From Nonomuraea terrae (lineage in GTDB: Bacteria; Actinomycetota; Actinomycetes; Streptosporangiales; Streptosporangiaceae), in the NCBI RefSeq assembly GCF_004348995.1, contig NZ_SMKQ01000024.1:1-64000 (forward strand): a DNA stretch of 64,000 nt, given 5' to 3'. Positions 1-64,000 of this stretch are shown in pieces; position 1 is the stretch's first letter, and each line of letters begins with the position of its first letter. The notes under the pieces were generated by a model that worked only from the letters and a program-made list of their open reading frames with translations, was not told the DNA's origin and ran no database searches. Both the position numbers and the translations under genes were made by a program.

Positions 1-323
1 GGCTGGTGGTGGCGTACGTGTTCGCGACGCCGTACGTGCTGCCCTGGTACGACGGGCTGGCGCTCGGGCTGCTGGCGCTGGTGGGCGCGTCGGCGGTGGA
101 CGGGTTCGTGGTGGCGCACCTGATGGTGTTGTCGCTGGCGTACCTGCCCGCCCGGGTCGAGGGCCAGCCCGACGACCTCGCCTGGCTCAGGGAGGTCGTC
201 AGGCCTCAGCTCGCCTGGGTGCTGCTCGCCCTGACGGTGGCGCTGGTGGTGTGGGCCTGGCGAGCTGCAGGGCGCGTACGCACGCCGCCAGCGTCAGCGG
301 CACCGCGACCGTCAGCGCCATAG
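1..323 (+). CDS. C-terminal part of a GT-C family membrane glycosyltransferase (MptB-like)
   Basis: The reading frame is open from the first base, so only the last 106 or so residues of a longer gene are present. They contain at least three hydrophobic segments (residues about 3-20, 22-45 and 70-87) and a short arginine-rich, Ala/Pro tail. The motif VLPWYDG followed by membrane helices resembles the C-terminal end of polyprenol-phosphomannose-dependent alpha-1,6-mannosyltransferases (MptB type), which build lipoglycans at the membrane. The GT87-type gene 2.5 kb downstream fits that theme. It converges with the next gene and overlaps it by about 125 bp. The family call rests on composition and context because the catalytic N-terminal part is outside the window. 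Confidence 0.6.
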   Translation, partial: LVVAYVFATPYVLPWYDGLALGLLALVGASAVDGFVVAHLMVLSLAYLPARVEGQPDDLAWLREVVRPQLAWVLLALTVALVVWAWRAAGRVRTPPASAAPRPSAP

Positions 324-2799
324 CGGGGATGGCGATGCCGGAGTCGTTCATGAGGAAGCCGACGAACGCGCACGTGAGCGCGCCGAACAGGCCCGCCCTG
401 AGCGTCGGGGCCAGCGCGTAGGCCTGGCCGAGCGCCGAGGCGCCCCAGCGCGACGGCCGGGCCAGCACCAGGAAGAGGAAGGCCAGCGCGACCAGCGAGA
501 GCAGCGTCAGCGGCAGGTTGCCCACCGTCACGCCGATCATCGCGCTGAACTTGCGGCCGACGACGGTCAACGCCTGACCGTCGATGATCTGCTGGACGAA
601 GTTGCCCAGGTGGGTGCGCTGGTCGTCAGGGCGAAGCCAGTCGAACACCGACAGCGCGCCCACCAGCACGGCCCCGGCCAGGCCGACGAGCAGCAGTCGT
701 AGGAGGGAGACGCGTCTGCCGGAGAGCAGGATGAGGAAGACGGCGAGGCCGACGACGAAGGCCGGGACACCGCCGAAGTCCGCGCCCCACGACGGCCATC
801 CGTCGGCGAAGACCGCGAAGACGCCGTACGCGCCGCAGGCCGTGACGACCACGAGTCTGGACACGCCCCGGCCGAGCAGCCACTGGGCCACTCCGGCGAG
901 GCCGAGGATCGTGCCGGTGGCGTAGGCGGCGAAGGCGATGTTGCTGAAGCCGTAGAAGCGGCCGCCGGTCACGGGCTCGTAGCCGGTGACGGCGTTCACC
1001 TGGAGAGTGGAGCCGGTCATGACGTCGAGCAGCAGGGCGAGCGAGGTGACGGCGGCGACCACGGTCAGCGGGCCCAGCACGTGGGCACGCCACGGGCCGG
1101 CGAAGGCGACGGCGGTGATGAGGCCGGCGATGGCGAGGATCGTCACGATCACCGACAACATCGGCACCGGGAAGGTCCACCAGGGCACCAGCTGGGCCAG
1201 GAACGTCGCGACCGCGATCGCCCCACTGACCACCGCGACGGCCTGGACCGACTTGAGCACCGTGGAAGCGCCTGCCGTGCCCTCTGTCCCCGTTCCGGAG
1301 GGTTGGGAAGCGATTGTCTCCCCGGTTCCGGGGGGTCGGGCGTCGGCTGCCGCACCGGTTCCGGCGGGTTGCGCGTCGGCCGTCGCACCGGGTTCGGCGG
1401 GGTGGGTGTCCCGGGCGGTCGTCCCGGGTTCGGCCTGGTTGGCGGCGGCTCCTGTTTCGTTGGGCTCCTCGCGGTTCGTGGGGGCGGGTGTCGTACGGCG
1501 GCGGCGGAGGGCCAGGGCGGCGACGGCGTAGAACACCAGCTGGACCGTCACCAGGACGGTGAAGAACGGGCCGCGGACCTCGCGCAGCACCTTGCTGGCC
1601 AGGTCGGCGTCGGCCAGCTCGGTCACCGTCGCGGACGTCGCTCCCGGTGCCGGGCCGCCTGCCTGCCAGGGCCGGCCCACGACCTCGCGTGGCGCGTCGA
1701 GGCCCAGGAGCTGGACGGTCGTGGCGGTGAGGTCGGTGATGGTGACCAGCGCGTCCTGGCGGGTGGAGGTCGCCGTGAGGTGGCCGTACGGGAACGGTTG
1801 TCCTGCGGCGGACGGGCCGGCGGCCAGCGCCACGTGGAGGTGGGCGTCGGGGGTGACGTCGGAAACGCCGGCCAGCAGGATCGTGGTGCCGGTAGGCAGC
1901 CGGTCGATCAGGGCGCCGATCCGGCGGTCGGCCTCGGCCACCGCGGCTCGGCGCTCGGGCGCCGGGAGGGCCGTGGGGACGCCGTACTCGTCGTGGGGGC
2001 GGCGGAACCAGGCGTCGGCGAGGTCGTCGGCGGCGAAGACGATCAGGTCGTACGGGGTCAGGTCGGTGAGCGCCTCGGGAGTGGGAGCGTATTTGGCGAT
2101 ATTTCCGGACTTGTCGGCGGCGGCCAGGGCGGCGCCCGGGCCGATCGCCGCCACCTTGCCGCCGTTGTCCGCGACGAGTTGCCCAAGGGTGCCGATGCGC
2201 GCGTCGTAGCCGGTCTCGGCCTGGTACGCGGCCATCGCCGCCCAGCCCGGGACCGTGGCGCCTTCGCCGGACGCCTGGGGAACCGGGGGCTCAGGGCAGC
2301 CGCGCACCGCCGTCCCGGCCCGCTGCCCCGCCGATACGGTCAGCCAGCCGGCGGTCGGACAGGTGATCCCGCGCTCGGGCGGCGGCACGGCCCGCGTCGA
2401 CAACGACCCCGAGGCCCCCTGCCCGACGAGCCGCCACAAGACCGGGGTGCCGGCCTCGTCGAGGTCACTCCACTCCAGCCCGGGCACCCCGATCAACGCC
2501 ACCCGCCTTTCCGGCGCGCGTTCGCCGGCCGAGGTCCCCCCGGCACGTGCGACGGCCGGCGCCCCGCCGGCGGTCCGGCCGGCCGCCAGGTGTAGCGCGG
2601 TGGTGGGTGTGCTGTCGGTCGTGGGGCCGGCCGCGTGAAGCAGCGCGGTCGTGTGGGGGCTGTCGCCCGTAGTCGTGGTGGCGAGCGCCGGTGCGGCGGG
2701 GATGAGCAGGACGGTGAGGGTGAGGGCGAGGGTGGTGAGCAGGTGGGAGGGGTGCCGACCGTGCCGTCCCTCGGGCGGGTACGGTGTGGCGTTTGGCAT
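199..2799 (-). CDS. Large membrane protein with alkaline-phosphatase-like extracellular domain
   Basis: 866 residues from an ATG preceded by GGGGGT. A signal peptide or first helix (about residues 20-40, ending APALA) is followed by a roughly 330-residue exported domain. Its opening VALIGVPGLEWSDL and later TILLAGVSDV resemble AlkP-superfamily proteins with a mutase/phosphodiesterase-like fold. After one helix comes an 80-residue Ala/Gly/Thr/Pro linker with degenerate PAGTGAAADA repeats, then about eight membrane helices. Metal ligands of the AlkP fold are not obvious to me, so enzymatic activity is uncertain. It is divergent from the GT87 gene and may serve the same cell-envelope polysaccharide process; that role is inferred from position only. 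Confidence 0.75.
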   Translation of the reverse strand: MPNATPYPPEGRHGRHPSHLLTTLALTLTVLLIPAAPALATTTTGDSPHTTALLHAAGPTTDSTPTTALHLAAGRTAGGAPAVARAGGTSAGERAPERRVALIGVPGLEWSDLDEAGTPVLWRLVGQGASGSLSTRAVPPPERGITCPTAGWLTVSAGQRAGTAVRGCPEPPVPQASGEGATVPGWAAMAAYQAETGYDARIGTLGQLVADNGGKVAAIGPGAALAAADKSGNIAKYAPTPEALTDLTPYDLIVFAADDLADAWFRRPHDEYGVPTALPAPERRAAVAEADRRIGALIDRLPTGTTILLAGVSDVTPDAHLHVALAAGPSAAGQPFPYGHLTATSTRQDALVTITDLTATTVQLLGLDAPREVVGRPWQAGGPAPGATSATVTELADADLASKVLREVRGPFFTVLVTVQLVFYAVAALALRRRRTTPAPTNREEPNETGAAANQAEPGTTARDTHPAEPGATADAQPAGTGAAADARPPGTGETIASQPSGTGTEGTAGASTVLKSVQAVAVVSGAIAVATFLAQLVPWWTFPVPMLSVIVTILAIAGLITAVAFAGPWRAHVLGPLTVVAAVTSLALLLDVMTGSTLQVNAVTGYEPVTGGRFYGFSNIAFAAYATGTILGLAGVAQWLLGRGVSRLVVVTACGAYGVFAVFADGWPSWGADFGGVPAFVVGLAVFLILLSGRRVSLLRLLLVGLAGAVLVGALSVFDWLRPDDQRTHLGNFVQQIIDGQALTVVGRKFSAMIGVTVGNLPLTLLSLVALAFLFLVLARPSRWGASALGQAYALAPTLRAGLFGALTCAFVGFLMNDSGIAIPAMALTVAVPLTLAACVRALQLARPTPPAPPSGRAAPRRAEA

Positions 2800-2877
2800 G
2801 GTGGGACCCCCGGTGTTTGCCCTCGATCGACAACAGCCACGGTAACGTCCCACATCGTGACAAGTGGCGAGGTGCAG

Positions 2878-4062
2878 GTGAGACGGCGGCAGTGGTGGGC
2901 GTGGTCGGTGGCGGCGCTCGTCGTGGTGGCGGCCGCGACACCGCTCGTGCACATGTGGCTCACCAACCCCGACGACCAGCGCCTGGTCGACCTGGACGTC
3001 TACCGCACCGGCGGGCAGATGCTGCTCGAAGGACGGCCGCTGTACGACTACGTCACCCCGGCGCCGCAGTTACTGCCGTTCACGTATCCGCCCATCGCGG
3101 CGATGATCGCCGTGGTGCTGGCCAAGATGTCGTGGGAGACGGCGCAGTGGGTGTGGACGGCCGGGATCTTCGTGGCGCTGGCCGTGACCGTGGGGTTCGC
3201 GTTCCGGGAGACGCTGCGCAGGGACGCGATGCGCGCGTACGCGCCGTGGGTGTTCGCGGTGCTCATGGTGATGTGCACGTACCTGATGCCGATCAGGGAC
3301 CAGGTGCGGTTCGGGCAGGTGGACATCCTGCTGGTGGCGCTGTGCCTGGCCGACTGCGTGGCCAGGAAGCCGTGGTGGCCGCGCGGGTTCCTGATCGGCC
3401 TGGCGACGGCGGTCAAGCTGACGCCGGGCGTCTTCCTGATCTACCTGCTGGTCACGCGGCAGTGGCGGACGTTCTTCATGGCGTCGTTCACCGCGGCGGT
3501 GCTCACGTTGTTGCCGTTCGCGGTGATCCCGCAGGACGCGGCCGGCTTCTGGTTCTCGGCGCTGCTCGACCCCGAACGTCTGGGCGCGAACGCGGCCACC
3601 ACCAACCAGTCGATGCGCGGCATGCTGATCCGGCTGTACTGGCCCGACCTGCTGACGACCGCGATCTGGGTGGCGCTCGTGGCGGCGGTCGCCTGGTACG
3701 GGTTCCGCGGGGCGCGGGACGCGTACGAGAAGGATGATCCGATGACGGCGGTCGCGCTCGTCGGGCTCATGGCGGTGCTGCTCTCGCCGGTCGCCTGGAT
3801 CCACCACCTGGCCTGGGTGGTCGTGGTGCTCGCCGCGATCGTCGGCGACGGCCGCGACCCGGTGCGGCTGCGCGTGGCGGCGGGCGTGTGGCTGTACTAC
3901 GTGGTGCCGGTGCCGTGGTGGGGGGTGTCGCTGAGGGCCGCCGACATCCCGGGGGTCAGCCTGGTGCTGGGCAAGATCGTCCAGAACGGGTACGGCCTGG
4001 GAGCCCTCGCCCTGGTGTGGTTGCTGGTGTCCTGGTTGCCGAAACGGCGGCAGATCGCTTGA
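2878..4062 (+). CDS. GT87 (DUF2029) family polyprenol-phosphate mannosyltransferase
   Basis: 394 residues with about ten membrane helices. After the first helix the sequence LVDLDVYRTGG is the periplasmic acidic motif typical of GT-C enzymes such as PimE and other DUF2029 proteins. FTYPPIAA and the later TAVKLTPGVF also match this family. These enzymes transfer mannose or arabinose from a lipid-phosphate donor on the outer face of the membrane. I chose GTG 2878 because GAGG lies five bases upstream and translation then starts just before a basic stretch and the first helix; GTG 2857 is the alternative. It is divergent from the AlkP-like gene, with a promoter gap of under 80 bp. Confidence 0.85.
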   Translation: MRRRQWWAWSVAALVVVAAATPLVHMWLTNPDDQRLVDLDVYRTGGQMLLEGRPLYDYVTPAPQLLPFTYPPIAAMIAVVLAKMSWETAQWVWTAGIFVALAVTVGFAFRETLRRDAMRAYAPWVFAVLMVMCTYLMPIRDQVRFGQVDILLVALCLADCVARKPWWPRGFLIGLATAVKLTPGVFLIYLLVTRQWRTFFMASFTAAVLTLLPFAVIPQDAAGFWFSALLDPERLGANAATTNQSMRGMLIRLYWPDLLTTAIWVALVAAVAWYGFRGARDAYEKDDPMTAVALVGLMAVLLSPVAWIHHLAWVVVVLAAIVGDGRDPVRLRVAAGVWLYYVVPVPWWGVSLRAADIPGVSLVLGKIVQNGYGLGALALVWLLVSWLPKRRQIA

Positions 4063-4084
4063 CCGGAACGTTACCCTGCGTGCT

Positions 4085-4504
4085 GTGCTCATTACCGTAT
4101 GGCTGATCGTGGGCCTCGTCATCGGGGTCAGCGGCGTGCTGATCGGCTACCTGGCGTTGCGGGAGGCCAGGGCCACCGTGGAGGAGGGCCGGCGCATGCT
4201 GGCCCGGCAGCTCTCCGAGGCCCCGGGTGACCTCAAGGCCGTCAGGGACGTCGCGGTGTGCCGCTACGACGCGCTCTCGGAGATGACCGGGCGGCTGTCG
4301 TTCTCGATCGCGATGATCAACGGCCTGGGCGACGGCATCGTGCTGACCTCGATCAACGGGCGCAGCGAGACGCGTACGTACGTGCGCCCGGTGGTGGGAG
4401 GAAAGGGCGAGGAGCCGCTGTCCCCCGAGGAGGAAGAGGCGGTACGGGCGGCCAGGCTCGGCCTCGGACCGGTGGTCGCCTGCCGCGCGTCCGAGACGCT
4501 GTGA
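4085..4504 (+). CDS. DUF4446 family membrane-anchored protein
   Basis: 139 residues starting at GTG 4085, 22 bp after the GT87 gene and probably in its operon. One N-terminal membrane helix (residues 3-24) is followed by a short coiled region and a soluble domain with the family signatures VAVCRYDAL and DGIVLTSING. Ends with an acidic EEEEAV helix. DUF4446 proteins are common in actinobacteria and have no established function. Length and motif order are normal for the family. Confidence 0.85.
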   Translation: MLITVWLIVGLVIGVSGVLIGYLALREARATVEEGRRMLARQLSEAPGDLKAVRDVAVCRYDALSEMTGRLSFSIAMINGLGDGIVLTSINGRSETRTYVRPVVGGKGEEPLSPEEEEAVRAARLGLGPVVACRASETL

Positions 4505-4581
4505 GGCCAGGGGGCTGGGCGACGATCCGCGGCGCGTGACCGGCTCTCCTGGGGGGTGACCGGCCGGCAGAAGGGTGTGCC

Positions 4582-4601
4582 GACCGAAACGGTCCGTTTT
4601 T
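4582..4601 (+). terminator. Possible intrinsic terminator before pheA
   Basis: GACCG-AAA-CGGTC forms a 5-bp stem with a three-base loop and is followed by CG and a run of five T. It sits 78 bp after the DUF4446 stop. The stem is short for this GC-rich genome, so this is a weak call. Confidence 0.35.
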
Positions 4602-4662
4602 CCAGGACGCTGTAGGGCGAAAACGGCGACATGTGCTCCCGACCTGCGGTTACTCTGGACCC

Positions 4663-5586
4663 ATGCCCAGACTCGCCTATCTCGGACCGGAAGGGACCTT
4701 CACCGAAGAGGCCCTGAGGCTCCTCGACCCCGCCGCGGAGCGGCTGCCGTGCGCCACCGTGAGCGCCGCGCTCAACGCCGCCCGCGCGGGCGACGCCGAC
4801 GGCGCCGTGGTCCCGCTGGAGAACTCCGTCGAGGGCGCGATCACCACGACGCTCGACGAGTTCGCGTGGGGCGAGCCGTTGATGATCAACGCCGAGCTGC
4901 TGCTTCCCGTGCGGTTCTCCCTGCTGGCCAGGCCGGGCACCGAGATGCCGCACATCAAGCGGGTCTACACGCATCCCGCGGCCATCACCCAGTGCCGCGC
5001 CTACGTCTCCCGCGAGCTGCCCGACGCCGTCGTGGTGGCCGCCCCCTCCACGGCCGCCGCGGCCCAGGAGGTCTCGCTGCCGGGCTCGCCGTACGACGCG
5101 GCCATCGCGGCGCCCATCGCCGGCGAGCACTACGGGCTGGTGGAGCTGGCCTCCGACATCGGCGACAGGACCGACACCGTGACCCGGTTCGTCAAGGTGT
5201 GCCGTCCGGACGGGCCGCTGCCCGAGGCGACCGGATCCGACCGCACCTCGCTGGTGGTCTTCCTGGCCGACGACCACCCGGGCGCGCTGCTGGAGATGCT
5301 GACCGAGTTCTCCGTACGCGGGGTCAACCTGACGCGCGTCGAGTCGCGGCCGACCGGCGACGGCATCGGGCGCTACTTCTTCCACTTCGACTTCGAGGGC
5401 CACGCCGCCGACGCGCGGGTCGGCGAGGCCCTGGCGGGCCTGCACCGCATCGCCGGCGAGGTGCGCTTCCTCGGCAGCTACCCGCGGGCCGACGGCATCG
5501 CGCCGCAGGTCAAGCGCGGCACGACCGACGCCGAGTTCGCCCAGGCGGGCGACTGGCTGGCGCGCGTCCGCGCCGGCCAGGTCTGA
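4663..5586 (+). CDS. pheA: Prephenate dehydratase
   Basis: 307 residues. Converts prephenate to phenylpyruvate in phenylalanine synthesis. The N-terminal dehydratase domain (about residues 1-185) opens with RLAYLGPEGTF and carries VPLENSVEGAI and the TRFVKV segment that contains the TRF catalytic triplet. The C-terminal ACT domain (about 200-275) has DDHPGALLEML and VESRPT, the GALL and ESRP motifs that bind phenylalanine for feedback inhibition. ATG 4663 places the conserved start at once; upstream in-frame codons have no ribosome site. The gene is followed by serS as in many actinobacteria. Confidence 0.97.
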   Translation: MPRLAYLGPEGTFTEEALRLLDPAAERLPCATVSAALNAARAGDADGAVVPLENSVEGAITTTLDEFAWGEPLMINAELLLPVRFSLLARPGTEMPHIKRVYTHPAAITQCRAYVSRELPDAVVVAAPSTAAAAQEVSLPGSPYDAAIAAPIAGEHYGLVELASDIGDRTDTVTRFVKVCRPDGPLPEATGSDRTSLVVFLADDHPGALLEMLTEFSVRGVNLTRVESRPTGDGIGRYFFHFDFEGHAADARVGEALAGLHRIAGEVRFLGSYPRADGIAPQVKRGTTDAEFAQAGDWLARVRAGQV

Positions 5587-5753
5587 GACTCACCCGGCGG
5601 GCACCACGTGTGCGACAGGCGGAGGAACCTTTCCAGCTTCCGTCCGTCCGTGGCCTGACCGGTCAGCCCTGCCGGCGGCGCACCTGGATCACGGATGTGT
5701 CGCGGGGGTAATAGGGGGGCGGGGCGCGTCGGTACGCCGGTAGCCTTTTCTTT

Positions 5754-7016
5754 GTGATTGACCTGCGTACCCTTCGTGAGGATCCCGACCGGCTACGGGC
5801 GTCGCAGCGTGCCCGCGGCGAGGACGACACCGTCGTCGACACGCTGCTCGACCTCGACGAGCGTCGCCGATCGGCGCTGACCTCGTTCGAGTCGCTGCGC
5901 GCCGAGCAGAAGAGCATGGGCAAGTCGGTCTCCAAGGCGCAGGGCGAGGAGAAGGCCGCGCTGCTCCAGCGGGCCAAGGACCTCGCGGGCCAGGTCAAGG
6001 CGGCCGAGTCCGAGGCGGAGAAGCTGGGCGCCGAGCTCGACCAGCTGCTCCAGAGCGTGCCCAACCTCGTCGAGGAGGGCGCCCCGCCCGGCGGCGAGGA
6101 CGACTACGTCGTGCTCGAGACGCACGGCGAGCCCAGGGCGTTCGACTTCGAGCCGAAAGACCACCTGGAGCTCGGCGAGGCGCTCGGCGCCATCGACATG
6201 GAGCGCGGCGCCAAGGTGTCCGGCTCGCGGTTCTTCTTCCTCAAGGGCGTCGGCGCGCGGCTGCAGCTCGGCCTGCTCAACATGGCGATGCAGCAGGCCA
6301 TCGAGTCGGGGTTCGTCCCCATGATCACTCCGGTGCTGGTCAAGCCGGAGACCATGCAGGGCACCGGCTTCCACGTGGCCCACGACAAGGAGATCTACCG
6401 TCTCCCCGATGACGACCTCTACCTGGTCGGCACCTCCGAGGTGTCGCTGGCGGGCTACCACGCCCAGGAGATCCTCGACGGCGGCGACCTGCCGCTGCGC
6501 TACGCGGGCTGGTCGTCCTGCTTCCGCCGCGAGGCGGGCTCGTACGGCAAGGACACCCGGGGCATCATCCGCGTCCACCAGTTCGACAAGGTCGAGATGT
6601 TCTCCTACGTGCGTCCGGAAGACGCCCACGAGGAGCACCAGCGCCTGCTCGCCTGGGAGAAGGAGATGCTGGCCAAGATCGAGGTGCCCTACCGCGTCAT
6701 CGACACGGCGGCCGGCGACCTCGGCATGTCGGCCGCGCGCAAGTTCGACTGCGAGGCGTGGATCCCGACCCAGGGCCGCTACCGCGAGCTGACCTCGACC
6801 TCCAACTGCACCGAGTTCCAGGCCCGGCGGCTCGCCGTCCGCTACCGCGACAAGGACGGCAAGCCCCAGCACCTGGCCACGCTCAACGGCACGCTCGCCA
6901 CGACCCGCTGGATCGTGGCGATCCTGGAGAACCACCAGCAGGCCGACGGCTCCGTGGTGGTCCCGCAGGCGCTGCGCCCCTACGTGGGGCTCGACGTGCT
7001 CGTGCCCGCCAAGTGA
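5754..7016 (+). CDS. serS: Seryl-tRNA synthetase
   Basis: 420 residues, GTG start. Class II synthetase that charges tRNA-Ser; a tRNA-Ser gene lies 6.4 kb downstream. The N-terminal half has the long antiparallel coiled coil (residues about 25-105, rich in Glu, Lys and Ala) that grips the long variable arm. Motif 2 is visible as [15 protein letters not shown] and motif 3 as [13 protein letters not shown]. The 167-bp leader has a TGACCGGTCA palindrome but no recognisable T-box. The 3' end overlaps the converging membrane gene by 37 bp. Confidence 0.97.
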
Positions 7017-8365
7017 GCGCGGCGGGCGTCGTTCCTGACCAGGGCGGCGCCCGCCAGCAGCACGACGGCGGTCAGCAGCACGGCGAGCGCCGTGGCCGCC
7101 GCATGGCTGGCCGGGGTGCCCTGCGCCCAGCCCTGAAAGGGCGTGTAGACGCTCAGGTAGACCAGCGGCGCGCCCAGCGTCCCGACGGCGACCGGCACGG
7201 CGCGGGCCCGTCCGGCGATCGCCGACCCGAGGCACACCGCGCCGCTCACGGGGAGCGCGAGCAAGGCCGCGAGGAACGGAAGCCCGCCCAAGCCGGCCAC
7301 GTGGGCGGGGAACCCCCCGGGGTCGAACGGGTCGCCGGCGATCACCGGAACAGACACGCAGGCGGCGGCCGCGAAGCCGGTGTAGACGCCCGCGTGGCGG
7401 CGCAGACCCGCCCCGACGCCGCCGAAGAGCACACAGGCGGCCAGGAAGAGCGCCACGTCCCGCTCCAGGGCCAGGTCCACCTCGGGCGGCTCGGCGCCGG
7501 GCAGGCCCACGCGCCGCCAATCGCCTGACGTGTCGCGGACCAGGATGCCGTCCGCGCCGTTCGCGACGACCACCACGTGCCCCTCCGGCCGGTGCTGGAC
7601 GGCCAGGGCCACGGACTCCAGCCTGTCGTGGGGTTCGTACTGTCTGCTGAGCCGTTCGAGCTCGTCGGGGGAGGCCGCCCACGACGGGCGCCACGTGTGG
7701 CCGCCGTCGTCCGACTGCTCCACGGCCATCCGGTTCGCGGCCACCCGGTAGCACCGCGTGGCCTGGTACGGCACGCATTGGGCGGTCCGCGGCGCCTTGC
7801 CGTCATAGGCGCCTGAGGTCGGGGTCCACGTACGGCCGCCGTCCTCGGAGAGCCAGGCGGACGAGGTGTCGGTGCGAACGGTGATCCGGCCGTCGTTCTC
7901 CTCCACGGCGACGGTCGTGGGGTGGCCCAGTGCGGCGGAGGTGGCGGTGACGGCGAGGACGGCCAGCGGCATCGTGACGATCATCACGTGCCGGCGGTCC
8001 GGGCCGGTGCCGCGCCCGCGTACCCACCAGGCGAGGGCGAGCGCGGGCAGGGCGAGGAGATCGCTGGAGTCGGCCAGGACGCGCGAAGGGCCGCCCACGA
8101 AGGTCCAGACCTGGGAGGCGAGGTCCGCGCCCGTCTCCGTCGTTTTCACGAGCGCGAAGACCACTCCGGTCAGCACGGTGGCCGCCAGATCGGCGCGGCG
8201 GGGGAGGAGCAGCGCCAGGAGGGCGGGGGCCACGAGGAGCCCGGCCACGTCGCTGAGTTTGCCCGTGACGAACCCGGGCCAGGTCTGCTTGAGCAGATGG
8301 TCGTTGATCAGGAGCACGACCACCCCGGCCACGGTCACGGGGTGGCATAACCAGGCGTACCTCAT
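6980..8365 (-). CDS. Membrane protein with extracytoplasmic Asp-box repeats
   Basis: 461 residues. Four or so N-terminal helices (within residues 8-150) are followed by an exported segment that holds two Asp-box motifs, SEDGGRTW and SDDGGHTW, the sialidase/BNR-type beta-propeller hallmark. Another four or five helices follow (about residues 300-445). Two Asp boxes are too few for a complete six-bladed propeller. Function unknown; a surface sensor or binding role is a guess. The stop lies inside the 3' end of serS on the opposite strand. Confidence 0.7.
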
Positions 8366-8426
8366 GCAGAGGTTGACGGCCCGCCGCAGCGGTCGGTTCG
8401 GGCCGTGACCGGTCTGAGACGTGCAA

Positions 8427-8459
8427 AGACCGGAGCCCGCTGGCCGCGAACTCCGGTCT
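8427..8459 (-). terminator. Terminator hairpin of the cold-shock gene
   Basis: A perfect 9-bp stem, AGACCGGAG/CTCCGGTCT, with a 15-base loop. Read on the minus strand it follows the csp stop by about 20 bp and is trailed by TTTG. It also separates csp from the minus-strand membrane gene whose start is at 8365. Confidence 0.7.
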
Positions 8460-8478
8460 GTCTTGCCGTTACTACAGG

Positions 8479-8682
8479 TCAGATGGCGCGTACCTGAGAG
8501 GCTTGCGGCCCCTTCTGGCCCTGCGTGATCTCGAACTCGACCCGCTGGCCGTCTTCAAGGCTGCGGTAGCCACTGCCGACGATCTCGGAGAAGTGCACGA
8601 ACACGTCCGGCGCACCGCCGTCCGGGGCGATGAAGCCGAAGCCCTTCTCGGCGTTGAACCACTTGACGGTTCCCTGAGCCAT
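8479..8682 (-). CDS. Cold-shock domain protein (CspA family)
   Basis: 67 residues, a single five-stranded OB-fold that binds single-stranded nucleic acid. RNP1 is present as KGFGFI and RNP2 as VFVHFS, preceded by [13 protein letters not shown]. The ribosome site GAGGGAG lies eight bases before ATG 8682. More than 200 bp separate it from the divergent HAD gene, enough for the long structured 5' leader that cold-shock mRNAs usually carry; I could not define a specific element there. Confidence 0.96.
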
Positions 8683-8906
8683 AAAAGCTCTCCCTCAGGA
8701 TGATGAATCTATGGGACCCACACCTCGTGAGTCCCGGTGTGTCGTACAGCAAGCACCCGGGGTGGCTCAGACAAAGTCATGCTGGTTTTCACTACGGGAT
8801 CAGCTAATACAACGCCATCACATCTAACACCATTCTGGCGCGTTGGTGTTCCCGTCCCTACGAAGATTTCTGTCACGCGGCATCACCAGGCAAACTGGAA
8901 CCTGTT

Positions 8907-9683
8907 ATGCAGAGCCTTCCCCCGCCGCGTCTTGTGGCCACCGACCTCGACGGAACCGCCTTGCGCACTGACGGAACCGTGTCTCCCCGTACGGCCGCCG
9001 CCTTCGCCCAAGTCGAGGAATCCGGCAGCATGCTCGTGTTCGTGACCGGGCGTCCGCCCCGGTGGATGGGCGGCGTCGCGGGCGCCGTACGCCACCGCGG
9101 GCTCGCCATCTGCGCAAACGGAGCGCTGGTCTACGACCTCCATAGCGAACAGATAGTGGAATCGCACCTGATCACCGTGGAGGTGCTCGAGGAAGTGGTC
9201 GCTCAGCTAAGAGCGAACGTGCCGGATCTGGCATTTTCGGTCGAGTACGAAGCCGGTTTTGCGCACGAGTCAGATTTCCCCGCCGCGGTGTCCGGTGGCG
9301 ATTCGCTGACCGGGCGTCCGTGCGCCAAGCTGCTGGCCCGTCACCCGGCCATGGGCCCGGACGAGTTGCTGGCCATGGCGCACGGGCTCGTCGGCCACCT
9401 GGTGACCCCGACCCATTCCTCCGGCAGGGGGCTCGTCGAGATGAGCGCCCAGGGGGTGACGAAGGCGACCGCTCTGGCCGCGCTCGCCGCGGAGCACGCG
9501 ATCGAGCAGGCACAGAGCGTCGCCTTCGGCGACATGCCGAACGACCTGCCCATGCTGAGCTGGGCAGGCACGTCGTACGCGGTCGCCAACGCGCACCCCG
9601 ACGTGCTGGCGGCCGTCGATCACGTGACCGCGACCAACGACGACGACGGCGTCGCCCGGGTGATCGAGGAGTTCTACAGGTAG
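8907..9683 (+). CDS. HAD superfamily (Cof-type, class IIB) phosphatase
   Basis: 258 residues. Motif I is DLDGTALR (nucleophile Asp near residue 13), motif II FVTGRP, motif III the lysine in GVTKATAL and motif IV GDMPNDLPML. This is the full Cof/HAD-IIB layout with a C2 cap. Such enzymes remove phosphate from sugar or cofactor phosphates; the substrate cannot be read from sequence. Neighbour of serS and bpa in related actinobacteria. Its last 10 bp overlap the converging bpa gene. Confidence 0.92.
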   Translation: MQSLPPPRLVATDLDGTALRTDGTVSPRTAAAFAQVEESGSMLVFVTGRPPRWMGGVAGAVRHRGLAICANGALVYDLHSEQIVESHLITVEVLEEVVAQLRANVPDLAFSVEYEAGFAHESDFPAAVSGGDSLTGRPCAKLLARHPAMGPDELLAMAHGLVGHLVTPTHSSGRGLVEMSAQGVTKATALAALAAEHAIEQAQSVAFGDMPNDLPMLSWAGTSYAVANAHPDVLAAVDHVTATNDDDGVARVIEEFYR

Positions 9684-10186
9684 GGGCCGGAACCGTGCGG
9701 CGGGCGCTGCTCGTCGCCCTGCGCCACACCGGGCAGCGCCCTGCGCATCTGCTCGAGCTGGGCACGAGCGGCCATCTGCTGGGCGAACAGCGTGGTCTGG
9801 ATGCCGTGGAACAACCCCTCGAGCCAGCCGACAAGCTGGGCGTGCGCGATGCGCAGCTCGGCGTCGCTCGGCGGCGCGCCGTTGTCCTCGGTGAACGGCA
9901 GCGACAGGCGCTCCAGCTCGTCCACCAGCTCCGGCGCCAAGCCGTCCTCGAGCTCCTTGATGGAGGACTCGTGGATCTCCTTCAACCGCTTGCGGCTGGC
10001 CTCGTCGAGGGGGGCCGCGCGGACCTCCTCCAGAAGCTGCCGGATCATGCTGCCGATGCGCATCACCTTGGCGGGCTGCTCGACCAGGTTGGTGACCGAG
10101 CGATCCTCCTCGCCGTCATCGCCCTGACCTTGGAAGTCAGGGCCTACCACCACGATGTGGGGGGTGTTGTTGTCCTCAGCATTCAT
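9674..10186 (-). CDS. bpa: Bacterial proteasome activator Bpa/PafE (DUF2587)
   Basis: 170 residues. Bpa forms a dodecameric ring that opens the 20S proteasome gate without ATP and feeds it unfolded proteins. An acidic flexible head (residues 1-30) precedes a four-helix bundle (about 38-150) with LIRQLLEEV-like and LVGWLEGLFHGIQTTLFAQQ segments. The protein ends in GPYL, matching the C-terminal GQYL-type tail that docks into the proteasome alpha ring. It follows the quinone oxidoreductase by 5 bp, so the two are cotranscribed. Presence implies a proteasome in this organism. Confidence 0.93.
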   Translation of the reverse strand: MNAEDNNTPHIVVVGPDFQGQGDDGEEDRSVTNLVEQPAKVMRIGSMIRQLLEEVRAAPLDEASRKRLKEIHESSIKELEDGLAPELVDELERLSLPFTEDNGAPPSDAELRIAHAQLVGWLEGLFHGIQTTLFAQQMAARAQLEQMRRALPGVAQGDEQRPPHGSGPYL

Positions 10187-10191
10187 AACAC

Positions 10192-11148
10192 TCACCGTAC
10201 TAGCAGGATCTTGCCGACGTGTTCTCCGGAATCCAACATTCGGTGTGCTTCGGCGGCGTCCGCCATGGGCACCTCCGCGTGCACCACAGGACGCACGGCA
10301 CCCGCCCCGACCAGCGGCCAGACGTTGTCGACGACGCTGCGGACGATGACGCCCTTGTCGTCGACCGGACGGGCGCGCAGCGTCGTGGCGTGCACGGCCG
10401 CCCGCTTGGCGAGCATGGCGCCGAGGTCGATCTCGGCCTTGCGGCCACCCTGCAGGCCGATGATGACGAGCCGGCCGCCGGTCTTCAGTGCCTTGACGTT
10501 GCCCGCCAGGTATTTGGCGCCCATGATGTCGAGGATGACGTCGGCGCGTACCTTGTCGGCGAAGTCCTCCTCGCGGTAGTTGATCACCTCGTCGGCGCCC
10601 AGCGCCCTGACTCGCTCTGCCTTCTCGGCCGAGCCGACGGTGGTGACGACGTGGGCGCCGAGCGCCTTGGCGAGCTGGACGGCGAACGTGCCGATGCCGC
10701 TGGCCCCGCCGTGCACGAGCAGCGTCTCGCCCTTGCGCAGCCGGCCGATCATGAAGACGTTGGACCACACCGTGCAGGCGACCTCGGGCAGGCCCGCGGC
10801 CTCGCGCAGCGGCACGTGCTCCGGCACCGGCATGACCTGCTGCCAGGGCACCGCTACGCGCTCGGCGTAACCGCCGCCGGCGAGCAGGGCGCACACCTCG
10901 TCACCCGGCTTGAACTGCTCGACGTCGGCCCCGACCTCGGCCACCACCCCCGAGACTTCCAGTCCCGGGTAGGGGGACGTACCGGGAGGGGGGTCGTAGA
11001 ACCCCTGCCGTTGCAGGACGTCCGCGCGGTTGACCGCCGAGGCGGTCACCTCGATGAGGACGTCTCCTCGTTCGACGCGCGGCTCGGGCACCTCGCGCCA
11101 CTTCAGCACCTCAGGTCCGCCGGGCTCGGCGATCTCAATGGCTCGCAT
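10192..11148 (-). CDS. NAD(P)H:quinone oxidoreductase, zinc-free MDR family
   Basis: 318 residues. Medium-chain dehydrogenase/reductase of the QOR/PIG3 type: GroES-like N-terminal half with VNRADVLQRQG, Rossmann half with HGGASGIGTFAVQLAK. The zinc-binding cysteines of alcohol dehydrogenases are absent, as expected. Likely reduces quinones or enones with NADPH. ATG 11148 is used; a GTG two codons earlier is possible. It leads a two-gene operon with bpa, an arrangement that might couple oxidative-stress defence to protein turnover (inference). Confidence 0.92.
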   Translation of the reverse strand: MRAIEIAEPGGPEVLKWREVPEPRVERGDVLIEVTASAVNRADVLQRQGFYDPPPGTSPYPGLEVSGVVAEVGADVEQFKPGDEVCALLAGGGYAERVAVPWQQVMPVPEHVPLREAAGLPEVACTVWSNVFMIGRLRKGETLLVHGGASGIGTFAVQLAKALGAHVVTTVGSAEKAERVRALGADEVINYREEDFADKVRADVILDIMGAKYLAGNVKALKTGGRLVIIGLQGGRKAEIDLGAMLAKRAAVHATTLRARPVDDKGVIVRSVVDNVWPLVGAGAVRPVVHAEVPMADAAEAHRMLDSGEHVGKILLVR

Positions 11149-11262
11149 GCGAACCACGGTAGCCGGGCAAAGAAGTGGTGAGTTGCCGGGCTGCACGGTA
11201 AGTGATGGCGTTACCCTGCAAGGTATTTGCTGCCCCTTTAGACCCACCCGAGGGGGAACACG

Positions 11263-13458
11263 GTGGCAAGACACGATCGAGAAGAATCTCTCGAGGAACA
11301 GCTGGCCTGGCTCGACGCGATCAAGGAGACGGAGGAGACGACGCCCGTCTCCGTCGGCGCCTCTTCCGCGTCGGTGGACGAGCCGGTGGCTTCGCCGTAC
11401 CCCAAGGACCCTTGGCGGCTGGTGACCCCGCCGGAGACGCCGCCCCCGCCGCTGTTCCGGGCCGCGGCCGACTCCGTGCACGACACCGCACAGGACCCCG
11501 CGCACGAGACCGGGCAGGAGACCGGGCACGAGACGGTGCCCGCGACCGGGCGGGACACCGGGGACGACGTCGCCGAGGACGCCGACGAGACCCGCGCGGT
11601 CGCCAGGGAGGAGCTGCCGCCGCGGAGCTCCTCCGACGACGCGTTCCTCGCGCCGCTGAAGCCGCTGCCGCGGCCCGACGACACCGACACCTACCGGCTG
11701 TCGTTCACGCCGCCCAAGCCCGCCGCCGAGCAGCCGGAGGATGCCCCCGAGGCGCCGCCGTCGTGGTTCGGCGACGAGCCCGCGCGGGCGGATGAGGACC
11801 CGTCCGGGGACGACGGCGAAGGGTCCTCGCGGGATGAGATCCAGCCGCGCGTCCCGCAGTGGCCGGAGCAGCCGGAGCCCGAGCAGGAGCGGCCGGCCGA
11901 GCCGTCGCAGCCGCCGCAGTGGGCGGAGGCCTCCGAGACGTTGCCGCGTACCGACCTGCCGCACTGGCCGGGCGCCGCCGCGCCGGAGCCCGAGTCGCGC
12001 GAACGTTCCCCGTGGCCCGAGCCGCCACAGGAGCGCCCGCGGTGGTCGAGCCCGGAGGCGAGCCCCCAGTGGACGGGTCCGCAGGAGCGGCCCGAGTGGA
12101 CAGGCTCGCAGGAGCGGCCGGACTGGACAGGCCCGCAGGGTGGGACGGACTGGACGGGCCCGCAGGAACGGCCCGAGCCGGTGGAGGCGCAGGAACGTCC
12201 GCGACCGGTCGAGTCTCTGGAGCCGACCGAGTCGTCCGAACGCCCGCCCGAGCGGCCGGGCGAGCGTCTGCCCGAGCGGCCGGGCGAGCGTCTGCACGAG
12301 CGGCCGGGCGAGCGTCTGCACGAGCGGCCGGGCGAGCGTCTGCACGAGCGGCCGGGCGAGCGTCCGCAGGCGAGCGAGCGGCCCGGGCCGGGTGAGCGTC
12401 CGCAGCCGAGCGAGCAGCCCGAGTGGCGGCCCGCCGACCGCGACATCCCGCCGACGCCGCCGCGCCACCGACCGGCCCCGGTCCACGTGTTCAACGCACC
12501 GCCGCGCCCCCCGGTCACCGGCCGGCCGACCGTCGACAGCCTCGACCCCGACACCCTCCTGCGCGGACGCCGCAACGCCCCCGCCAAGGGGTGGCGGCGC
12601 CTGGTGTACAAGGCGTCCGGCGGCTGGATCAAGCCGGGCGAGCCGCCGGAGGTGCGCCGCAGGCGCGAGCTGATCACCAGGGCCCGCACGCCCGTCACCA
12701 CCGGCCACCACCGCGTCGCGGTGCTGAGCCTGAAGGGCGGCGTGGGCAAGACCACCACCACGGTCGGTCTGGGCGCCACGCTGGCGCAGGTGCGCGGCGA
12801 CCGCGTGATCGCCGTCGACGCCAACCCCGACCGCGGCACGCTCTCCGACAAGCTGGCCCTTGAGACCTCGGCCACCGTGCGCGACCTGCTCAACGAGCGC
12901 GAGCAGGTCAAGAGGTACGTCGACATCAGGGCGTTCACCTCGCAGGCGCCCTCGCGGCTGGAGGTGCTGGCCTCAGATCGCGACCCGTCGGTCTCGGAGG
13001 CGTTCAGCGGCTCCGACTACCAGGCCGTCGCCGAGGTGCTGGAGAACTTCTACTCCATCTGCCTCACCGACTGCGGCACCGGCCTGCTGCATTCGGCCAT
13101 GGGTGGCGTGCTCGGCATGGCCGACCAGATCGTGCTGGTCAGCTCGCCGTCGGTGGACGGCGCGCGGGCGGCCTCGGCGACCCTCGACTGGCTGGAGGCC
13201 CACCACTACGGCGACCTGGTGAAGAACGCCACCGTGGTGTTGTGCAGCGTCAGGCCCCGGTCGAAGTCCGCGGTCGACATCAAGAAGCTGGAGGCCCATT
13301 TCGCCGCGAGGTGCCGCGCGGTGGTGCGGGTGCCGTACGACCCGCATCTGGAGGAGGGCGCGGAGATCGACCTCGACCGCCTCCAGGAGGCGACGCGCGA
13401 CGCCTACCTGCAGCTGGCCGCCAGCGTGGGGGACGGTTTCACCGCCCTGCGCGAGTGA
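11263..13458 (+). CDS. ParA/MinD-like ATPase with long disordered repeat-rich N-terminus
   Basis: 731 residues, GTG start after GAGGGGGAA. Residues 1-440 are a low-complexity region rich in Pro, Glu, Arg and Ser. It includes four WTGPQERPE-like nonapeptides and five ERPGERLH-like octapeptides. Residues about 480-730 are a deviant Walker A ATPase: LKGGVGKTTTTVG, VDANPDRGTL, and later TDCGTGLL and VLVSSPSVDGARAA. The arrangement resembles the chromosomally encoded MinD/ParA-like proteins of actinobacteria that are often linked to type VII secretion or cell-pole positioning. No ESX gene is in this window, so the role is open. Confidence 0.88.
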   Translation: MARHDREESLEEQLAWLDAIKETEETTPVSVGASSASVDEPVASPYPKDPWRLVTPPETPPPPLFRAAADSVHDTAQDPAHETGQETGHETVPATGRDTGDDVAEDADETRAVAREELPPRSSSDDAFLAPLKPLPRPDDTDTYRLSFTPPKPAAEQPEDAPEAPPSWFGDEPARADEDPSGDDGEGSSRDEIQPRVPQWPEQPEPEQERPAEPSQPPQWAEASETLPRTDLPHWPGAAAPEPESRERSPWPEPPQERPRWSSPEASPQWTGPQERPEWTGSQERPDWTGPQGGTDWTGPQERPEPVEAQERPRPVESLEPTESSERPPERPGERLPERPGERLHERPGERLHERPGERLHERPGERPQASERPGPGERPQPSEQPEWRPADRDIPPTPPRHRPAPVHVFNAPPRPPVTGRPTVDSLDPDTLLRGRRNAPAKGWRRLVYKASGGWIKPGEPPEVRRRRELITRARTPVTTGHHRVAVLSLKGGVGKTTTTVGLGATLAQVRGDRVIAVDANPDRGTLSDKLALETSATVRDLLNEREQVKRYVDIRAFTSQAPSRLEVLASDRDPSVSEAFSGSDYQAVAEVLENFYSICLTDCGTGLLHSAMGGVLGMADQIVLVSSPSVDGARAASATLDWLEAHHYGDLVKNATVVLCSVRPRSKSAVDIKKLEAHFAARCRAVVRVPYDPHLEEGAEIDLDRLQEATRDAYLQLAASVGDGFTALRE
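12070..12177 (+). repeat. Four 27-bp coding repeats (WTGPQERPE type)
   Basis: Four in-frame 27-bp units encode WTGPQERPE, WTGSQERPD, WTGPQGGTD and WTGPQERPE. They lie inside the disordered region of the ParA-like gene and have diverged from one another. Confidence 0.85.
12250..12369 (+). repeat. Five 24-bp near-identical coding repeats (ERPGERLH type)
   Basis: Five contiguous 24-bp units start GAGCGGCCGGGCGAGCG. They encode ERPGERLP, ERPGERLH three times and ERPGERPQ. The three central units are identical at the DNA level, which points to recent slippage. Copy number probably differs between strains. Confidence 0.92.
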
Positions 13459-13459
13459 G

Positions 13460-13546
13460 CGGAGGGTGTGGGATTCGAACCCACGAGGCCATCGCTGACC
13501 TGGCCGCTTTCAAGGCGGCTGCACTCGTCCACTATGCGAACCCTCC
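13460..13546 (-). tRNA. tRNA-Ser(TGA)
   Basis: 87 nt on the minus strand, discriminator G included. Acceptor arms GGAGGGT and ACCCTCC pair. The anticodon stem GCCGC/GCGGC holds the loop CTTGAAA, giving anticodon TGA. The long variable arm is typical of serine tRNA, and the T-arm contains GGTTCGAATCC. CCA is not encoded. It begins two bases after the stop of the ParA-like gene. Confidence 0.95.
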
Positions 13547-13592
13547 CGTGTGCGGAAACCACGATAGCGGCTGTGGTGGCGAGGAGGTACGG

Positions 13593-14435
13593 TCAGCCGA
13601 GCTTCGCCAGCAGCCACTTGGGGCCGGCGGTCTCGGCGCCCAGCTCGGCGACGCGTTCCTTCAGCGCCCTGTCGGCGGTGACGACCAGGACGCGCTCCCA
13701 CGGCTTGGCCCGGCGTACGACGTCGACGATGGCGTCGTCGCCGCTGCCGGTGGCGGCGACGACCTGGATGCCGGGCACGTCGGGGGCGGTCCTGGCCGCG
13801 CCCTCCACGACAGCCACGATTCGCGGATACCACTGAGCCAGCACCGGGTGTTCCAGCCGTAGCCCGGCGACGTCGCGCAGCAGCCGGGTGGCGGCGCCCA
13901 GCCGGTCGCGCCACCAGCCGTGCTCGGCCCGCGCGCCGACGATGTTGGCCACGTCGAGCACGATGGTCTCCGGCTTGAGGGCGCCCTGGATGTGCTGCCA
14001 GCTGGCGGCGAAGCCCGGATGCAGGCGGCGCTCGGCGACCTCGGGCAGCGGCAGCCAGCGCATCTCGGTGCTCTCGCTGTTGGCGGGCGCGGCGGCGAGC
14101 AGCTCGTCCGACTCGGCGATCACCGTCTCGAACGCCCACCCTCCGTGGTCGTCGAGGTAGACGCCCCGCACCCGGAATCCGTCGCCGCCGAGCGTGGCCT
14201 CCTCGCGGGCCTCGCGCAGCGCGCCGGCTACGGCGTCCTCGTGGCTGTCGCGTGCTCCGCCGGGCAGCCCCCAGGTGCCGCCGTGGTGGCTCCACCAGGA
14301 GCGTTTCTGCATGAGCACGTACGGCATGCCGACCTCGTCATGGTGTACGAGCAGCAGCCCTGACGCACCGTGGATGCCCCAGTGCCGGTGGCCCTGGGCG
14401 CATTCGGTCCAGCCGTCGCCGTCCTGAACAGCCAT
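13593..14435 (-). CDS. Nudix hydrolase fused to a NYN/PIN-like domain
   Basis: 280 residues. The N-terminal domain (about 1-140) has the Nudix box GGARDSHEDA...REAREEA with the metal-binding glutamates. The C-terminal part (about 150-280) begins IVLDVANIVGAR and continues WWRDRLGAATRLL, GSGDDAIVDVV and VLVVTADRALKERV, which fits a NYN (PIN-fold) RNase-like domain with its acidic residues. The fusion would combine nucleotide-diphosphate hydrolysis with RNA or nucleotide processing. ATG 14435 is chosen because the Nudix fold starts soon after it. It is 13 bp downstream of the M15 peptidase gene. Confidence 0.88.
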   Translation of the reverse strand: MAVQDGDGWTECAQGHRHWGIHGASGLLLVHHDEVGMPYVLMQKRSWWSHHGGTWGLPGGARDSHEDAVAGALREAREEATLGGDGFRVRGVYLDDHGGWAFETVIAESDELLAAAPANSESTEMRWLPLPEVAERRLHPGFAASWQHIQGALKPETIVLDVANIVGARAEHGWWRDRLGAATRLLRDVAGLRLEHPVLAQWYPRIVAVVEGAARTAPDVPGIQVVAATGSGDDAIVDVVRRAKPWERVLVVTADRALKERVAELGAETAGPKWLLAKLG

Positions 14436-14448
14436 GAGCGCGTTCCTC

Positions 14449-15186
14449 TCAGCCTCCGCCCTTGCTGAAGTGCTGGAAGTCCTTGGTGCCTGACCAGTAG
14501 CCGCCCCACTCCCAGCCGACCTGGGCGAAGGCCTTGACGACCTTGTCACCCGGGTTGATCACACCTTTACCCTTTGTTGGGCGCTTGGTGAACTTTCTGG
14601 CATTGTCGTGTGCGGTGTCGCCGTCCGCGGTGACATATGGGTTCTGCCGCGGATTGATGTCTATGGCCTCGCCGTACGCGTGGTTCGACCAGCTGGTCGA
14701 ACCGGTCGCCTGGCGGCAGTTGAAGGCCGAGGTGTTGTTGGCGTCGATGGAGTCGAAGTCGTCCGCCTTGAAGGCGTCGACCAGCTTCATCTGATAGATC
14801 GGCCAGCGCCAGTCGTAGAGCTTCCTGAAGACGGTGACGATGTCGTCGGTGACGTTCTCGCGCACGACCAGTTCGCCGGTGTGCGGTTTGTCGTCGAAGC
14901 CCCAGTAGGTCAATGTGACCAGGCGCAGATCCCGGTGGTGGACCGGGCAGCCGGGCCGCCAGGAGTAGGGCAGCCGGTCGCGGGAGACCCGCGAGACCTT
15001 CGCGCTGAACTCGGGCGGAGCCGTCGGGCTCGGCGTCGCGGTGGCCGGCGAGCCGGTGGTCGGCTCGGGTGTCGGTGATTGCGGCGCCGCGGGCGCGGCC
15101 GTCGCGGGTGGTGCGGCGGCCGGACCCGCCGCGCCGCACGCAACGGACGCGATGACCGCGAACGCCAGGGCGGCTGTACGTTTCAT
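14449..15186 (-). CDS. Secreted M15 family peptidase (D-Ala-D-Ala carboxypeptidase-like)
   Basis: 245 residues. A signal peptide with cysteine in SVACGAAG (possible lipobox, atypical at -3) is followed by a Pro/Thr/Ala linker to about residue 60. The catalytic domain has SWSNHAYGEAIDIN, with the zinc-binding His and Asp of M15 enzymes, and a C-terminal DFQHFS with the third ligand. VanY/YodJ-type enzymes of this family cut peptidoglycan stem peptides. It acts outside the membrane. Confidence 0.9.
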   Translation of the reverse strand: MKRTAALAFAVIASVACGAAGPAAAPPATAAPAAPQSPTPEPTTGSPATATPSPTAPPEFSAKVSRVSRDRLPYSWRPGCPVHHRDLRLVTLTYWGFDDKPHTGELVVRENVTDDIVTVFRKLYDWRWPIYQMKLVDAFKADDFDSIDANNTSAFNCRQATGSTSWSNHAYGEAIDINPRQNPYVTADGDTAHDNARKFTKRPTKGKGVINPGDKVVKAFAQVGWEWGGYWSGTKDFQHFSKGGG

Positions 15187-15215
15187 CTAGCCACCATATG
15201 CGACGTCCGGCCAGG

Positions 15216-15692
15216 TCAAGGGACTATCAGCACCGTACGACGGGCCCGTTTGGCCAGGGTGGCGGCCACCGAGTGCCGCCACGGCGAACGCGAGCGCCCC
15301 ACCACGATCGCGTCCGCCATGTACGTGCTCGCCAGCGTCTCCAGCTCGCGGGCCGCCTCACCGCGCATGCTCACGAACGCCCACGGGACCGCGGCGCCGC
15401 GTAGTTCCTCCCGCAGGTCGTCGCGCAGGTCGGTGGCCGAGTCGGGGATGACCGGCGACCCGGCGAAGAACCACAGTGTGGCGCTGTTGAGTGACTCCAC
15501 GAAGGCGACGAGCAGCGCGGCGTCGTCCCGGCGGGCGAGCCCGGCCGCGTACGCGAGCGCGTTGCGGCTCGGGCCCGATCCGTCGAAGCCAACGACGAGC
15601 AGGCCGGCTCCGTCCTTGCCGATCTCGAACCGCCCGCTGGGGCGCCGGCCTGACACCGGTTCCCACCGGGGGTCCTCGCCGATGCCGAACAC
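15216..15692 (-). CDS. Universal stress protein (UspA family)
   Basis: 158 residues, one Usp domain. VVGFDGSGPSRNAL opens the fold and VVGRSRSPWRHSVAATL carries a modified G-x2-G-x9-G-S nucleotide-binding loop. It follows the 78-residue membrane gene by 13 bp and is the last gene of the operon that starts with the MFS exporter. Probably induced together with the exporter. Confidence 0.88.
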   Translation of the reverse strand: MFGIGEDPRWEPVSGRRPSGRFEIGKDGAGLLVVGFDGSGPSRNALAYAAGLARRDDAALLVAFVESLNSATLWFFAGSPVIPDSATDLRDDLREELRGAAVPWAFVSMRGEAARELETLASTYMADAIVVGRSRSPWRHSVAATLAKRARRTVLIVP

Positions 15693-15705
15693 GGCACTTC
15701 CCGGG

Positions 15706-15942
15706 TCAGACGTCCGCGTGCTTGCCGCGGGAGGCCAGTTCGCGCAGCACGTCGGCCGCGTAGATCACCAGGGCCACGAACCCGAGCGCCGCGAGTGCGC
15801 CGCCGACCCACAGGTCGTTGACGGTCGCGTCGGCGTACTCGTCGCCGCGCGGCTGGTAGCCGACCGCGAACGGCGCGGCGACCAGCCAAAGGCCGCCGAG
15901 GAACAGCAGGACCAGGGCGGTGATGCCCACTTTGGCTCTCAT
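15706..15942 (-). CDS. Small two-helix membrane protein, paralogue of its upstream neighbour
   Basis: 78 residues with helices at about 5-28 and 44-65. LGGLWLVAAPFAVGYQP aligns with LAGLWLMIAPFALGTQP in the gene before it, so the pair arose by duplication. The composition is like SPW-type two-helix membrane domains. Start and stop overlap as ATGA with the upstream gene, so translation is coupled. Function unknown. Confidence 0.82.
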   Translation of the reverse strand: MRAKVGITALVLLFLGGLWLVAAPFAVGYQPRGDEYADATVNDLWVGGALAALGFVALVIYAADVLRELASRGKHADV

Positions 15943-16367
15943 CGGGTCTCCTCCACTCCGACCAGGGACCCCCTGCCGTTCTGGCGGTGCTCGCCGCCCG
16001 GGCGCGAGGGGGTGTTCAAGTCTTCACGCAGCGCCTCGACCAGCGGCGCGAGCAGGGTGGCCAGCTCGGCGGAGGACGCCTGCGGCTGCACGGGGACGGG
16101 CTCGGGCTCCGGCTCGGGCTCCGCCTTGGGCTTCGGCACCACCAGTCCGCGCACCACCAAGGTCTCGTGAATGGCCAGCACGAAAGCGATCACGCCCACG
16201 AGGCCGACGACGGCCACGCCGAGACCGGTGAAGAACTCGGTCTGGGTGGCGTTCGTCCAGTCGGCGTCCTCGGGCTGCGTACCGAGGGCGAAGGGCGCGA
16301 TCATCAGCCACAGTCCGGCCAGCACGGCCAGGGCTGCGGCGACCGCGCCTACGAACTTGCGAATCAT
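15939..16367 (-). CDS. Membrane protein with two helices and a charged C-terminal tail
   Basis: 142 residues. Helices at about 6-28 and 48-70, then a KPKAEPEPEPEPVPVQP stretch and a helical tail ending in a polar segment. The start ATG shares its first base with the TAA stop of the MFS gene (TAATG), and its stop overlaps the next start as ATGA. It may assemble with the shorter paralogue or with the exporter; this is inferred from coupling alone. Confidence 0.82.
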   Translation of the reverse strand: MIRKFVGAVAAALAVLAGLWLMIAPFALGTQPEDADWTNATQTEFFTGLGVAVVGLVGVIAFVLAIHETLVVRGLVVPKPKAEPEPEPEPVPVQPQASSAELATLLAPLVEALREDLNTPSRPGGEHRQNGRGSLVGVEETR

Positions 16368-18175
16368 TACGAGATTCCTCCTGATACGAGGTCTTTTTCT
16401 GGTGGCGAAGCCTGCGCGATCAGCGCCCGTGATGTGGGCCGCAGGACGGTCTGCGCCACCGTCCAGGCCCGCTCGCGTTCGGGGCGATCGTCGGGCGGCG
16501 CCATCTTGGCGACCGCGGTGAGCAGGGCGGAGCGCTCGCCGTTCACCCGCTCGACGCGCTGGGCGATGAGTTCGAGCAGCAGACCGGCCAGGACCAGGTC
16601 GTCCTTGCTGAGCGGCTTCGGCGCGGGCGCGGTGGGCGTGCTCCCGCCGCGCAGCGGCAGCTCCTTCAGGAAGAGCGCGGCCAGAAAACCGAGCAGCGCG
16701 ATGGGCACGCCCACGATGAACACGGTCTCCAGGCCCCGGGTGAACGACTCCAGCACGATGTTCTTGATCGGTCCGGGCAGGTGCTGGATGGCGTCGGGGC
16801 TGCCGAGCTTGACGTCCGAGCCGCCGCCGGGCACCGCGATGTGCGCGGCCTTGAGCATCTCGGCCATCTCGTCCTTGAGACGGTTGTTCAGGATGGCGCC
16901 GAACGCCGCCACGCCGACGGCGCCGCCGAGCGACCGGAAGAACGACACGCCCGACGTGGTGGCCGCCATGTCGCGCATCTCCGAGCCGTTCTGGGCGGCC
17001 AGGATGAGCATCTGCATCGACATGCCGAGCCCGACGCCGAGGACCGCCACGTCGAAGCCGATGACCCACTGGCTGGAGTCGACGTGCAGCCGGGACAGCA
17101 GGAAGAGCCCCAGGGCCACCAGCAACATGCCGACGACCGGGAAGATCTTCCACTTGCCGGTCTCGGTGACGATCTTGCCGGAGATCACGCCGGACAGGAA
17201 GAGCCCGAACACCATGGGCAGCGTCATCAGGCCCGAGTTGGTCGGGCTGAGGCCCTTGACGATCTGCAGGTATTGCGGCAGGTAGATCATCGCGCCGAAC
17301 ATCGCCATGCCGACGAACAGCGAGGCGGCACTGGTCAGCACGAACGTACGGTTGCGGAACAGCCGCGGCGGCAGGATCGGGTTACGCGCGGTCCGCTCCG
17401 ACAACACCGCACCGGCGAGCATGAGCAGGCTGAAGGCCGACAGGGCGTACGTCCAGAACGAGTTCCATTCGAACTCGTTGCCGCCCAGGGTCAGCAGCAG
17501 CATGAGCCCGCTCGCGCTGGCGGTGATGGTCGTGGCACCCCAGATGTCGATCGAGGTGTTCCGCTTGACCGGGGGAAGTCGCAGAACCCTCTGGATCACC
17601 AGGAACGCCACCACGGCGAACGGCACCACCACGTAGAAGCACCATCGCCACCCCAGCCAGCTGGCGTCGACGATGAAGCCGCCGAGCAGCGGCCCCGCCA
17701 CGGTGGAAATGCCGAACACGGCGCCCATGTAGCCGGAATAGCGGCCGCGTTCGCGCGGGGAGACGATGTCTCCCAGGATCACCTGCGACAGGGCCGACAA
17801 GCCACCAACACCCAGGCCCTGGACGGCACGGGCGGCGATCAGCTGTCCCATGTTCTGGGACAGGCCCGCCACCAGGGACGCCGCGACGAACAGACCGAGA
17901 GCGGTCTGGAAGAGCAGCTTGCGGCCGAACAGGTCGGACAGTTTGCCCCACAACGGCGTGGACACCGTCATCGTCAGCATGGTCGCGCTCGCGACCCATG
18001 AGTACTGGTCCTGACCGCCTAGTTCCCCCACGATCGTCGGCAGTGCCGTGCCCACCACCGAAGTCGAGATCATCGACGTGAGCATCGCGAGCATGAGCCC
18101 GGACATGACCTCGAGGATCTCGCGGTGGGTGTATTGCCGCTTCGCGGGGGATGCGGCCTGCGCTTGGGCTACCAA
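16367..18175 (-). CDS. MFS drug exporter, DHA2/EmrB-QacA type
   Basis: 602 residues, about 14 membrane helices. Motif A-like WGKLSDLFGRK follows helix 2, RAVQGLGVGGL is motif B and GPLLGGFIVDASWLGWRWCF fits motif C and its flank. A soluble tail of about 80 residues with a heptad-like LLLELIAQRVERV helix follows the last helix. TTG 18175 is the only start with a good site (AAGGGG) that keeps the basic leader; an ATG 24 codons later is the alternative. It is divergent from a TetR gene, which points to inducible multidrug or antibiotic export. Confidence 0.9.
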   Translation of the reverse strand: MVAQAQAASPAKRQYTHREILEVMSGLMLAMLTSMISTSVVGTALPTIVGELGGQDQYSWVASATMLTMTVSTPLWGKLSDLFGRKLLFQTALGLFVAASLVAGLSQNMGQLIAARAVQGLGVGGLSALSQVILGDIVSPRERGRYSGYMGAVFGISTVAGPLLGGFIVDASWLGWRWCFYVVVPFAVVAFLVIQRVLRLPPVKRNTSIDIWGATTITASASGLMLLLTLGGNEFEWNSFWTYALSAFSLLMLAGAVLSERTARNPILPPRLFRNRTFVLTSAASLFVGMAMFGAMIYLPQYLQIVKGLSPTNSGLMTLPMVFGLFLSGVISGKIVTETGKWKIFPVVGMLLVALGLFLLSRLHVDSSQWVIGFDVAVLGVGLGMSMQMLILAAQNGSEMRDMAATTSGVSFFRSLGGAVGVAAFGAILNNRLKDEMAEMLKAAHIAVPGGGSDVKLGSPDAIQHLPGPIKNIVLESFTRGLETVFIVGVPIALLGFLAALFLKELPLRGGSTPTAPAPKPLSKDDLVLAGLLLELIAQRVERVNGERSALLTAVAKMAPPDDRPERERAWTVAQTVLRPTSRALIAQASPPEKDLVSGGIS

Positions 18176-18212
18176 GACACCACATCCCCTTCTTGCAAAT
18201 TTATCCGAGTTG

Positions 18213-18230
18213 AGTATACGCACGTTTACT
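18213..18230. promoter_or_regulatory. Candidate TetR operator between MFS exporter and its regulator
   Basis: AGTATACGCACGTTTACT is an 18-bp imperfect inverted repeat with 14 of 18 positions symmetrical. It sits in the 96-bp gap between the divergent exporter and TetR genes, where a repressor would control both. Confidence 0.5.
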
Positions 18231-18271
18231 AGCCGCACGGTAAGTCGGGGTTCGTTGAGTAGAGTGCGGGC

Positions 18272-18841
18272 ATGAGTCCCCAGGTGACGGAGGCCAGGCC
18301 GCGCGACCGCGAGGCCACCCGGGAGCGGATTTTGCAGGCCGCCCGCGAGCTGTTCAGTGAGCAGGGCTACGAACAGGTGACCGTGCGCATGATCGCGGCG
18401 GCGGCGGACGCCAACATCGCGTTGGTCGGCCGTTACTTCGGCTCCAAAGCCGGTCTGTTCGCCGCCGTGCTGCAGGGTGAGCCGACCTTCGCCACCCTCT
18501 TCGAGGGTGACAGCGGCTGCCTGCCGCGCCGGCTGGCCGAATGGGCGGCCGAGCGCATGCAGCACCCGCCGGAGAGCCCGATCCTGCGCACGCTCGAACG
18601 CTTCGCCGGCCACCCGGAGGTCCAGGGAGCGGCCAGGGAGCGGATGATCACGGCGGTGCTCAACCCGCTGGAGGACAAACTCACCGGGCCCGACGCGCCC
18701 TCGCGGGCCCGCATGGCGGCCTCGGTCTTCCTGGGCATCGGCGCGATGCGCCGCCGCGTCGGGCCCCAGAAGCCCACCCCGTCCGACGTCGACCGCCTGA
18801 CCGCCGTCTTCGAGGCGTGCCTGGCCGACAGCGTGAAATAA
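18272..18841 (+). CDS. TetR family transcriptional regulator
   Basis: 189 residues. The N-terminal DNA-binding domain (about 12-60) has [38 protein letters not shown] and YFGSKAGLF, the standard TetR helices 1-4. The ligand domain is short and of the TetR_C type. Its divergent placement from the exporter across a candidate operator marks it as the local repressor; the inducer is unknown. Confidence 0.92.
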
Positions 18842-18903
18842 GGGCGTGTCCGCTGCTGTTGGCATATGCCAGGTCGAACCGGCTCTGCGAAAGGCGCGTA
18901 CAC

Positions 18904-19887
18904 ATGGCTCTGCCGCTGTCCATCCTTGATCTGGCGTTCATCGGCGAGGGCGAGACGGCGGGTGACAGTTTCGCCGCGAGCGTGGCGCTGGCCCAGCGGG
19001 CGGAGGAGCTGGGCTACCTGCGGATCTGGTACGCCGAGCACCACAACATGGACAGCATCGCCTCGTCCGCGACCAGTGTGCTCATCGCCCACGTGGCCGC
19101 CCACACCCGGACGATCCGCCTCGGAGCGGGCGGCGTCATGCTGCCCAACCACTCGCCGCTGACCATCGCCGAGCAGTTCGGCACGCTGGAGACGCTCCAC
19201 CCCGGGCGCATCGACCTCGGCCTCGGCCGGGCGCCCGGCAGCGACCAGAACACCATGCGGGCGCTGCGCCGCAGCCCGTCGTCGGCCGACTCCTTCCCGC
19301 AGGACGTGCTGGAGCTGCAGGGCTACCTCACGGGCGAGACGTTGATCCCCGGGGTGCACGCCACGCCGGGCAAGGGCACCGACGTGCCGCTGTACATCCT
19401 CGGGTCCTCGCTGTTCGGCGCGCAGCTCGCCGCCGCGCTCGGCCTGCCGTACGCGTTCGCCTCCCACTTCGCGCCCGGCGCGCTGGAGGAGGCCGTGGCG
19501 CTCTACCGGCGTGAGTTCAAGCCGTCGGCGCAGCTCGACGCGCCGTACGTCATCGCGGCGCTCAACGTGATCGCTGCCGACACCCGCGAGGAGGCGCAGG
19601 AGCAGTTCCTGGCCTCCAAGCGGCAGCGGGTGACGCGGTTCCTCGGCCGGGGGCGCACGTTCACGACCGAGGAGGCCGACATGATCCTCGAGTCGCCGGC
19701 CGGTCAGCAGATCGTCCAGATGGCGAAATACTCAGCCGTGGGCGACCCCGACGAGGTCAAGGCGTACATCGACTGGTTCGCCGGTCACGCCGGGGCGGAC
19801 GAGCTGATCGTGGCCTTCTCCTCGCCCGACAGGAAGGCGGGGATTCGCTCCGCCGAGCTGCTGGCCCAGGCCCACGGGCTCGGCTGA
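18904..19887 (+). CDS. LLM class (luciferase-like) flavin-dependent oxidoreductase
   Basis: 327 residues. [12 protein letters not shown] at the N-terminus and [28 protein letters not shown] and [14 protein letters not shown] follow the luciferase-family group 1 layout (TIM barrel using FMNH2 from a partner reductase). No reductase gene is adjacent. Substrate unknown. ATG 18904 has a weak ribosome site but fits the family start exactly. Confidence 0.92.
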
Positions 19888-19891
19888 CCCC

Positions 19892-20281
19892 TCAGTCGGC
19901 GACCAGCCGGGAGCCGCCGCGTTCGTGCTCGCGCTGGCGCCGCACCACGTACGTGCCGGGGGCACAGCCCAGCGCGCCGTGCTCCGGGTGCAGCAGATAG
20001 ACCTCCGCCGAGGCGGTGAAGACGCCGAGGTCCTGCCAGTCGGCCCGGTGCGGGGTCCATCGGCACGTGCCCGGCTCGGCGACGAGCATGTGCGTGTTGC
20101 CGCCGGCGCCGCCGCGCAGCAGTTCGACGCCCTCCGGGGGCACACGGACCCAGCGGGCGCCGGGCGGGTCGATCGGGCCGGGGACCGGGATGACGATGAG
20201 GTCGCCCTGGGCCTGCAGGCCCTCCAGGACGGGGATGCGCAACGACTGCTCGACCTGGTCGAGCACGGACATGTCAGTCAT
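19892..20281 (-). CDS. Conserved protein paired with DUF6745 gene
   Basis: 129 residues with no membrane segment. IPVLEGLQAQGDLIVIPVPG suggests a beta-rich domain, and the tail has many Arg and His residues (VVRRQREHERGG). It starts 10 bp after the DUF6745 gene, so the two form an operon. I do not recognise a named family. Its close coupling to DUF6745 suggests a shared task. Confidence 0.7.
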   Translation of the reverse strand: MTDMSVLDQVEQSLRIPVLEGLQAQGDLIVIPVPGPIDPPGARWVRVPPEGVELLRGGAGGNTHMLVAEPGTCRWTPHRADWQDLGVFTASAEVYLLHPEHGALGCAPGTYVVRRQREHERGGSRLVAD

Positions 20282-20291
20282 GTGATCACCT

Positions 20292-21335
20292 TCAGGTTCT
20301 GCGTAGGAGCCGGGAGTACTGATCGGCCGACAACCCGTAGGTCCAGCCGGCGGCGGCGACCGGGTCGCCGAAGTACGGGGGCACGGTGAGGCCGTACTGC
20401 CTGCGGCTCCCGTCACGTTCGAGTGAACCGTTGACGGCCAGGAGCACCCTGCTGCTCCCGCCCGTGTCGTAGAGCCGCAGCTCGAAGCCCGGATTGCCGG
20501 GGTCGGGCGCGGAGGCGACCAGCCGCAGCCCGGCCCGCTCGACGTACGCGCTCCAGCCGAGGCGCTCGATCGCGCTCCGCCTGACCTCGACGTTGGGCTC
20601 GTCGGCGATGCGTTCGGGCGTCGGATCGGTGAGCACCCAGTCGGGCACCCGGGTGCCGTGCAGGGCGTGGATCCGCCAGCCGTCGGCGTACCGGAGGGCG
20701 GGGCCGTCCGGGTTGTGCAGGCGGGCGCCGCCCTCCTCCGTGTGCAGGGCGACGGGCCGTTCCGAGACGACGCAGACGTGCTGCCTGGGCCACCACCAGT
20801 GGCACGCCGCCGCCGCGCGGGCCCACAGTGCCAACACGCGGAGCTGCGCGGCGGTGAACGACACCCCCGCGACACGGCGCAGGGCGTCGTAATGGGCGAT
20901 CCAGGAGACGGACTGGGTCTCGTACCAGCGGCCGGTCCTCGGGTTGAGTGCCGGCAGGAGGCAGGCGTCGATCGACCGGCCGAGCGGGAGCCACAGCAGC
21001 CGGTGGAGCTCCTGGACGACCGGCTGCCGTTCGCGTTCGATCCGCAGGTCGACGCCCGCGCACAGCTCCGCCCTGAGCGCGCGCAGCCGGGTCGGCACCG
21101 GCCAGGCGTCAAGGCGTTGGACGGTTTCGGAGTGGGCCGCCCCCGGTGGCATCGTTTCCAGGGCGGCCGCGGGTGAGGCGACCCAGTGGAAACGCGGCGG
21201 GGACAGGCCGATCAGGCGGTAGAGCCCGGAGATGGCCGCCTCGGCGGCCGGTCGGTCGGTGGGGCGCGTCGAGAGCGCGCGGCCCAGCCATTGTTCGCGG
21301 ATAGCGGCGGCTTCGTGCCGCACCATGGCGCTCAC
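20292..21335 (-). CDS. DUF6745 domain protein
   Basis: 347 residues. The central part has WIAHYDALRRVAGV, RPVALHTEEGGARLHNPDGPAL and YADGWRIHALHG, a pattern I associate with DUF6745 proteins of actinobacteria and cyanobacteria. No signal peptide or membrane helix. Function unknown. It is the first gene of a two-gene operon and is separated from the SDR gene downstream on the same strand by its own promoter gap of 68 bp or less. Confidence 0.75.
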   Translation of the reverse strand: MSAMVRHEAAAIREQWLGRALSTRPTDRPAAEAAISGLYRLIGLSPPRFHWVASPAAALETMPPGAAHSETVQRLDAWPVPTRLRALRAELCAGVDLRIERERQPVVQELHRLLWLPLGRSIDACLLPALNPRTGRWYETQSVSWIAHYDALRRVAGVSFTAAQLRVLALWARAAAACHWWWPRQHVCVVSERPVALHTEEGGARLHNPDGPALRYADGWRIHALHGTRVPDWVLTDPTPERIADEPNVEVRRSAIERLGWSAYVERAGLRLVASAPDPGNPGFELRLYDTGGSSRVLLAVNGSLERDGSRRQYGLTVPPYFGDPVAAAGWTYGLSADQYSRLLRRT

Positions 21336-21403
21336 CAGAGAGAGGCGGCGCCGCCTCCAAACGTGATCATGTCTCGAATGGTGACAGAACGTCGCGGCGC
21401 TGT

Positions 21404-22237
21404 CTAGATGCTGCGGTGCGTGCTGACGGCGGCGCGCAGCTCGCCCAGCCTGGAGCCGATGGAGGCGTCGAGGGCCAGCGGGTCGCGGGCGTTGAGCTCC
21501 TCCATCTTGCGGCGCTCCGGCGTCTGGGTGTTGATGTCGATCTGGCGGCGTTCGAGCCCTTGCATGATCTCGGCCGCCACGGCGTCAACGGGGCGCAGGT
21601 CGTAGCCGAGGTCCGCGCCGGCCTGGGTGGTCGCCATCATGGGCGTGTCGACCGGGCCAGGGTAGACGGTGGCGACGTGCACGCCGCTGCCGTACAGCTC
21701 GCGCCGGACCGCCTCGTCGAACCGGGTGAGCCCGGCCTTGGTGGCCGCGTACGGCGCGTAGAACGGCGTGCCGACCAGGCCGGAGGCCGAGGCGATGCCG
21801 ACCAGGGCGGCGTTCCCGTGCCGCGCGCCGGCCTCCCGCAGGTACGGCAGCGCCGCCCGGGTGGCCAGGATCGGGGCGAGCAGGTTGAGCCGGATCATGG
21901 CCTCGATGTCGGCCACGTCGATGTCCTCCAGCGCCGCCGCCCGGACGTTCCCGGCGTTGTTGACCAGCACGTCGAGGCCGCCGAGTGCGGCGGCGGCCTC
22001 GCGGACCACGCGCTCGGGCTCGCCCTCGGCGGTGAGGTCGGCGGTGATCGTGTGCGCGGTGCCGCCGCGTTCGGTGACCAGGGCGGCGGTCTCGGCGAGC
22101 GGGCCGGGGCGGCGGCCGGCCAGCACCACGTGGCCGTGGCGGGCGGCCAGTTCGAGCGCGAGCGCGCGACCGATGCCGCTGCCCGCCCCGGTGACCAGGG
22201 TGCGGCGGCCTTGCAGATCAAGATGGGAAGAGCTCAT
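21404..22237 (-). CDS. Short-chain dehydrogenase/reductase
   Basis: 277 residues. Rossmann motif TGAGSGIGRALA near residue 17, NNAG in VLVNNAGNV, and the catalytic YAATKAG with Tyr and Lys four apart. Classical SDR that uses NAD(P)H; substrate unknown. It is divergent from a TetR gene with two inverted repeats between, so it is probably induced by the TetR ligand. Confidence 0.92.
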   Translation of the reverse strand: MSSSHLDLQGRRTLVTGAGSGIGRALALELAARHGHVVLAGRRPGPLAETAALVTERGGTAHTITADLTAEGEPERVVREAAAALGGLDVLVNNAGNVRAAALEDIDVADIEAMIRLNLLAPILATRAALPYLREAGARHGNAALVGIASASGLVGTPFYAPYAATKAGLTRFDEAVRRELYGSGVHVATVYPGPVDTPMMATTQAGADLGYDLRPVDAVAAEIMQGLERRQIDINTQTPERRKMEELNARDPLALDASIGSRLGELRAAVSTHRSI

Positions 22238-22290
22238 GGGAGGCTCCTGAAAAGGGCGAATGGCCAGGTGACAGGGCATCTTTGACACCC

Positions 22291-22306
22291 CTGACACACT
22301 TGTCAG
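22291..22306. promoter_or_regulatory. Inverted repeat CTGAC-N6-GTCAG, candidate TetR operator 1
   Basis: Perfect 5-bp arms with a 6-base spacer, on the SDR-proximal side of the gap. It shares the TGAC-N6-GTCA core with the second site, and their centres are 27 bp apart. Confidence 0.65.
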
Positions 22307-22316
22307 GCTTACATAC

Positions 22317-22334
22317 TTTGACGAGTGTGTCAAA
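22317..22334. promoter_or_regulatory. Inverted repeat TTTGAC-N6-GTCAAA, candidate TetR operator 2
   Basis: Perfect 6-bp arms with a 6-base spacer, just upstream of the TetR gene. The same core as operator 1 supports binding by one dimeric repressor, with autoregulation. Confidence 0.7.
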
Positions 22335-22354
22335 CAAGTCATAGGCTCGATGAC

Positions 22355-22930
22355 ATGGTCGGACAGCGGCAATTCGACGAACGGCGCACCCTCGAGCGCG
22401 CCCGCGAGGTCTTCTGGCTCAAGGGCTACGGCGCGACCTCGATGCAGGACATCGCGACGGCCTCCGGGGTGCTGCGCGGCTCGCTCTACAACGCCTACCG
22501 CGACAAGGAGACGCTGTTCCTGCGCGTCTTCGAGGGCTACGCCGAGGAGTTCCTGGGAGAGGTGGCCCGCACGCTCGCCCATCCCGACGTCGACCAGGCG
22601 TTGCGCGACTTCTTCGACTTCACCATCACGTCCATGACCACGGGCGTGCCCACCCGCGGCTGCCTGTCGACCAAGACCGCGATCGACACCAAGGCCGAGG
22701 GCGAGCGCATCCGCGTCGCGCTGCGCGAGCTGATCGACGGCATGGAGCGGCTGCTGCGCGAGCGGATCTCGACCGAGGAGGCCCGCTCCCGGCTCACGAT
22801 CCCGCCGGAGGAGGCGGCGCGCGTACTGATCACCATGACGCGCGGCATCGTCGTGATGGAACGCGTCTACCAGGACCCCGAGCGGCTGCGGGCCACCGCC
22901 GCCTCGCTCGTCGAAGCGCTCCTTCCGTGA
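22355..22930 (+). CDS. TetR family transcriptional regulator of the adjacent SDR
   Basis: 191 residues. RTLERAREVFWLKGYGATSMQDIATASGVLRGSLYNAYRDKETLF is split here by helix: REVFWLKGYG, SMQDIATASGVLRGSL and YNAYRDKETL form the HTH domain. The C-terminal part is of the TetR_C_33/YxaF sort. ATG 22355 is preferred over GTG 22325 because the latter lies inside operator 2. It is divergent from the SDR. Confidence 0.9.
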   Translation: MVGQRQFDERRTLERAREVFWLKGYGATSMQDIATASGVLRGSLYNAYRDKETLFLRVFEGYAEEFLGEVARTLAHPDVDQALRDFFDFTITSMTTGVPTRGCLSTKTAIDTKAEGERIRVALRELIDGMERLLRERISTEEARSRLTIPPEEAARVLITMTRGIVVMERVYQDPERLRATAASLVEALLP

Positions 22931-23342
22931 GCAGGGAGCCGCAGATCCTGGCCTGCTCAGGGGTGCTGTATCCGCCGGAGGGCTTCCGGCACGTCGGCGT
23001 GCAGATCTGGCAGGCCATGCGGCTGGCCGAGGTGCACCGGCTCGACGAGATCCTGCGCGAGTGCTGGGCGACGAGCTCGACGCGCTGGACGACGCGCTGG
23101 GGTTCCTGCCGTTCAGCAACGGCGTCCACGACGACCTGGGCGAGCAGCCCCGGCGGTCGAGCTTCCGCCGGTTCGTCCGCGAAGGGAAGCTCCCGGCCGG
23201 CTACGCCACGGAAGACGGCGTCGCCCTCCACTACGTGGGCACCCGGCTGCACGACGTCGTGAGCGTCCTTCCCGACCGCAACGCCTGGTTCGTGGAGGCC
23301 GGGGAGGAGACGGCGCTTCCCGCCCGCCCCTGGGTTCCGTGA
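22927..23342 (+). pseudogene. Remnant of a peptidase S51 (peptidase E-like) gene
   Basis: The first part encodes REPQILACSGVLYPPE and RLDEILRECWA, and a second reading frame resumes from about 23070 with LDDALGFLPFSNGVHDD and YATEDGVALHYVGT. Both match S51-family peptidases, but the middle, which should contain the catalytic Ser in a SAG motif, is missing. An internal deletion plus a frame change therefore destroyed the gene. Its GTG overlaps the TetR stop, so it was once translationally coupled. Confidence 0.72.
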
Positions 23343-23444
23343 CGGAGGTCATGGGCTCTACAAGGTAGAAATGCGCGGATATTTCGCCCACCTTTGCGCT
23401 CTACTGCCTCCCGCAAGTCGCACGATCTTGAGGGGGAAGCGCAA

Positions 23445-25961
23445 GTGACGACAACGAGCCGTGTCCGGCGAGGGCGGCTGCGCAGGCTGGCCGCGAGCCT
23501 GGCGCTGGCAGGGGCCGCCGTGGCACTGCCGGGGACCGCCGAAGCGGCCGCCGGCGGGGTTCCCGTGGTGGCGGACTGGACGTCCGCCGGGCAGAACGTC
23601 AGGAACACCCACTACGCGGCGACGGAGACCGCGATCGGGCCGGGCAACGTGGGGACGTTGCGCAACCGGTGGACGTTCACGGCGAAGGGAAGTGTCTCGG
23701 CCACTCCGGCCGTGGTCAACGGCGTGGTCTACGCGCCGGACTGGGGCGGGAACCTGAGCGCGGTCAATGCGGCCACCGGCCGCGCGTTGTGGACCAGACC
23801 GGTCAGCGACTACACGGGCGTCAAGGGGGACGTGTCGCGGTCGGGCCCGGCGTACTGGAACGGCCTGCTGGTGCTGGGGGACGGCGGGCTGCAGAGCCCC
23901 ACCCTGTCGGGCGCGCGCATCTTCGGCGTGGACGCGCTCACCGGCGAGCGGCGCTGGAGCACCGTCGTCGACAACACCCCCGCAGCGATGATCACCGGCT
24001 CTCCGGTGGTGTCGGACGGCGTCGTGTACGTGGGCGTCTCCTCCAAGTCGGAGGCGCTGCCCGAGGAGCCGACCTTCCGGGGCAGCGTGGTGGCCCTGGA
24101 CGCGGCCACCGGCAAGCTGCTGTGGAAGACGTACACCGTGCCGGAGGGCTACACCGGAGGCGCGGTCTGGGGCAGCACCCCGGCGGTCGACCAGAGGACC
24201 GGGCTCGTCTACGCCGCCACCGGCAACAACTACACGGCCCCGGAGGGCGTGTGCACCAAGCCGGACGAGACAGGCTGTGAGCAGCCGTCGCCCGACAATC
24301 ACATCGACGCCGTCATCGCCTTCGACGGGAAGACCGGCGCGATCAGGTGGGCGACGCACACCCTGACGGCCGACACGTGGACAGGCGACCAGCAGTTCGG
24401 CCCTGACTTCGACTTCGGGTCGGCGCCCAACCTGTTCACCACGGTGATCGACGGCAAGTCGAGGGACCTGCTCGGCATCGGCCAGAAGAGCGGCATCTAC
24501 TGGGCGCTCGACCCGGCGACCGGCGAGATCGTCTGGCGGACGGTGGTCGGCCCCGGCGGCCTGGCCGGCGGTCTGGAGTGGGGCTCCGCGACCGACGGCA
24601 GCCGCATCTACGCCGCCGTCACCAACTCCGACGGCATCGAGACCACGATCACCTCGGCCACCGGCGTGAAGACGACGACGAAGGCGGGTTTCTGGGCGGC
24701 CATCGACGCCGCCACCGGCAAGATCCTCTGGCAGACGGCCGACCCGCAGGGCGGGCTCGTCTTCAGCTTCGTCTCCGCCGCCAACGGCATCCTGTACGGA
24801 GGCACCTTCGGCCCTGAGGGCGACAACATGTACGCGCTCGACGGCGCCACCGGCACCGTCGAGTGGGCCTTCCCCAGCGGCGGCTCCGTGGTCGGCGGCC
24901 CGGCGATCGTCGACGGCTCGCTCTACTGGGGCTCCGGCTACCAGACCCTCGCCATGGGCTTCCCGTTCGACGGCTCGAACGACAAGCTGTACGCCTTCTC
25001 CCTCCCACAGGCGCCTCCCGCTCCGCGGACGGTGTACGTGTCGCAGACGGGCACCGACACGGGGGCGAACACCTCCTGCGGCACCGCGAAGTTCCGGTCG
25101 ATCGACCCGGCCGTCCGCGCGGTCGCCTCGGGCGGCCGGGTCGTCGTCTGCGGCGGCACCTACAAGGAGGGCGTCGCCGTGACCAAGCCGCTCTCGCTGG
25201 AGGTGAACGGCAACGTCGTCATCGACGCCACCGGCCGGCCCAACGGCATCGAGATCGGCGCCCCCGGCGTCACAGTGGCCGGTTTCACCGTGCAGAACGC
25301 CGCCGGCGACGGGATCCTCGTCAGGGGCGTGGACAACGTCTCCGTCGTCGGGAACGTGGTGCTGAACAACCGGGGCGGCATCCACCTCATGGGCAGCTCC
25401 CACTCGAAGGTGGTGAACAACACCAGCCGCGGCAACGCCGCCGGAATCGTCATCAGCGACGAGGCGGGGCCGGCCGCGGACAACGTGGTCACCGGCAACT
25501 CCGTGCAGGACAACCCGCTCGGCGACGGCATCCTCCTCGCCGGCCGCGGCAAGGCCGGGGTGTACGGCACCACGGTCGAGACGAACACCGTCACCGGCAA
25601 CGGGGGCGGTGGGGTGACCCTGACGTCGTCGGTGGCCGGCGGCGCCGTGCACGGGAACATCGTGCGCGGCAACATCGTCAGCGGCAACGCCGGCGCCGGG
25701 GTGAGCGTGCGCAGCCTGGCCGCCGGCCAGGACTTCACCGGCAACGTCATCGGCGGCGCCAACACCATCGGCACGAACAACACCAAGGGGGATCGGACCA
25801 CCGGTGTGCTCGTCACGTCCGTGGAACCGCTGACGATCAAGGTCAGCGGGAACACGATCGGCAACGACCACTTCGGCATCCGGACCGACGGCCCGGTCAC
25901 CGTGGCGGACGCGTCCGCCAACACCTTCAGCGGCGTCGAGGTCCCGCTGTCAGCGAACTGA
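23445..25961 (+). CDS. Secreted PQQ-type beta-propeller fused to a right-handed beta-helix
   Basis: 838 residues, GTG start after GAGGGGGAAGC. Signal peptide to about residue 33 (ends AEAAAGG). Residues about 35-515 form a quinoprotein-like propeller with repeated A-x-D-x-x-TG-x-x-W blades (AVNAATGRALW, ALDAATGKLLWKT, AIDAATGKILWQT). The order resembles polyvinyl-alcohol-dehydrogenase-like proteins but without a cytochrome domain. Residues about 520-838 are NosD-like parallel beta-helix repeats (VVGNVVLNNRGGI, VVTGNSVQDNPLGDGI). A surface or matrix enzyme or binder is likely; PQQ use is unproven. Confidence 0.88.
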   Translation: MTTTSRVRRGRLRRLAASLALAGAAVALPGTAEAAAGGVPVVADWTSAGQNVRNTHYAATETAIGPGNVGTLRNRWTFTAKGSVSATPAVVNGVVYAPDWGGNLSAVNAATGRALWTRPVSDYTGVKGDVSRSGPAYWNGLLVLGDGGLQSPTLSGARIFGVDALTGERRWSTVVDNTPAAMITGSPVVSDGVVYVGVSSKSEALPEEPTFRGSVVALDAATGKLLWKTYTVPEGYTGGAVWGSTPAVDQRTGLVYAATGNNYTAPEGVCTKPDETGCEQPSPDNHIDAVIAFDGKTGAIRWATHTLTADTWTGDQQFGPDFDFGSAPNLFTTVIDGKSRDLLGIGQKSGIYWALDPATGEIVWRTVVGPGGLAGGLEWGSATDGSRIYAAVTNSDGIETTITSATGVKTTTKAGFWAAIDAATGKILWQTADPQGGLVFSFVSAANGILYGGTFGPEGDNMYALDGATGTVEWAFPSGGSVVGGPAIVDGSLYWGSGYQTLAMGFPFDGSNDKLYAFSLPQAPPAPRTVYVSQTGTDTGANTSCGTAKFRSIDPAVRAVASGGRVVVCGGTYKEGVAVTKPLSLEVNGNVVIDATGRPNGIEIGAPGVTVAGFTVQNAAGDGILVRGVDNVSVVGNVVLNNRGGIHLMGSSHSKVVNNTSRGNAAGIVISDEAGPAADNVVTGNSVQDNPLGDGILLAGRGKAGVYGTTVETNTVTGNGGGGVTLTSSVAGGAVHGNIVRGNIVSGNAGAGVSVRSLAAGQDFTGNVIGGANTIGTNNTKGDRTTGVLVTSVEPLTIKVSGNTIGNDHFGIRTDGPVTVADASANTFSGVEVPLSAN

Positions 25962-25992
25962 GCCGCCGCACGGCTCCGCGGGCCGGCTCGCG

Positions 25993-26286
25993 TCAGCCGC
26001 GCGACCGGCTCGTGGGCGGCTTGACGCGTACCCGCTCCCCGGGGCGGCTGTCGATGTCGCCGAGCTGCTCCAGGACGGTCTTCCGCAGGTCGTCGTAGGT
26101 GAGGAAGCGGTGGTCGTTGCCTCCCGTACGGGCGGTGGGCATCCGGAGCTTCTCCGCCTTCACCGGCGAAGAGGAGTACCTCCTGGCCCCCGGCACCCAG
26201 CCCAAGGTCGTCGACGTGAAGGCCGAACGCGGCGGCCTGTGCACGGTGCGGCTGACCGAACTCCCCGAGCAGCCGCTGGGGCCTGA
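25993..26286. pseudogene. Two back-to-back gene remnants, one ADP-ribosyltransferase-like
   Basis: The 325-bp gap has no intact gene. On the minus strand, about 25993-26115, GC-rich third positions and RFLTYDDLRKTVLEQLGDID suggest the tail of an unknown gene. On the plus strand, about 26140-26283, coding-like codons give SFSAFTGEEEYLLAPGTQ, then KVVDV and CTVRLTEL. The EEEYLLAPGT element recalls the catalytic E-x-E strand and following loop at the end of ADP-ribosyltransferase toxin domains. Both pieces lack starts or the rest of their domains. Confidence 0.45.
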
Positions 26287-27162
26287 TCAGAGGGTGGGCA
26301 CCCCGTGGACGGGCGCCGGGGCCTCCCCAGTGACCTGCTGGTTGCCGATGACCGACAACAGCCGGAGCTTCTCGTAGCTCTCGCTTCCCGGGGTGGCGGT
26401 GAAGACCAGCAGCGTCTGCTGCTGGTCGGAGTCGTTCAGAATCTGGCAGTGCAGTTCGAGCGCGCCGACGACGGGGTGCCGGAACCGCTTCACGTTGGTG
26501 TGCGTGACGCCGACCTCGTGGTCCTCCCACAGACGGCGGAACTCCTCGCTGGTGCTCAGCAGCGTGCGCACCAGCGCTCCGGCCCGTGAGGCCGGGCCGT
26601 CCACGGCGTGCACGGAACGCAGTATGGAGGCGAGAGTGCGGCTGTGCAGGTCCCACGCGGACGGGTGATACCTGGCCCTGTCGTCGTCGCCCGCGAACCA
26701 CCGGTAGATCGCGCTGCGTTCCTGACCGGTGTGGCGGCTGTGGTCGCCGTCGAAGGCCACATGGGCGCGCGTCTGCATGAGCGTCTCGGTGAGCCGGTTC
26801 ATCACCATGGCCGGAGTGTCCTCCAGCCGGTCGAGGATGCGCAGCAGCCCGGGATTGATGTGGTCCGTACGCGTGGACCGCGCCGGTATGCCGTGGCCGG
26901 CGAGCAGGAAGAGGTAGTCGCGTTCCTCCAGGGTCAGATGGAGTGCCCGCGCGATGGCGGTCAGCATGGGCTCCGACGGCTGCGGCCCCCGGCCGCCCTC
27001 CAGCCGGCTGTAGTAGTCGGGGGACATGACCGCGAGCGCGGCGACCTCCTCGCGGCGCAGCCCTGGAGTGCGCCGGCGTCGCCCGCGGGGCAGGCCGACG
27101 TCCTCCGGCTGCAGCGCCTCACGTCGCTTCCGCAGAAAGTCGGACAACTCTTTGTGATCCAT
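26287..27162 (-). CDS. XRE family regulator with MmyB-like ligand domain
   Basis: 291 residues. HTH region (about 5-65) opens with LSDFLRKRREALQPEDVGLP and has RTPGLRREEVAALA and YYSRLEGGRG. The C-terminal MmyB-like PAS-type domain (about 90-275) includes TPAMVMNRL and YRWFAG and probably binds a fatty acid or similar small lipid. ATG 27162 follows GGAGGGG. Divergent from the alcohol dehydrogenase gene, which it may control. Many such regulators govern adjacent SDR or MDR genes, as also at the right end of this window. Confidence 0.92.
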   Translation of the reverse strand: MDHKELSDFLRKRREALQPEDVGLPRGRRRRTPGLRREEVAALAVMSPDYYSRLEGGRGPQPSEPMLTAIARALHLTLEERDYLFLLAGHGIPARSTRTDHINPGLLRILDRLEDTPAMVMNRLTETLMQTRAHVAFDGDHSRHTGQERSAIYRWFAGDDDRARYHPSAWDLHSRTLASILRSVHAVDGPASRAGALVRTLLSTSEEFRRLWEDHEVGVTHTNVKRFRHPVVGALELHCQILNDSDQQQTLLVFTATPGSESYEKLRLLSVIGNQQVTGEAPAPVHGVPTL

Positions 27163-27381
27163 GTCGCCCCTCCTTACGTCACTACCAGGAAACCCCCATG
27201 GCCGCCGGTTAGCCACGGTTCGTCAAGCCCAGCCACCGGCCTTGACAGGGCGGTTCGTGGTGTGGCAGGCGCCTCGTACCCACGCTCTGGCAGAGCCTGG
27301 TTCCCGTCCGGCCGGCGGCTGACGATGGATGCGCCGGGGGCAACAGCCGCCCGACTTCATACCGACCACCATGGGGGATCC

Positions 27382-28407
27382 ATGTCCATCACTGTCAACC
27401 GGCAGATGCGGCTCGCCGCGCCCGGAGCCGACTTCACCCTGGTCGAGCAGCCCGTACGCGAGCCGGGCGTCAACCAGGTCCGCGTCACCGTCGAGGCGTG
27501 CAGCATCTGCACGCACTCGGACATGCTGGTCGGCTCCGGCCACTTCCCGGGTGCCTCCTTTCCTCTCACCCTCGGCCACGAGATCGCCGGCCGTGTCGAC
27601 GCCGTCGGGCCGGGTGTGACCGGTTGGTCCGTCGGCGACCGCGTGGCCGTCGGCTGGTACGGCGGAAGCTGCGGCCACTGCCACGCCTGCCGTACCGGTG
27701 AGGGCATCTACTGCGAGGAGCTGCAGATCCCGAGCGTCAGCTACCCTGGCGGCTTCGCCGACTCCGTCGTCGTCCCGGCGATGGCCCTGGCCGCCGTCCC
27801 GGACGAGCTGACGGCCGCCGAGGCGGCCCCGCTCGCGTGCGCCGGCGTGACCGCGTACAACGCGCTGCGCCGCAGCGCCGCCCGTCCGGGCGACACCGTG
27901 GCCGTTCTCGGCCTCGGCGGTCTGGGCCACCTCGGTGTGCAGTTCGCGGCGAAGATGGGCTTCGAGACGGTCTCCATCGCGCGCGGCGACAAGGCCGAGC
28001 TCGCCCGGCAGCTCGGAGCGAGCCACTACATCGACAACAGCACCGCCGACGTCGCCAAGGAGCTGCAGGCGCTCGGCGGGGCCAAGGTCGTGCTCTCCAC
28101 CGTCTCCTCGGCCGCGGCCGCGTCGGCGACCATCGACGGGCTGGGGCTGCACGGCGAGCTCGTGCTCGCCGGGCTCAGCATGGAGAAGGTCGAAGCGTCG
28201 CTCTTCCAGCTCGGTCACGGAGGCAAGCGCGTCTACGGCCACTTCTCCGGCACCTCGATCGACACGCAGGACACCCTCCGGTTCGCCGCGCAGACCGGCG
28301 TGCGGGCGTGGATCGAGCAGGCGCGGCTGGAAGAGGCCGGCGCCGCCTTCACCAGGGCCGTCAGCGGCGACGTCCGTTTCCGCATGGTGCTGACCACCGG
28401 CAACTGA
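27382..28407 (+). CDS. Zinc-dependent alcohol dehydrogenase
   Basis: 341 residues. Catalytic zinc ligands Cys in CSICTHSD and the pair GHEIAGRV, structural zinc cysteines in GGSCGHCHACRTGEGIYC, and the Rossmann motif GLGGLGHLGVQFA. This is the propanol-preferring ADH/AdhA-like subgroup. Oxidises primary alcohols or reduces aldehydes with NAD(H). A 219-bp gap with a TTGACA at about 27242 separates it from the divergent XRE regulator. Confidence 0.93.
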   Translation: MSITVNRQMRLAAPGADFTLVEQPVREPGVNQVRVTVEACSICTHSDMLVGSGHFPGASFPLTLGHEIAGRVDAVGPGVTGWSVGDRVAVGWYGGSCGHCHACRTGEGIYCEELQIPSVSYPGGFADSVVVPAMALAAVPDELTAAEAAPLACAGVTAYNALRRSAARPGDTVAVLGLGGLGHLGVQFAAKMGFETVSIARGDKAELARQLGASHYIDNSTADVAKELQALGGAKVVLSTVSSAAAASATIDGLGLHGELVLAGLSMEKVEASLFQLGHGGKRVYGHFSGTSIDTQDTLRFAAQTGVRAWIEQARLEEAGAAFTRAVSGDVRFRMVLTTGN

Positions 28408-28467
28408 ACGCCTGGCGGGCCGCCGCGCGCCACGGCGGTGGCCCGCCCTCGAACCAAGGAGCAGAAC

Positions 28468-29221
28468 ATGTCCTCAGTCGTCCTCATCACCGGCGCCTCC
28501 AGCGGGATCGGCAACCTCACCGCCCGGGCGCTGGCCACCGCCGGCCACACCGTCCACGCGAGCATGCGCGACCCCGGCGGACGCAACGCCGCCCATGCGC
28601 GCGAGCTGCTCGACTTCGCCCGGCGCGACGGGCTCGACCTGCGGAATTCGACGTGAACCTCATCGGCGCGCAGCGCGTCAACCGCGCGGTGCTGCCGCAC
28701 ATGCGGGCCCGCCGCTCCGGCACACTCCTCTACGTCGGCAGCACCTCCTCCGTCATGGTGCCGCCGTTTTTTGGCCCGTACGTGGCCTCGAAGGCGGCTT
28801 CGACATCCTGGCGCAGGTCACCGGGTACGAGGTCGGCCGGTTCGGCATCGAGACGACCATCGTGATGCCGGGCCCGTTCACCAAGGGCACCTCGCACTTC
28901 CCCAACGCCGACCACGCCGGCGACACCCGGGTCGCGCGGGACTACGCCGCCGTTCTGGGGGACATGGTGGACAGGAACGAAGAGGCCACCGAGACCCTCT
29001 TCCAGGGAGCCGACGCCGAGCCGGTCGCCGTCGCCGAGGAGATCACGCGCATCCTCGCCCTGCCCTCGGGCACCCGGCCCTTCCGCAGCGTGGTCGACTT
29101 CACCGAGGCCGGCGTCGAGGAGCTCAACCACGCGCTGCTCGATGCCCAGGAGAAGTTCCTGGACCGCATGGGCTTCGGCGAGCTGTTCCCGGGTGTCACC
29201 CCGTACCGCTCCGTTGCTTGA
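28468..29221 (+). pseudogene. SDR family oxidoreductase, broken by deletion and frameshifts
   Basis: Three reading frames are needed. The first encodes VLITGASSGIGNLTARAL and ends at a stop near 28656. The second, from about 28650, encodes FDVNLIGAQRVNRAVLPHM and GPYVASKA with the catalytic Tyr and Lys. The third, from about 28797, encodes FDILAQVTGYEVGRFGIETT and runs to 29221. The NNAG segment is deleted. Ribosome site AGGAGC remains. It followed the ADH gene in one operon. Confidence 0.85.
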
Positions 29222-29308
29222 TCCGCCCCAGCACATACGCTGGCCAGGCGGTGTCCGGTCGCGTCGAACGACGGGGCCGGTAATGACAGCAGAGCGGAGT
29301 TCATCGAT

Positions 29309-30232
29309 ATGAAAGCGGTCGTTCTGGATAAGTTCGGTTCGGCGGACGATCTCCATCTCGTCGACCTTCCCGAGCCCAAGGTCGCGCCCGGCGAGGTGCT
29401 GATCCGGGTCAAGGCCGCGGGCGTGAATCCCGTGGACTGGAAGCTCGCCGCCGGCTATCTCGACCCCATCATGGAGACCGGTTTCCCCCTGATCCCCGGC
29501 TGGGACGTGGCCGGCGTCGTCGAACGCGTCGGGCTCGACTCCCCGGAGTTCGCGGTCGGCGACGAGGTCTACGGCTACGCGCGCAAGGACTGGGCGAAGA
29601 ACGGCACCTACGCCGAGCTCGTCTCGGCGAACGTGCGGATGCTCGCCAGGAAGCCGTCCTCCGCGACCTGGGAGCAGGCGGCGGGGGTGCCGCTGGCCGG
29701 GCTGACCGCATACCAGGCGATCAAGCGCGCCGGGGTGACAGAGGGCGACACCGTACTGGTCCACGCGGCGGCCGGCGGTGTGGGATCGCTCGGCGTGCAG
29801 ATCGCGGCGGCGCTCGGCGCCCGCGTCATCGGCACCGCCAGCGAGCGCAACCACGACTTCCTGCGCTCACTGGGCGCCGAACCGGTCGCCTACGGGGAGG
29901 GCCTGGCCGACCGGGTACGCGCACTGGCGCCCGAAGGCGTCGACGCCGCCCTCGACTTCGTCGGAAGTGACGAGGCGATCGACGTGTCGTTCGCGCTGGC
30001 CCGGCGCGCCGATCGTGTGGTGTCCATCGCCGGGGGACGGGTCCAGGAGCACGGCGGCCACATCATCTGGGTCCGCCCCGACGCGGCCGACCTGGCGACC
30101 CTGGCCGAGCTCATCGACGCGGGCAAGATGACGATTCACGTGGACAAGACACTGCCGCTCGCCGAGGCGGCCGAGGCGTGGCGCCTGAGCGCGACAGGCC
30201 GGACCCGCGGCAAGATCGTCCTCACCATCTGA
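29309..30232 (+). CDS. NADP-dependent MDR oxidoreductase (quinone reductase-like)
   Basis: 307 residues. GroES-like half with GVNPVDWKLAAG and Rossmann half with HAAAGGVGSLGVQIA. No zinc cysteines. Similar to the AdhP/YhdH-like and crotonyl-type zinc-independent reductases; substrate unknown. It is transcribed from its own promoter after the SDR pseudogene. Confidence 0.92.
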   Translation: MKAVVLDKFGSADDLHLVDLPEPKVAPGEVLIRVKAAGVNPVDWKLAAGYLDPIMETGFPLIPGWDVAGVVERVGLDSPEFAVGDEVYGYARKDWAKNGTYAELVSANVRMLARKPSSATWEQAAGVPLAGLTAYQAIKRAGVTEGDTVLVHAAAGGVGSLGVQIAAALGARVIGTASERNHDFLRSLGAEPVAYGEGLADRVRALAPEGVDAALDFVGSDEAIDVSFALARRADRVVSIAGGRVQEHGGHIIWVRPDAADLATLAELIDAGKMTIHVDKTLPLAEAAEAWRLSATGRTRGKIVLTI

Positions 30233-30275
30233 CCCCGGCCCCGTGCCGGTCTGACGCCGTCTCGGCGGACGCCGG

Positions 30276-30293
30276 GGGATGCCCACGCATCCC
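30276..30293. terminator. Possible terminator hairpin after MDR gene
   Basis: GGGATGC-CCAC-GCATCCC has a perfect 7-bp stem and a four-base loop, 44 bp after the MDR stop. No T-run follows, which is common for terminators in this GC range. Confidence 0.4.
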
Positions 30294-30408
30294 ACGGCTG
30301 TCAGACCCCTGCCCTACCCTTCCCAAGGTGGCCGGCGAACCGGTGTGTACGACAGGATGCCGACTTCCGCCGTAGGCTGCATCCGCAGGTAACGGACAGG
30401 AGGCTGAG

Positions 30409-31077
30409 GTGGCCGAGACAACGGTGGCCGAGGTGATGGCCGAGCTCACCGAGCTTGAGGACCCGCGGATACGCGAGGTGAACGAGAAACACGGTGACGA
30501 TCACGGTGTGAACCTCAGCAAGCTGCGCGCGCTCGCGAAGCGGCTGAAGACGCAGCAGGAACTCGCGTGCCGGCTCTGGGAGACGGATGACACCGCGGCG
30601 AGACTGCTGGCGCTCCTGATCTGCCGCCCGAAGGCGTTCGAGCGTGACCAGTTGGACGTCATGGTGCGCGAGGCACGCACACCCAAGGTGCACGACTGGC
30701 TCGTGAACTACGTGGTGAAGAAGAACCCGCACGCCGAAGAGCTGCGCCTGGTCTGGTTCGCCGATCCGGATCCGGTGGTCGCGAGCGCCGGCTGGGCGCT
30801 GACCGCCGAACGCGTGACGAAGAAGCCCGAGGGCCTCGACCTCGCGGGGCTGCTCGACGTCATCGAGGCGGAGATGAAAGACGCCCCGGATCGCCTGCAG
30901 TGGGCGATGAACAACTGCCTGGCTCAGATCGGGATCGAGCACGCCGAGCACCGCGCCCGTGCTCTCGACATCGGTGAGCGCCTGCAGGTGCTCAAGGACT
31001 ACCCGACTTCCCCGGGCTGCACGTCTCCGTTCGCGCCCATCTGGATCACCGAGATGGTGCGCCGGCAGCACGATTAG
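30409..31077 (+). CDS. DNA alkylation repair (AlkD-like) HEAT-repeat protein
   Basis: 222 residues, almost wholly helical. LRALAKRLKTQQELACRLW and VVASAGWALTAERVTKKP match the AlkD-like family, whose HEAT-type helices wrap damaged DNA. AlkD glycosylases remove bulky or cationic alkylated bases without base flipping. Whether this member keeps the catalytic Asp/Trp set cannot be decided by eye. GTG 30409 follows GGAGGCTGAG. Its 3' end overlaps the converging hydrolase by 32 bp. Confidence 0.8.
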   Translation: MAETTVAEVMAELTELEDPRIREVNEKHGDDHGVNLSKLRALAKRLKTQQELACRLWETDDTAARLLALLICRPKAFERDQLDVMVREARTPKVHDWLVNYVVKKNPHAEELRLVWFADPDPVVASAGWALTAERVTKKPEGLDLAGLLDVIEAEMKDAPDRLQWAMNNCLAQIGIEHAEHRARALDIGERLQVLKDYPTSPGCTSPFAPIWITEMVRRQHD

Positions 31078-32014
31078 TCGCGGCTGGTTTCGTCACCTCA
31101 TCGAGAAGGCTGTTCAGGAGTGTGACCCGGCGTTCGGTGTGGTCGTTCATTGTGATGAGAGCCACGCTCAGGCCCAGGTCGGGTATTCGGGCATGTTGGG
31201 CACGCAGGCCTGTCCAGCCTCCTCCGTGACGGAAGACCCGGTGTCCGGCATGTGATCGGACGCCGATGCCCCAGGCGTAGTCGATCGGCGTTCCGTCATC
31301 GAGGCGTCCCGGAGTCTCCATGAGAGTGGAGATGCCGAGCTCGTCGGCGTTGAGCGCCTGGCCCCATCGCAGCAGATCGCCGAGGGTGCTCCATACCCCT
31401 CCGTCGCCAAGGGACAGTGGGGCCGGATGCGGGCAGACGAGCGGCACAGCCCCTGGGGGCGTGGGTTCGGGCCCGCGCCAGTAACGGGTGCCGGTCATCG
31501 CCAGTGGAGCGAAGAGGCGATGCTGCGCCAGATCGGGCAGCGGCTGGTCGGCCACTCGCTCCACGACGGCGGCCAGGCATACGTATCCGGCGTTGGAATA
31601 GACGTGCTGAGTTCCGGGCTGATGGTCGAGGCTCGGGAACTGGGTGAGTGCTTCGATGACGCCTGCGCCGGTCCGGTCCGTACCGCTCCCGATGATGGCG
31701 TCGATCTGGGCATCAGCGGGGAGAGCCGCCGTGTGATGGACGAGGTGCCGCAGACGGATGGTCTCGGCCCATGCCGGTAGCTCGGGCAGCCACCGTGACA
31801 AAGGCGACTGCATGTCCAGAGCACCATCATGGGCGAGCAGCGCCGCGCAGGCCGCGGTCATCTGCTTCGACAGCGACGCGACGTAGGTGGGCGTCGTGAC
31901 AGTCAGCCCTTGGGCCAGCTGGATGACAGACCCGTGCTTCTGCATTCCGACCACGATCGGTTCGTCAGTGCGATACCCAGCTTCAGCGACAAGGGCGGTC
32001 ATTCGCTGTTGCAT
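31046..32014 (-). CDS. Beta-lactamase-fold serine hydrolase
   Basis: 322 residues, no signal peptide. Class C/DD-peptidase-like motifs: S-x-x-K in ASLSKQMT (about residue 47), Y-S-N in VYSNAGYV and HGGGWTG near the C-terminus. Such proteins are esterases, amidases or peptidases; the lack of a signal peptide suggests a cytoplasmic esterase. Overlaps the end of the AlkD-like gene on the other strand. Confidence 0.88.
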   Translation of the reverse strand: MQQRMTALVAEAGYRTDEPIVVGMQKHGSVIQLAQGLTVTTPTYVASLSKQMTAACAALLAHDGALDMQSPLSRWLPELPAWAETIRLRHLVHHTAALPADAQIDAIIGSGTDRTGAGVIEALTQFPSLDHQPGTQHVYSNAGYVCLAAVVERVADQPLPDLAQHRLFAPLAMTGTRYWRGPEPTPPGAVPLVCPHPAPLSLGDGGVWSTLGDLLRWGQALNADELGISTLMETPGRLDDGTPIDYAWGIGVRSHAGHRVFRHGGGWTGLRAQHARIPDLGLSVALITMNDHTERRVTLLNSLLDEVTKPAATNRAAGAPSR

Positions 32015-32108
32015 CTGAGACGTCTCGGCTTCTCCGTGATGGCGGGGTCGCGGCCGGCGGTTCGGCTGAGGTCGCGAGGGCGTCAGCGCTGGGAGAGGAA
32101 ACGCAGGA

Positions 32109-32303
32109 TCACATGCTGGTGATCGCGACCTTCTTGCCGATGAAGGACTTGTCCTGGATGATCACACGGCGGTCGGCGAGTCCCAGAAATGCCGTTCCCG
32201 CGCCGATGGCGTCATAGACGGCGATGATTTGCTCGTTCTGCATGAGGCCGCTCTGGATCTGCTGCAGTTGTTCCTGCTTGTCGTACGGGACGGACTGGTT
32301 CAC
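32109..32303 (-). pseudogene. Truncated bacterial PH-domain protein
   Basis: 64 residues, MNQSVPYDKQEQLQQIQ to VAITSM. The N-terminal half matches small YokE-like PH proteins, including AVYDAIGAGTAFLGLADRR. Those are normally near 120 residues; here the frame stops just after the FIGKKVAI strand, losing the second half of the PH barrel. Codons and start look sound, so a truncation is more likely than a mini-protein. Confidence 0.65.
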
Positions 32304-32659
32304 AGAAACTCCCTACCGCATGTCCGGTCGGCGATAACGCCACACTACGACTGAACAGCGGCTCGTGGATCTTGAACGACCGGCTGGTTTCCGGGCCTGG
32401 CCAGTCGCTGTGCGATGCGGCCGACGTGCGGTTCCCGGGCGAGGGGCGATGTCGCGGATGCTCCCTTCACAGCTCCAGTGGGCCGAGGTCGCGGACCATG
32501 CGGGCGGCCTTCCGTCGCGTGTCAGCTGGGGCGTCAGGACGGTGACGGCCCGGTATCAGCGCGGTCGGCGATGGTGGAGCACATGAACGGCTCGCCGCGG
32601 CCAAAGAGGTCAAGCCGGGACGGGTTTCGCAGATCGAACACTTAAGGGCAAGGAGCTTC
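32304..32659. other. Intergenic stretch with traces of two lost genes
   Basis: No intact gene. On the minus strand, 32467-32535 reads as a plausible C-terminal tail (RRKAARMVRDLGPLEL and stop). On the plus strand, 32588-32645 encodes RLAAAKEVKPGRVSQIEH, which looks like the recognition part of an XRE helix-turn-helix and runs in frame into the following hydrolase start. Both are too short to be functional. Confidence 0.35.
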
Positions 32660-33892
32660 ATGATGGGGCAAAACAACAGCGGCTTCTCCGAAGCAGGGCT
32701 GCGCAGACTGCGCGAGGTGCTGGCACGGCATGTCGAGTCCAAGCGGATTCCCGGGCTGGTCGCCCTGGTCAGCCGGGGCGGTGAGACGCACGTCGAAGCG
32801 ATCGGGACGATGCGCCATGACGGTGGCGCGCCGATGCGCCGGGACACGATCTTCCGGATGGCCTCCACGTCCAAGCCGCTGTCGATCGCGGCGGCGATGG
32901 TGCTGCTGGACGAGTGCCGGCTGCGGCTGGACGACGTGGTGGATGCGTTGCTGCCGGAACTGGCCGACCGGCAGGTGCTGACGCGGCCCGACGCCCCGCT
33001 GGACGACACCGTTCCGGCGCGCCGGCCGATCACCGTGCGGGACGTGCTGACCTCCACCTTCGGGCTCGGCATGGACTTCACCTCGCTGGGCACCCCGATC
33101 ATGAACGCGATCTTCGAGCAGAACCTCACGCCCTCGGGACCGGAGCCGCAGCCCGGGCCGGACGAGTGGATGCGCCGCCTGGGCGCGCTGCCGCTGCAGT
33201 ACCAGCCCGGCGAGCGCTGGCAGTACCACATCAGCAACGACCTGGTAGGCGTGCTGGTGGCCCGGGTCACCGGCCAGTCGTTCGAGGAGTTCCTGCGCGA
33301 GCGCATCTTCGAGCCTCTCGGCATGACCGACACCGGCTTCCACGTGCCCGCCGAGAAGATCGACCGGCTGCCCACCCTGTACGCCCCCGACCCGCAGACG
33401 GGTGAGTTCCTGGCGTGGGACGAGCCCGAGGGTGGCCGCTGGAGCAAGCCGCCGGCGTTCCAGGGCGGCGGTGGCGGTTTGGTCTCGACCGCCGACGACT
33501 ACCACGCCTACTTCCGGATGCTGCTCAACGGCGGGGTGCACAACGGCCGGCGCATCCTGTCCCGCCCGGCCGTGGAGCTGATGACCACCAACCGCCTCAC
33601 CCCCGAACAGAACGCCCCCCGCACCGCCATGGCGGTCAACAACGTGCACATCTCCTTCGGTCAGGGCCAGCAGGGCGGCTGGGGCATCGGCATGGCGGTG
33701 CGCACGTACCGCGGCGACTACGCGCCGATCGGCCAGTTCGGCTGGGACGGGGGCAGCGGCACCTCGGCCTACGCCGACCCGGTCAACCAGCTCACCGGAA
33801 TCCTGCTCTGCCAGCTCGGCTACTCCGTTCCGAGTCCGGCGCACCTGATGAACGACTTCTGGACCACGCTCTACCAGGCGATCGACGACTGA
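32660..33892 (+). CDS. Class C beta-lactamase-like serine hydrolase (esterase)
   Basis: 410 residues, no signal peptide. S-x-x-K is STSK at residues 69-72 after IFRM, the second motif region is QYHISNDLVG, and the third-motif region is FGWDGGSGTS. Matches the EstB-type/beta-lactamase family of cytoplasmic esterases. AGGAGC lies six bases before the tandem ATG start. The next gene, an SDR, starts 38 bp downstream, so they probably shared an operon. Confidence 0.92.
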   Translation: MMGQNNSGFSEAGLRRLREVLARHVESKRIPGLVALVSRGGETHVEAIGTMRHDGGAPMRRDTIFRMASTSKPLSIAAAMVLLDECRLRLDDVVDALLPELADRQVLTRPDAPLDDTVPARRPITVRDVLTSTFGLGMDFTSLGTPIMNAIFEQNLTPSGPEPQPGPDEWMRRLGALPLQYQPGERWQYHISNDLVGVLVARVTGQSFEEFLRERIFEPLGMTDTGFHVPAEKIDRLPTLYAPDPQTGEFLAWDEPEGGRWSKPPAFQGGGGGLVSTADDYHAYFRMLLNGGVHNGRRILSRPAVELMTTNRLTPEQNAPRTAMAVNNVHISFGQGQQGGWGIGMAVRTYRGDYAPIGQFGWDGGSGTSAYADPVNQLTGILLCQLGYSVPSPAHLMNDFWTTLYQAIDD

Positions 33893-33930
33893 TGAAAGGA
33901 GCTCAACGACCGATGCCAGGAGTGAGTGTC

Positions 33931-34737
33931 ATGCGTGTCTGGTTCATTACGGGTGCGTCCAGGGGTCTGGGCAGAGCCTTCACGGAGGCGGCGCTGAGCA
34001 GGGGAGATTGTGGCCGCGGCCCGCGACGTGGCGCCACTGGCGGGCCTGCAGGCCCGCCACCCCGACACCCTGGCGTGCGTCCCGCTCGACGTCTCCGACC
34101 GCGCCGCGGTGCACGAGGGCGTGGAACGGGCGGTGACCGCGTTCGGCAGGCTCGACATCGTCGTCAACAACGCCGGCGCGATGTTGTACGGCATGGTCGA
34201 AGAGGCCACGGAGGCCCAGGTCCGAGCCCACTTCGACGTCAACGTCCTGGGCCAGATCTGGCTCACCCAGGCCGTGCTGCCCCACCTGCGGGCCCAGGGC
34301 TCGGGCCACATCCTCCTGGTGACGACGATGGGCACGGGCGGCGGGGTGGCTCGGCCGGTCTGTACGCGGCGGGCAAGTCCGCCATCGACTCCCTCGGCCA
34401 GGCGCTGGCCACGGAGGTCGAACCCTTCGGCGTCAAGGTCACCATCGTCCAGCCGGGTGGCTACGACACCGGCCTGTTCACCACCGGCACGACGGCCACC
34501 ACGCCCGACCCGGCCTATGACCCGCTGCGAGCGAAGCCGGCCGAGATGTGGGGCGACGAGGCGGGGCCCGACCCGAGCACGGCCGCACCGGTCCTCATGA
34601 AGCTCGTGGACCTGCCCGACCCGCCCCTGCGGCTGATCGTCGGCAGCCAGTCCTTCGACCTGGTCCACCAGATGAACCAGGCCAGGACCGAGGCGTACCG
34701 CGCCTGGGAACACCTCAGCCGTCAAGCTCCGGGCTGA
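33931..34737 (+). pseudogene. SDR oxidoreductase with two compensating frameshifts
   Basis: The frame starts with VWFITGASRGLGRAFTEAAL, shifts by one base near 34007, continues with AARDVAPLAGLQARHPDT and IVVNNAGAMLYG, then shifts back near 34345 and continues with AGLYAAGKSAIDSLGQAL and a full C-terminus. No segment is missing. Restoring both shifts gives one normal SDR of about 270 residues. Either this is recent inactivation or two sequencing errors; I cannot tell. AGGAG lies eight bases before ATG 33931. Confidence 0.8.
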
Positions 34738-34816
34738 CAACCGCGTTCCGGTCCGGCTACGTGACATACGCATCGCGCATCACAACGCGACAAACGACAC
34801 GATCGAAAGGTCATGG

Positions 34817-36406
34817 ATGATGAAGCATCACGATGCCACCCGACCCACGGAAGAAGACTTGCGAGGAGAGCGGCCGGCGGGAGACACCGACGTGATCATC
34901 GTGGGGGCCGGCCCGACCGGTCTCATGCTGGCTGCCGAACTACGCTTGGCCGGGGTGCGGCCGCTGGTGCTGGAACGGCAGCCGCGGCCCCGGAACACCC
35001 CCAAGGCGGGCGGCCTGGGCGGGCAGATCTTGGAATTGCTGCGCTACCGGGGCTTGCTGGAACGTTTCGAAGCGGCCTGCACCGGCCCTGTGCCGGCTCC
35101 CCGGTTCCCCTTCGGCGGGGTGCATCTGGACTTCACCCGGCTGCCTGATCCCCCGATGCACGCCCTGCCGCTCCCGCAGCAACTGCTTGAGCGGCTGCTC
35201 GACGAACGCGCAGGCGAACTCGGCGTCGATGTCCGCCGCGGACACGAGGTGATCGGGGTGAGCCAGGACGACGACGCGGTGACCGTGGACGTGCGGGGCC
35301 CGGACGGGCCGTACCGGACGAGCAGCCGGTACCTCGTCGGATGTGACGGCGCGCGCAGCCGCATCCGTGACTGGGCCGGCGTGCCGTTCCCCGGCACCGT
35401 CTATCCGGAGGTCAACCGGCTGGCCCAGGTCACCTTGCCCGACACGGTGAACGTGCGCGGCAATGGCGATGTGGACGTGCCCGGCTTCGGTACCATCCGC
35501 GCCGGTTTCACCCGCACGGACCACGGTCTGCTCGGCCTCGGCTCCTCACCCGACTCCGCGATCGTCTCGATCTACACCATCGAAGAGGAGAACACCGACT
35601 ACGACGACGACATCCCGATGACCGTCACCGAACTGCAGGACAGCGTGCGCCGCGTGCTCGGCGCCGACCTGCCGGTGGCCGAGGCGGCCCGGCTGTCGCG
35701 CTTCACCTTTAAGGCCCGCCAGGCCGAACGCTACCGCGAGGGGCGGATCCTGCTGGCCGGTGACGCGGCGCACCTGTTCCCGGCCACCGGAGTGGCGCTC
35801 AATGCCGGCATGCTGGACGCGGTCAACCTGGCCTGGAAGCTGGCCGCCGACCTCCACGGCACGGCTCCGGCCGGCCTGCTGGACACCTACCACGCCGAAC
35901 GCCACCTGGCCGGCGCTCGCACCCTGCTGCACACCCGAGCACAGGTGGCCCTGCGGCGCGGGCACGATGCAGCCGCCGAAGCGCTGCGGGAGGTCTTCCA
36001 GGAACTGCTCGCCGACGAGCAGCCGCTGCGCCGCATGGGAGCCCTGGTCGCGGGCACCGACATCCGCTACCCGATGCCCGGCACCGGCCATCATCCGCTG
36101 GCCGGCGCCTTCGCCCCCGACCTCACCCTGCACACCGGCCAGGGCATCACCAGCGTCGCCAAGCTCATGCACCCCGCCCGGCCCGTCCTGCTCGACCTGG
36201 CCGACCGCCCAGAGCTCCGCCAGACCGCCCGGGACTGGCGTCATCTCCTCGACGTCCACACCGCCAAGACCGACGATCGACCGGCCGACGCCCTGCTGAT
36301 CCGCCCGGACGGCCACGTCGCCTGGGCCGCCGGCCTCGACGAGTCCACGGACAGCGCCACGCCCACGCTGCGTGAGGCACTCTCCGCATGGTTCGGAACG
36401 CCTTGA
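34817..36406 (+). CDS. FAD-dependent aromatic monooxygenase (rifampicin-monooxygenase-like)
   Basis: 529 residues. FAD motifs: GxGxxG in VIIVGAGPTGLMLAAEL (about residue 30), DG in LVGCDGARSRIR and GD in LLAGDAAHLFPATGVALN. A C-terminal thioredoxin-like domain (about 400-529) is present. This is the PHBH/UbiH-type class A flavoprotein group that includes rifampicin monooxygenase, PgaE and tetracycline-modifying enzymes. It hydroxylates an aromatic substrate with NADPH and oxygen. Antibiotic inactivation or polyketide tailoring is possible; no biosynthetic cluster is adjacent. Confidence 0.92.
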   Translation: MMKHHDATRPTEEDLRGERPAGDTDVIIVGAGPTGLMLAAELRLAGVRPLVLERQPRPRNTPKAGGLGGQILELLRYRGLLERFEAACTGPVPAPRFPFGGVHLDFTRLPDPPMHALPLPQQLLERLLDERAGELGVDVRRGHEVIGVSQDDDAVTVDVRGPDGPYRTSSRYLVGCDGARSRIRDWAGVPFPGTVYPEVNRLAQVTLPDTVNVRGNGDVDVPGFGTIRAGFTRTDHGLLGLGSSPDSAIVSIYTIEEENTDYDDDIPMTVTELQDSVRRVLGADLPVAEAARLSRFTFKARQAERYREGRILLAGDAAHLFPATGVALNAGMLDAVNLAWKLAADLHGTAPAGLLDTYHAERHLAGARTLLHTRAQVALRRGHDAAAEALREVFQELLADEQPLRRMGALVAGTDIRYPMPGTGHHPLAGAFAPDLTLHTGQGITSVAKLMHPARPVLLDLADRPELRQTARDWRHLLDVHTAKTDDRPADALLIRPDGHVAWAAGLDESTDSATPTLREALSAWFGTP

Positions 36407-36887
36407 AAGGCCAAGGCGGCCGAGACCCAGACCGCCCTCAAAGACGCCGCGCGCCGGTTGTTCATGGAGCGCGGCTACCTGAACACCAAGATCACCGACA
36501 TCACCGCCGCGGCCGGCCGTGCCACCGGGTCGTTCTACGACCACTTCGCCGGTAAGGAGGAGCTGCTTCAGGCTCTGATGGCCGACCTGGAGCAGCAGGC
36601 CGACGCCGAGGTCGCGGCCTGGGAGCACCCGCGCGACCATGACCTGTCCGATCGCGATCAACTGCGCCGGCACCTGGCCGTCGCCTGGCGCGCCCACGGC
36701 GAGCATCTCCCGGTGATTGTGGCCCGCCTCCAATCGGTCATGGCCGACATTCGGCTACGCCGTACTCACTGCCGGACGGGGCGCTCCGAATGCCTCCGAC
36801 GGCGAGATCATCGACACCCTGACCAACCTGCTCCTGCACGGCCTTGCCGGCGCCGGAGCCCCTGACCTCACAGACCCCGTCACCTGA
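36407..36887 (+). pseudogene. TetR regulator lacking its start and an internal segment
   Basis: The HTH domain reads directly from the codon after the monooxygenase TGA, in the same frame: [40 protein letters not shown]. No ATG, GTG or TTG exists before TTG 36458, which falls inside helix 1. Near 36749 about 40-50 residues are missing and the frame changes; the true tail [20 protein letters not shown] then runs to a TGA at 36885. Both defects indicate a dead gene. Confidence 0.8.
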
Positions 36888-36975
36888 ACAGCCGGTCCAC
36901 ACCCGCGCGATCATGCTCGATCCAGCTCAGAGCGAGTGTTTCTCGGGCGGTCACGATGTGTGACGCCACGTCGCT

Positions 36976-37200
36976 ATTCCCGCCACACTTTCGTCGTGTC
37001 GGGGTTCCCAGGTCTCCTGAGCCATAAGCCTTCGACGTAGCCGGCGGCGATGTCGTCGGGCGGGTTGATGTACACGCAGGTAGCGGGTCCTTGGCGTGGC
37101 CGAGGCGGCGCTCCAGTTCGGCGCGGTTGTGGCCGGAGGCCTGCGACAGCGCGCAGGCGAAGGTGTGGCGGTCGCCGCAGCGTCGCCGCCGTCTCCATAC
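36976..37200 (-). pseudogene. C-terminal remnant of a tyrosine recombinase (integrase)
   Basis: Minus strand, two frames. RHTFACALSQASGHNRAELE and RRLGHAKDP carry the R-H-x-x-R and H/W box style motifs, and after a shift near 37085 CVYINPPDDIAAGYVEGL supplies the nucleophile Tyr region. This is the normal end of a phage-type or transposon integrase. The rest of the gene is absent. No att repeat or tRNA is near it. The remaining 36888-37522 gap shows nothing else I can support. Confidence 0.6.
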
Positions 37201-37522
37201 CAGCGCATAGGTCGTCGACTGCTCCTCCCACGATCGCCTCCTGGACGGACGGTCGCCACTACCTTCGCAATACACCTGACATCGGAAGTGCTGACCTCAC
37301 TCACGTCAATCTTGAGCTGGCACGTCCAGACGTACAGTGACGGTTCTGGTCGCGGCGGGTTCGTGTTGGCCGGGTCGGTGGAGCTGGGCGGCAGCCTGAG
37401 GTGCGCTTCGTCCGGGATGTGGCGGTTGACGGAACCGGCCGGCCGATGAGTTCCGGGTCGTGCGGAGGTCACAACCTGCAGGACCACCGGCAGACTGACG
37501 CGCTCGTACCCCGAGGAGACGC

Positions 37523-38080
37523 ATGGCAAAGCTCATATACTCGATGATCACCTCGCTCGACGGCTACGCCGAGGCGGCGGAGGGCGACCTCGGCACCGGG
37601 GCCGACGACCAGGAGGTGCACACCTTCATCAACGACCTCTTCCGCCCCGTCGGCACGTATCTCTACGGCCGACGGATGTACGAGACGATGGTCTACTGGG
37701 AGACCGCGCACACCGAACCCGACCAGCCGCCGCACATCCTGCAGTACGCCCGCGACTGGCAGGCCGCGGAGAAGATCGTGTACTCCACGACGCTGGAGTC
37801 GGTGTCCAGCGCGAAGACCAGGATCGAGCGGACCTTCGACCCGGACGCGGTGCGCAAGCTCAAGGCCGAGGCTGATCACGACCTCACCGTCGACGGCCCG
37901 AACCTCGCGGCGCAGGCGATCGCGGCCGGTCTGGTGGACGAGTTCCACCTGTTCATCACCACGAGCGTGGTCGGCGGCGGCAAGCGGTTCTTCCCCGACG
38001 GCGTGCGCCTCGATCTCGAGCTGGTCGAGGAGCGCGCCTTCGACAGCGGACTCATCTACGCGCGCTACCGGACCCGCTGA
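37523..38080 (+). CDS. Dihydrofolate reductase-fold (RibD C-terminal) protein
   Basis: 185 residues. KLIYSMITSLDGYAE at the start, YLYGRRMYETMVYWE, DHDLTVDGPNLAAQAI and the closing DSGLIYARYR follow the RibD_C/YyaP-like reductase family. It probably binds NADPH. Family members are widespread and mostly uncharacterised. Ribosome site GAGGAGACGC lies just before ATG 37523. Confidence 0.92.
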   Translation: MAKLIYSMITSLDGYAEAAEGDLGTGADDQEVHTFINDLFRPVGTYLYGRRMYETMVYWETAHTEPDQPPHILQYARDWQAAEKIVYSTTLESVSSAKTRIERTFDPDAVRKLKAEADHDLTVDGPNLAAQAIAAGLVDEFHLFITTSVVGGGKRFFPDGVRLDLELVEERAFDSGLIYARYRTR

Positions 38081-38389
38081 GCCGCACCGGTCGGTGACGC
38101 TGCCGGCGGCCGAGCCGGGGCAGATGAGACTGGTCGCGTGGACAGTGGCAGAGCGATCTCCTTCGTCACCCCTGGGGCTTGGGGGGTGGGATTACCGGTC
38201 GAACCCAGGCCCCGGGACGGCCGCAGCGGCGCGAACCGACGGACGTCTTGTCAGAGCGCCACTGCCACGCTGCAGAAACTCACTGGATCAGGTCGGCGTG
38301 CGGATGATCCGGCGATGCCGGGCAGGCGTGGAGCTGCAGATCGTAGCCTCCGGCGACCTCGACCTCGACCATGGTCGGAGCGCCTTTGG

Positions 38390-38512
38390 TCCATCTACGG
38401 CGAGGCGTACGGCTGGCCTACGGCCGACATGACGTACGAGCAGGACCTGAAGCACCTGGAGCGGCACGACCTGTCCTGGAAGGAATGGCTCCTCCTCCCC
38501 AAACTGACCTGA
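38390..38512 (+). pseudogene. Short 3' remnant of an unknown gene
   Basis: About 40 codons of coding-like sequence, WSIYGEAYGWPTADMTYEQD to WKEWLLLPKL and stop, without a plausible start. Upstream frames are not coding-like. In the 38081-38698 gap a second coding-like piece at about 38530-38690 (GELTPGQPLNDWSALIAEVS) is equally incomplete. I do not recognise either family. Confidence 0.35.
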
Positions 38513-38698
38513 ACGCGCCTGGCACTTTTCCCAGGGGCTGTAGCTTCGGCGAGCTAACGCCGGGGCAGCCGTTGAATGACTGGTCGGCACTGATCGCCGA
38601 GGTCTCCGGTCCTACGACGCTGACCGGCGGCGACTTCGGCCTGGAGGCGTCGATCGGTGCCGAGGTGCCGGTGCCGTGGCCGACGTTAGGCTTGCCCG

Positions 38699-39880
38699 AT
38701 GTTCGCGAGCGTCACCCGTTCTGTTCGCTCCTGGCCGGATTCGTGGCGCGCTCGCCCCAGGTACGCCAAGGACGGTGTGCTCGCGGCGACGCTCACGCTG
38801 CTGGCGTTCGTACCGACGCTGTCCGCCATCTCGGCGGAGCTCGGCGACCTGCCCCAGCGCCCGCCCGACGCCCTGGCCGTGGCGCTGGCCCTGGGTCAGT
38901 CCGCACCGCTGGCCATGCGCAGCCGATGGCCGGCGGCCTGTCTGGCGGTCATCGGCACGGCCTTCGCGATCCATCAGGCGCTGGCCTATCCGTCGACGTT
39001 CGGCAGCATCGGGCTCTATCTGGCGGTGTACGCGGCCGGAGCCCACCAGGTCGGGTTCCGTCGCCGCCTCGCGGCGGTGTCGACCGCGGGATATGCCGTG
39101 CTGGCGGTCGTGCTGGTCGGCCTGGGGTCGCCCAATCGAGTCCCGGACTTCCTCGCGTTCTATCTGGTGCTGGTGGTGATGTGGATGGCTGGTGTGGGGA
39201 TGCGCAAGTGGCGGGCGGACGAGGCGGAGCGCCGGCGGCTCGGCGCGGATGTGGCCAGGGCCGCCGAGCGGGCACGCATCGCCCGCGAGTTGCATGACGT
39301 GGTCACGCATCATGTGACCGCGATGGTGGTCCAGGCGGACGCGGCACAGTACGTGATCGGCGCGGCGCCGGATCGCGCCGGGGCCGGGCTCGCCGCCATC
39401 AGCGACACCGGACGGCGGGCGCTGACGGAGCTGCGGCACCTGCTCGGCGTGCTGGAGGCGACCGGCGAGTCTGGCCCCGTGGACCGCACGCCGACGCTGG
39501 GCAGGATCGGCCACCTCGTCGAGCAGGCCCGGCTGTCCGGCCAGCCCGTCGAGCTGGCCGAGCACGGCGAGCCGCGTCCACAGGCCGTGGACGTGGAGCT
39601 GGCCGCCTACCGGGTGGTGCAGGAGGCGCTCACCAACGCGATGAAGTACGCGACAGGACGGCGCACCACGGTCACGGTGCACCACCACCCCGATCGCATC
39701 GCCATCGAGGTGACCAGCGACGGGTCCACCGACTCCGCCCCCGTGGTGCCGTCGGGCGGGCGGGGTCTGGACGGGCTGCGCCGGCGGCTGCGCATGCTCG
39801 ACGGCGAACTGGTCGCCGCAGGCCGCCCCGACGGCGGGTTCAGCGTCCGCGCCCTCATCCCCGCAAGGAGCCAGGCATGA
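38699..39880 (+). CDS. Sensor histidine kinase, NarL/DesK-type (HPK7)
   Basis: 393 residues. Four or five membrane helices (about 25-165) lead to a dimerisation domain with RARIARELHDVVTHHVTAMV; His199 is the phospho-acceptor. The HATPase domain has NAMKYA and RGLDGLRRRL. The sensor part has almost no extracellular loop, so it may read a membrane signal. Stop and start of the response-regulator gene overlap as ATGA, showing the pair is one two-component system. Confidence 0.94.
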   Translation: MFASVTRSVRSWPDSWRARPRYAKDGVLAATLTLLAFVPTLSAISAELGDLPQRPPDALAVALALGQSAPLAMRSRWPAACLAVIGTAFAIHQALAYPSTFGSIGLYLAVYAAGAHQVGFRRRLAAVSTAGYAVLAVVLVGLGSPNRVPDFLAFYLVLVVMWMAGVGMRKWRADEAERRRLGADVARAAERARIARELHDVVTHHVTAMVVQADAAQYVIGAAPDRAGAGLAAISDTGRRALTELRHLLGVLEATGESGPVDRTPTLGRIGHLVEQARLSGQPVELAEHGEPRPQAVDVELAAYRVVQEALTNAMKYATGRRTTVTVHHHPDRIAIEVTSDGSTDSAPVVPSGGRGLDGLRRRLRMLDGELVAAGRPDGGFSVRALIPARSQA

Positions 39881-40563
39881 CGGAGACCCCGATCAAGGTG
39901 CTCATCTGCGAGGACCAGGAACTGGTGCGGGCCGGCTACATCACCATCTTCTCCGCCCAGCCCGACATGGAAGTGGTCGGGGAGGCCGCGGACGGCCGCG
40001 CGGCGGTCGAGGCGGCGCGGCGGCTGTGCCCGGACGTCATCGTGATGGACATCCGGATGCCCATCCTGGACGGCATCGAGGCCACCCGGCAACTGGCCGG
40101 TCCCGGCACCGCAGCTCCCGCGAAGGTGCTGGTCGTCACCACCTTCAACGTCGACGAGTACGTCTACGAGGCGCTCAAGGCCGGGGCCGGCGGCTTCCTG
40201 CTCAAAGACGCGCCACCGGCGGAGCTGGTCAACGGCGTGCGCACCATCGCCCGCGGCGACTCCCTGCTGGCCCCCGCCGTCACCCGCACCCTCATCGGCC
40301 ACTTCGCCGACCGCCTCCGCCCCGCCGACACCCCCAGGCCGGCCAGGGACGCGGTCGTACGGGCGCTGACCCCCCGCGAGCTCGAGGTGCTCGAACAGAT
40401 CGCCGCCGGCCTGTCGAACGCGGAGATCGCCGCGAAGCTGTTCATCACCGCCGAGACCGTGAAGACCTACGTGTCGCGGATCCTGGCGAAACTCCAGCTG
40501 CGCGACCGTGTGCAGGTGGTCGTTCTCGCCTACCGGGTAGGCCTCGTCTCCGGCGCGGACTGA
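39877..40563 (+). CDS. Response regulator, NarL/LuxR family
   Basis: 228 residues. Receiver domain with acidic pocket CEDQ, phospho-acceptor Asp58 in IVMDIRMPILDG and Lys in LLKDAPP. C-terminal LuxR-type HTH (about 160-220): LTPRELEVLEQIAAGLSNAE, ETVKTYVSRILAKL. Partner of the preceding kinase. Targets unknown. The last 34 bp overlap the converging membrane protein gene. Confidence 0.95.
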   Translation: MTETPIKVLICEDQELVRAGYITIFSAQPDMEVVGEAADGRAAVEAARRLCPDVIVMDIRMPILDGIEATRQLAGPGTAAPAKVLVVTTFNVDEYVYEALKAGAGGFLLKDAPPAELVNGVRTIARGDSLLAPAVTRTLIGHFADRLRPADTPRPARDAVVRALTPRELEVLEQIAAGLSNAEIAAKLFITAETVKTYVSRILAKLQLRDRVQVVVLAYRVGLVSGAD

Positions 40564-41183
40564 CCATGACCCGGTTGCGAAAGCTTGCGGGTCCATGCGA
40601 TGCCGGAAAGCACGATCGCTCCCATCACTGTCGCGATCACCGTGGGACCGGCCCAGTCCGAGATGGGTGCGGGCTCGTGGTTCGCTCGGGCCGGCAGTCC
40701 GGGAGCGCGGGCAGGCGTTCCCAGAGCAGCGATCAACTCGCGGGTGAGCGGCTCGACGCCCTGGGTTCGGTCGGAGAGCCGCAACGGCCGGTCGCCGGCT
40801 GGAAGAAGCCTGTTGCCCGAGCACAAGGTGGTGCTCAGCCCCGAGCTCTGAGCGCCGGCGAACACCAGGTAGCGAGCGCCTTTCACGAACTCATATCCGC
40901 AGGCCGCCCCCTGGGCCTTGGTGAACACCTCGAACTCGGCCTTGCGCTCGCCTTTGTAGACGTGGTCGGTGCGGAGCCTGGCGGTGAGGCTGCCGCCGTT
41001 CAGCATCGGTTCGTCCACGCGAACGTCCGTGACGGTAGCGGAGAAAACGGCCGCTGCGTCCTTGACGCGCTGCTGTGGCGTACGCGTCGCACATGAGCAG
41101 TTCGAGCAGGCCTCCGCTACACCCACAGAACCCACCAAGAAGGCTGCAACCAGGAAACCCGTCGCAAGCATCCGCGTCATCAT
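40530..41183 (-). CDS. Secreted netrin/TIMP-like domain protein with C-terminal membrane anchor
   Basis: 217 residues. Signal peptide to about residue 26 (VGVAEA), then mature CSNCSCATRTPQQ, an N-terminal C-x-C like that of TIMP/NTR-fold proteins. Further cysteines at ACGYEF and TLCSGN would make disulfides. The C-terminal TVIATVMGAIVLSGIAW helix and basic tail anchor it with the domain outside. Bacterial NTR-like proteins have no firm role. ATG 41183 is used; a second ATG follows at once. Confidence 0.75.
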   Translation of the reverse strand: MMTRMLATGFLVAAFLVGSVGVAEACSNCSCATRTPQQRVKDAAAVFSATVTDVRVDEPMLNGGSLTARLRTDHVYKGERKAEFEVFTKAQGAACGYEFVKGARYLVFAGAQSSGLSTTLCSGNRLLPAGDRPLRLSDRTQGVEPLTRELIAALGTPARAPGLPARANHEPAPISDWAGPTVIATVMGAIVLSGIAWTRKLSQPGHGQSAPETRPTR

Positions 41184-41352
41184 GTCTACCAAGACGGGTC
41201 GCGGGCGCGATCGGTTCGCTGCCGACCGGGTCGGTGCGGTGCCCGCCGGGGCTACGCGCAGGTTCGGTGGTCAGACCGAGACGCAACGCAAGGTCCTGAT
41301 GTTGGCCTCGACCCGAGCTCGGTACGCGGGTGCGGCCCGTCGATGGCCTGCC

Positions 41353-41703
41353 TCACGCCGAGGCAGCCGCCGCGCCGGCCCGCGCCTGCAGCGCGTCCAG
41401 CACCGCCACCTGCTCCGGCGGCACCGTCACCTCCAGGGTCAGGGTGCCCTCGGCGACGGTGAGGGTGAAGGTGAAGAACGAGCAACAGCCGTTCTCCCGC
41501 GCCGCCAGTTCCGCGGCGCGGGCGGCGTTGTCCGGTGTGAAGACGAGTGCCAACCGCAGCCGCTCGCGCTCGGGACGCTGCACCGCCAGCACCACCTCGG
41601 CGAACAACGCGTCGAACTCGGCCACCCGCAGTGGCCGCTCGGCGGTGGGCAGCGTGCAGGCCGACGGCACCCACTCAGGGCCGAAGGCAAGGTCGTGTGC
41701 CAT
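41353..41703 (-). CDS. Small conserved protein with GCCSFFTF motif
   Basis: 116 residues, no signal peptide. A conserved actinobacterial family often found beside MerR-type regulators; key segment AARENGCCSFFTFTLT. The adjacent cysteines could bind a soft metal, which would suit the copper genes nearby, but this is a guess. No regulator is next to it here. Confidence 0.7.
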   Translation of the reverse strand: MAHDLAFGPEWVPSACTLPTAERPLRVAEFDALFAEVVLAVQRPERERLRLALVFTPDNAARAAELAARENGCCSFFTFTLTVAEGTLTLEVTVPPEQVAVLDALQARAGAAAASA

Positions 41704-42015
41704 ACCTCGACGGTAAGCCTGTGCCTGGCACCGATCGCAAGCTCCGCGCCAAGTTCACGTCGGCGCAGAAGGCTCAACGCGCGGCCTGGCGGGCAGCGAG
41801 AAACGGGTTTGCGTCCCCCTCATATCGGGAACGGCTGGAGCAAATCGGGATCAGATATCGCCAGGCGATACTCCGGGGACGGTTCGTACTACGGGCCAAG
41901 GTGAAGCGGTTCGCGGCACTGCCGCCGACTTTCTGACGCGGTCGACCGGAACACCGGCCTCACGCTGCCCCTCACCCCCTCGCAGTGAGCGGAAGCTGCA
42001 TATGAGGAGGCCCAT
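41704..42015. other. Intergenic stretch with a weak open frame
   Basis: A plus-strand frame ends at 41936 with GIRYRQAILRGRFVLRAKVK, but its codons use many A/T third positions unlike the neighbours and it has no clear start or family. It may be foreign debris or chance. The last 80 bp form the leader of the DUF1259 gene, with GAGG at 42004. Confidence 0.3.
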
Positions 42016-42948
42016 ATGGCTTATCGCATACCGTTGCGGCGCAGGGCCGCACGCGTAGCGGCTGGTGCCGCAGCCATCGCCGTGACAGTGACCATGACCA
42101 CCGGCGCCGCGGCCGGACAGGCCCGTGCCATCGACTGGAACGCCGTGGGCCGCGCGATCGGCCAGCCGCTCACCACCGAGGCGGGAGGCGTGCACACGGC
42201 CGAGTGGCTGCGTACCGACCTGCACGTGGTGAACGCCGGAGTCACCGAGAATCCCGGCATGGAGCTGAACGCCGAGGCGTCGTTCCACCAGACCACCCCC
42301 GGCAAGGCGCTCTTGATCGGTGAGGTCACTCTCACCGGCGCCGAAGTGGGCAAGGTGGCCGATCGCCTGGAGCGCGGCGGCGTGCAGATCACCGCACTGC
42401 ACAAGCACATCCAGGACGAGACCCCGCGGCTGTGGTGGATGCACTACTGGGCGCAGGGCGACCCCGTCGTGATCGCCCGCACCGTGCACGCCGCCCTGGC
42501 GCAGACCGGCATTCCGCTCAACCAGCGGGAAGGAAAGGAACATCCCGTCGACCTGAACACCGCACAGCTGGACCGCATCATCGGCACCAGGGGCGAGAAC
42601 GAGAACGGCGTGCAGGTGTATCACATCCCGGTCGCCCAGAAAGTCGTCGACACCCGTGCTCACATCACCCTGCCGTACCTGATGGAGGCGTCCACCATGC
42701 TGGCGTTCCAACCGCTGGGCGGCGGACGTGCGGCGATCAACGGCGACTTCACCATGACGGCCGACGAGGTCAACCCGGTGATCAAAGCCCTGCGCGCACA
42801 TGGCGTGACCATCATCGAGCTGCACAATCACATGCTGTACGAGCAGCCTCGCCTGTTCTATATGCACTTCTGGAAGACCGGAGACGCCGCGACCCTCGCC
42901 CGTGACCTGCGCGCCGGACTGGATCAGGTTCACGCGCCACGACGCTGA
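42016..42948 (+). CDS. Secreted DUF1259 (LppY/LpqO-like) protein
   Basis: 310 residues. Signal peptide to about residue 37 (GAAAGQARA). Two tandem DUF1259 halves follow, each with an ITALHKHIQDE / IIELHNHMLYE-like motif and W-M-H or Y-M-H (LWWMHYW, LFYMHFW). The repeated His motifs suggest metal binding. Mycobacterial LppY and LpqO are the best-known relatives, of unknown function. Exported, possibly cell-surface. Confidence 0.9.
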   Translation: MAYRIPLRRRAARVAAGAAAIAVTVTMTTGAAAGQARAIDWNAVGRAIGQPLTTEAGGVHTAEWLRTDLHVVNAGVTENPGMELNAEASFHQTTPGKALLIGEVTLTGAEVGKVADRLERGGVQITALHKHIQDETPRLWWMHYWAQGDPVVIARTVHAALAQTGIPLNQREGKEHPVDLNTAQLDRIIGTRGENENGVQVYHIPVAQKVVDTRAHITLPYLMEASTMLAFQPLGGGRAAINGDFTMTADEVNPVIKALRAHGVTIIELHNHMLYEQPRLFYMHFWKTGDAATLARDLRAGLDQVHAPRR

Positions 42949-42972
42949 GGGGAACGGCCTCCGGTCACACCA

Positions 42973-43416
42973 CTAGACGGTCGTGTCGCCCACCAGACGG
43001 CAGATCTTCTTGGAGACGAGAGTGGCGCCGATGCGCCGGTAGAACCGCTGCGCCGCCACGTTGGCCTCAGCGACCTCCCATCTGATCACCCGGCGCCGGG
43101 CCACCTCGGAGATGGCACGCATCAGGTGCTCGCCGACCTTCGCGCCGCGCTCTTCGGAGCACACGTACAGGTCGTCCAGCGCGAGATAGTCCTGGCCGCT
43201 CCAGAAGCTGACCCGCTGGAGCCAGGACACGTAGCCGATCGCCTTGCCGTCCCGCTCGGCGATCAGGTATCCGACGTCGGGGCGGGTGAGCAGGTCTGCG
43301 AGGCGATCGACGCTCACCGCCACCTGCGCCGCGTGGCCCTGGTTCTCGGCCAGTTCACGCATCAGTGCGCGCAGGGTCGGTGCGTCGTCGGCCGTCGCGC
43401 GGCGGATGGTCGTCAT
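42973..43416 (-). CDS. GNAT family N-acetyltransferase
   Basis: 147 residues. TIRRATADDAPTLRALMREL opens the fold, and YLALDDLYVCSEERGAKVGE with HLMRAISEVARR is the acetyl-CoA pyrophosphate-binding loop region. WEVAEANVAAQRFYRRIGA is the typical C-terminal GNAT segment. Substrate unknown; similar to diamine or aminoglycoside-like acetyltransferases. It follows the MFS gene by 34 bp and probably shares its transcript. Confidence 0.9.
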   Translation of the reverse strand: MTTIRRATADDAPTLRALMRELAENQGHAAQVAVSVDRLADLLTRPDVGYLIAERDGKAIGYVSWLQRVSFWSGQDYLALDDLYVCSEERGAKVGEHLMRAISEVARRRVIRWEVAEANVAAQRFYRRIGATLVSKKICRLVGDTTV

Positions 43417-43450
43417 GGATCACCTTTCGTCGTCGTGAAGTTCAGCGCGA

Positions 43451-45016
43451 TCATGCTGCGGGCTGCTCGGCCGTGGTCGCCGGCTGCCCGGTCGGAGGGA
43501 CGTGCCGGAGCCTGACCGCCGCCAGGATCGCGGCGACGGCGGCGATCGCGGCGGAGATGACGGCGGCGACATTGAGCCCGCTGGTGAAGGCCTCGCGGGC
43601 TGGGACGAGCAGTGCGGCGCCCAGGTCGGCCGGGAGCCCCTGGGCCGCGGAGACTGCTCCGCCGAGGCTGTCGCGGCCGGCCGAAGCGGCCTCGGGCGGC
43701 AGGTTCGCGGGCAGTGTGCCATCGGTTTGGGCGCGGTACACGGCGACTCCCAGGCTGCCGATGAGCGCGATACCGAGCGAGATGCCCAGGTCGCTGCAGG
43801 TGGTGGCCAGCCCGGAGGCTGCTCCCGCCTTTTGCGGTGGTACGGAGCCGACGACCATGTTGGTGGTCAACGCCATGGACGGGGCGACGGCGGGGTAGAG
43901 CACCATGAAGCCCGCGACCAGCAGCGGCAGGCCGCCGACGGCGCCGACCTGGGTGAGCATCAGATAGCCGATCACCTGGACGACCAGTCCGGCGGCGATC
44001 AGGTGGCCAGGACGGACGCGGCGTACCAGGACCGGCGAGAGGGTGGAGACGACCACCAGCAGGGCCGCGCCGGGCAGCACCCACAGCCCTGCCCGCAGGG
44101 GCGACAGGCCCTCGACGAGTTGCAGATACTGCGTGAAGAGCAGGTAGATGCCGCCGAGCGCGGTCGCGGAGAGCAGGAACACCCCCAGCGCGCCGCTGAC
44201 CGTGCGGTTGGCGAACAGTCGCACGTCGAGCAGTGGCTCGGGCAGGCGCAGTTGGCGAACGACGAACCAGGCACCGAAGGCCAGCCCGAGCCCGATGCTC
44301 ACCACCGCCGCTGCGAGCCCGCCGTCCTTGGCCAGCTCCTTGACGCCGTAGACGATCGGCAGCAGGGTCGCCAGCGACAGCGCCACGCTGAACAGGTCGG
44401 GCCTGCCCGCGGCCGGGTTGCGGTGATCGGGCAGCAGCAGCGGGGCGCCGATCGCCACGATCACCATGACGGGCACGCCGACCAGGAAGGCCGCGCGCCA
44501 GGAGAACGTCTCCAGCAGGGCCCCGCCGATCACCGGGCCGAGGCCGGTACCGACGGAGATGGCGCCTGACCAGACGCCCACGGCGATGCCGCGCTGCCGG
44601 GCGTCGGTGAAGGTGGCGAAGATCAGACCGAGAGTGGCCGGCATCTGGGTGGCCGCGGCGATGCCGAGCACGGCCCGCCAGACGATCATCAGGCCGGGGT
44701 CGGAGGTGTTGGCGGCGATCACCGAGACGACGGCGAAGACGGCCGCGCCCGCGACCAGCAGCCGCCGATGACCGATCCTGTCGCCCAGAGTGCCCATGGT
44801 GACCAGCAGCCCGGCCATCAGGAAGCCGTAGATGTCGACGATCCATAAGGTCTGGGTGCTGCTCGGCTTCAGGTCCGCGGCCAGCTGGGGGATGGCCAGG
44901 AACAAGATCGTGAGCATCATGAACAGCAGCAGGGCGGGCATGACCAGCACGGCCAGCCCGAGCCAGGTCCTGACACCGGCACGTCCGCCGGGGTCGATCT
45001 GTGTGGATGACTGCAA
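43451..45016 (-). CDS. MFS exporter, 14-helix DHA2 family (SmvA/MmrA-like)
   Basis: 521 residues, about 14 helices. LWIVDIYGFLMAGLLVTMGT and GDRIGHRRLLVAG (motif A), RAVLGIAAATQMPATLG, and SVGTGLGPVIGGALLE (motif C) are clear. SmvA-like pumps expel quaternary ammonium compounds and dyes. The start is TTG 45016 with AAGGGAC upstream. The 296-bp gap before DUF4396 holds a MarR-like inverted repeat and two copies of the 17-bp copper box, so the pump may be under redox, drug or metal control. Confidence 0.9.
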   Translation of the reverse strand: MQSSTQIDPGGRAGVRTWLGLAVLVMPALLLFMMLTILFLAIPQLAADLKPSSTQTLWIVDIYGFLMAGLLVTMGTLGDRIGHRRLLVAGAAVFAVVSVIAANTSDPGLMIVWRAVLGIAAATQMPATLGLIFATFTDARQRGIAVGVWSGAISVGTGLGPVIGGALLETFSWRAAFLVGVPVMVIVAIGAPLLLPDHRNPAAGRPDLFSVALSLATLLPIVYGVKELAKDGGLAAAVVSIGLGLAFGAWFVVRQLRLPEPLLDVRLFANRTVSGALGVFLLSATALGGIYLLFTQYLQLVEGLSPLRAGLWVLPGAALLVVVSTLSPVLVRRVRPGHLIAAGLVVQVIGYLMLTQVGAVGGLPLLVAGFMVLYPAVAPSMALTTNMVVGSVPPQKAGAASGLATTCSDLGISLGIALIGSLGVAVYRAQTDGTLPANLPPEAASAGRDSLGGAVSAAQGLPADLGAALLVPAREAFTSGLNVAAVISAAIAAVAAILAAVRLRHVPPTGQPATTAEQPAA

Positions 45017-45132
45017 AGGGAGTCCCTTCGGATGATTGCCGGACCGCTCGTCGTCAGGGCTTGGCGCGGGCTCCCGGACAGGTGCTCGGCAAGGTATACG
45101 GTACGGAGGCAGGGTATATCAAGGTGGGCGGC

Positions 45133-45149
45133 ATACCCCATTCGGGTTT
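45133..45149. promoter_or_regulatory. 17-bp CsoR-like box upstream of the MFS exporter
   Basis: ATACCCCATTCGGGTTT fits ATACCC-N5-GGGTAT with one mismatch in the right arm. It lies 117 bp before the minus-strand MFS start. One of five such sites in the copper island. Confidence 0.5.
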
Positions 45150-45238
45150 CTGATCCAGCCGCGCTCGGCATGTTGTCCGCGGGCGGGGACGAAGGCGTTG
45201 CAGTTGCACTTGCCCCACCCTGGTTCGACCGTACAACC

Positions 45239-45263
45239 ATCTAGTTGCAGAACACAACTAGAT
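45239..45263. promoter_or_regulatory. Perfect inverted repeat ATCTAGTTG-N7-CAACTAGAT
   Basis: Nine-base arms match perfectly around CAGAACA. The TAGTTG/CAACTA core resembles MarR-family operators of actinobacteria. It lies between the divergent MFS and DUF4396 genes. No MarR gene is adjacent, so a regulator elsewhere would be needed. Confidence 0.6.
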
Positions 45264-45286
45264 TCCAGTCTGGCATTTTCCGCTAT

Positions 45287-45303
45287 ATACCCCGTATCCG
45301 TAT
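45287..45303. promoter_or_regulatory. 17-bp CsoR-like box upstream of DUF4396
   Basis: ATACCCCGTATCCGTAT keeps the outer ATAC and GTAT of the 17-bp motif. It ends nine bases before the ATG, so a bound repressor would block transcription start or initiation directly. Confidence 0.6.
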
Positions 45304-45312
45304 GATGGCTGC

Positions 45313-45837
45313 ATGGACCATAGCGATCACCATCCGCCAGAACCCACCCGGCTGCCCGAGCAGGACCATTCGGGTGCGCACCACCCGGCCGGCTCCACTG
45401 TGGCGACCTGGGGAATGGCCGCGCAGGCGACGCTGCACTGTCTGATCGGCTGTGCCATCGGTGAAGTGCTGGGCATGGTCATCGGCACCGCCACGGGGAT
45501 GTCCGACCTCGCCACGGTGGCGCTCGCGGTCGCCTTGGCGTTCGTGTTCGGCTACGCGCTGACGATGCGCGGAGTGCTCCGTACCGGAGTGGACTTCCGC
45601 ACCGCGTTGAAGGTCGCGCTGGCCGCGGACACCCTCTCCATCGCGGTCATGGAGATCGTGGACAACGCGGTGATGCTGACCGTGCCCGGCGCCATGGACG
45701 CCGGACTGACTACGTGGCTGTTCTGGCTGGCGCTGGCCGGAGCCTTCGCGGTGGCCTTCATCGTGACGACTCCGGTGAACAAGTGGCTGATCTCCCGGGG
45801 CAAGGGCCATGCGGTGATGCACCAGTACCACCACTGA
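45313..45837 (+). CDS. DUF4396 membrane protein, copper-linked
   Basis: 174 residues. A His-rich head (MDHSDHHPPEP and QDHSGAHHPAG), then about four helices with ATLHCLIGCAIGEVLGM and a C-terminal HAVMHQYHH. DUF4396 proteins often sit beside copper-resistance genes. Cys, Met and His clusters at the N-terminus and in helix 1 could handle Cu(I). It is the only plus-strand gene in this part of the island and has its own copper box. Confidence 0.88.
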   Translation: MDHSDHHPPEPTRLPEQDHSGAHHPAGSTVATWGMAAQATLHCLIGCAIGEVLGMVIGTATGMSDLATVALAVALAFVFGYALTMRGVLRTGVDFRTALKVALAADTLSIAVMEIVDNAVMLTVPGAMDAGLTTWLFWLALAGAFAVAFIVTTPVNKWLISRGKGHAVMHQYHH

Positions 45838-45854
45838 TCACCTCGGTCGTACGG

Positions 45855-45889
45855 ATGTGGCCGAAGGCGGGGATCGCCTTCGGCCACAT
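45855..45889. terminator. Bidirectional terminator between DUF4396 and copA
   Basis: Perfect 14-bp stem (ATGTGGCCGAAGGC and its complement) with a 7-base loop, in the 64 bp between the converging stops. It would end both transcripts. Confidence 0.85.
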
Positions 45890-45901
45890 GGACGAGGGCT
45901 C

Positions 45902-48106
45902 CTATCTGAAGCGGCGCAGCCTGAGGCTGTTGCTGACCACGAACACGCTGGAGAACGCCATCGCCGCCCCCGCGATCATCGGGTTGAGCAGGCCCAGCGC
46001 GGCCAGCGGCAGCGCGGCCACGTTGTAGGCAAACGCCCAGAACAGGTTGCCCTTGATGACCTTGAGCGTCCGGCGCGCGAGCCTGATCGCGTCGGGCGCC
46101 ACCTTCAGGTCACCCCGCACGAGCGTGAGGTCGGAGGCCTCGATCGCCGCGTCGGTGCCGGTGCCCATCGCGAGGCCCAGGTCGGCCTGGGCCAGCGCGG
46201 CGGCGTCGTTGACGCCATCACCCACCATGGCCACGACCTTGCCCTCGGACTGCAGCCGCTTGACCACGTCGACCTTGTCGGCGGGCAGCACCTCGGCGAT
46301 CACCTCGTCGATGCCCACCTCGGCCGCCACGCTCCTGGCCACGGCCTCGTTGTCACCGGTGAGCAGCACCGGGGACAGACCCAGCGCCTTGAGCTGCTCG
46401 ATCGCCTCCTTGCTGGTCGGCTTGACCACGTCGGCCACGACCAGCACCGCGCGGGCCCGGCCGTCCCAGCCGACCGCGACCGCCGTACGGCCCTCGGCCT
46501 GCTCGTCGGCGAGCTCGCGTTCCAGGTCGGCGGGCAGGTGCTGGGACCACTCCGCCAGCAGCCTGGGCCGGCCGACCAGGACCGCGTGGCCGTCCACGAC
46601 GCCCTGCACGCCGAGGCCCTCGACGTTGGCGAAGTCCTCGACGGTGGCGTCCGACTGAGCCGCCCGGGCGATGGCCTGGGCGATGGGGTGCTCCGAGGCG
46701 TGCTCCAGCGCGCCGGCCAGCCGCAGCACCTCCTCGCGGCTCTCGCCCTCGGCCAGGTGGACGGCGGTGAGGGTCATCCTGCCCTCGGTGACCGTTCCGG
46801 TCTTGTCGAGCACGATGGTGTCGATGCGACGGGTGGACTCCAGCACCTCGGGGCCCTTGATCAGGATGCCCATCTGCGCGCCCCGGCCGGTGCCGACCAG
46901 CAGCGCCGTCGGGGTGGCCAGGCCGAGCGCGCACGGGCAGGCGATGATCAGCACCGCCACCGCCGCGGTGAACGCCGCCGCGACGCCGTTGCCGGTGCCG
47001 AGCCAGAAGCCCAGCGTGCCGACCGCCAGCACGATCACGATCGGGACGAAGATGCCGGAGATGCGATCGGCGAGGCGCTGTACGGCGGCCTTGCCGGTCT
47101 GCGCTTCCTCGACCAGCTTGGCCATCTGGGCGAGCTGCGTGTCGGCGCCGACGCGGGTCGCCTTGACGATCAGGCGGCCGCCCGCGTTCACCGTCGCCCC
47201 GGTCACCCCGTCGCCCGGCCCGACCTCGACCGGAACGGATTCGCCGGTCAGCATCGAGGCGTCCACCGCGGAGGAGCCATCGACGATCACTCCGTCGGTG
47301 GCGATCTTCTCGCCGGGCCGTACCACGAAGGTGTCGCCGACCTTCAGCTGCTCGGTGGGGATGCGGCGGCCGTCGGCGAGCTCGACGTCCTTGGCGCCCA
47401 GCTCCAGCAGGGCCCGCAGCGCCGCGCCGGCCCGCCGCTTGGAGCGGGCCTCGAAGTAGCGCCCGGCCAGGATGAACGCCGTCACCCCGGCCGCGGCCTC
47501 CAGGTAGATGTTGCCGGAGCCGTCACTGCGCGCGATGGTGAACTCGAAGGGATGCGTCATCCCGGGCGTGCCGGCCGTGCCGAAGAACAGCGCCCACAAC
47601 GACCAGCCGAGCGCCGCCAGCGTACCCATCGAGATGAGTGTGTCCATCGTCGCGGCGCCGTGCCGCAGGTTGGTCCACGCCGCCTTGTGGAACGGCCACC
47701 CGGCGTACACCACCACCGGCGCGGCCAGTACCAGCGACAGCCACTGCCAGTTGGTGAACTGCAACGGCGGGATCATCGCCATCGCGACCACGGGAACGCC
47801 CAGCACGACCGACGTGATCAGCCGCTGACGCAACGGCCGCAGCTCGTCCTCCGGCTCGTGCGCCGGCTCGGCCTTGGGCGGGGCGGGCAGCGCGGCGGTG
47901 TAGCCGACCTTCTCCACTTCCGCGATCAGCTGCTGCGGGTCGACGCCGTCGGGAAAGGTGACCTTCGCCTTCTCCGTCGCGTAGTTGACCGTCGCTGTCA
48001 CACCGTCGAGCTTGTTCAGCTTGCGCTCGATGCGGTTGGCGCAGGACGCGCAGGTCATGCCGCCGATCGTGAGTTCGACAGCCCTGCCTTCGGTTACGGA
48101 AGACAT
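45902..48106 (-). CDS. copA: Copper-exporting P1B-type ATPase
   Basis: 734 residues. One N-terminal heavy-metal domain with GMTCASC (Cys19 and Cys22), then eight helices. Actuator motif MLTGESVP, transport motif [10 protein letters not shown] in helix 6, phosphorylation site [11 protein letters not shown] motif EHPIAQAIA and hinge [10 protein letters not shown]. The helix 7/8 residues in AFAYNVAA and [11 protein letters not shown] suit Cu(I). It is the last gene of the csoR-copZ-secreted-copA operon, 29 bp after the secreted-protein gene. Confidence 0.96.
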
Positions 48107-48135
48107 TCCACCTCTCCTTCCTCTGCGTCCTGCGA

Positions 48136-49110
48136 TCAGTGCGTGTGGTCGTCGTCGTGGGAGGCGCCGGCGCTCGGCTCCGCCGTGGGCCTGGGCTGTC
48201 CGGCCCCGGCCCGGGCGGTGAAGTCCGCGGTACGGACCTTGCCCTCGTGCTGGAAGTCCAGGAACAGCCGGTAGTCGCCGGCGCTCGGCACCTCGGCGTA
48301 GAACACGATCTCCGGGCCCGCCGCCGTCTTGCCGTCGCCGGGCGTGCCGTCCGGATGAACGTGCAGGTAGGCAAGGTCACCGGCCCGCAGAGCCACCAGA
48401 TGTCCGTACGCCTCAAGGTACGGCTGCAGGTCGGTCACCGGCTTGCCGTCCTTGCTGACGCTCAGCGTGAGCTTGCTCGATCGGCCCGGCACCAGGTCGC
48501 CGTCCAGAGAGACCGTGTACCCGTCGACCTCCGCGGTCCGGCTGACCTCGGTCAAGGGCTTGGGCTCGTAGTCACCGGCGACGAGCAGGTCCGTGCCGAG
48601 GGTCAGGCCGCTCCCGCCCGCGGGGACGAAGTCCGCGAACGCCCGGTACGCGCCCGGCTCGTCCAGCGTCAGCTTCGTCGTCCACACGCCATCGGCGGCC
48701 CGGGTCGGGTGCAGGTGCTGGAACGTCGCCAGATCCCGCGAGACCACGATGAAGTGCAGTTCCTTCTCGTGCTCGACCTCGTAGCCGGTCACCGGCTTGC
48801 CGTCGACGCCCGTCACGGTGAAACGGAAATCGGTGGGTTCGCCGGCCTTGACGGTGGTCAGGGGGTTGAGGGTGTAGCCCTTGTCGGACACTTGGAGCCC
48901 TCCGGGGGTATCGCCGGCGGCCTGTTGCGTGGTGCCGCCATGGTCGTCACCGTGGCCTTCCGCCGCTTCCTCGGCGGGGGCCATGGCGCTGTGGTCCTCC
49001 GCCGGTAACGGGGTGCCGGCCGGGCCGATCGCTCGCCCCGCGCCCAGGGCGCCACCGAAGACGACGGCCAGCCCCAGGGCGTAGACGCCAAGTCTGGTCG
49101 CGGTGTTCAT
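48136..49110 (-). CDS. His-rich exported protein of the copper operon
   Basis: 324 residues. One N-terminal helix (about 7-30) acts as signal or anchor; then Ig-like beta domains with [17 protein letters not shown] and [10 protein letters not shown], and a His/Asp tail [10 protein letters not shown]. The paired HLHP and HVHP motifs recur in periplasmic or surface proteins of copper operons and could chelate copper outside the cell. Its start overlaps the copZ stop (ATGA), so production is coupled. Exact function is not established. Confidence 0.82.
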
Positions 49111-49319
49111 GCCGGATTCACCACCTCGTAGCCGGCTTCCTCGACGGCCGCGATGATCTTCGCCGAGTCGATCGGGCTGTCGCTGCCGACGGTCAGCAGG
49201 CCGCCGGCGAGGTCGACCTCCACGGAGGTGACCCCCGCGACCTCGCCGACCTCCTCCTTGACCGAGCTCACGCAGTGTCCGCAGGTCATGCCCTTGACGG
49301 TGTAGGTGGCGGTAGCCAT
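49107..49319 (-). CDS. copZ: Copper chaperone, heavy-metal-associated domain
   Basis: 70 residues, one ferredoxin-like HMA domain. GMTCGHCVSSV carries the Cu(I)-binding Cys13 and Cys16. It would carry Cu(I) to CopA or to CsoR. ATG 49319 is preferred over the upstream TTG because the fold begins at once (ATYTVKGMTC). It lies 26 bp after csoR and overlaps the next start. Confidence 0.94.
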   Translation of the reverse strand: MATATYTVKGMTCGHCVSSVKEEVGEVAGVTSVEVDLAGGLLTVGSDSPIDSAKIIAAVEEAGYEVVNPA

Positions 49320-49345
49320 GTCAATCAACCCTTTCTATGTCTTCG

Positions 49346-49627
49346 TCAGGAACGAACGAGCCGCGCAATGGCCTCGGAAGCCTCTTTGATCTTGGCTTCC
49401 GCCTCGGGGCCGCCCTTGACGGTGGCTTCGGCGACGCAGTGCGCCAGGTGGTCCTCTAGCAGGGAGATGGCGACGGACTGCAGGGCGCTCGTGGCCGCCG
49501 ACACCTGGGTGAGGACGTCGATGCAGTACTTGTCGTCCTCGACCATCCGCTGCAGCCCGCGCACCTGACCCTCGATCCGGCGCAACCGGCGCAGCTGGCC
49601 CTGCTTGTTGTGGCTGTACCCGACCAT
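49346..49627 (-). CDS. csoR: Copper-sensing repressor CsoR
   Basis: 93 residues, DUF156 four-helix fold. The Cu(I) ligands of CsoR are present: Cys35 in DDKYCIDVL and His60/Cys64 in LEDHLAHCV. Metal-free CsoR binds GC-rich inverted repeats and releases DNA on Cu(I) binding. AGGAGG lies seven bases before ATG 49627. A copper box sits 32 bp upstream of the start, so it represses its own operon, and similar boxes occur at the other island promoters. Confidence 0.95.
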
Positions 49628-49658
49628 GGCCGCCTCCTTCGTTCTTCTTGAAATTACC

Positions 49659-49675
49659 ATACCCCCCTATCGTAT
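49659..49675. promoter_or_regulatory. 17-bp CsoR-like box upstream of csoR
   Basis: ATACCCCCCTATCGTAT, outer ATAC/GTAT intact and C-rich left half. It is 32 bp before the csoR start on the minus strand and is the expected autoregulatory operator. Confidence 0.75.
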
Positions 49676-49742
49676 GCGCGCGTCAAGGCTGGACAGCGTG
49701 CTCCCTGGAATCACGTGGCGGCAGCTCGGTGGCCGCCGGGCG

Positions 49743-50342
49743 TCATCGAAGCCGTTCGAGCATCTTCCGCATCTGGTCCACCTGGTCCTGCTGGCCGGTC
49801 ACCATCGTGCCGGCCAGCTGCTTGGCCTGCGGGTTCTCGCCTTGCCGCTGTTCAGTGCGAGCCATGGCGATCGCGCCTTCGTGATGCCTGATCATCAGGC
49901 GGAGGAATTCCTTGTCGAACGTGGTTCCCTCGGCCGCTGCCAGCCTGTTCATGTCGGCTTCGGACATCGCTCCGGGCATCTCGTGCCCCATCCCGGCGGT
50001 GGGCGCCGGCTTCCCCCACTCCTTCAGCCACTGCCGCATGGTCGCGATCTCCGGCTGCTGAGTGGCCTTGATCTCCGCCGCCAAGTCCTTGACCTGCGTG
50101 CTGGACGCCCGCGTCCCGGCCATCTCGGCCATCTCGACCGCCTGTCGATGGTGCACGCTCATCATCTGCGCGAACATCACGTCGGCATCGTTGAAGTCGG
50201 CAGTGGGCCTCGTCGTCACGGTCGTGGTGGCATTCGGCAGGACAGACACGTTCTGAGCCGCCGGGACGCCGCCACAGGCGACGAGGGCCAGCGCTCCCGC
50301 CACCAATGACGTTCCACGCGTGGCCGCTGATTTGCGGAACAT
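49743..50342 (-). CDS. DUF305 lipoprotein, probable copper binder
   Basis: 199 residues. Lipoprotein signal with ALALVACGG. DUF305 helical domain in two halves: DVMFAQMMSVHHRQAVEMAE and LRLMIRHHEGAIAMA, rich in Met and His on one face. DUF305 proteins accompany copper genes in many actinobacteria and are thought to bind copper outside the membrane. Its promoter region faces the copper boxes of the divergent MFS gene 180 bp away. Confidence 0.9.
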   Translation of the reverse strand: MFRKSAATRGTSLVAGALALVACGGVPAAQNVSVLPNATTTVTTRPTADFNDADVMFAQMMSVHHRQAVEMAEMAGTRASSTQVKDLAAEIKATQQPEIATMRQWLKEWGKPAPTAGMGHEMPGAMSEADMNRLAAAEGTTFDKEFLRLMIRHHEGAIAMARTEQRQGENPQAKQLAGTMVTGQQDQVDQMRKMLERLR

Positions 50343-50518
50343 TGCCGTCGAACCCCCGATATCGGCATCTCCACTTGCTCTGACCAGCGCATACCTTCCC
50401 CAGCACGACCGGCATTACCGTGCCGGCATCCGCCCCGAAGCCGTTCGAGGACGCCTCTGCTCCACCTCAGCGGCGATCGCGGCGGGTCTTGGCGTCTGAG
50501 GGGCGCCGCGCTTGACAG

Positions 50519-50535
50519 ATACCCCCCAGGTGTAT
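50519..50535. promoter_or_regulatory. 17-bp CsoR-like box, distal site of the second MFS promoter
   Basis: ATACCCCCCAGGTGTAT keeps ATAC and GTAT with a C-run. Its centre is 32 bp upstream of the next box, about three helical turns. Confidence 0.65.
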
Positions 50536-50554
50536 GTATGTTCCCGGAACATAC
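50536..50554. promoter_or_regulatory. Perfect palindrome between the two copper boxes
   Basis: GTATGTTCC-C-GGAACATAC has perfect 9-bp arms around one base. It abuts the distal copper box and overlaps the first four bases of the proximal one. It may be a site for another dimeric regulator or a stem in the leader. Confidence 0.6.
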
Positions 50555-50567
50555 CCCCTATGGGTAT
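50551..50567. promoter_or_regulatory. 17-bp CsoR-like box, proximal site of the second MFS promoter
   Basis: ATACCCCCTATGGGTAT has perfect 6-bp arms around CCTAT and is the most symmetrical of the five copies. It lies 33 bp before the MFS start. Confidence 0.78.
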
Positions 50568-50600
50568 AGCGATAACCCTCGTACGGTGTCTGGAGAGCTC

Positions 50601-52031
50601 ATGTCCGAACCATCCCCCCGGCGTTGGACCGCACTGGCCCTGATCGCCACCGCCCAGTTCATCGTCATCATGGACACGTCGATCATCGGCGTAGCCCTCC
50701 CCCGCATACAGGAAGACCTCGGCTTCTCCCAGGAGAACCTGTCCTGGGTCTTCAACGCCTACGTCGTCGCCTTCGGCGGGCTGCTGCTCCTCGGCGGTCG
50801 ACTGTCCGACCTGTTCGGCGCCCGCAGGTTGTTCGGCGCCGGCTGGCTCATCCTGCTCATCGGGTCCCTGGTGGCCGGTGTCGCTCCCGAAGTGTGGGTC
50901 GAGCTCACCGGCCGTGCCGTGCAGGGCGTCGGTGCCGCCCTGATCGCGCCGTCCGCCCTCACCCTGCTCATGACGCTGTTCGGTCACGACCCCAAGGAGC
51001 TCACCAAGGCCCTGGCCCTGTACGGTGCGGCGGCCCCGGCAGGTGGCACCGCGGGTGTCTTCCTCGGCGGCGTCATCACCGAGTACCTGAGCTGGCCGTG
51101 GGTCTTCTACATCAACATCCCCATCGCGCTCGTCGCCCTGCTCGCCACCGGGCCGCTGATGCCCGCGGCCCAGGCCCGGCGCGGCTCCGTCGACGTGCTC
51201 GGCGCGCTCACCGTCACGCTCGGCCTCGGCGCGACCGTCTACGCCATCGTCCGTGCGCCGGAGACCGGCTGGGGGTCCGCGCAGACCTGGATCGTGATGG
51301 CCGGCGCCGTGGCGCTGCTCGCCGCCTTCGTCGCGATCCAGGCCCGCCGCCGCGAACCGCTCATGCGCCTGTCCATCTTCCGCACCCCCGGCCTCGCCGC
51401 CGCGAACCTCACCCAGCTGCTGCTCGGCGGGGCATGGATCCCGATGTGGTTCTTCCTCAACCTCTACCTGCAGCAGGTCCTCGGCTACAGCGCCTTTCCC
51501 AGCGGTGCCGCGCTGCTGCCGATGACCGTCCTCATCATGGTCGGCATGGTTGTCCTGGCGCCCAGGACCATCGGCCGGTTCGGCCCCAAGGCCGTGACGG
51601 TCACCGGGCTGGCCCTGCTCGCGGCGGGGATGGCTTGGCTGTCGCTCATCAGCCCGCAGGGCGGCTTCGTCGTCGACGTCCTGCCGGCCAGCCTCGTCGC
51701 CGCGCTCGGCATGTCGCTGGCCTTCATCCCGTCCCTGGGTACCGCCATCTCCTCCGCCCGTCCCGAGGAGGGCGGCCTGGCCTCCGGCATCGTCAACACG
51801 AGCTACCAGGTCGGCTCCGCGCTCGGCCTCGCGGCGATGACCGCCGTAGCCGCCGCCAACGGTTCCGGACAACTCGGCAACCTGACGGCCCTGACCAGCG
51901 GCTTCTCCGCGGCGTTCATCGGAGCGGCCGGCATCGCCCTCGCCGGCGCGCTCCTCGCCGCCGCCACCCTGCGCACGCGCGGGCCCGGACGCGACGAGCC
52001 CGCCGAGGAGGCCACCTCCGTACGCGGCTGA
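50601..52031 (+). CDS. MFS exporter (DHA2 type) behind two CsoR-like boxes
   Basis: 476 residues, about 14 helices. IVIMDTSIIGVALPRIQ, GGRLSDLFGARR (motif A), RAVQGVGAALIAPSAL (motif B) and GGTAGVFLGGVITEYLSW (motif C) place it with EmrB/QacA-like pumps. ATG 50601 has GGAGAG upstream and starts right before helix 1. Two copper boxes and a perfect palindrome precede it, which is unusual for a drug pump and suggests copper-inducible expression. Whether it exports copper complexes, metallophores or drugs is unknown. Confidence 0.92.
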   Translation: MSEPSPRRWTALALIATAQFIVIMDTSIIGVALPRIQEDLGFSQENLSWVFNAYVVAFGGLLLLGGRLSDLFGARRLFGAGWLILLIGSLVAGVAPEVWVELTGRAVQGVGAALIAPSALTLLMTLFGHDPKELTKALALYGAAAPAGGTAGVFLGGVITEYLSWPWVFYINIPIALVALLATGPLMPAAQARRGSVDVLGALTVTLGLGATVYAIVRAPETGWGSAQTWIVMAGAVALLAAFVAIQARRREPLMRLSIFRTPGLAAANLTQLLLGGAWIPMWFFLNLYLQQVLGYSAFPSGAALLPMTVLIMVGMVVLAPRTIGRFGPKAVTVTGLALLAAGMAWLSLISPQGGFVVDVLPASLVAALGMSLAFIPSLGTAISSARPEEGGLASGIVNTSYQVGSALGLAAMTAVAAANGSGQLGNLTALTSGFSAAFIGAAGIALAGALLAAATLRTRGPGRDEPAEEATSVRG

Positions 52032-52063
52032 CACCGCCTGTACCCGCCGGCCGGCGGGCAGCC

Positions 52064-52097
52064 GCGCCCGGCTCCCCACGCTGTGGGAGCCGGGCGC
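52064..52097 (+). terminator. Strong hairpin terminator after the second MFS gene
   Basis: Perfect 13-bp stem GCGCCCGGCTCCC/GGGAGCCGGGCGC with an 8-base loop, 33 bp after the MFS stop. A smaller palindrome, CCCGCCGGCCGGCGGG, lies just before it at 52044-52059. Confidence 0.75.
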
Positions 52098-52136
52098 ACC
52101 CGTATGCCCCCCACACGAGCCGGCACGTCCCTGGTG

Positions 52137-52168
52137 CGCGTCGGCCGAACGCGCGTTCGGCCGACGCG
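52137..52168. repeat. Perfect 32-bp uninterrupted palindrome
   Basis: Left half CGCGTCGGCCGAACGC is followed at once by its exact reverse complement, so all 32 positions are symmetrical with no spacer. It lies between converging genes and could be a second, bidirectional terminator stem or a protein site. Perfect spacerless palindromes this long are rare by chance. Confidence 0.8.
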
Positions 52169-52258
52169 GGATGGACTACGCGCGGGAACGCGCCGACCTC
52201 TTCGTGACCGCGGCAACCGGCGAGGCTCCCCGGAGCGGATGACACTCCGTGGCGGACG

Positions 52259-53419
52259 TCACGGCCTGTCGTCCGTCCAGCCGGCTCCCAGCAGCACGGT
52301 GGAGCTCCAGACGGTGCCCGGCTCGAACCCCTCCTGCATGTCGCCCGGCTCCACGACCACGTACTCGTGGGCCAGGGCCTTGCCGGTCACCTCATCGAAG
52401 ATCAGCCGGTTCTCGGAGACCCCGCCCCGCTCGTAGCGCTCCTCGACCGAGACGGCCGTGCCCCGCCGCCCCTCGGCGTCGGTCACGTGCTGCGCGACCT
52501 TCACGTCGTCGAGGTCGGCCAGCATGCGGAACGCCGCGCCCCGCACCTCGGGCGTCACCGGCATATCCATGATCAGACCCACGCTGACCTGGAACAACCA
52601 CGCGTCCCCGGACATCTTCTCGCTCGTCGACTCGGTGCCGTGCCCCTCGTAGGAGGCCATCAGCCACTTCTTGAGCTTGCCGGGCTCGCCAGGGAGGTCG
52701 CGCAGCTCCTTCATCGTGACGTTCCGCCCAAGCCAGAACACCTTGTCGCCGTCCACGAGCGGGCTGCGGTCGGCCCTGACCTTCCCCGGGGACATGGACA
52801 GCGGGATCAGACCGTACTTGCCCTCGCCGCCCTTCCCCGGCACCTTGACCCGGACCTCGGACGGCGACCCGGCCTGCTCCCAGGACGTCCGGTCCGCCTC
52901 GGTGGCGGGCCGGGCGCCCAGCGACCGGCTGATGGACACCTGCTCGCCCCCGGTCGCGCTCGGCGTCCATCCCTCGTTGCGATCCTGGGCCATGACCTGG
53001 TAGCCGCCCTGCTCGGCGACGTACAGGCTCCGCCCCACGGTCACGGTGTGCCAGTAGTCGCCGCTCCCCTCGGCCTGGCGGCCGGCCTTCTCCGCCGCGG
53101 CCAGCAGCACGTCCCTGGCCGACAACCGTACGGCGGGCGCCTCGGTGGCCGGCCGGCCGGTCACCACGTGCTGCGCCTCGTACGGTTCCGGGACCGTGCC
53201 GGTGCCCGACATCACCACCGCCGCCGCGGTCACGGCCGCCGCCGCTGCCCCGGTCAGCCCCAGCCCCCACACCGGACGTACGGCACGCCGCCGCCGCTCA
53301 GCCGGTCGCCGAGGCTCCGACATGGCCCTGGCCAGCTCCGCCGCCCTGGTGCGCTCGTCCACCGGCCGGTCGCCGAGATGCGCGGGCTTGGCGGCCCGAA
53401 GTTCCTCGATGGGGTTCAT
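52259..53419 (-). CDS. CU044_5270 family membrane protein, partner of the ECF sigma factor
   Basis: 386 residues. Cytoplasmic head MNPIEELRAAKPAHL, basic stretch, one helix at about 50-72, then a large extracytoplasmic domain with WHTVTVGRSLYVAEQGGYQV. This matches CU044_5270-type proteins, normally encoded beside an ECF sigma factor and thought to act as a signal-sensing or anti-sigma partner. Its ATG overlaps the sigma stop (ATGA), so the two are made together. Confidence 0.85.
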   Translation of the reverse strand: MNPIEELRAAKPAHLGDRPVDERTRAAELARAMSEPRRPAERRRRAVRPVWGLGLTGAAAAAVTAAAVVMSGTGTVPEPYEAQHVVTGRPATEAPAVRLSARDVLLAAAEKAGRQAEGSGDYWHTVTVGRSLYVAEQGGYQVMAQDRNEGWTPSATGGEQVSISRSLGARPATEADRTSWEQAGSPSEVRVKVPGKGGEGKYGLIPLSMSPGKVRADRSPLVDGDKVFWLGRNVTMKELRDLPGEPGKLKKWLMASYEGHGTESTSEKMSGDAWLFQVSVGLIMDMPVTPEVRGAAFRMLADLDDVKVAQHVTDAEGRRGTAVSVEERYERGGVSENRLIFDEVTGKALAHEYVVVEPGDMQEGFEPGTVWSSTVLLGAGWTDDRP

Positions 53420-53982
53420 GACCACTCCTCGCTGAGGTTCCGCACGTGGGACATGGACGGGAGGACCGGCGCGTTCCCGGTTCTCCTCGGAGACGTGGAC
53501 GGCTCGCCCCCCGCCTCCATGGCTTCCCTGAGCCGCTTGCGCGCCCGGTGCAACCGCACCCGGTACGCCGCCGCCGAGCAGCCGACCACCCGCGCGGCCT
53601 CCGTGGGCGACAACCCGTGCCAGGCGACGAGGATGAGGATCTCCCGATCGTCCTCGCTCAACGTGGCCAGCGCCCGCAGCACGCCCATGCGCTCGGTCAC
53701 CTCGTCGGCCACGTCCCCGTCGGTCCAGGCCCGAAGCTCGGCGGCCAGCGCCTCCCTGTGGATCTCCGCGCGCAAGTTGTCACGCAGCACGTTCCGCGCG
53801 ACGCCGAGCAACCACGGCAACGCCGGCTCGGGCACGTCCTCCAGCCGCCTCCAGGCGATCGCGAACGTCTCGCTCACGACCTCGTCCGCGACCTGCCGCC
53901 CGGCGCGACTGACCACGTAGGCCCACACACGTTGCCGGCATTCGTCGTACATGCCGGTGAACCGGTGCGCATCATCCGCCAC
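53416..53982 (-). CDS. ECF-type RNA polymerase sigma factor
   Basis: 188 residues, GTG start. Region 2: MYDECRQRVWAYVVSRAG, then VVSETFAIAWRRLEDVPE; region 4: LSEDDREILILVAWHGLSPT and AAAYRVRLHRARKRLREAM. No region 1 or 3, as in ECF factors. Paired with the CU044_5270 protein. GTG 53982 gives the normal length; upstream in-frame sequence lacks coding character. Confidence 0.92.
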   Translation of the reverse strand: MADDAHRFTGMYDECRQRVWAYVVSRAGRQVADEVVSETFAIAWRRLEDVPEPALPWLLGVARNVLRDNLRAEIHREALAAELRAWTDGDVADEVTERMGVLRALATLSEDDREILILVAWHGLSPTEAARVVGCSAAAYRVRLHRARKRLREAMEAGGEPSTSPRRTGNAPVLPSMSHVRNLSEEWS

Positions 53983-54509
53983 CGCCCAGCCCCTTCGTTC
54001 GGGATGCGTTCTTCTGACACCGGGAAGTGGTCCGAACCCTCCCGTTGTTACCCGCGTCCCGCATCTTTGTCGGCCCTCCGAACACGCGCCCACGCCCTGT
54101 GCGGTGAACGCGCCGCCGATGAGCGGATCCAGGTGATGGCCGCCGCCCTGAACCGCCGGCGATCCTCGCTCGGGTGGTCGAAGCGGCCGAGCAAGCTCAC
54201 CACGAACCGCCGCCGCCGTCCTCGGACCGGCCGACGGAAACCGGCTCATCGCAGAAGAGGGCGTAGTCGGGGTCCGTCGGTTTTCGAGGTCGCCCGCACG
54301 GATTTTCACGCTCGGCTGCACTCCTATCCGAGCCCGACGAGACGTGCGCCGGGGAACGGGCTATGCACCGTCGTTGCCATCGCGCAGGGAATGGATCATG
54401 CTCCGCAGGATCCGGAACGCGTCTGACTGCTCGGTTTCGGTCATGCCGGCCGAACTGATGGACCTGCCGTCGGCCTAGCGCGCGCTGCGGAAGGAGGAGC
54501 GTGCGCGGG
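53983..54509. other. Gene-free stretch with a possible MarR tail
   Basis: I find no intact gene in these 527 bp. On the minus strand at about 54365-54460 a short frame, GRSISSAGMTETEQSDAFRI to SLRDGNDGA and stop, resembles the last helix of a MarR-type regulator. An upstream in-frame TAG cuts it off. The rest has no supported feature and no clear terminator. Confidence 0.35.
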
Positions 54510-54821
54510 TCACGCGGACGGGCGTGGGTTGGTTCTGGTCCAGCGGCGGCTCCAGCCGCGGTGGGAGCGGCGGCCTGAGGCGGCGACGCATCTGCGGCAC
54601 ACCTCGCCGACCTCCTCGGCCGCGCCGCCCGACTCCGGGAACACCTCCGGCCAGGGCACGTGGTGGAACCGGAGCAGGCCGGCGCGGCTGAGCGCCAGGC
54701 CGCACAGGGTCTGGTTCGTGCCCGGGTACCAGGCGTGGGCCTCGCCGGCGGGCATCCGCACGCCATGCTCGTCGCGCCATTGGCCGGAGGCCGCGACGGA
54801 GGGCTCGGCTCGTGCCGGCAT
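54510..54821 (-). CDS. Small conserved actinobacterial protein
   Basis: 103 residues. Core HAWYPGTNQTLCGLALSRAG and VCRRCVAA; the three Cys may bind a metal. Homologues of this size are frequent hypothetical proteins in Streptosporangiales and Streptomyces. It follows the truncated dehydrogenase by 10 bp with AGGAGG before its ATG, so it is cotranscribed. Function unknown. Confidence 0.75.
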   Translation of the reverse strand: MPARAEPSVAASGQWRDEHGVRMPAGEAHAWYPGTNQTLCGLALSRAGLLRFHHVPWPEVFPESGGAAEEVGEVCRRCVAASGRRSHRGWSRRWTRTNPRPSA

Positions 54822-54831
54822 GGGCGTCCTC

Positions 54832-55473
54832 CTATCGTGCGGGAGCGCCCATGCGCAGGGACGCCAGGGCGGCCATCTGGCCGACGCCGCCGCATCCCCA
54901 CACGGCCACCACGTCGCCCGGCCCGACCTGGCCGAGGTCGGCGCCTATCCAGCCGGTGGGTACGGCGTCGGAGGCGAACACGGCGCCGGCGTCGGGGACG
55001 TTCTCCGGCACGGGGAAGGCGTTGAAGTCGGCGTACGGGATCCGGATGTATTCGGCGTGGCTGCCGGCGAAGCCGCCCATGGCGTGTGAGTAGCCGAAGA
55101 TCCCGGCGGAGGCGTGGCCGTTCAGTTTCTCCTGGAAGCCGGGGTTGGGATTGGTGTTGTCGCACAACGACCACAGGCCCTGCCGGCAGTAGTGGCAGCG
55201 GCCGCATCCGATGATCGAGCACACCGTGACGCGTTCGCCGACCCGCCGTTCGCGTACGTCCGGGCCGACCTCGACGACCTCGCCGACGAACTCGTGACCG
55301 AGCACGTCGCCGGCCAGCATCGCGGGCACGTAGCCGTCCAGCAGGTGCAGGTCGGAGCCGCAGACCGAGCTGGCGGTGACCTCGACCAGGGCGTCCTGGC
55401 GGTTGAGCAGCCGCGGCTCGGGGACGTCCTCGACCGAGACCTCGTTCACGCCGGTCCAGCACAGCGCTCTCAT
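54832..55473 (-). pseudogene. Zinc-dependent alcohol dehydrogenase cut in the Rossmann domain
   Basis: 213 residues of a family usually near 380. Intact are SSVCGSDLHLLDGYVPAM, GHEFVGEVVEVG and the structural zinc cluster CGRCHYCRQGLWSLC, resembling glutathione-independent formaldehyde dehydrogenases. The frame reaches VVAVWGCGGVGQMAALASL and stops a few codons later, so most of the NAD-binding domain is gone. Start overlaps the preceding stop as ATGA. A catalytic fragment alone should be inactive. Confidence 0.72.
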
Positions 55474-55895
55474 CGCGGCCCTCTCCTGGTCAGCTGCCGG
55501 AACATCGGCCGGGCCACGCCGCCGAGGGCCGTACGGCGTCCTTCCGGCTGTCCTTCCACCACGAGCACCTCGCCGGTCTCCAGCAGTTGCTTGAGCGCCC
55601 GTACCTCTTCCCTGGTGCGGCCGTCGGCGGCGCGGACCGCGATCTCGCTGCCCCGCCCGCCCGGAGCCCGGATGACGCGTACCTCGTGCCGTTCGGCCAG
55701 GCGCGCCAGCGCGTCCGGCCGGGACGGCCCTGACAGCTCCGACGGGTCCGCTTGGACGGTGACGGCGAACCAGGTGGTCCGCGCGGGCCGCGCCGCACGC
55801 ATCAGCCGGGCCGCCACGGCGGCCGCTCCCGTCGCGGCGGCCGCCAGCAGGAGCAGGCGCGGGCGTGGACGCAACCTCGTCGATGCGGCTCTCAT
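55470..55895 (-). CDS. Membrane-anchored conserved protein in the dehydrogenase operon
   Basis: 141 residues. Basic N-terminus, one helix at about 12-32, then a domain with WFAVTVQADPSELSG, VRVIRAPGGRGSEIAVRA and ALKQLLETGEVLVVEGQP. Related proteins sit next to FdhA-like dehydrogenases in actinobacteria. No enzymatic motif is evident. The stop overlaps the dehydrogenase start. Confidence 0.72.
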   Translation of the reverse strand: MRAASTRLRPRPRLLLLAAAATGAAAVAARLMRAARPARTTWFAVTVQADPSELSGPSRPDALARLAERHEVRVIRAPGGRGSEIAVRAADGRTREEVRALKQLLETGEVLVVEGQPEGRRTALGGVARPMFRQLTRRGPR

Positions 55896-55979
55896 GCCCC
55901 GCGGCTGCCCCTCATCGCCGGAAGCAAACTGCGGGCGCGCATCCGTCGGTGACCTGTGGGTACGGGGAGCGGACCCGGG

Positions 55980-56534
55980 ATGACGAAGGGGGCGGCGCTC
56001 ATGATGAGGGGTGTGCTGCGGGAAGGGATGATCGCCGGTACGGCGGGGGCGGTCGCGATGACGCTGGCGGAGAAGGCCGAGCAACGGCTGACCGGCCGGC
56101 CGGACTCGTACGTCCCGGCGCGGGTGCTGGAGCGGCTGACCGGCATGAAGGAGCATCACGGGGTGGCGTCGCAGGTGGTGAACCTCGGCATGCATCTCGG
56201 ACAGGGCGCCCTGGTGGGGGTGCTGCGGTCGGTCATGGCGCACGCGGGGCTGCGGGGTGGATGGTCGTCGCTGATGTTCACCGTGGTGCGGCTGACGAAC
56301 GACCAGATCGTGGAGAACGCCACCGGCGTCGGTGCTCCGCCCCAGACCTGGCCGAGGCGGGAGCTGGCGGTGGACGTGCTGCACAAGGCCGTCTACGGCC
56401 TGGTGACCGGCGCCGTCGCGGACATCCTCGCCTCGCGCGGCGGGCCCGGACCCGGTCAGCGGCACGCGGCGAAGGAGCCCGGCCGCCGTTCCGGCGTCGG
56501 CCCGGTGCCTCGGGAGAAGGCGTTCAGTCGTTGA
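55980..56534 (+). CDS. Predicted membrane protein, YagU/DUF1440-like
   Basis: 184 residues from ATG 55980; ATG 56001 is also possible. GMIAGTAGAVAMTLAEKAEQ at the start and VSQVVNLGMHLGQGALVGVL in the middle give three or four weakly hydrophobic helices. Resembles small membrane proteins of the YagU/DUF1440 kind. Its divergent promoter is shared with the dehydrogenase operon. Function unknown. Confidence 0.65.
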   Translation: MTKGAALMMRGVLREGMIAGTAGAVAMTLAEKAEQRLTGRPDSYVPARVLERLTGMKEHHGVASQVVNLGMHLGQGALVGVLRSVMAHAGLRGGWSSLMFTVVRLTNDQIVENATGVGAPPQTWPRRELAVDVLHKAVYGLVTGAVADILASRGGPGPGQRHAAKEPGRRSGVGPVPREKAFSR

Positions 56535-56538
56535 CGGG

Positions 56539-57255
56539 TCACCAGGCCCACATCCCGACGCGGACCGGCACCCCCGGAGAGGCGTGGACCACGGCGCGGC
56601 CGTCGGGCGCGGGGAGGCCTGCGGCCTGGACGAGGTCCTGCTCCAGGGTGATCAGGCGGGCGTGGTGCAGCGGCCAGTCGGGGTGTTCGACCTGCGCGGA
56701 GGCCGGCCGGCCCGCCACGAGGGTGAACAGGCGGTAGCGGGCCGTCAGGAAATGCGCGAGCTCGTCGCGCTCGCTTTCCGCCAGCGGTTCGCCCCTTTCG
56801 ACGTCCGCGTCGCATCGGGCGCCGCCGGGGCCCGGCAGGCGTCGGCGGCAGCGGTATCGGAGGTTTCCGTCTCCGGCCTCCACCGACATGTCCGACCAGA
56901 AGTAGGGCAGCCGGTAGCCGGTCCGGCCGCCGACCGCGGCGGGCAGGAGTCCCGCGTCCAAGGAGAAGAACCAGATCCCGCCGCGGCCGCGCTCGTCTCG
57001 TACGTACGTCCGCAGGTTGGTCTCCGGGAATCTCGACAACCACGGCAGCGCCGGGAGGCCCGGGGGTCGTACCCCCTCCATGAGGAAGGGGGTGAGGCCG
57101 ACCCATGCCGTCCCGTCGAAGGTCTCGACGGTGAGCCCGTCCGGAACCAGGGCCTGTACGCGCGCGGCCGGGTAGCGCCAGTGGATGAAGGTGATGTCCG
57201 ACCAGTGGTGGTGCATCACCGGCAGGCTGACGCGGGGCGATGGTGGAGCGCGCAC
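56539..57255 (-). CDS. DUF2071 (YqjF-like) protein
   Basis: 238 residues. MHHHWSDITFIHWRYP, GLTVETFDGTAWVGLTPFLM, FPETNLRTYVRDERGRGGIW and FFSLDA are the typical DUF2071 pattern, a predicted acetoacetate-decarboxylase-like beta fold. GTG 57255 keeps the usual residues ahead of the MHHHW motif; ATG 57216 is the alternative. Converges with the YagU-like gene. Confidence 0.88.
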   Translation of the reverse strand: MRAPPSPRVSLPVMHHHWSDITFIHWRYPAARVQALVPDGLTVETFDGTAWVGLTPFLMEGVRPPGLPALPWLSRFPETNLRTYVRDERGRGGIWFFSLDAGLLPAAVGGRTGYRLPYFWSDMSVEAGDGNLRYRCRRRLPGPGGARCDADVERGEPLAESERDELAHFLTARYRLFTLVAGRPASAQVEHPDWPLHHARLITLEQDLVQAAGLPAPDGRAVVHASPGVPVRVGMWAW

Positions 57256-57354
57256 GGTGTAGCACTGCCCCTGAGCCGTACCGGCATTCGCGACGTGCGA
57301 TGCGGCTCGCCTGGGGTATGGGGTTCGGCCGGACGCCGGAAGGAGCCGGAAGGC

Positions 57355-57636
57355 ATGAACCGTAACGAGGATGACGGACGTGTCGCGGGGCGCGAGCCCG
57401 GGTCGCCGGAGGGGATGAGCGCGCAGGAGGTGGACCGCCGCAGCGACCTGGCGCGGTGGATCAGCGGGGTGCACGCCTTCCCGGCTGATCGCACGACGCT
57501 GCTGGAACGCGCGCGATCCCAGTCGGCCCCGGACGGCGTGCTGTCCGCGCTTCGGTCGTTGCCGGACCGGACCTTCGACAACCTCGAAGACATCGCGAAC
57601 GAACTGGGCATCGGCGGCGGTCAGCAACACGACTGA
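57355..57636 (+). CDS. DUF2795 protein
   Basis: 93 residues. DLARWISGVHAFPADRTTLL, SLPDRTFDNLEDIANELG is the DUF2795 helical domain. These small proteins are common in actinobacteria, with no known role. GGAGCCGGAAGG precedes ATG 57355. Confidence 0.85.
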   Translation: MNRNEDDGRVAGREPGSPEGMSAQEVDRRSDLARWISGVHAFPADRTTLLERARSQSAPDGVLSALRSLPDRTFDNLEDIANELGIGGGQQHD

Positions 57637-57727
57637 TCCGCCGCCCGTCTGGATCACGCCGGAGCCGGGTTCTCCGCCCTGAACGCACGTCCCTGAATCC
57701 CCAGCCCGGCGGACCGTGCCAAAAGGG

Positions 57728-58621
57728 TCAGGTGGTGTAGCCCCAGGCCTTGGCGTACTTGGCCAAGGACGGGGAGACGGTCGCGAAGGTGCGGGCGGCC
57801 TGGATACGGCCGGACTTGATGTTGTCGCTGCGGTCGCCCAGGTTCGGGACGAAGTCGCCGTGGTAGTACTTGCCGTACTCGAGCATTCCCGGCTCCCACT
57901 CCACGTCCAGGTACGCGCAGATCTCGCGGGTGATGCGCTCGGGCTCGGCGGTCAGCTCCTCGTAGCGCACGGTCAGGCCGCCGAGGGTGCGGCGGGCCTT
58001 CTCCAGGGGCTTGAAGTACTTCAGCGCGTTCGCCTCCAGGGCCTCCCGGGTGGAGGTGTTGCCCTTGCGGTTCTCCAGCGAGGAGACGACGCCCTCGGGG
58101 TGGCGCAGCAGGATGAGGAACTTCGCCTTCGGCCAGGCGTACGTGAGACGTTCCCAGGTGAAGACGTTGCCCGGGGTCTTGTCGACGATGACGTCCTTGC
58201 CGCTGCGCTCCAGCTCCAGGTGGAGGATGCGGTCCCACAGCACGTGTTCGAGCTCGATCTGGTCGAGCCCCAGCTCCTGCATGGACTGCTCGGAGAAGCC
58301 GGGGGTCAGCTGGACGCCGATGGTGCGCAGGTGGAGCTCGTGCGGGGCGCGGATGCGGGAGTGGCTGTTGAGCAGCATGCGCAGGAGCGTGGAGCCCGAG
58401 CGTACGGAGGCGATCACGAAGACCGGTGACTCGACCTGCCGCGGCATGGTCGGAACGTTGTAGTCGACGACCTGCGTGCGCTTGGGCGGTCGCGGGGTGG
58501 CCTTCGCCTCCTTGAGGTCCCTGACCTCCTTGGGCTCCGCCATCGTCAACTGCCGCGGGGGACGCAGCGCCTCACCAAGAAGGCGAGCCCTTCGCTTGAA
58601 GCCCGTGTTCACGACGCCCAT
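57728..58621 (-). CDS. Sulfotransferase-like protein
   Basis: 297 residues. The PAPS-binding loop is VFVIASVRSGSTLLRMLL (about residue 66), with VDKTPGNVF and FLILLRHPEGVVSS as the second conserved block and a late RYEELTAEPE segment. Fits sulfotransferase family 1/3 proteins, as in envelope glycolipid or metabolite sulfation. No PAPS synthesis genes are here. ATG 58621 is used because upstream in-frame residues are basic and unconserved. Confidence 0.88.
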   Translation of the reverse strand: MGVVNTGFKRRARLLGEALRPPRQLTMAEPKEVRDLKEAKATPRPPKRTQVVDYNVPTMPRQVESPVFVIASVRSGSTLLRMLLNSHSRIRAPHELHLRTIGVQLTPGFSEQSMQELGLDQIELEHVLWDRILHLELERSGKDVIVDKTPGNVFTWERLTYAWPKAKFLILLRHPEGVVSSLENRKGNTSTREALEANALKYFKPLEKARRTLGGLTVRYEELTAEPERITREICAYLDVEWEPGMLEYGKYYHGDFVPNLGDRSDNIKSGRIQAARTFATVSPSLAKYAKAWGYTT

Positions 58622-58878
58622 GCGTGACCTGGTGACCTTTCGCTCGCGGCGGCTCTTCCACCGGCGTGCGCAGCCGGAACTGCTGCGATCAACCGGCCCC
58701 CAACAGTCGGACAAAGGTAACGTAAAGGTTAGGTGACGGCAATGTCAGTGTCGGGTCAGACGGGCGAGTTCGACGGCCGCATGAGCGACGCAGAGCCTGA
58801 AAGCGCCAGGCGTAGCGGGGCAACCCCGGTCATAGAGACAGCCCCTGCCCTGGTTGCGCGAGGTCGGAAAGATCTACC

Positions 58879-59040
58879 ATGGTGCTCTGCGTCGCGGGCG
58901 GTGTGGGCGTGTGGCTCGTGCCGGACGCGGGGGTCGCGGTGATCGCGGTGACCGTCGTCGCCCTCCTGGCGTTCGTGGTCGCGGGCGGGGTGAAGGGCTC
59001 CCGGGCCGCGAACGCCGTGAACGACCAGGAGCCCGGCTGA
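58879..59040 (+). CDS. Small one- or two-helix membrane protein
   Basis: 53 residues: MVLCVAGGVGVWLVPDAGVA, a long hydrophobic stretch to about residue 35, then a polar tail KGSRAANAVNDQEPG. Codon third positions are almost all G or C, which supports coding. The stop abuts the stop of the converging SARP gene exactly. It has no clear ribosome site, so confidence is moderate. No known family. Confidence 0.5.
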   Translation: MVLCVAGGVGVWLVPDAGVAVIAVTVVALLAFVVAGGVKGSRAANAVNDQEPG

Positions 59041-62000
59041 TCAGAGGAGCTGCTCCGCGCGCCGGTAGTGGGCCGCGGCGCCGGGCCGGCCGAGGGCGGT
59101 GGCCAGGTGGCCGAGGAAGCGGGCGACCGGGCCCAGGGTGACCAGGCCGCTGCCGGCCCCGGCCAGCTCCGCTTCCGCCGGGAGCAGCAGCTCGTAGAGG
59201 CGTTCCATCGCCGGGCGGTCGCCCGCCTCGATCGCCACCATGGCGTGCAGGCAGGACCGCGCCTCGAAGAACAGGTCACGCGGCGACTCGGGGATCGCGC
59301 GCGCCACGGCCTCGTCCCGGCGCCCCCTGCGCAGCAGCACCACGGGAAGGGCCCACTTCTCGTACGGCCCCCACCCGGCGTCCGGCTCGACATCGTCGCC
59401 CAGGCAGAGCAGAGCCAGCGGCAGCAGCCCGTCCTCTACCCCGGGCATGCCGGTTCCGGAGAGCCGGGCGGCGGCCGTACGGTATGCGGCTCGCGCCTCC
59501 TCCACCCGCCCGGTCACGGCGTGGCGGAGGGCGGCGTACCAGGTGGTGAAGACCCCCACCAGCGGCAGGTCGTAGCGCTCGGCGAGCCGGTCGGCCGCGG
59601 CGGCGTGCCGGTCGGCGGCGGCCAGGTCGGCCAGCGCGGCCCCGGCCTGCATCAGGATCAGGTGGCCGAGCACCTCGAACGCCGGCAGCCCGGCGGCCAG
59701 GTCGAGGAGTTCGGCGCCGATGGCGGCCCGCTGCGGGGCGAGCCCGGCGCGGTGGAAGCTCTGCATGAAGCGGCCGTTGAGCGCGTACGCGAGCAGCGTC
59801 CGGTCGTCGAGGCGGCGGGCGATGGCCTCGGCCTCGCGGGCCGCCTCGTCACCTCGCGGTCCGGCGTCGGCGCGGCGTTCCATGGCGATGGTGATCAGCA
59901 GGCGGGCGCGTTCGGCGTCGTGCCCCGCGGGCAGGGCGGGCAGGGTGCGCTCGGCGGCCGCCACGAGCCGGGCCGACAGGTCGGGGTCGTCGTTGGCCGT
60001 CCAGATCGCGGGCACCTCGAACGCCCCGATCACCCTGGCGGTCCGCACGGGATCGCCGAGAGCCTCGGCCGCGCGGGCCGCCTCGGCGCGGTGGCGCCGC
60101 GACTCCGGCAGGCGGCCGGTCACCGCCAGGGCCCTCGCCAGGCCCATGACGGCCTCCAGCCGGGCGAGCGGGTCGGCCTCGGGCATGCGGTCGAGGGCCG
60201 CTACCGTCTCCCGCCACAACCGGGCGGCGTCGTGCGGGGCGGACCTGCGCTCCGCACGCTCGGCGGCGGCGCGGGCGGAGCGCGCCGTACGGCACGGGTC
60301 CGCGGTGCCCTCCGCGCGCAGGCAGTGGTGGGCGACGGTCTCCACGTCGCCCGGCCGGACGCGTTCGGCGATCTCGGCGGCCCTGGCGTGCCAGCGGGCG
60401 CGGCGTGGGCGCGGGACGTCCTGGTAGAGGGTCTCGTGGACCAGCGCGTGGGCGAAGCGGAGACGGCCCACGTCCACCAGGAAGCCCGCGAGCAGGGCGG
60501 ACTCGACGGAGTCGAGGACACTCTCCTCGTCGCCGGCCAGCGGGACGAGGACGTCGAGGTCCACCTCCTGTCCGACGACCGCGGCCTGGCGCAGGTGGGT
60601 GCGGGCGGTCTCGGGGAGCGCGGCCAGACGCTGGCGGATGACGTCGCGCACCCCGGCGGGGACACCGCGCAGGGCCGCGCCGCCGCCGCTCTCCCACACC
60701 CGCACGAGCTCCCTGACGAAGAAGGGGTTGCCGCCCGTGCGGGCGTGGATCGTGCGCACGTCGCCGGGCGGCACGGAACGGCCGGTGAGCGCCTGGGCCA
60801 GCTCTCCCACCTGGGGCTCGGCGAGGCCGCCCAGGTAGACCCGGCCCGGCTCGTGGCGTGCGGCCCGGCCCAGCGCCTCGGCCAGCGCGGCGGAGATCTC
60901 CGTCGACCGGTAGGTGGCCACGACGAGGACCGGCGCCGGCCCGAGCTCGCCGGCCAGGGTGGTCACCAGGGCCAGCGTCTCCTCGTCAGCCCAGTGCAGG
61001 TCGTCGAACACGAGCAGCACCGGCCCGCGCACGGCCAGGTCGCGCAGGTAGGCGCAGATCCGCCGATGCCGACCGAACCGCTCCCCCTCCTCGTCGGCGG
61101 GCGGGCGCCCGGCCAGCTGCTCGCGGATCTGGCTCCACGGCCAGGCGGCGGGTGCCCCCGGCAGCTCGGGACTGGCACCCCAGGCGACGGTCCAGCCGCC
61201 GGCCGCCAGCCGCCGCCGCAGCGCGTCCGCCAGCGCGGTCTTGCCCGCGCCCGCCTCTCCGGACAGCAGCACCAGCCGCGACCGCCCCGCATGGGCGACG
61301 TCCGCCGCCACGCCCTCCAGCTCCCCGAGCTCCGCCGCCCGCCCCACGAACGGCTGCGCCGGCGAGCCGGCCCGCTCCGGCGCGAGGTGAGGGGCGTGGG
61401 CGAGGATGTCGGATTCGAGCCGGCGCAGGCCCGCCCCCGGATCCACCCCCACTTCGGTACGCAACGTCTCCCGCGCCCGCCGCAGCGTGGCCAGCGCGTC
61501 GCTCTGGCGGCCGGTCCGGTAGAGGGCCAGGGCCAGCAGCCGCCATCCGTCCTCGCGCAGCGGGTGGGCGGCGACGTGCGCCTCCAGGTCGGGCACCGCC
61601 TCGGCGGCGAGCCCGCAGGCCAGCGCCGCCTCCGCCCGGCGCTCGACGGCCAGCCGGCGCAGCTCGTCGAGCCGGACGGCCTCACCGCGCGCCCAGTCCA
61701 GCTCGGCGAACTCCGCGTACGCCGGCCCCCGCCACAGCCCCAGCGCCTCGTCGAGCAGGGCGAGCGCCTCCCCGGCGGCCCCGCCGTCCAGCAGCCGCGC
61801 CGACTCGGCGACCGCCGCCTCGAACCGCCAGGCGTCCACCGACTCCGGCGCGGCGCGCAGGGCGTAGCCGGGCGGCGCGGTGACGAGCAGCCGTGACGGC
61901 GTGCGCGGCGGACGTGACGGCTCCAGCGCCTTGCGCAGCGCGCCGACGAACGTCTGCACCGCCCCGACCGCGCCTTCCGGCGGATCGTCCCAGAGGTCGG

Positions 62001-62142
62001 CGACCAGCCACGACACGGGCACGACGCGGGTGCGGGCGACGAGCAGCCGGGCCAGCACGGCACGGTGTCTGGGCCCCTTGAGGGGAACCGGGCCGCGCTC
62101 GTCCTCGGCCGTCAGCGGCCCCAGCACCCCGAACGACAGCAT
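59041..62142 (-). CDS. Large SARP/BTAD-AAA transcriptional regulator (AfsR-like)
   Basis: 1033 residues. Winged-helix DNA-binding domain (about 1-90) with MLSFGVLGPLTAEDERGPV and VPVSWLVADLWDD; bacterial transcriptional activation domain (about 95-245); an AAA/STAND ATPase with Walker A LSGEAGAGKTAL and Walker B LLVFDDLHWADEE; then helical TPR-like repeats to the C-terminus. It has the AfsR-type order of SARP, NTPase and TPR. Such proteins activate secondary metabolism, but no biosynthetic cluster lies beside it. Divergent from the hydrolase gene. Confidence 0.92.
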   Translation of the reverse strand: MLSFGVLGPLTAEDERGPVPLKGPRHRAVLARLLVARTRVVPVSWLVADLWDDPPEGAVGAVQTFVGALRKALEPSRPPRTPSRLLVTAPPGYALRAAPESVDAWRFEAAVAESARLLDGGAAGEALALLDEALGLWRGPAYAEFAELDWARGEAVRLDELRRLAVERRAEAALACGLAAEAVPDLEAHVAAHPLREDGWRLLALALYRTGRQSDALATLRRARETLRTEVGVDPGAGLRRLESDILAHAPHLAPERAGSPAQPFVGRAAELGELEGVAADVAHAGRSRLVLLSGEAGAGKTALADALRRRLAAGGWTVAWGASPELPGAPAAWPWSQIREQLAGRPPADEEGERFGRHRRICAYLRDLAVRGPVLLVFDDLHWADEETLALVTTLAGELGPAPVLVVATYRSTEISAALAEALGRAARHEPGRVYLGGLAEPQVGELAQALTGRSVPPGDVRTIHARTGGNPFFVRELVRVWESGGGAALRGVPAGVRDVIRQRLAALPETARTHLRQAAVVGQEVDLDVLVPLAGDEESVLDSVESALLAGFLVDVGRLRFAHALVHETLYQDVPRPRRARWHARAAEIAERVRPGDVETVAHHCLRAEGTADPCRTARSARAAAERAERRSAPHDAARLWRETVAALDRMPEADPLARLEAVMGLARALAVTGRLPESRRHRAEAARAAEALGDPVRTARVIGAFEVPAIWTANDDPDLSARLVAAAERTLPALPAGHDAERARLLITIAMERRADAGPRGDEAAREAEAIARRLDDRTLLAYALNGRFMQSFHRAGLAPQRAAIGAELLDLAAGLPAFEVLGHLILMQAGAALADLAAADRHAAAADRLAERYDLPLVGVFTTWYAALRHAVTGRVEEARAAYRTAAARLSGTGMPGVEDGLLPLALLCLGDDVEPDAGWGPYEKWALPVVLLRRGRRDEAVARAIPESPRDLFFEARSCLHAMVAIEAGDRPAMERLYELLLPAEAELAGAGSGLVTLGPVARFLGHLATALGRPGAAAHYRRAEQLL

Positions 62143-62250
62143 CCCCCTCAACTTATCGCCCAGGTGAATGCTGACCGCGTGCTGATCGGGCCGCGGCAGG
62201 GTGGGCACGCCGTCCGCCCGGGCGGCGCGAACACTGCAGGAAAGGCCGAC

Positions 62251-63123
62251 ATGACCATCGAGATCAGCGGATTCACCCGGCAGCGGGTCACCGTCGCGGA
62301 CGGGGTCGCGCTCAACGTCGCCGTGGGCGGGACGGGCAGCCCCGTCGTGCTGCTGCACGGCTTCCCGCAGACCCACCTCATGTGGCGGCACGTCGCCCCC
62401 GACCTGGCGGCCGACCACACGGTGATCTGCCCCGACCTGCGCGGCTACGGCGCCAGCGACAAGCCGGAGGACACCGACGGGCACGCCTACTCCAAGCGGA
62501 CCATGGCCGCCGACATCGTGGCGCTGGCCCGGGCGCTCGGGCACGAGCGGTTCGCGCTGGCCGGGCACGACCGCGGCGCGCTGGTGGCGATCCGGGCCGG
62601 GCTCGACCACCCGCACGCCGTCACCCACCTGGCCTCGCTGGACGTCCTGCCGACCCTCGACACCTGGGACGTCCTGCACGGCCGCTCGGCGGCGCCCGGT
62701 TTCCACCTCTACCTGATGGCTCAGCCGCCCGGCCTGCCGGAGACGCTGATCGGCGCCGCGCCGGACGCGTTCTTCGGCCACTTCCTCGACCTGTGGAGCG
62801 CCGACGCGATCCCCGCCGACGTGCGGGCCGCGTACCTGGAGGCGTCGCGGGGGGCCGTCCGGTCGATCGTGGCCGACTACCGGGCCACGGCGACGGTGGA
62901 CGTCGAGCACGACGAGGCCGACCGGCGGGCCGGGAACCGGCTGCGGATGCCGGTGACGGCGCTGCAGCAGGACTGGGGCGCGGTGCTGGGGTACGACGCG
63001 GCGGCCCGCTGGCGCGCCTGGGCGGACGACCTCGACCACCGCACCGTCTCGTGCGGCCACTTCATGGCCGAGGAATCCCCCGCGGAGATCGTCAAGGCCC
63101 TGCGGGACCTGCTCGCCCGGTGA
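62251..63123 (+). CDS. Alpha/beta hydrolase, fluoroacetate-dehalogenase/epoxide-hydrolase group
   Basis: 290 residues. Oxyanion loop HGFPQTHLMW, nucleophile Asp107 in LAGHDRGALV, catalytic His270 in SCGHFMAEE, and DLRGYGASDKP. The layout is that of fluoroacetate dehalogenases, whose pocket normally has a second Arg three residues after the D-R pair and a His-Trp halide pair. Here these positions read Leu111 and HLY (152-154). So dehalogenation of fluoroacetate is unlikely; an epoxide or ester substrate is more plausible. It ends 3 bp before the converging SDR. Confidence 0.9.
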   Translation: MTIEISGFTRQRVTVADGVALNVAVGGTGSPVVLLHGFPQTHLMWRHVAPDLAADHTVICPDLRGYGASDKPEDTDGHAYSKRTMAADIVALARALGHERFALAGHDRGALVAIRAGLDHPHAVTHLASLDVLPTLDTWDVLHGRSAAPGFHLYLMAQPPGLPETLIGAAPDAFFGHFLDLWSADAIPADVRAAYLEASRGAVRSIVADYRATATVDVEHDEADRRAGNRLRMPVTALQQDWGAVLGYDAAARWRAWADDLDHRTVSCGHFMAEESPAEIVKALRDLLAR

Positions 63124-63126
63124 CGG

Positions 63127-63834
63127 TCACCACGGGACGGGCGTGCCGTCCCAGGAGAAGAACCCGCCGGAAGGGGCGTCGTCCGGAAGCAGGGCCAGCC
63201 GGACGGCGCCCGCCGCCGCCTCGGCCGGGTCGCCTCCGCTCGCGGCGGCGGTGGCGTTGAGCTCGGTACGGCGCAGTCCTGGCGCCAGGGCGTTGACCTT
63301 GACGCCGTCGCCGGCCAGGGCATGGGCGTAGAAGACGGTCAGGGCGTTGAGCGCCGCCTTGGACGAGCGGTAGGCGGCGTGGGCGCCGCTGTGCGGGAAC
63401 TCCGGCCCCGTGGCCCAGGTGAGCGAGCCGGTGCCGCTGGAGACGTTGACGATCCTGGGGTGCGCGGACCGCCGTAGCGCCGGCAGGAACGCGTTGGTCA
63501 CGGCGACGACGCCGAAGACGTTCGTCTCGTAGACGCGGCGAAAGGTGTCGACGTCCTCCTGGTCGGGGGTCTGGGGGTCGTCGGAGACGCCGGCGTTGTT
63601 GACCAGGATGTCGAGTGTGCCGATCTGACGGGCGGCGGCGGCGATGCTCGCGGCGGCGGTCACGTCGAGCACGAGCGGCCGGGCGTCGCCGCCGATCTCC
63701 TCGGCGGCGACTTGTCCGCGTGCGGCGTCGCGCGAGCCGACGTAGACCGTGAGCCCCGCCTCCGCGATCTGGCGAGCCATCTCTTTGCCGATGCCCTTGT
63801 TGGCTCCGGTGACGAGTGCGATCGAGTGGTCCAT
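63127..63834 (-). CDS. Short-chain dehydrogenase/reductase
   Basis: 235 residues. TGANKGIGKEMARQIAEAG is the NADPH loop, VNNAGVSDD follows, and the catalytic motif is YRSSKAALNAL. The TGANKGIG form is typical of carbonyl-reductase-like SDRs. Divergent from an XRE regulator whose start is 65 bp away, so it may be controlled by it. Confidence 0.92.
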   Translation of the reverse strand: MDHSIALVTGANKGIGKEMARQIAEAGLTVYVGSRDAARGQVAAEEIGGDARPLVLDVTAAASIAAAARQIGTLDILVNNAGVSDDPQTPDQEDVDTFRRVYETNVFGVVAVTNAFLPALRRSAHPRIVNVSSGTGSLTWATGPEFPHSGAHAAYRSSKAALNALTVFYAHALAGDGVKVNALAPGLRRTELNATAAASGGDPAEAAAGAVRLALLPDDAPSGGFFSWDGTPVPW

Positions 63835-63899
63835 GCCGTCGAGGGTGCCCGCCCGCCCGAGGGCCCATCCAGGGACAATCGATACCAGGGAGGGACTCG

Positions 63900-64000
63900 A
63901 TGGCAAAAAACGAACTCGCCCGCTTCCTGCGCGATCGCCGGGAGAGGCTCCGTCCCGGTGACGTCGGGCTGCCCGCCGGGGACCGCCGCCGTACGCCGGG
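63900..64000 (+). CDS. N-terminal part of an XRE (MmyB-type) regulator, cut by the window edge
   Basis: About 33 residues visible: MAKNELARFLRDRRERLRPG, then DVGLPAGDRRRTPG. This matches the start of the MmyB-type XRE regulator at 26287-27162 (LSDFLRKRREALQP). GGGAGG lies seven bases before ATG 63900. The gene continues outside the window. Confidence 0.85.
   Translation, partial: MAKNELARFLRDRRERLRPGDVGLPAGDRRRTP

Follow-up and report, generated by a model that had tools for sequence, protein, structure and literature searches.

The window, by which we mean the whole stretch of 64,000 nt of DNA analyzed here, contains five 17-bp boxes that we consider highly likely to be operators of a Cu(I)-sensing CsoR repressor, predicted from sequence to control the csoR operon, a gene for a DUF4396 membrane protein and the gene of a DHA2-type exporter, MFS2. 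The box sequences, their weight-matrix ranks, their conservation upstream of homologous genes and the conserved residues of CsoR were observed, and from them we infer repressor binding, promoter elements, derepression and the functions of DUF4396 and MFS2. The first-pass annotation of this DNA had proposed a CsoR regulon wider than csoR-copZ-copA, and such a regulon is supported by conservation, strongly for DUF4396 and MFS2 and weakly for a second exporter, MFS1; as the homologues are related, the conservation counts are not independent. The operator type is already known, and the regulon membership of DUF4396 and of a DHA2-type MFS exporter appears to be new in the literature searched. Exact candidate operators are supplied, DUF4396, a widespread domain of unknown function, gains a testable role in copper homeostasis, and DHA2 exporters are linked to a copper repressor.

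CsoR-like boxes in the window

The boxes (no strand) and the genes placed around them are as follows:

43451..45016, minus strand, MFS1, DHA2-type exporter, LfrA/QepA/QacA-like (PF07690; closest NCBIfam models QepA and LfrA, scores well under their cut-offs)
45101..45117, weak additional CsoR-like box (the sixth) upstream of MFS1, GTACGGAGGCAGGGTAT (3 mismatches, rank 6)
45133..45149, CsoR-like box before MFS1, ATACCCCATTCGGGTTT (1 mismatch, rank 4, no dyad)
45287..45303, predicted CsoR-type operator of DUF4396, ATACCCCGTATCCGTAT (2 mismatches, dyad intact, rank 5)
45313..45837, plus strand, DUF4396 membrane protein of 174 aa with four predicted helices (PF14342, E 2e-44)
45902..48106, minus strand, copA, copper P1B-type ATPase (TIGR01511 and TIGR01525 above cut-off)
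48136..49110, minus strand, YtkA-like protein, gene between copZ and copA (PF13115, weak, below cut-off)
49107..49319, minus strand, copZ, heavy-metal-associated copper chaperone (PF00403, E 2.5e-17)
49346..49627, minus strand, csoR (PF02583 for 49346-49660; S. lividans CsoR 4adz, E 2.6e-35, for 49346-49627)
49659..49675, predicted CsoR-type operator before csoR, ATACCCCCCTATCGTAT (2 mismatches, dyad intact, rank 3)
49743..50342, minus strand, DUF305/CopM-like protein (PF03713; NF049983 CopM above cut-off)
50519..50535, predicted CsoR-type operator, outer MFS2 tandem site, ATACCCCCCAGGTGTAT (1 mismatch, rank 2)
50551..50567, predicted CsoR-type operator, perfect, inner MFS2 tandem site, ATACCCCCTATGGGTAT (0 mismatches, rank 1, at or just past the putative transcription start)
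50601..52031, plus strand, MFS2, DHA2-type exporter (PF07690, E 8.8e-50; TIGR00711 218.7 bits, cut-off 230.2)

The csoR start was placed at 49627, not 49660, and that of copZ at 49319, the Pfam scan having covered 49107-49328.

Reading of the window sequence confirmed the five 17-mers reported by the first-pass annotation, each of 17 bp and beginning with ATACC, four of them ending in GTAT, and all five fall in gaps between placed genes, as had been claimed. They match the G-tract pseudopalindrome ATACCC-N5-GGGTAT with 0 to 2 mismatches, and the TAC-N9-GTA inverted repeat is kept in those at 45287, 49659, 50519 and 50551; at 45133 the right half is GGGTTT (GTT for GTA), which breaks the dyad. 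The weaker box at 45101, missed earlier, has a degenerate left tract and, by reading, an intact TAC-N9-GTA dyad, and lies exactly 32 bp from the 45133 box, the same spacing as between the two MFS2 boxes.

With up to three mismatches the bare consensus matched the window 13 times against 8.05 expected, a count reached in 2 of 100 shuffles, which makes it weak evidence and not decisive. A 25-nt weight matrix was trained on csoR-upstream sites of other genomes (74 of 79 loci gave one, 71 of them unique); these sites were gathered with the first-pass consensus (best match, up to three mismatches, near csoR), and the matrix owes nothing to the window but does depend on that pattern. At loci with divergent csoR and MFS2 genes, the box used for training may belong to MFS2. 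The five boxes took ranks 1 to 5 among 63,976 window positions. In 40 first-order Markov sequences, the mean number of chance hits per 64 kb that equalled or exceeded the box's own score was 0 for 50551, 50519 and 49659, 0.025 for 45133 and 45287, and 0.15 for 45101. Tandem boxes were spaced 32-38 bp apart in 47 of 65 pairs, and a TTGACA-like hexamer stood directly 5' of the box in 53 of 540 cases, against 9 of 540 random positions.

In the window, the 50519 box sits between TTGACA (50512-50517) and a putative -10 element TATGTT (50537-50542), an arrangement whose TTGACA is also found beside a box in four close homologues (L182, L184, L185 and L186); the 49659 box sits between TTGACG (49686-49681) and a putative -10 TATGGT (49661-49656) on the minus strand; and the 45287 box overlaps a putative -10 TATGAT (45301-45306), 9 bp before the DUF4396 ATG, the mRNA possibly being leaderless. 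A consensus promoter scan listed none of these promoters, the 19-bp spacers named here being outside its range.

Comparison with known CsoR systems

The S. lividans CsoR operator, as given in the part of the source drawn on here, has the consensus ATATACCCCTNAGGGGTATAT with an essential TAC-N9-GTA dyad (PMC3902906). The boxes fit it, except that at 45133, which lacks the essential right GTA; the agreement with published actinobacterial operators put forward by the first-pass annotation thus holds with this exception. Both systems share operator consensus, dyad, CsoR residues and csoR plus copZA-type targets, whereas the three operators named in that part of the S. lividans source (csoR, copZA1 and copZA2) include no DUF4396 or MFS target, and here tandem boxes precede MFS2 and one box precedes DUF4396. 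The dual CsoR sites described for gut Firmicutes (PMC4938975, in part) likewise comprise two sites per promoter in a 36-38 bp spacing class, at genes of the csoR and copA type (COG1937, COG2217); those studied here differ in lying before MFS2, in Actinomycetota, mostly at 32-38 bp, although the spacing measures may differ. Predicted CsoR targets beyond csoR and copZA are also found in S. coelicolor, including SCO4137, SCO7265, SCO1044, SCO3280 and SCO6710 in the portion of the source used (PMC6414726).

MFS2 and its predicted tandem operators

That MFS2 is a CsoR target, as previously suggested from its double site, is well supported by its homologues (29 of 41 matches, the window's own apart): a site, often tandem, lies within 750 bp in 28 of 29 and within 400 bp in 16 of 29, against 0 of 29 with the complement matrix. 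Downstream windows held a site in 14 of 29, which the proximity of csoR probably explains. In a more distant MFS2 group, an HMA-type reading frame follows the boxes and precedes MFS2 in five of the six loci inspected, with Pfam HMA confirmed in L193 and L063.

Under CsoR control, MFS2 is probably an exporter used in copper stress, and should it transport copper, actinobacteria would possess a way out for the metal in addition to the P-type ATPase. It is a serious possibility, if not quite a probable one, that MFS1 and MFS2 instead export drugs or copper-binding metabolites, with copper control serving that purpose and not metal export: both proteins are of the DHA2 type, their matches are to drug exporters, and 29 of the 30 MFS2 proteins with counts contain no cysteine. 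This reading is countered by the copper-chaperone-like frame that precedes MFS2 behind the boxes in the more distant group, and by nine methionines that 90% or more of 40 MFS2 sequences share, though some of these residues may be common to the transporter family as a whole. Literature searches found no MFS target of CsoR in the titles or abstract openings of the papers listed, and nothing usable on a copper-linked YfmO.

CsoR, its paralogues and the proposed copper control

The window CsoR belongs to PF02583 (DUF156; 104.8 bits, cut-off 22.8), and RicR (NF052430) is its best NCBIfam model, yet at 145.3 bits it stays below the cut-off of 175. Aligned with 4adz, it keeps Cys-His-Cys as C35, H60 and C64, which we take to be the copper-ligand positions of S. 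lividans CsoR. The S. lividans DNA-contact residues Arg57, Gln81 and RLXR are kept as R17, Q41, R89 and R92 in the same alignment, assuming a chain numbering shifted by 3 from that in the part of PMC3902906 drawn on.

Taking csoR-copZ-ytkA-copA as one operon, we propose that without excess copper CsoR tetramers would occupy the TAC-N9-GTA pseudopalindromes and would block RNA polymerase, since the box lies between the putative -35 and -10 elements (MFS2, csoR) or over the putative -10 (DUF4396). Cu(I) bound to Cys35, His60 and Cys64 would then release CsoR, and the csoR-copZ-ytkA-copA operon, DUF4396 and MFS2 would be induced jointly. The DUF305/CopM-like gene is divergent from MFS2, with the tandem operators in the gap common to both, and might be induced along with it.

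The genome holds three CsoR-family genes, all with Cys-His-Cys, and one paralogue gene (contig C266) has a dyad-intact box of its own, so the boxes could be bound by the C266 or C47 protein, or by several family members, and not mainly by the window CsoR. We regard this as unlikely: among loci of related csoR genes, a box accompanied csoR in 74 of 79, and the surroundings of the C47 paralogue (1,825 bases) contained no box scoring above 2.0.

DUF4396 as a probable conserved target

The proposal of DUF4396 as a CsoR target gained clear support: 53 of 67 homologues from the family and 18 of 27 from the phylum have an upstream site scoring at least 15, the other 14 and 9, respectively, falling below that score. 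With the complement matrix, none of the 67 and none of the 27 had a site; downstream windows held one in 0 of 65 family and 1 of 24 phylum cases. The family search returned 76 matches including the window's own, from which 70 loci were taken (5 were not) and 67 aligned, L178-L180 being left out as they had no tblastn hit; the phylum search covered 29 loci taken from among more matches, 27 of which were scored. A CsoR-like gene was detected near DUF4396 in only 4 of 67 family loci (L119, L126, L143 and L150), the first 30 flanks being about 1.5 kb or less.

Among homologues of at least 40% identity, DUF4396 shows invariant HC-x3-C-x3-E in helix 1, D-x6-ME-x2-D in helix 3 and H-x3-H-x2-H at the C-terminal end. 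In Ensifer, the gene lies between copper-chaperone-type and P-ATPase genes (neighbors identified with Pfam); no box with up to three mismatches was found before DUF4396 in the Kineococcus and Ensifer clusters. A PDB sequence search yielded no meaningful match (one at E 0.51), a fold search with a two-row model of moderate confidence (mean pLDDT 69.6) gave none at E 0.001 or better, and in a full-text literature search DUF4396 was only named as a gene flanking a metal-resistance cluster.

Because of its predicted induction together with CsoR-controlled copper genes, DUF4396 is probably a copper-handling membrane protein. Tentatively, and with more doubt than confidence, we suggest a joint reading in which DUF4396 is an unrecognized copper-handling membrane family, and a CopZ-like chaperone and a DHA2 MFS exporter, paired behind tandem CsoR operators, constitute a second system for exporting copper, driven by protons, alongside CopA. 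DUF4396 would then be induced by CsoR throughout the Actinomycetota and have been retained next to a MerR-type regulator within a copper gene cluster of a proteobacterium, and its invariant residues would make up a path or a store for Cu(I).

MFS1

The first-pass annotation had given MFS1 equal standing, and this is unsupported: among the matches listed, an upstream site was found in 2 of 29 relatives (L215 and L216, both with strong boxes), which are 2 of the 5 closest, and the three closest (82-85% identity) had no site. MFS1 may be a weak regulon member.

It could be argued that the functional targets are limited to csoR and MFS2, the boxes at 45133, 45101 and 45287 being relics or chance matches. 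In favor of this, 45133 has no dyad; the right tract of 45287 is degenerate and its score of 15.2 is under the second training quantile of 18.3; and the true operator of MFS1 could be a separate inverted repeat of 9 bp at 45239-45263. We find this improbable, given the few hits expected to score as high as 45133 and 45287, the frequent sites before DUF4396 homologues, two of which from the same genus (L127 and L151, the latter scoring only 9.6) have similar asymmetric boxes, and the strong boxes of L215 and L216.

Genome-wide distribution

The full-genome motif search called for by the first-pass annotation was carried out with consensus pattern matches, not matrix scores, and found 49 places with up to two mismatches, only 9 of them with the TAC-N9-GTA dyad. 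The reversed pattern gave 36 places, a result that would suit chance G+C-rich palindromes, but this explanation deserves hardly any credence and was rejected on the matrix ranks, the dyad filter and the conservation counts, which contradict it with near-zero controls.

Of the dyad-intact places, four are in the window, two precede a second copZ (C458), one precedes the C266 csoR paralogue, one precedes a DJ-1/PfpI gene (C88) and one is inside an open reading frame (C68). The first-pass claim that the boxes are confined to the copper genes is correct for the top-ranked window sites, but genome-wide the second copZ operon, the DJ-1/PfpI gene and the csoR paralogue have a box as well. We put down to chance a match within the second ytkA-like gene (C458:4840) and two places within open reading frames (C188 and C316), each with one mismatch; most other two-mismatch places were judged by sequence only.

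Under the proposed CsoR control, the second copZ operon and the DJ-1/PfpI gene would join the regulon. As a conserved member, DJ-1/PfpI was rejected: among the matches listed (29 relatives), the box occurs, apart from the genome's own gene, in 4 of the 9 homologues from the same genus and in none of the 20 others. The DJ-1/PfpI box overlaps the last codons of the predicted open reading frame in front of it.

Putative CsoR operators in the window

The first-pass annotation had placed five copies of a 17-bp CsoR-like box in the copper gene region, and all five were recovered at the positions listed here, differing from ATACCCN5GGGTAT at 0 to 2 positions.

45133 (with a weak site at 45101): before MFS1, a DHA2-type exporter gene
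45287: before the gene for a DUF4396 (PF14342) membrane protein
49659: before csoR
50519 and 50551: before MFS2, another DHA2-type exporter gene

Since the window showed just a mild excess of the pattern taken alone (13 matches at up to 3 mismatches vs 8.05 expected), a 25-nt matrix that excludes the window was built. Its training sites were the best boxes (at most 3 mismatches) lying close to csoR, sought in 79 loci from named genomes. A box was present in 74 of these csoR loci, among which the closest named relatives were Nonomuraea, and 71 unique sites entered the matrix. With this matrix, whose training sites were gathered using the same consensus, the five boxes occupied ranks 1 to 5 among 63,976 window positions (50551, 50519, 49659, 45133 and 45287, scoring 23.4, 20.8, 18.3, 15.3 and 15.2), followed by 45101 (10.8), with all remaining positions at 9.4 or below. 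The pairs 45101/45133 and 50519/50551 are both spaced by 32 bp.

In Tan et al. (PMC3902906), the streptomycete CsoR operator consensus is given as ATATACCCCTNAGGGGTATAT, and base swaps in its TAC/GTA dyad are reported to abolish detectable CsoR binding. The proposed agreement with the published operator holds for four of the five sites, which carry the dyad (TAC-N9-GTA), and is incomplete at 45133, where the dyad is missing. The window CsoR matches S. lividans CsoR (4adz) with an E value of 2.6e-35, and retains C35, H60 and C64 together with R17, Q41, R89 and R92, assuming a numbering shift in the 4adz alignment.

Distribution in the source genome

At up to 2 mismatches the pattern occurred at 49 places in the genome (36 for the reversed pattern); the dyad was intact in nine, four of them in the window, two on contig C458, and one each on C88, C266 and C68, the last inside an ORF. 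Three of these contigs carry the following features.

C458, 1880-5338: second copZ-ytkA-copA operon, with two boxes (5281 and 5322, 41 bp apart) directly 5' of copZ
C88, 5735-6361: DJ-1/PfpI-family gene, with a strong box ~65 bp upstream
C266, 3877-4184: gene for a CsoR paralogue, its start directly preceded by a box that keeps the dyad

Among these pattern matches, equally good copies do not recur across unrelated gaps; such recurrence had been named beforehand as counter-evidence. The C88 box overlaps the final codons of a predicted 118-aa ORF preceding the DJ-1/PfpI gene, and is thus not strictly in a gap; of the 29 relatives in the matches listed, four of nine homologues from the same genus keep a box, and none of the other 20 does. 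The genome encodes three CsoR-family proteins, each with Cys-His-Cys.

DUF4396 as a predicted CsoR target

PF14342 exceeded its cut-off in 72 of the 200 genomes sampled from the family and in 42 of the 396 sampled from the phylum. An upstream box at matrix score of at least 15 preceded 53/67 family and 18/27 phylum homologues, which are mutually related, while controls gave 0/67 and 0/27 with the complement matrix, and 0/65 and 1/24 in downstream windows; this conservation favors the earlier prediction of DUF4396 as a further CsoR target. By pattern (up to 2 mismatches), boxes were present in 26/30 and 29/37 family loci and in 18/29 phylum loci, 17 of the latter being perfect, and on a plasmid of Streptomyces parvus a perfect box precedes DUF4396 by 57 bp. 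A CsoR-like gene was detected in only 4/67 family loci (flanks of ~1.5 kb or less for the first 30).

Two clusters, the Ensifer one outside the phylum, place DUF4396 among copper genes, neither having a box directly before it.

Kineococcus plasmid pKRAD01: DUF305, CsoR-family regulator, heavy-metal-associated (HMA) protein, P-type ATPase, DUF4396
Ensifer pT173e, 5563-9639: HMA gene, DUF4396, copper-type P-ATPase with HMA domains, MerR-family gene

In the Kineococcus cluster, an F510_1955 family glycosylhydrolase gene (6664-7596) directly follows DUF4396; PMC6414726 includes SCO6710, a putative glycosyl hydrolase, among its predicted CsoR targets. Among 95 DUF4396 sequences with at least 40% identity to the window's protein, H42, C43, C47, E51, D106, M113, E114, D117, M128, H166, H170 and H173 are conserved in at least 98%. 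A two-row AlphaFold model (mean pLDDT 69.6) displays four long helices, and a fold search with it returned no match.

The MFS exporters and tandem boxes

For MFS2, a box lay within 400 bp in 16/29 homologues and within 750 bp in 28/29, in keeping with its proposed place in the regulon. One to three upstream boxes were found in all 11 homologues examined of the 12 listed at 74% identity or above. In a more distant group (~66%), frequently with csoR and copZ close by, the boxes are followed by a small HMA-type reading frame and then MFS2 in five of six loci inspected, with a Pfam match for this frame in L193 and L063. Across loci, 47 of 65 pairs of neighbouring boxes, related pairs included, had a spacing of 32-38 bp; dual CsoR sites, one class spaced 36-38 bp, are described for gut Firmicutes in PMC4938975. 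Nine Met are conserved in 40 MFS2 sequences, with no conserved Cys or His. The upstream gap containing the MFS2 tandem is common to a divergent gene, which may be co-regulated through it.

49743-50342: DUF305/CopM-like gene

Of the four promoters originally proposed, those of DUF4396 and MFS2 are supported by homologue conservation, and that of MFS1 is weak: among the matches listed, 2/29 homologues have a box, one of them (L216, the other being L215) adjoining a csoR gene, and the three closest (82-85%) have none. The MFS1/DUF4396 gap also contains a perfect 9-bp inverted repeat, ATCTAGTTG-N7-CAACTAGAT (45239-45263), a candidate operator for a different regulator, perhaps TetR-type. As CsoR regulon members, DUF4396 and the DHA2-type exporters, predicted here from sequence, appear to be new in the literature searched, a comparison that leaves aside the S. 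lividans targets of Dwarakanath 2012.

Predicted promoter geometry

As read from the sequence, the outer MFS2 box is flanked by TTGACA (50512-50517) and TATGTT (50537-50542), the csoR box sits between TTGACG and TATGGT, and the DUF4396 box overlaps TATGAT nine bp 5' of ATG; the spacer is 19 bp wherever both elements were seen, and a consensus scan restricted to spacers of 16-18 did not return these three putative promoters. A TTGACA-like hexamer (at least 5/6) adjoined the box in 53/540 site-strands vs 9/540 random positions. A repressor at these boxes would block polymerase, a mode of action that suits both box placement and the hexamers.

In two relatives (L052, 18404-19698; L058, 13773-15312), a pyridine-nucleotide-disulphide reductase gene has boxes at its start or close to it, and in L058 a divergent HMA gene adjoins the boxes.
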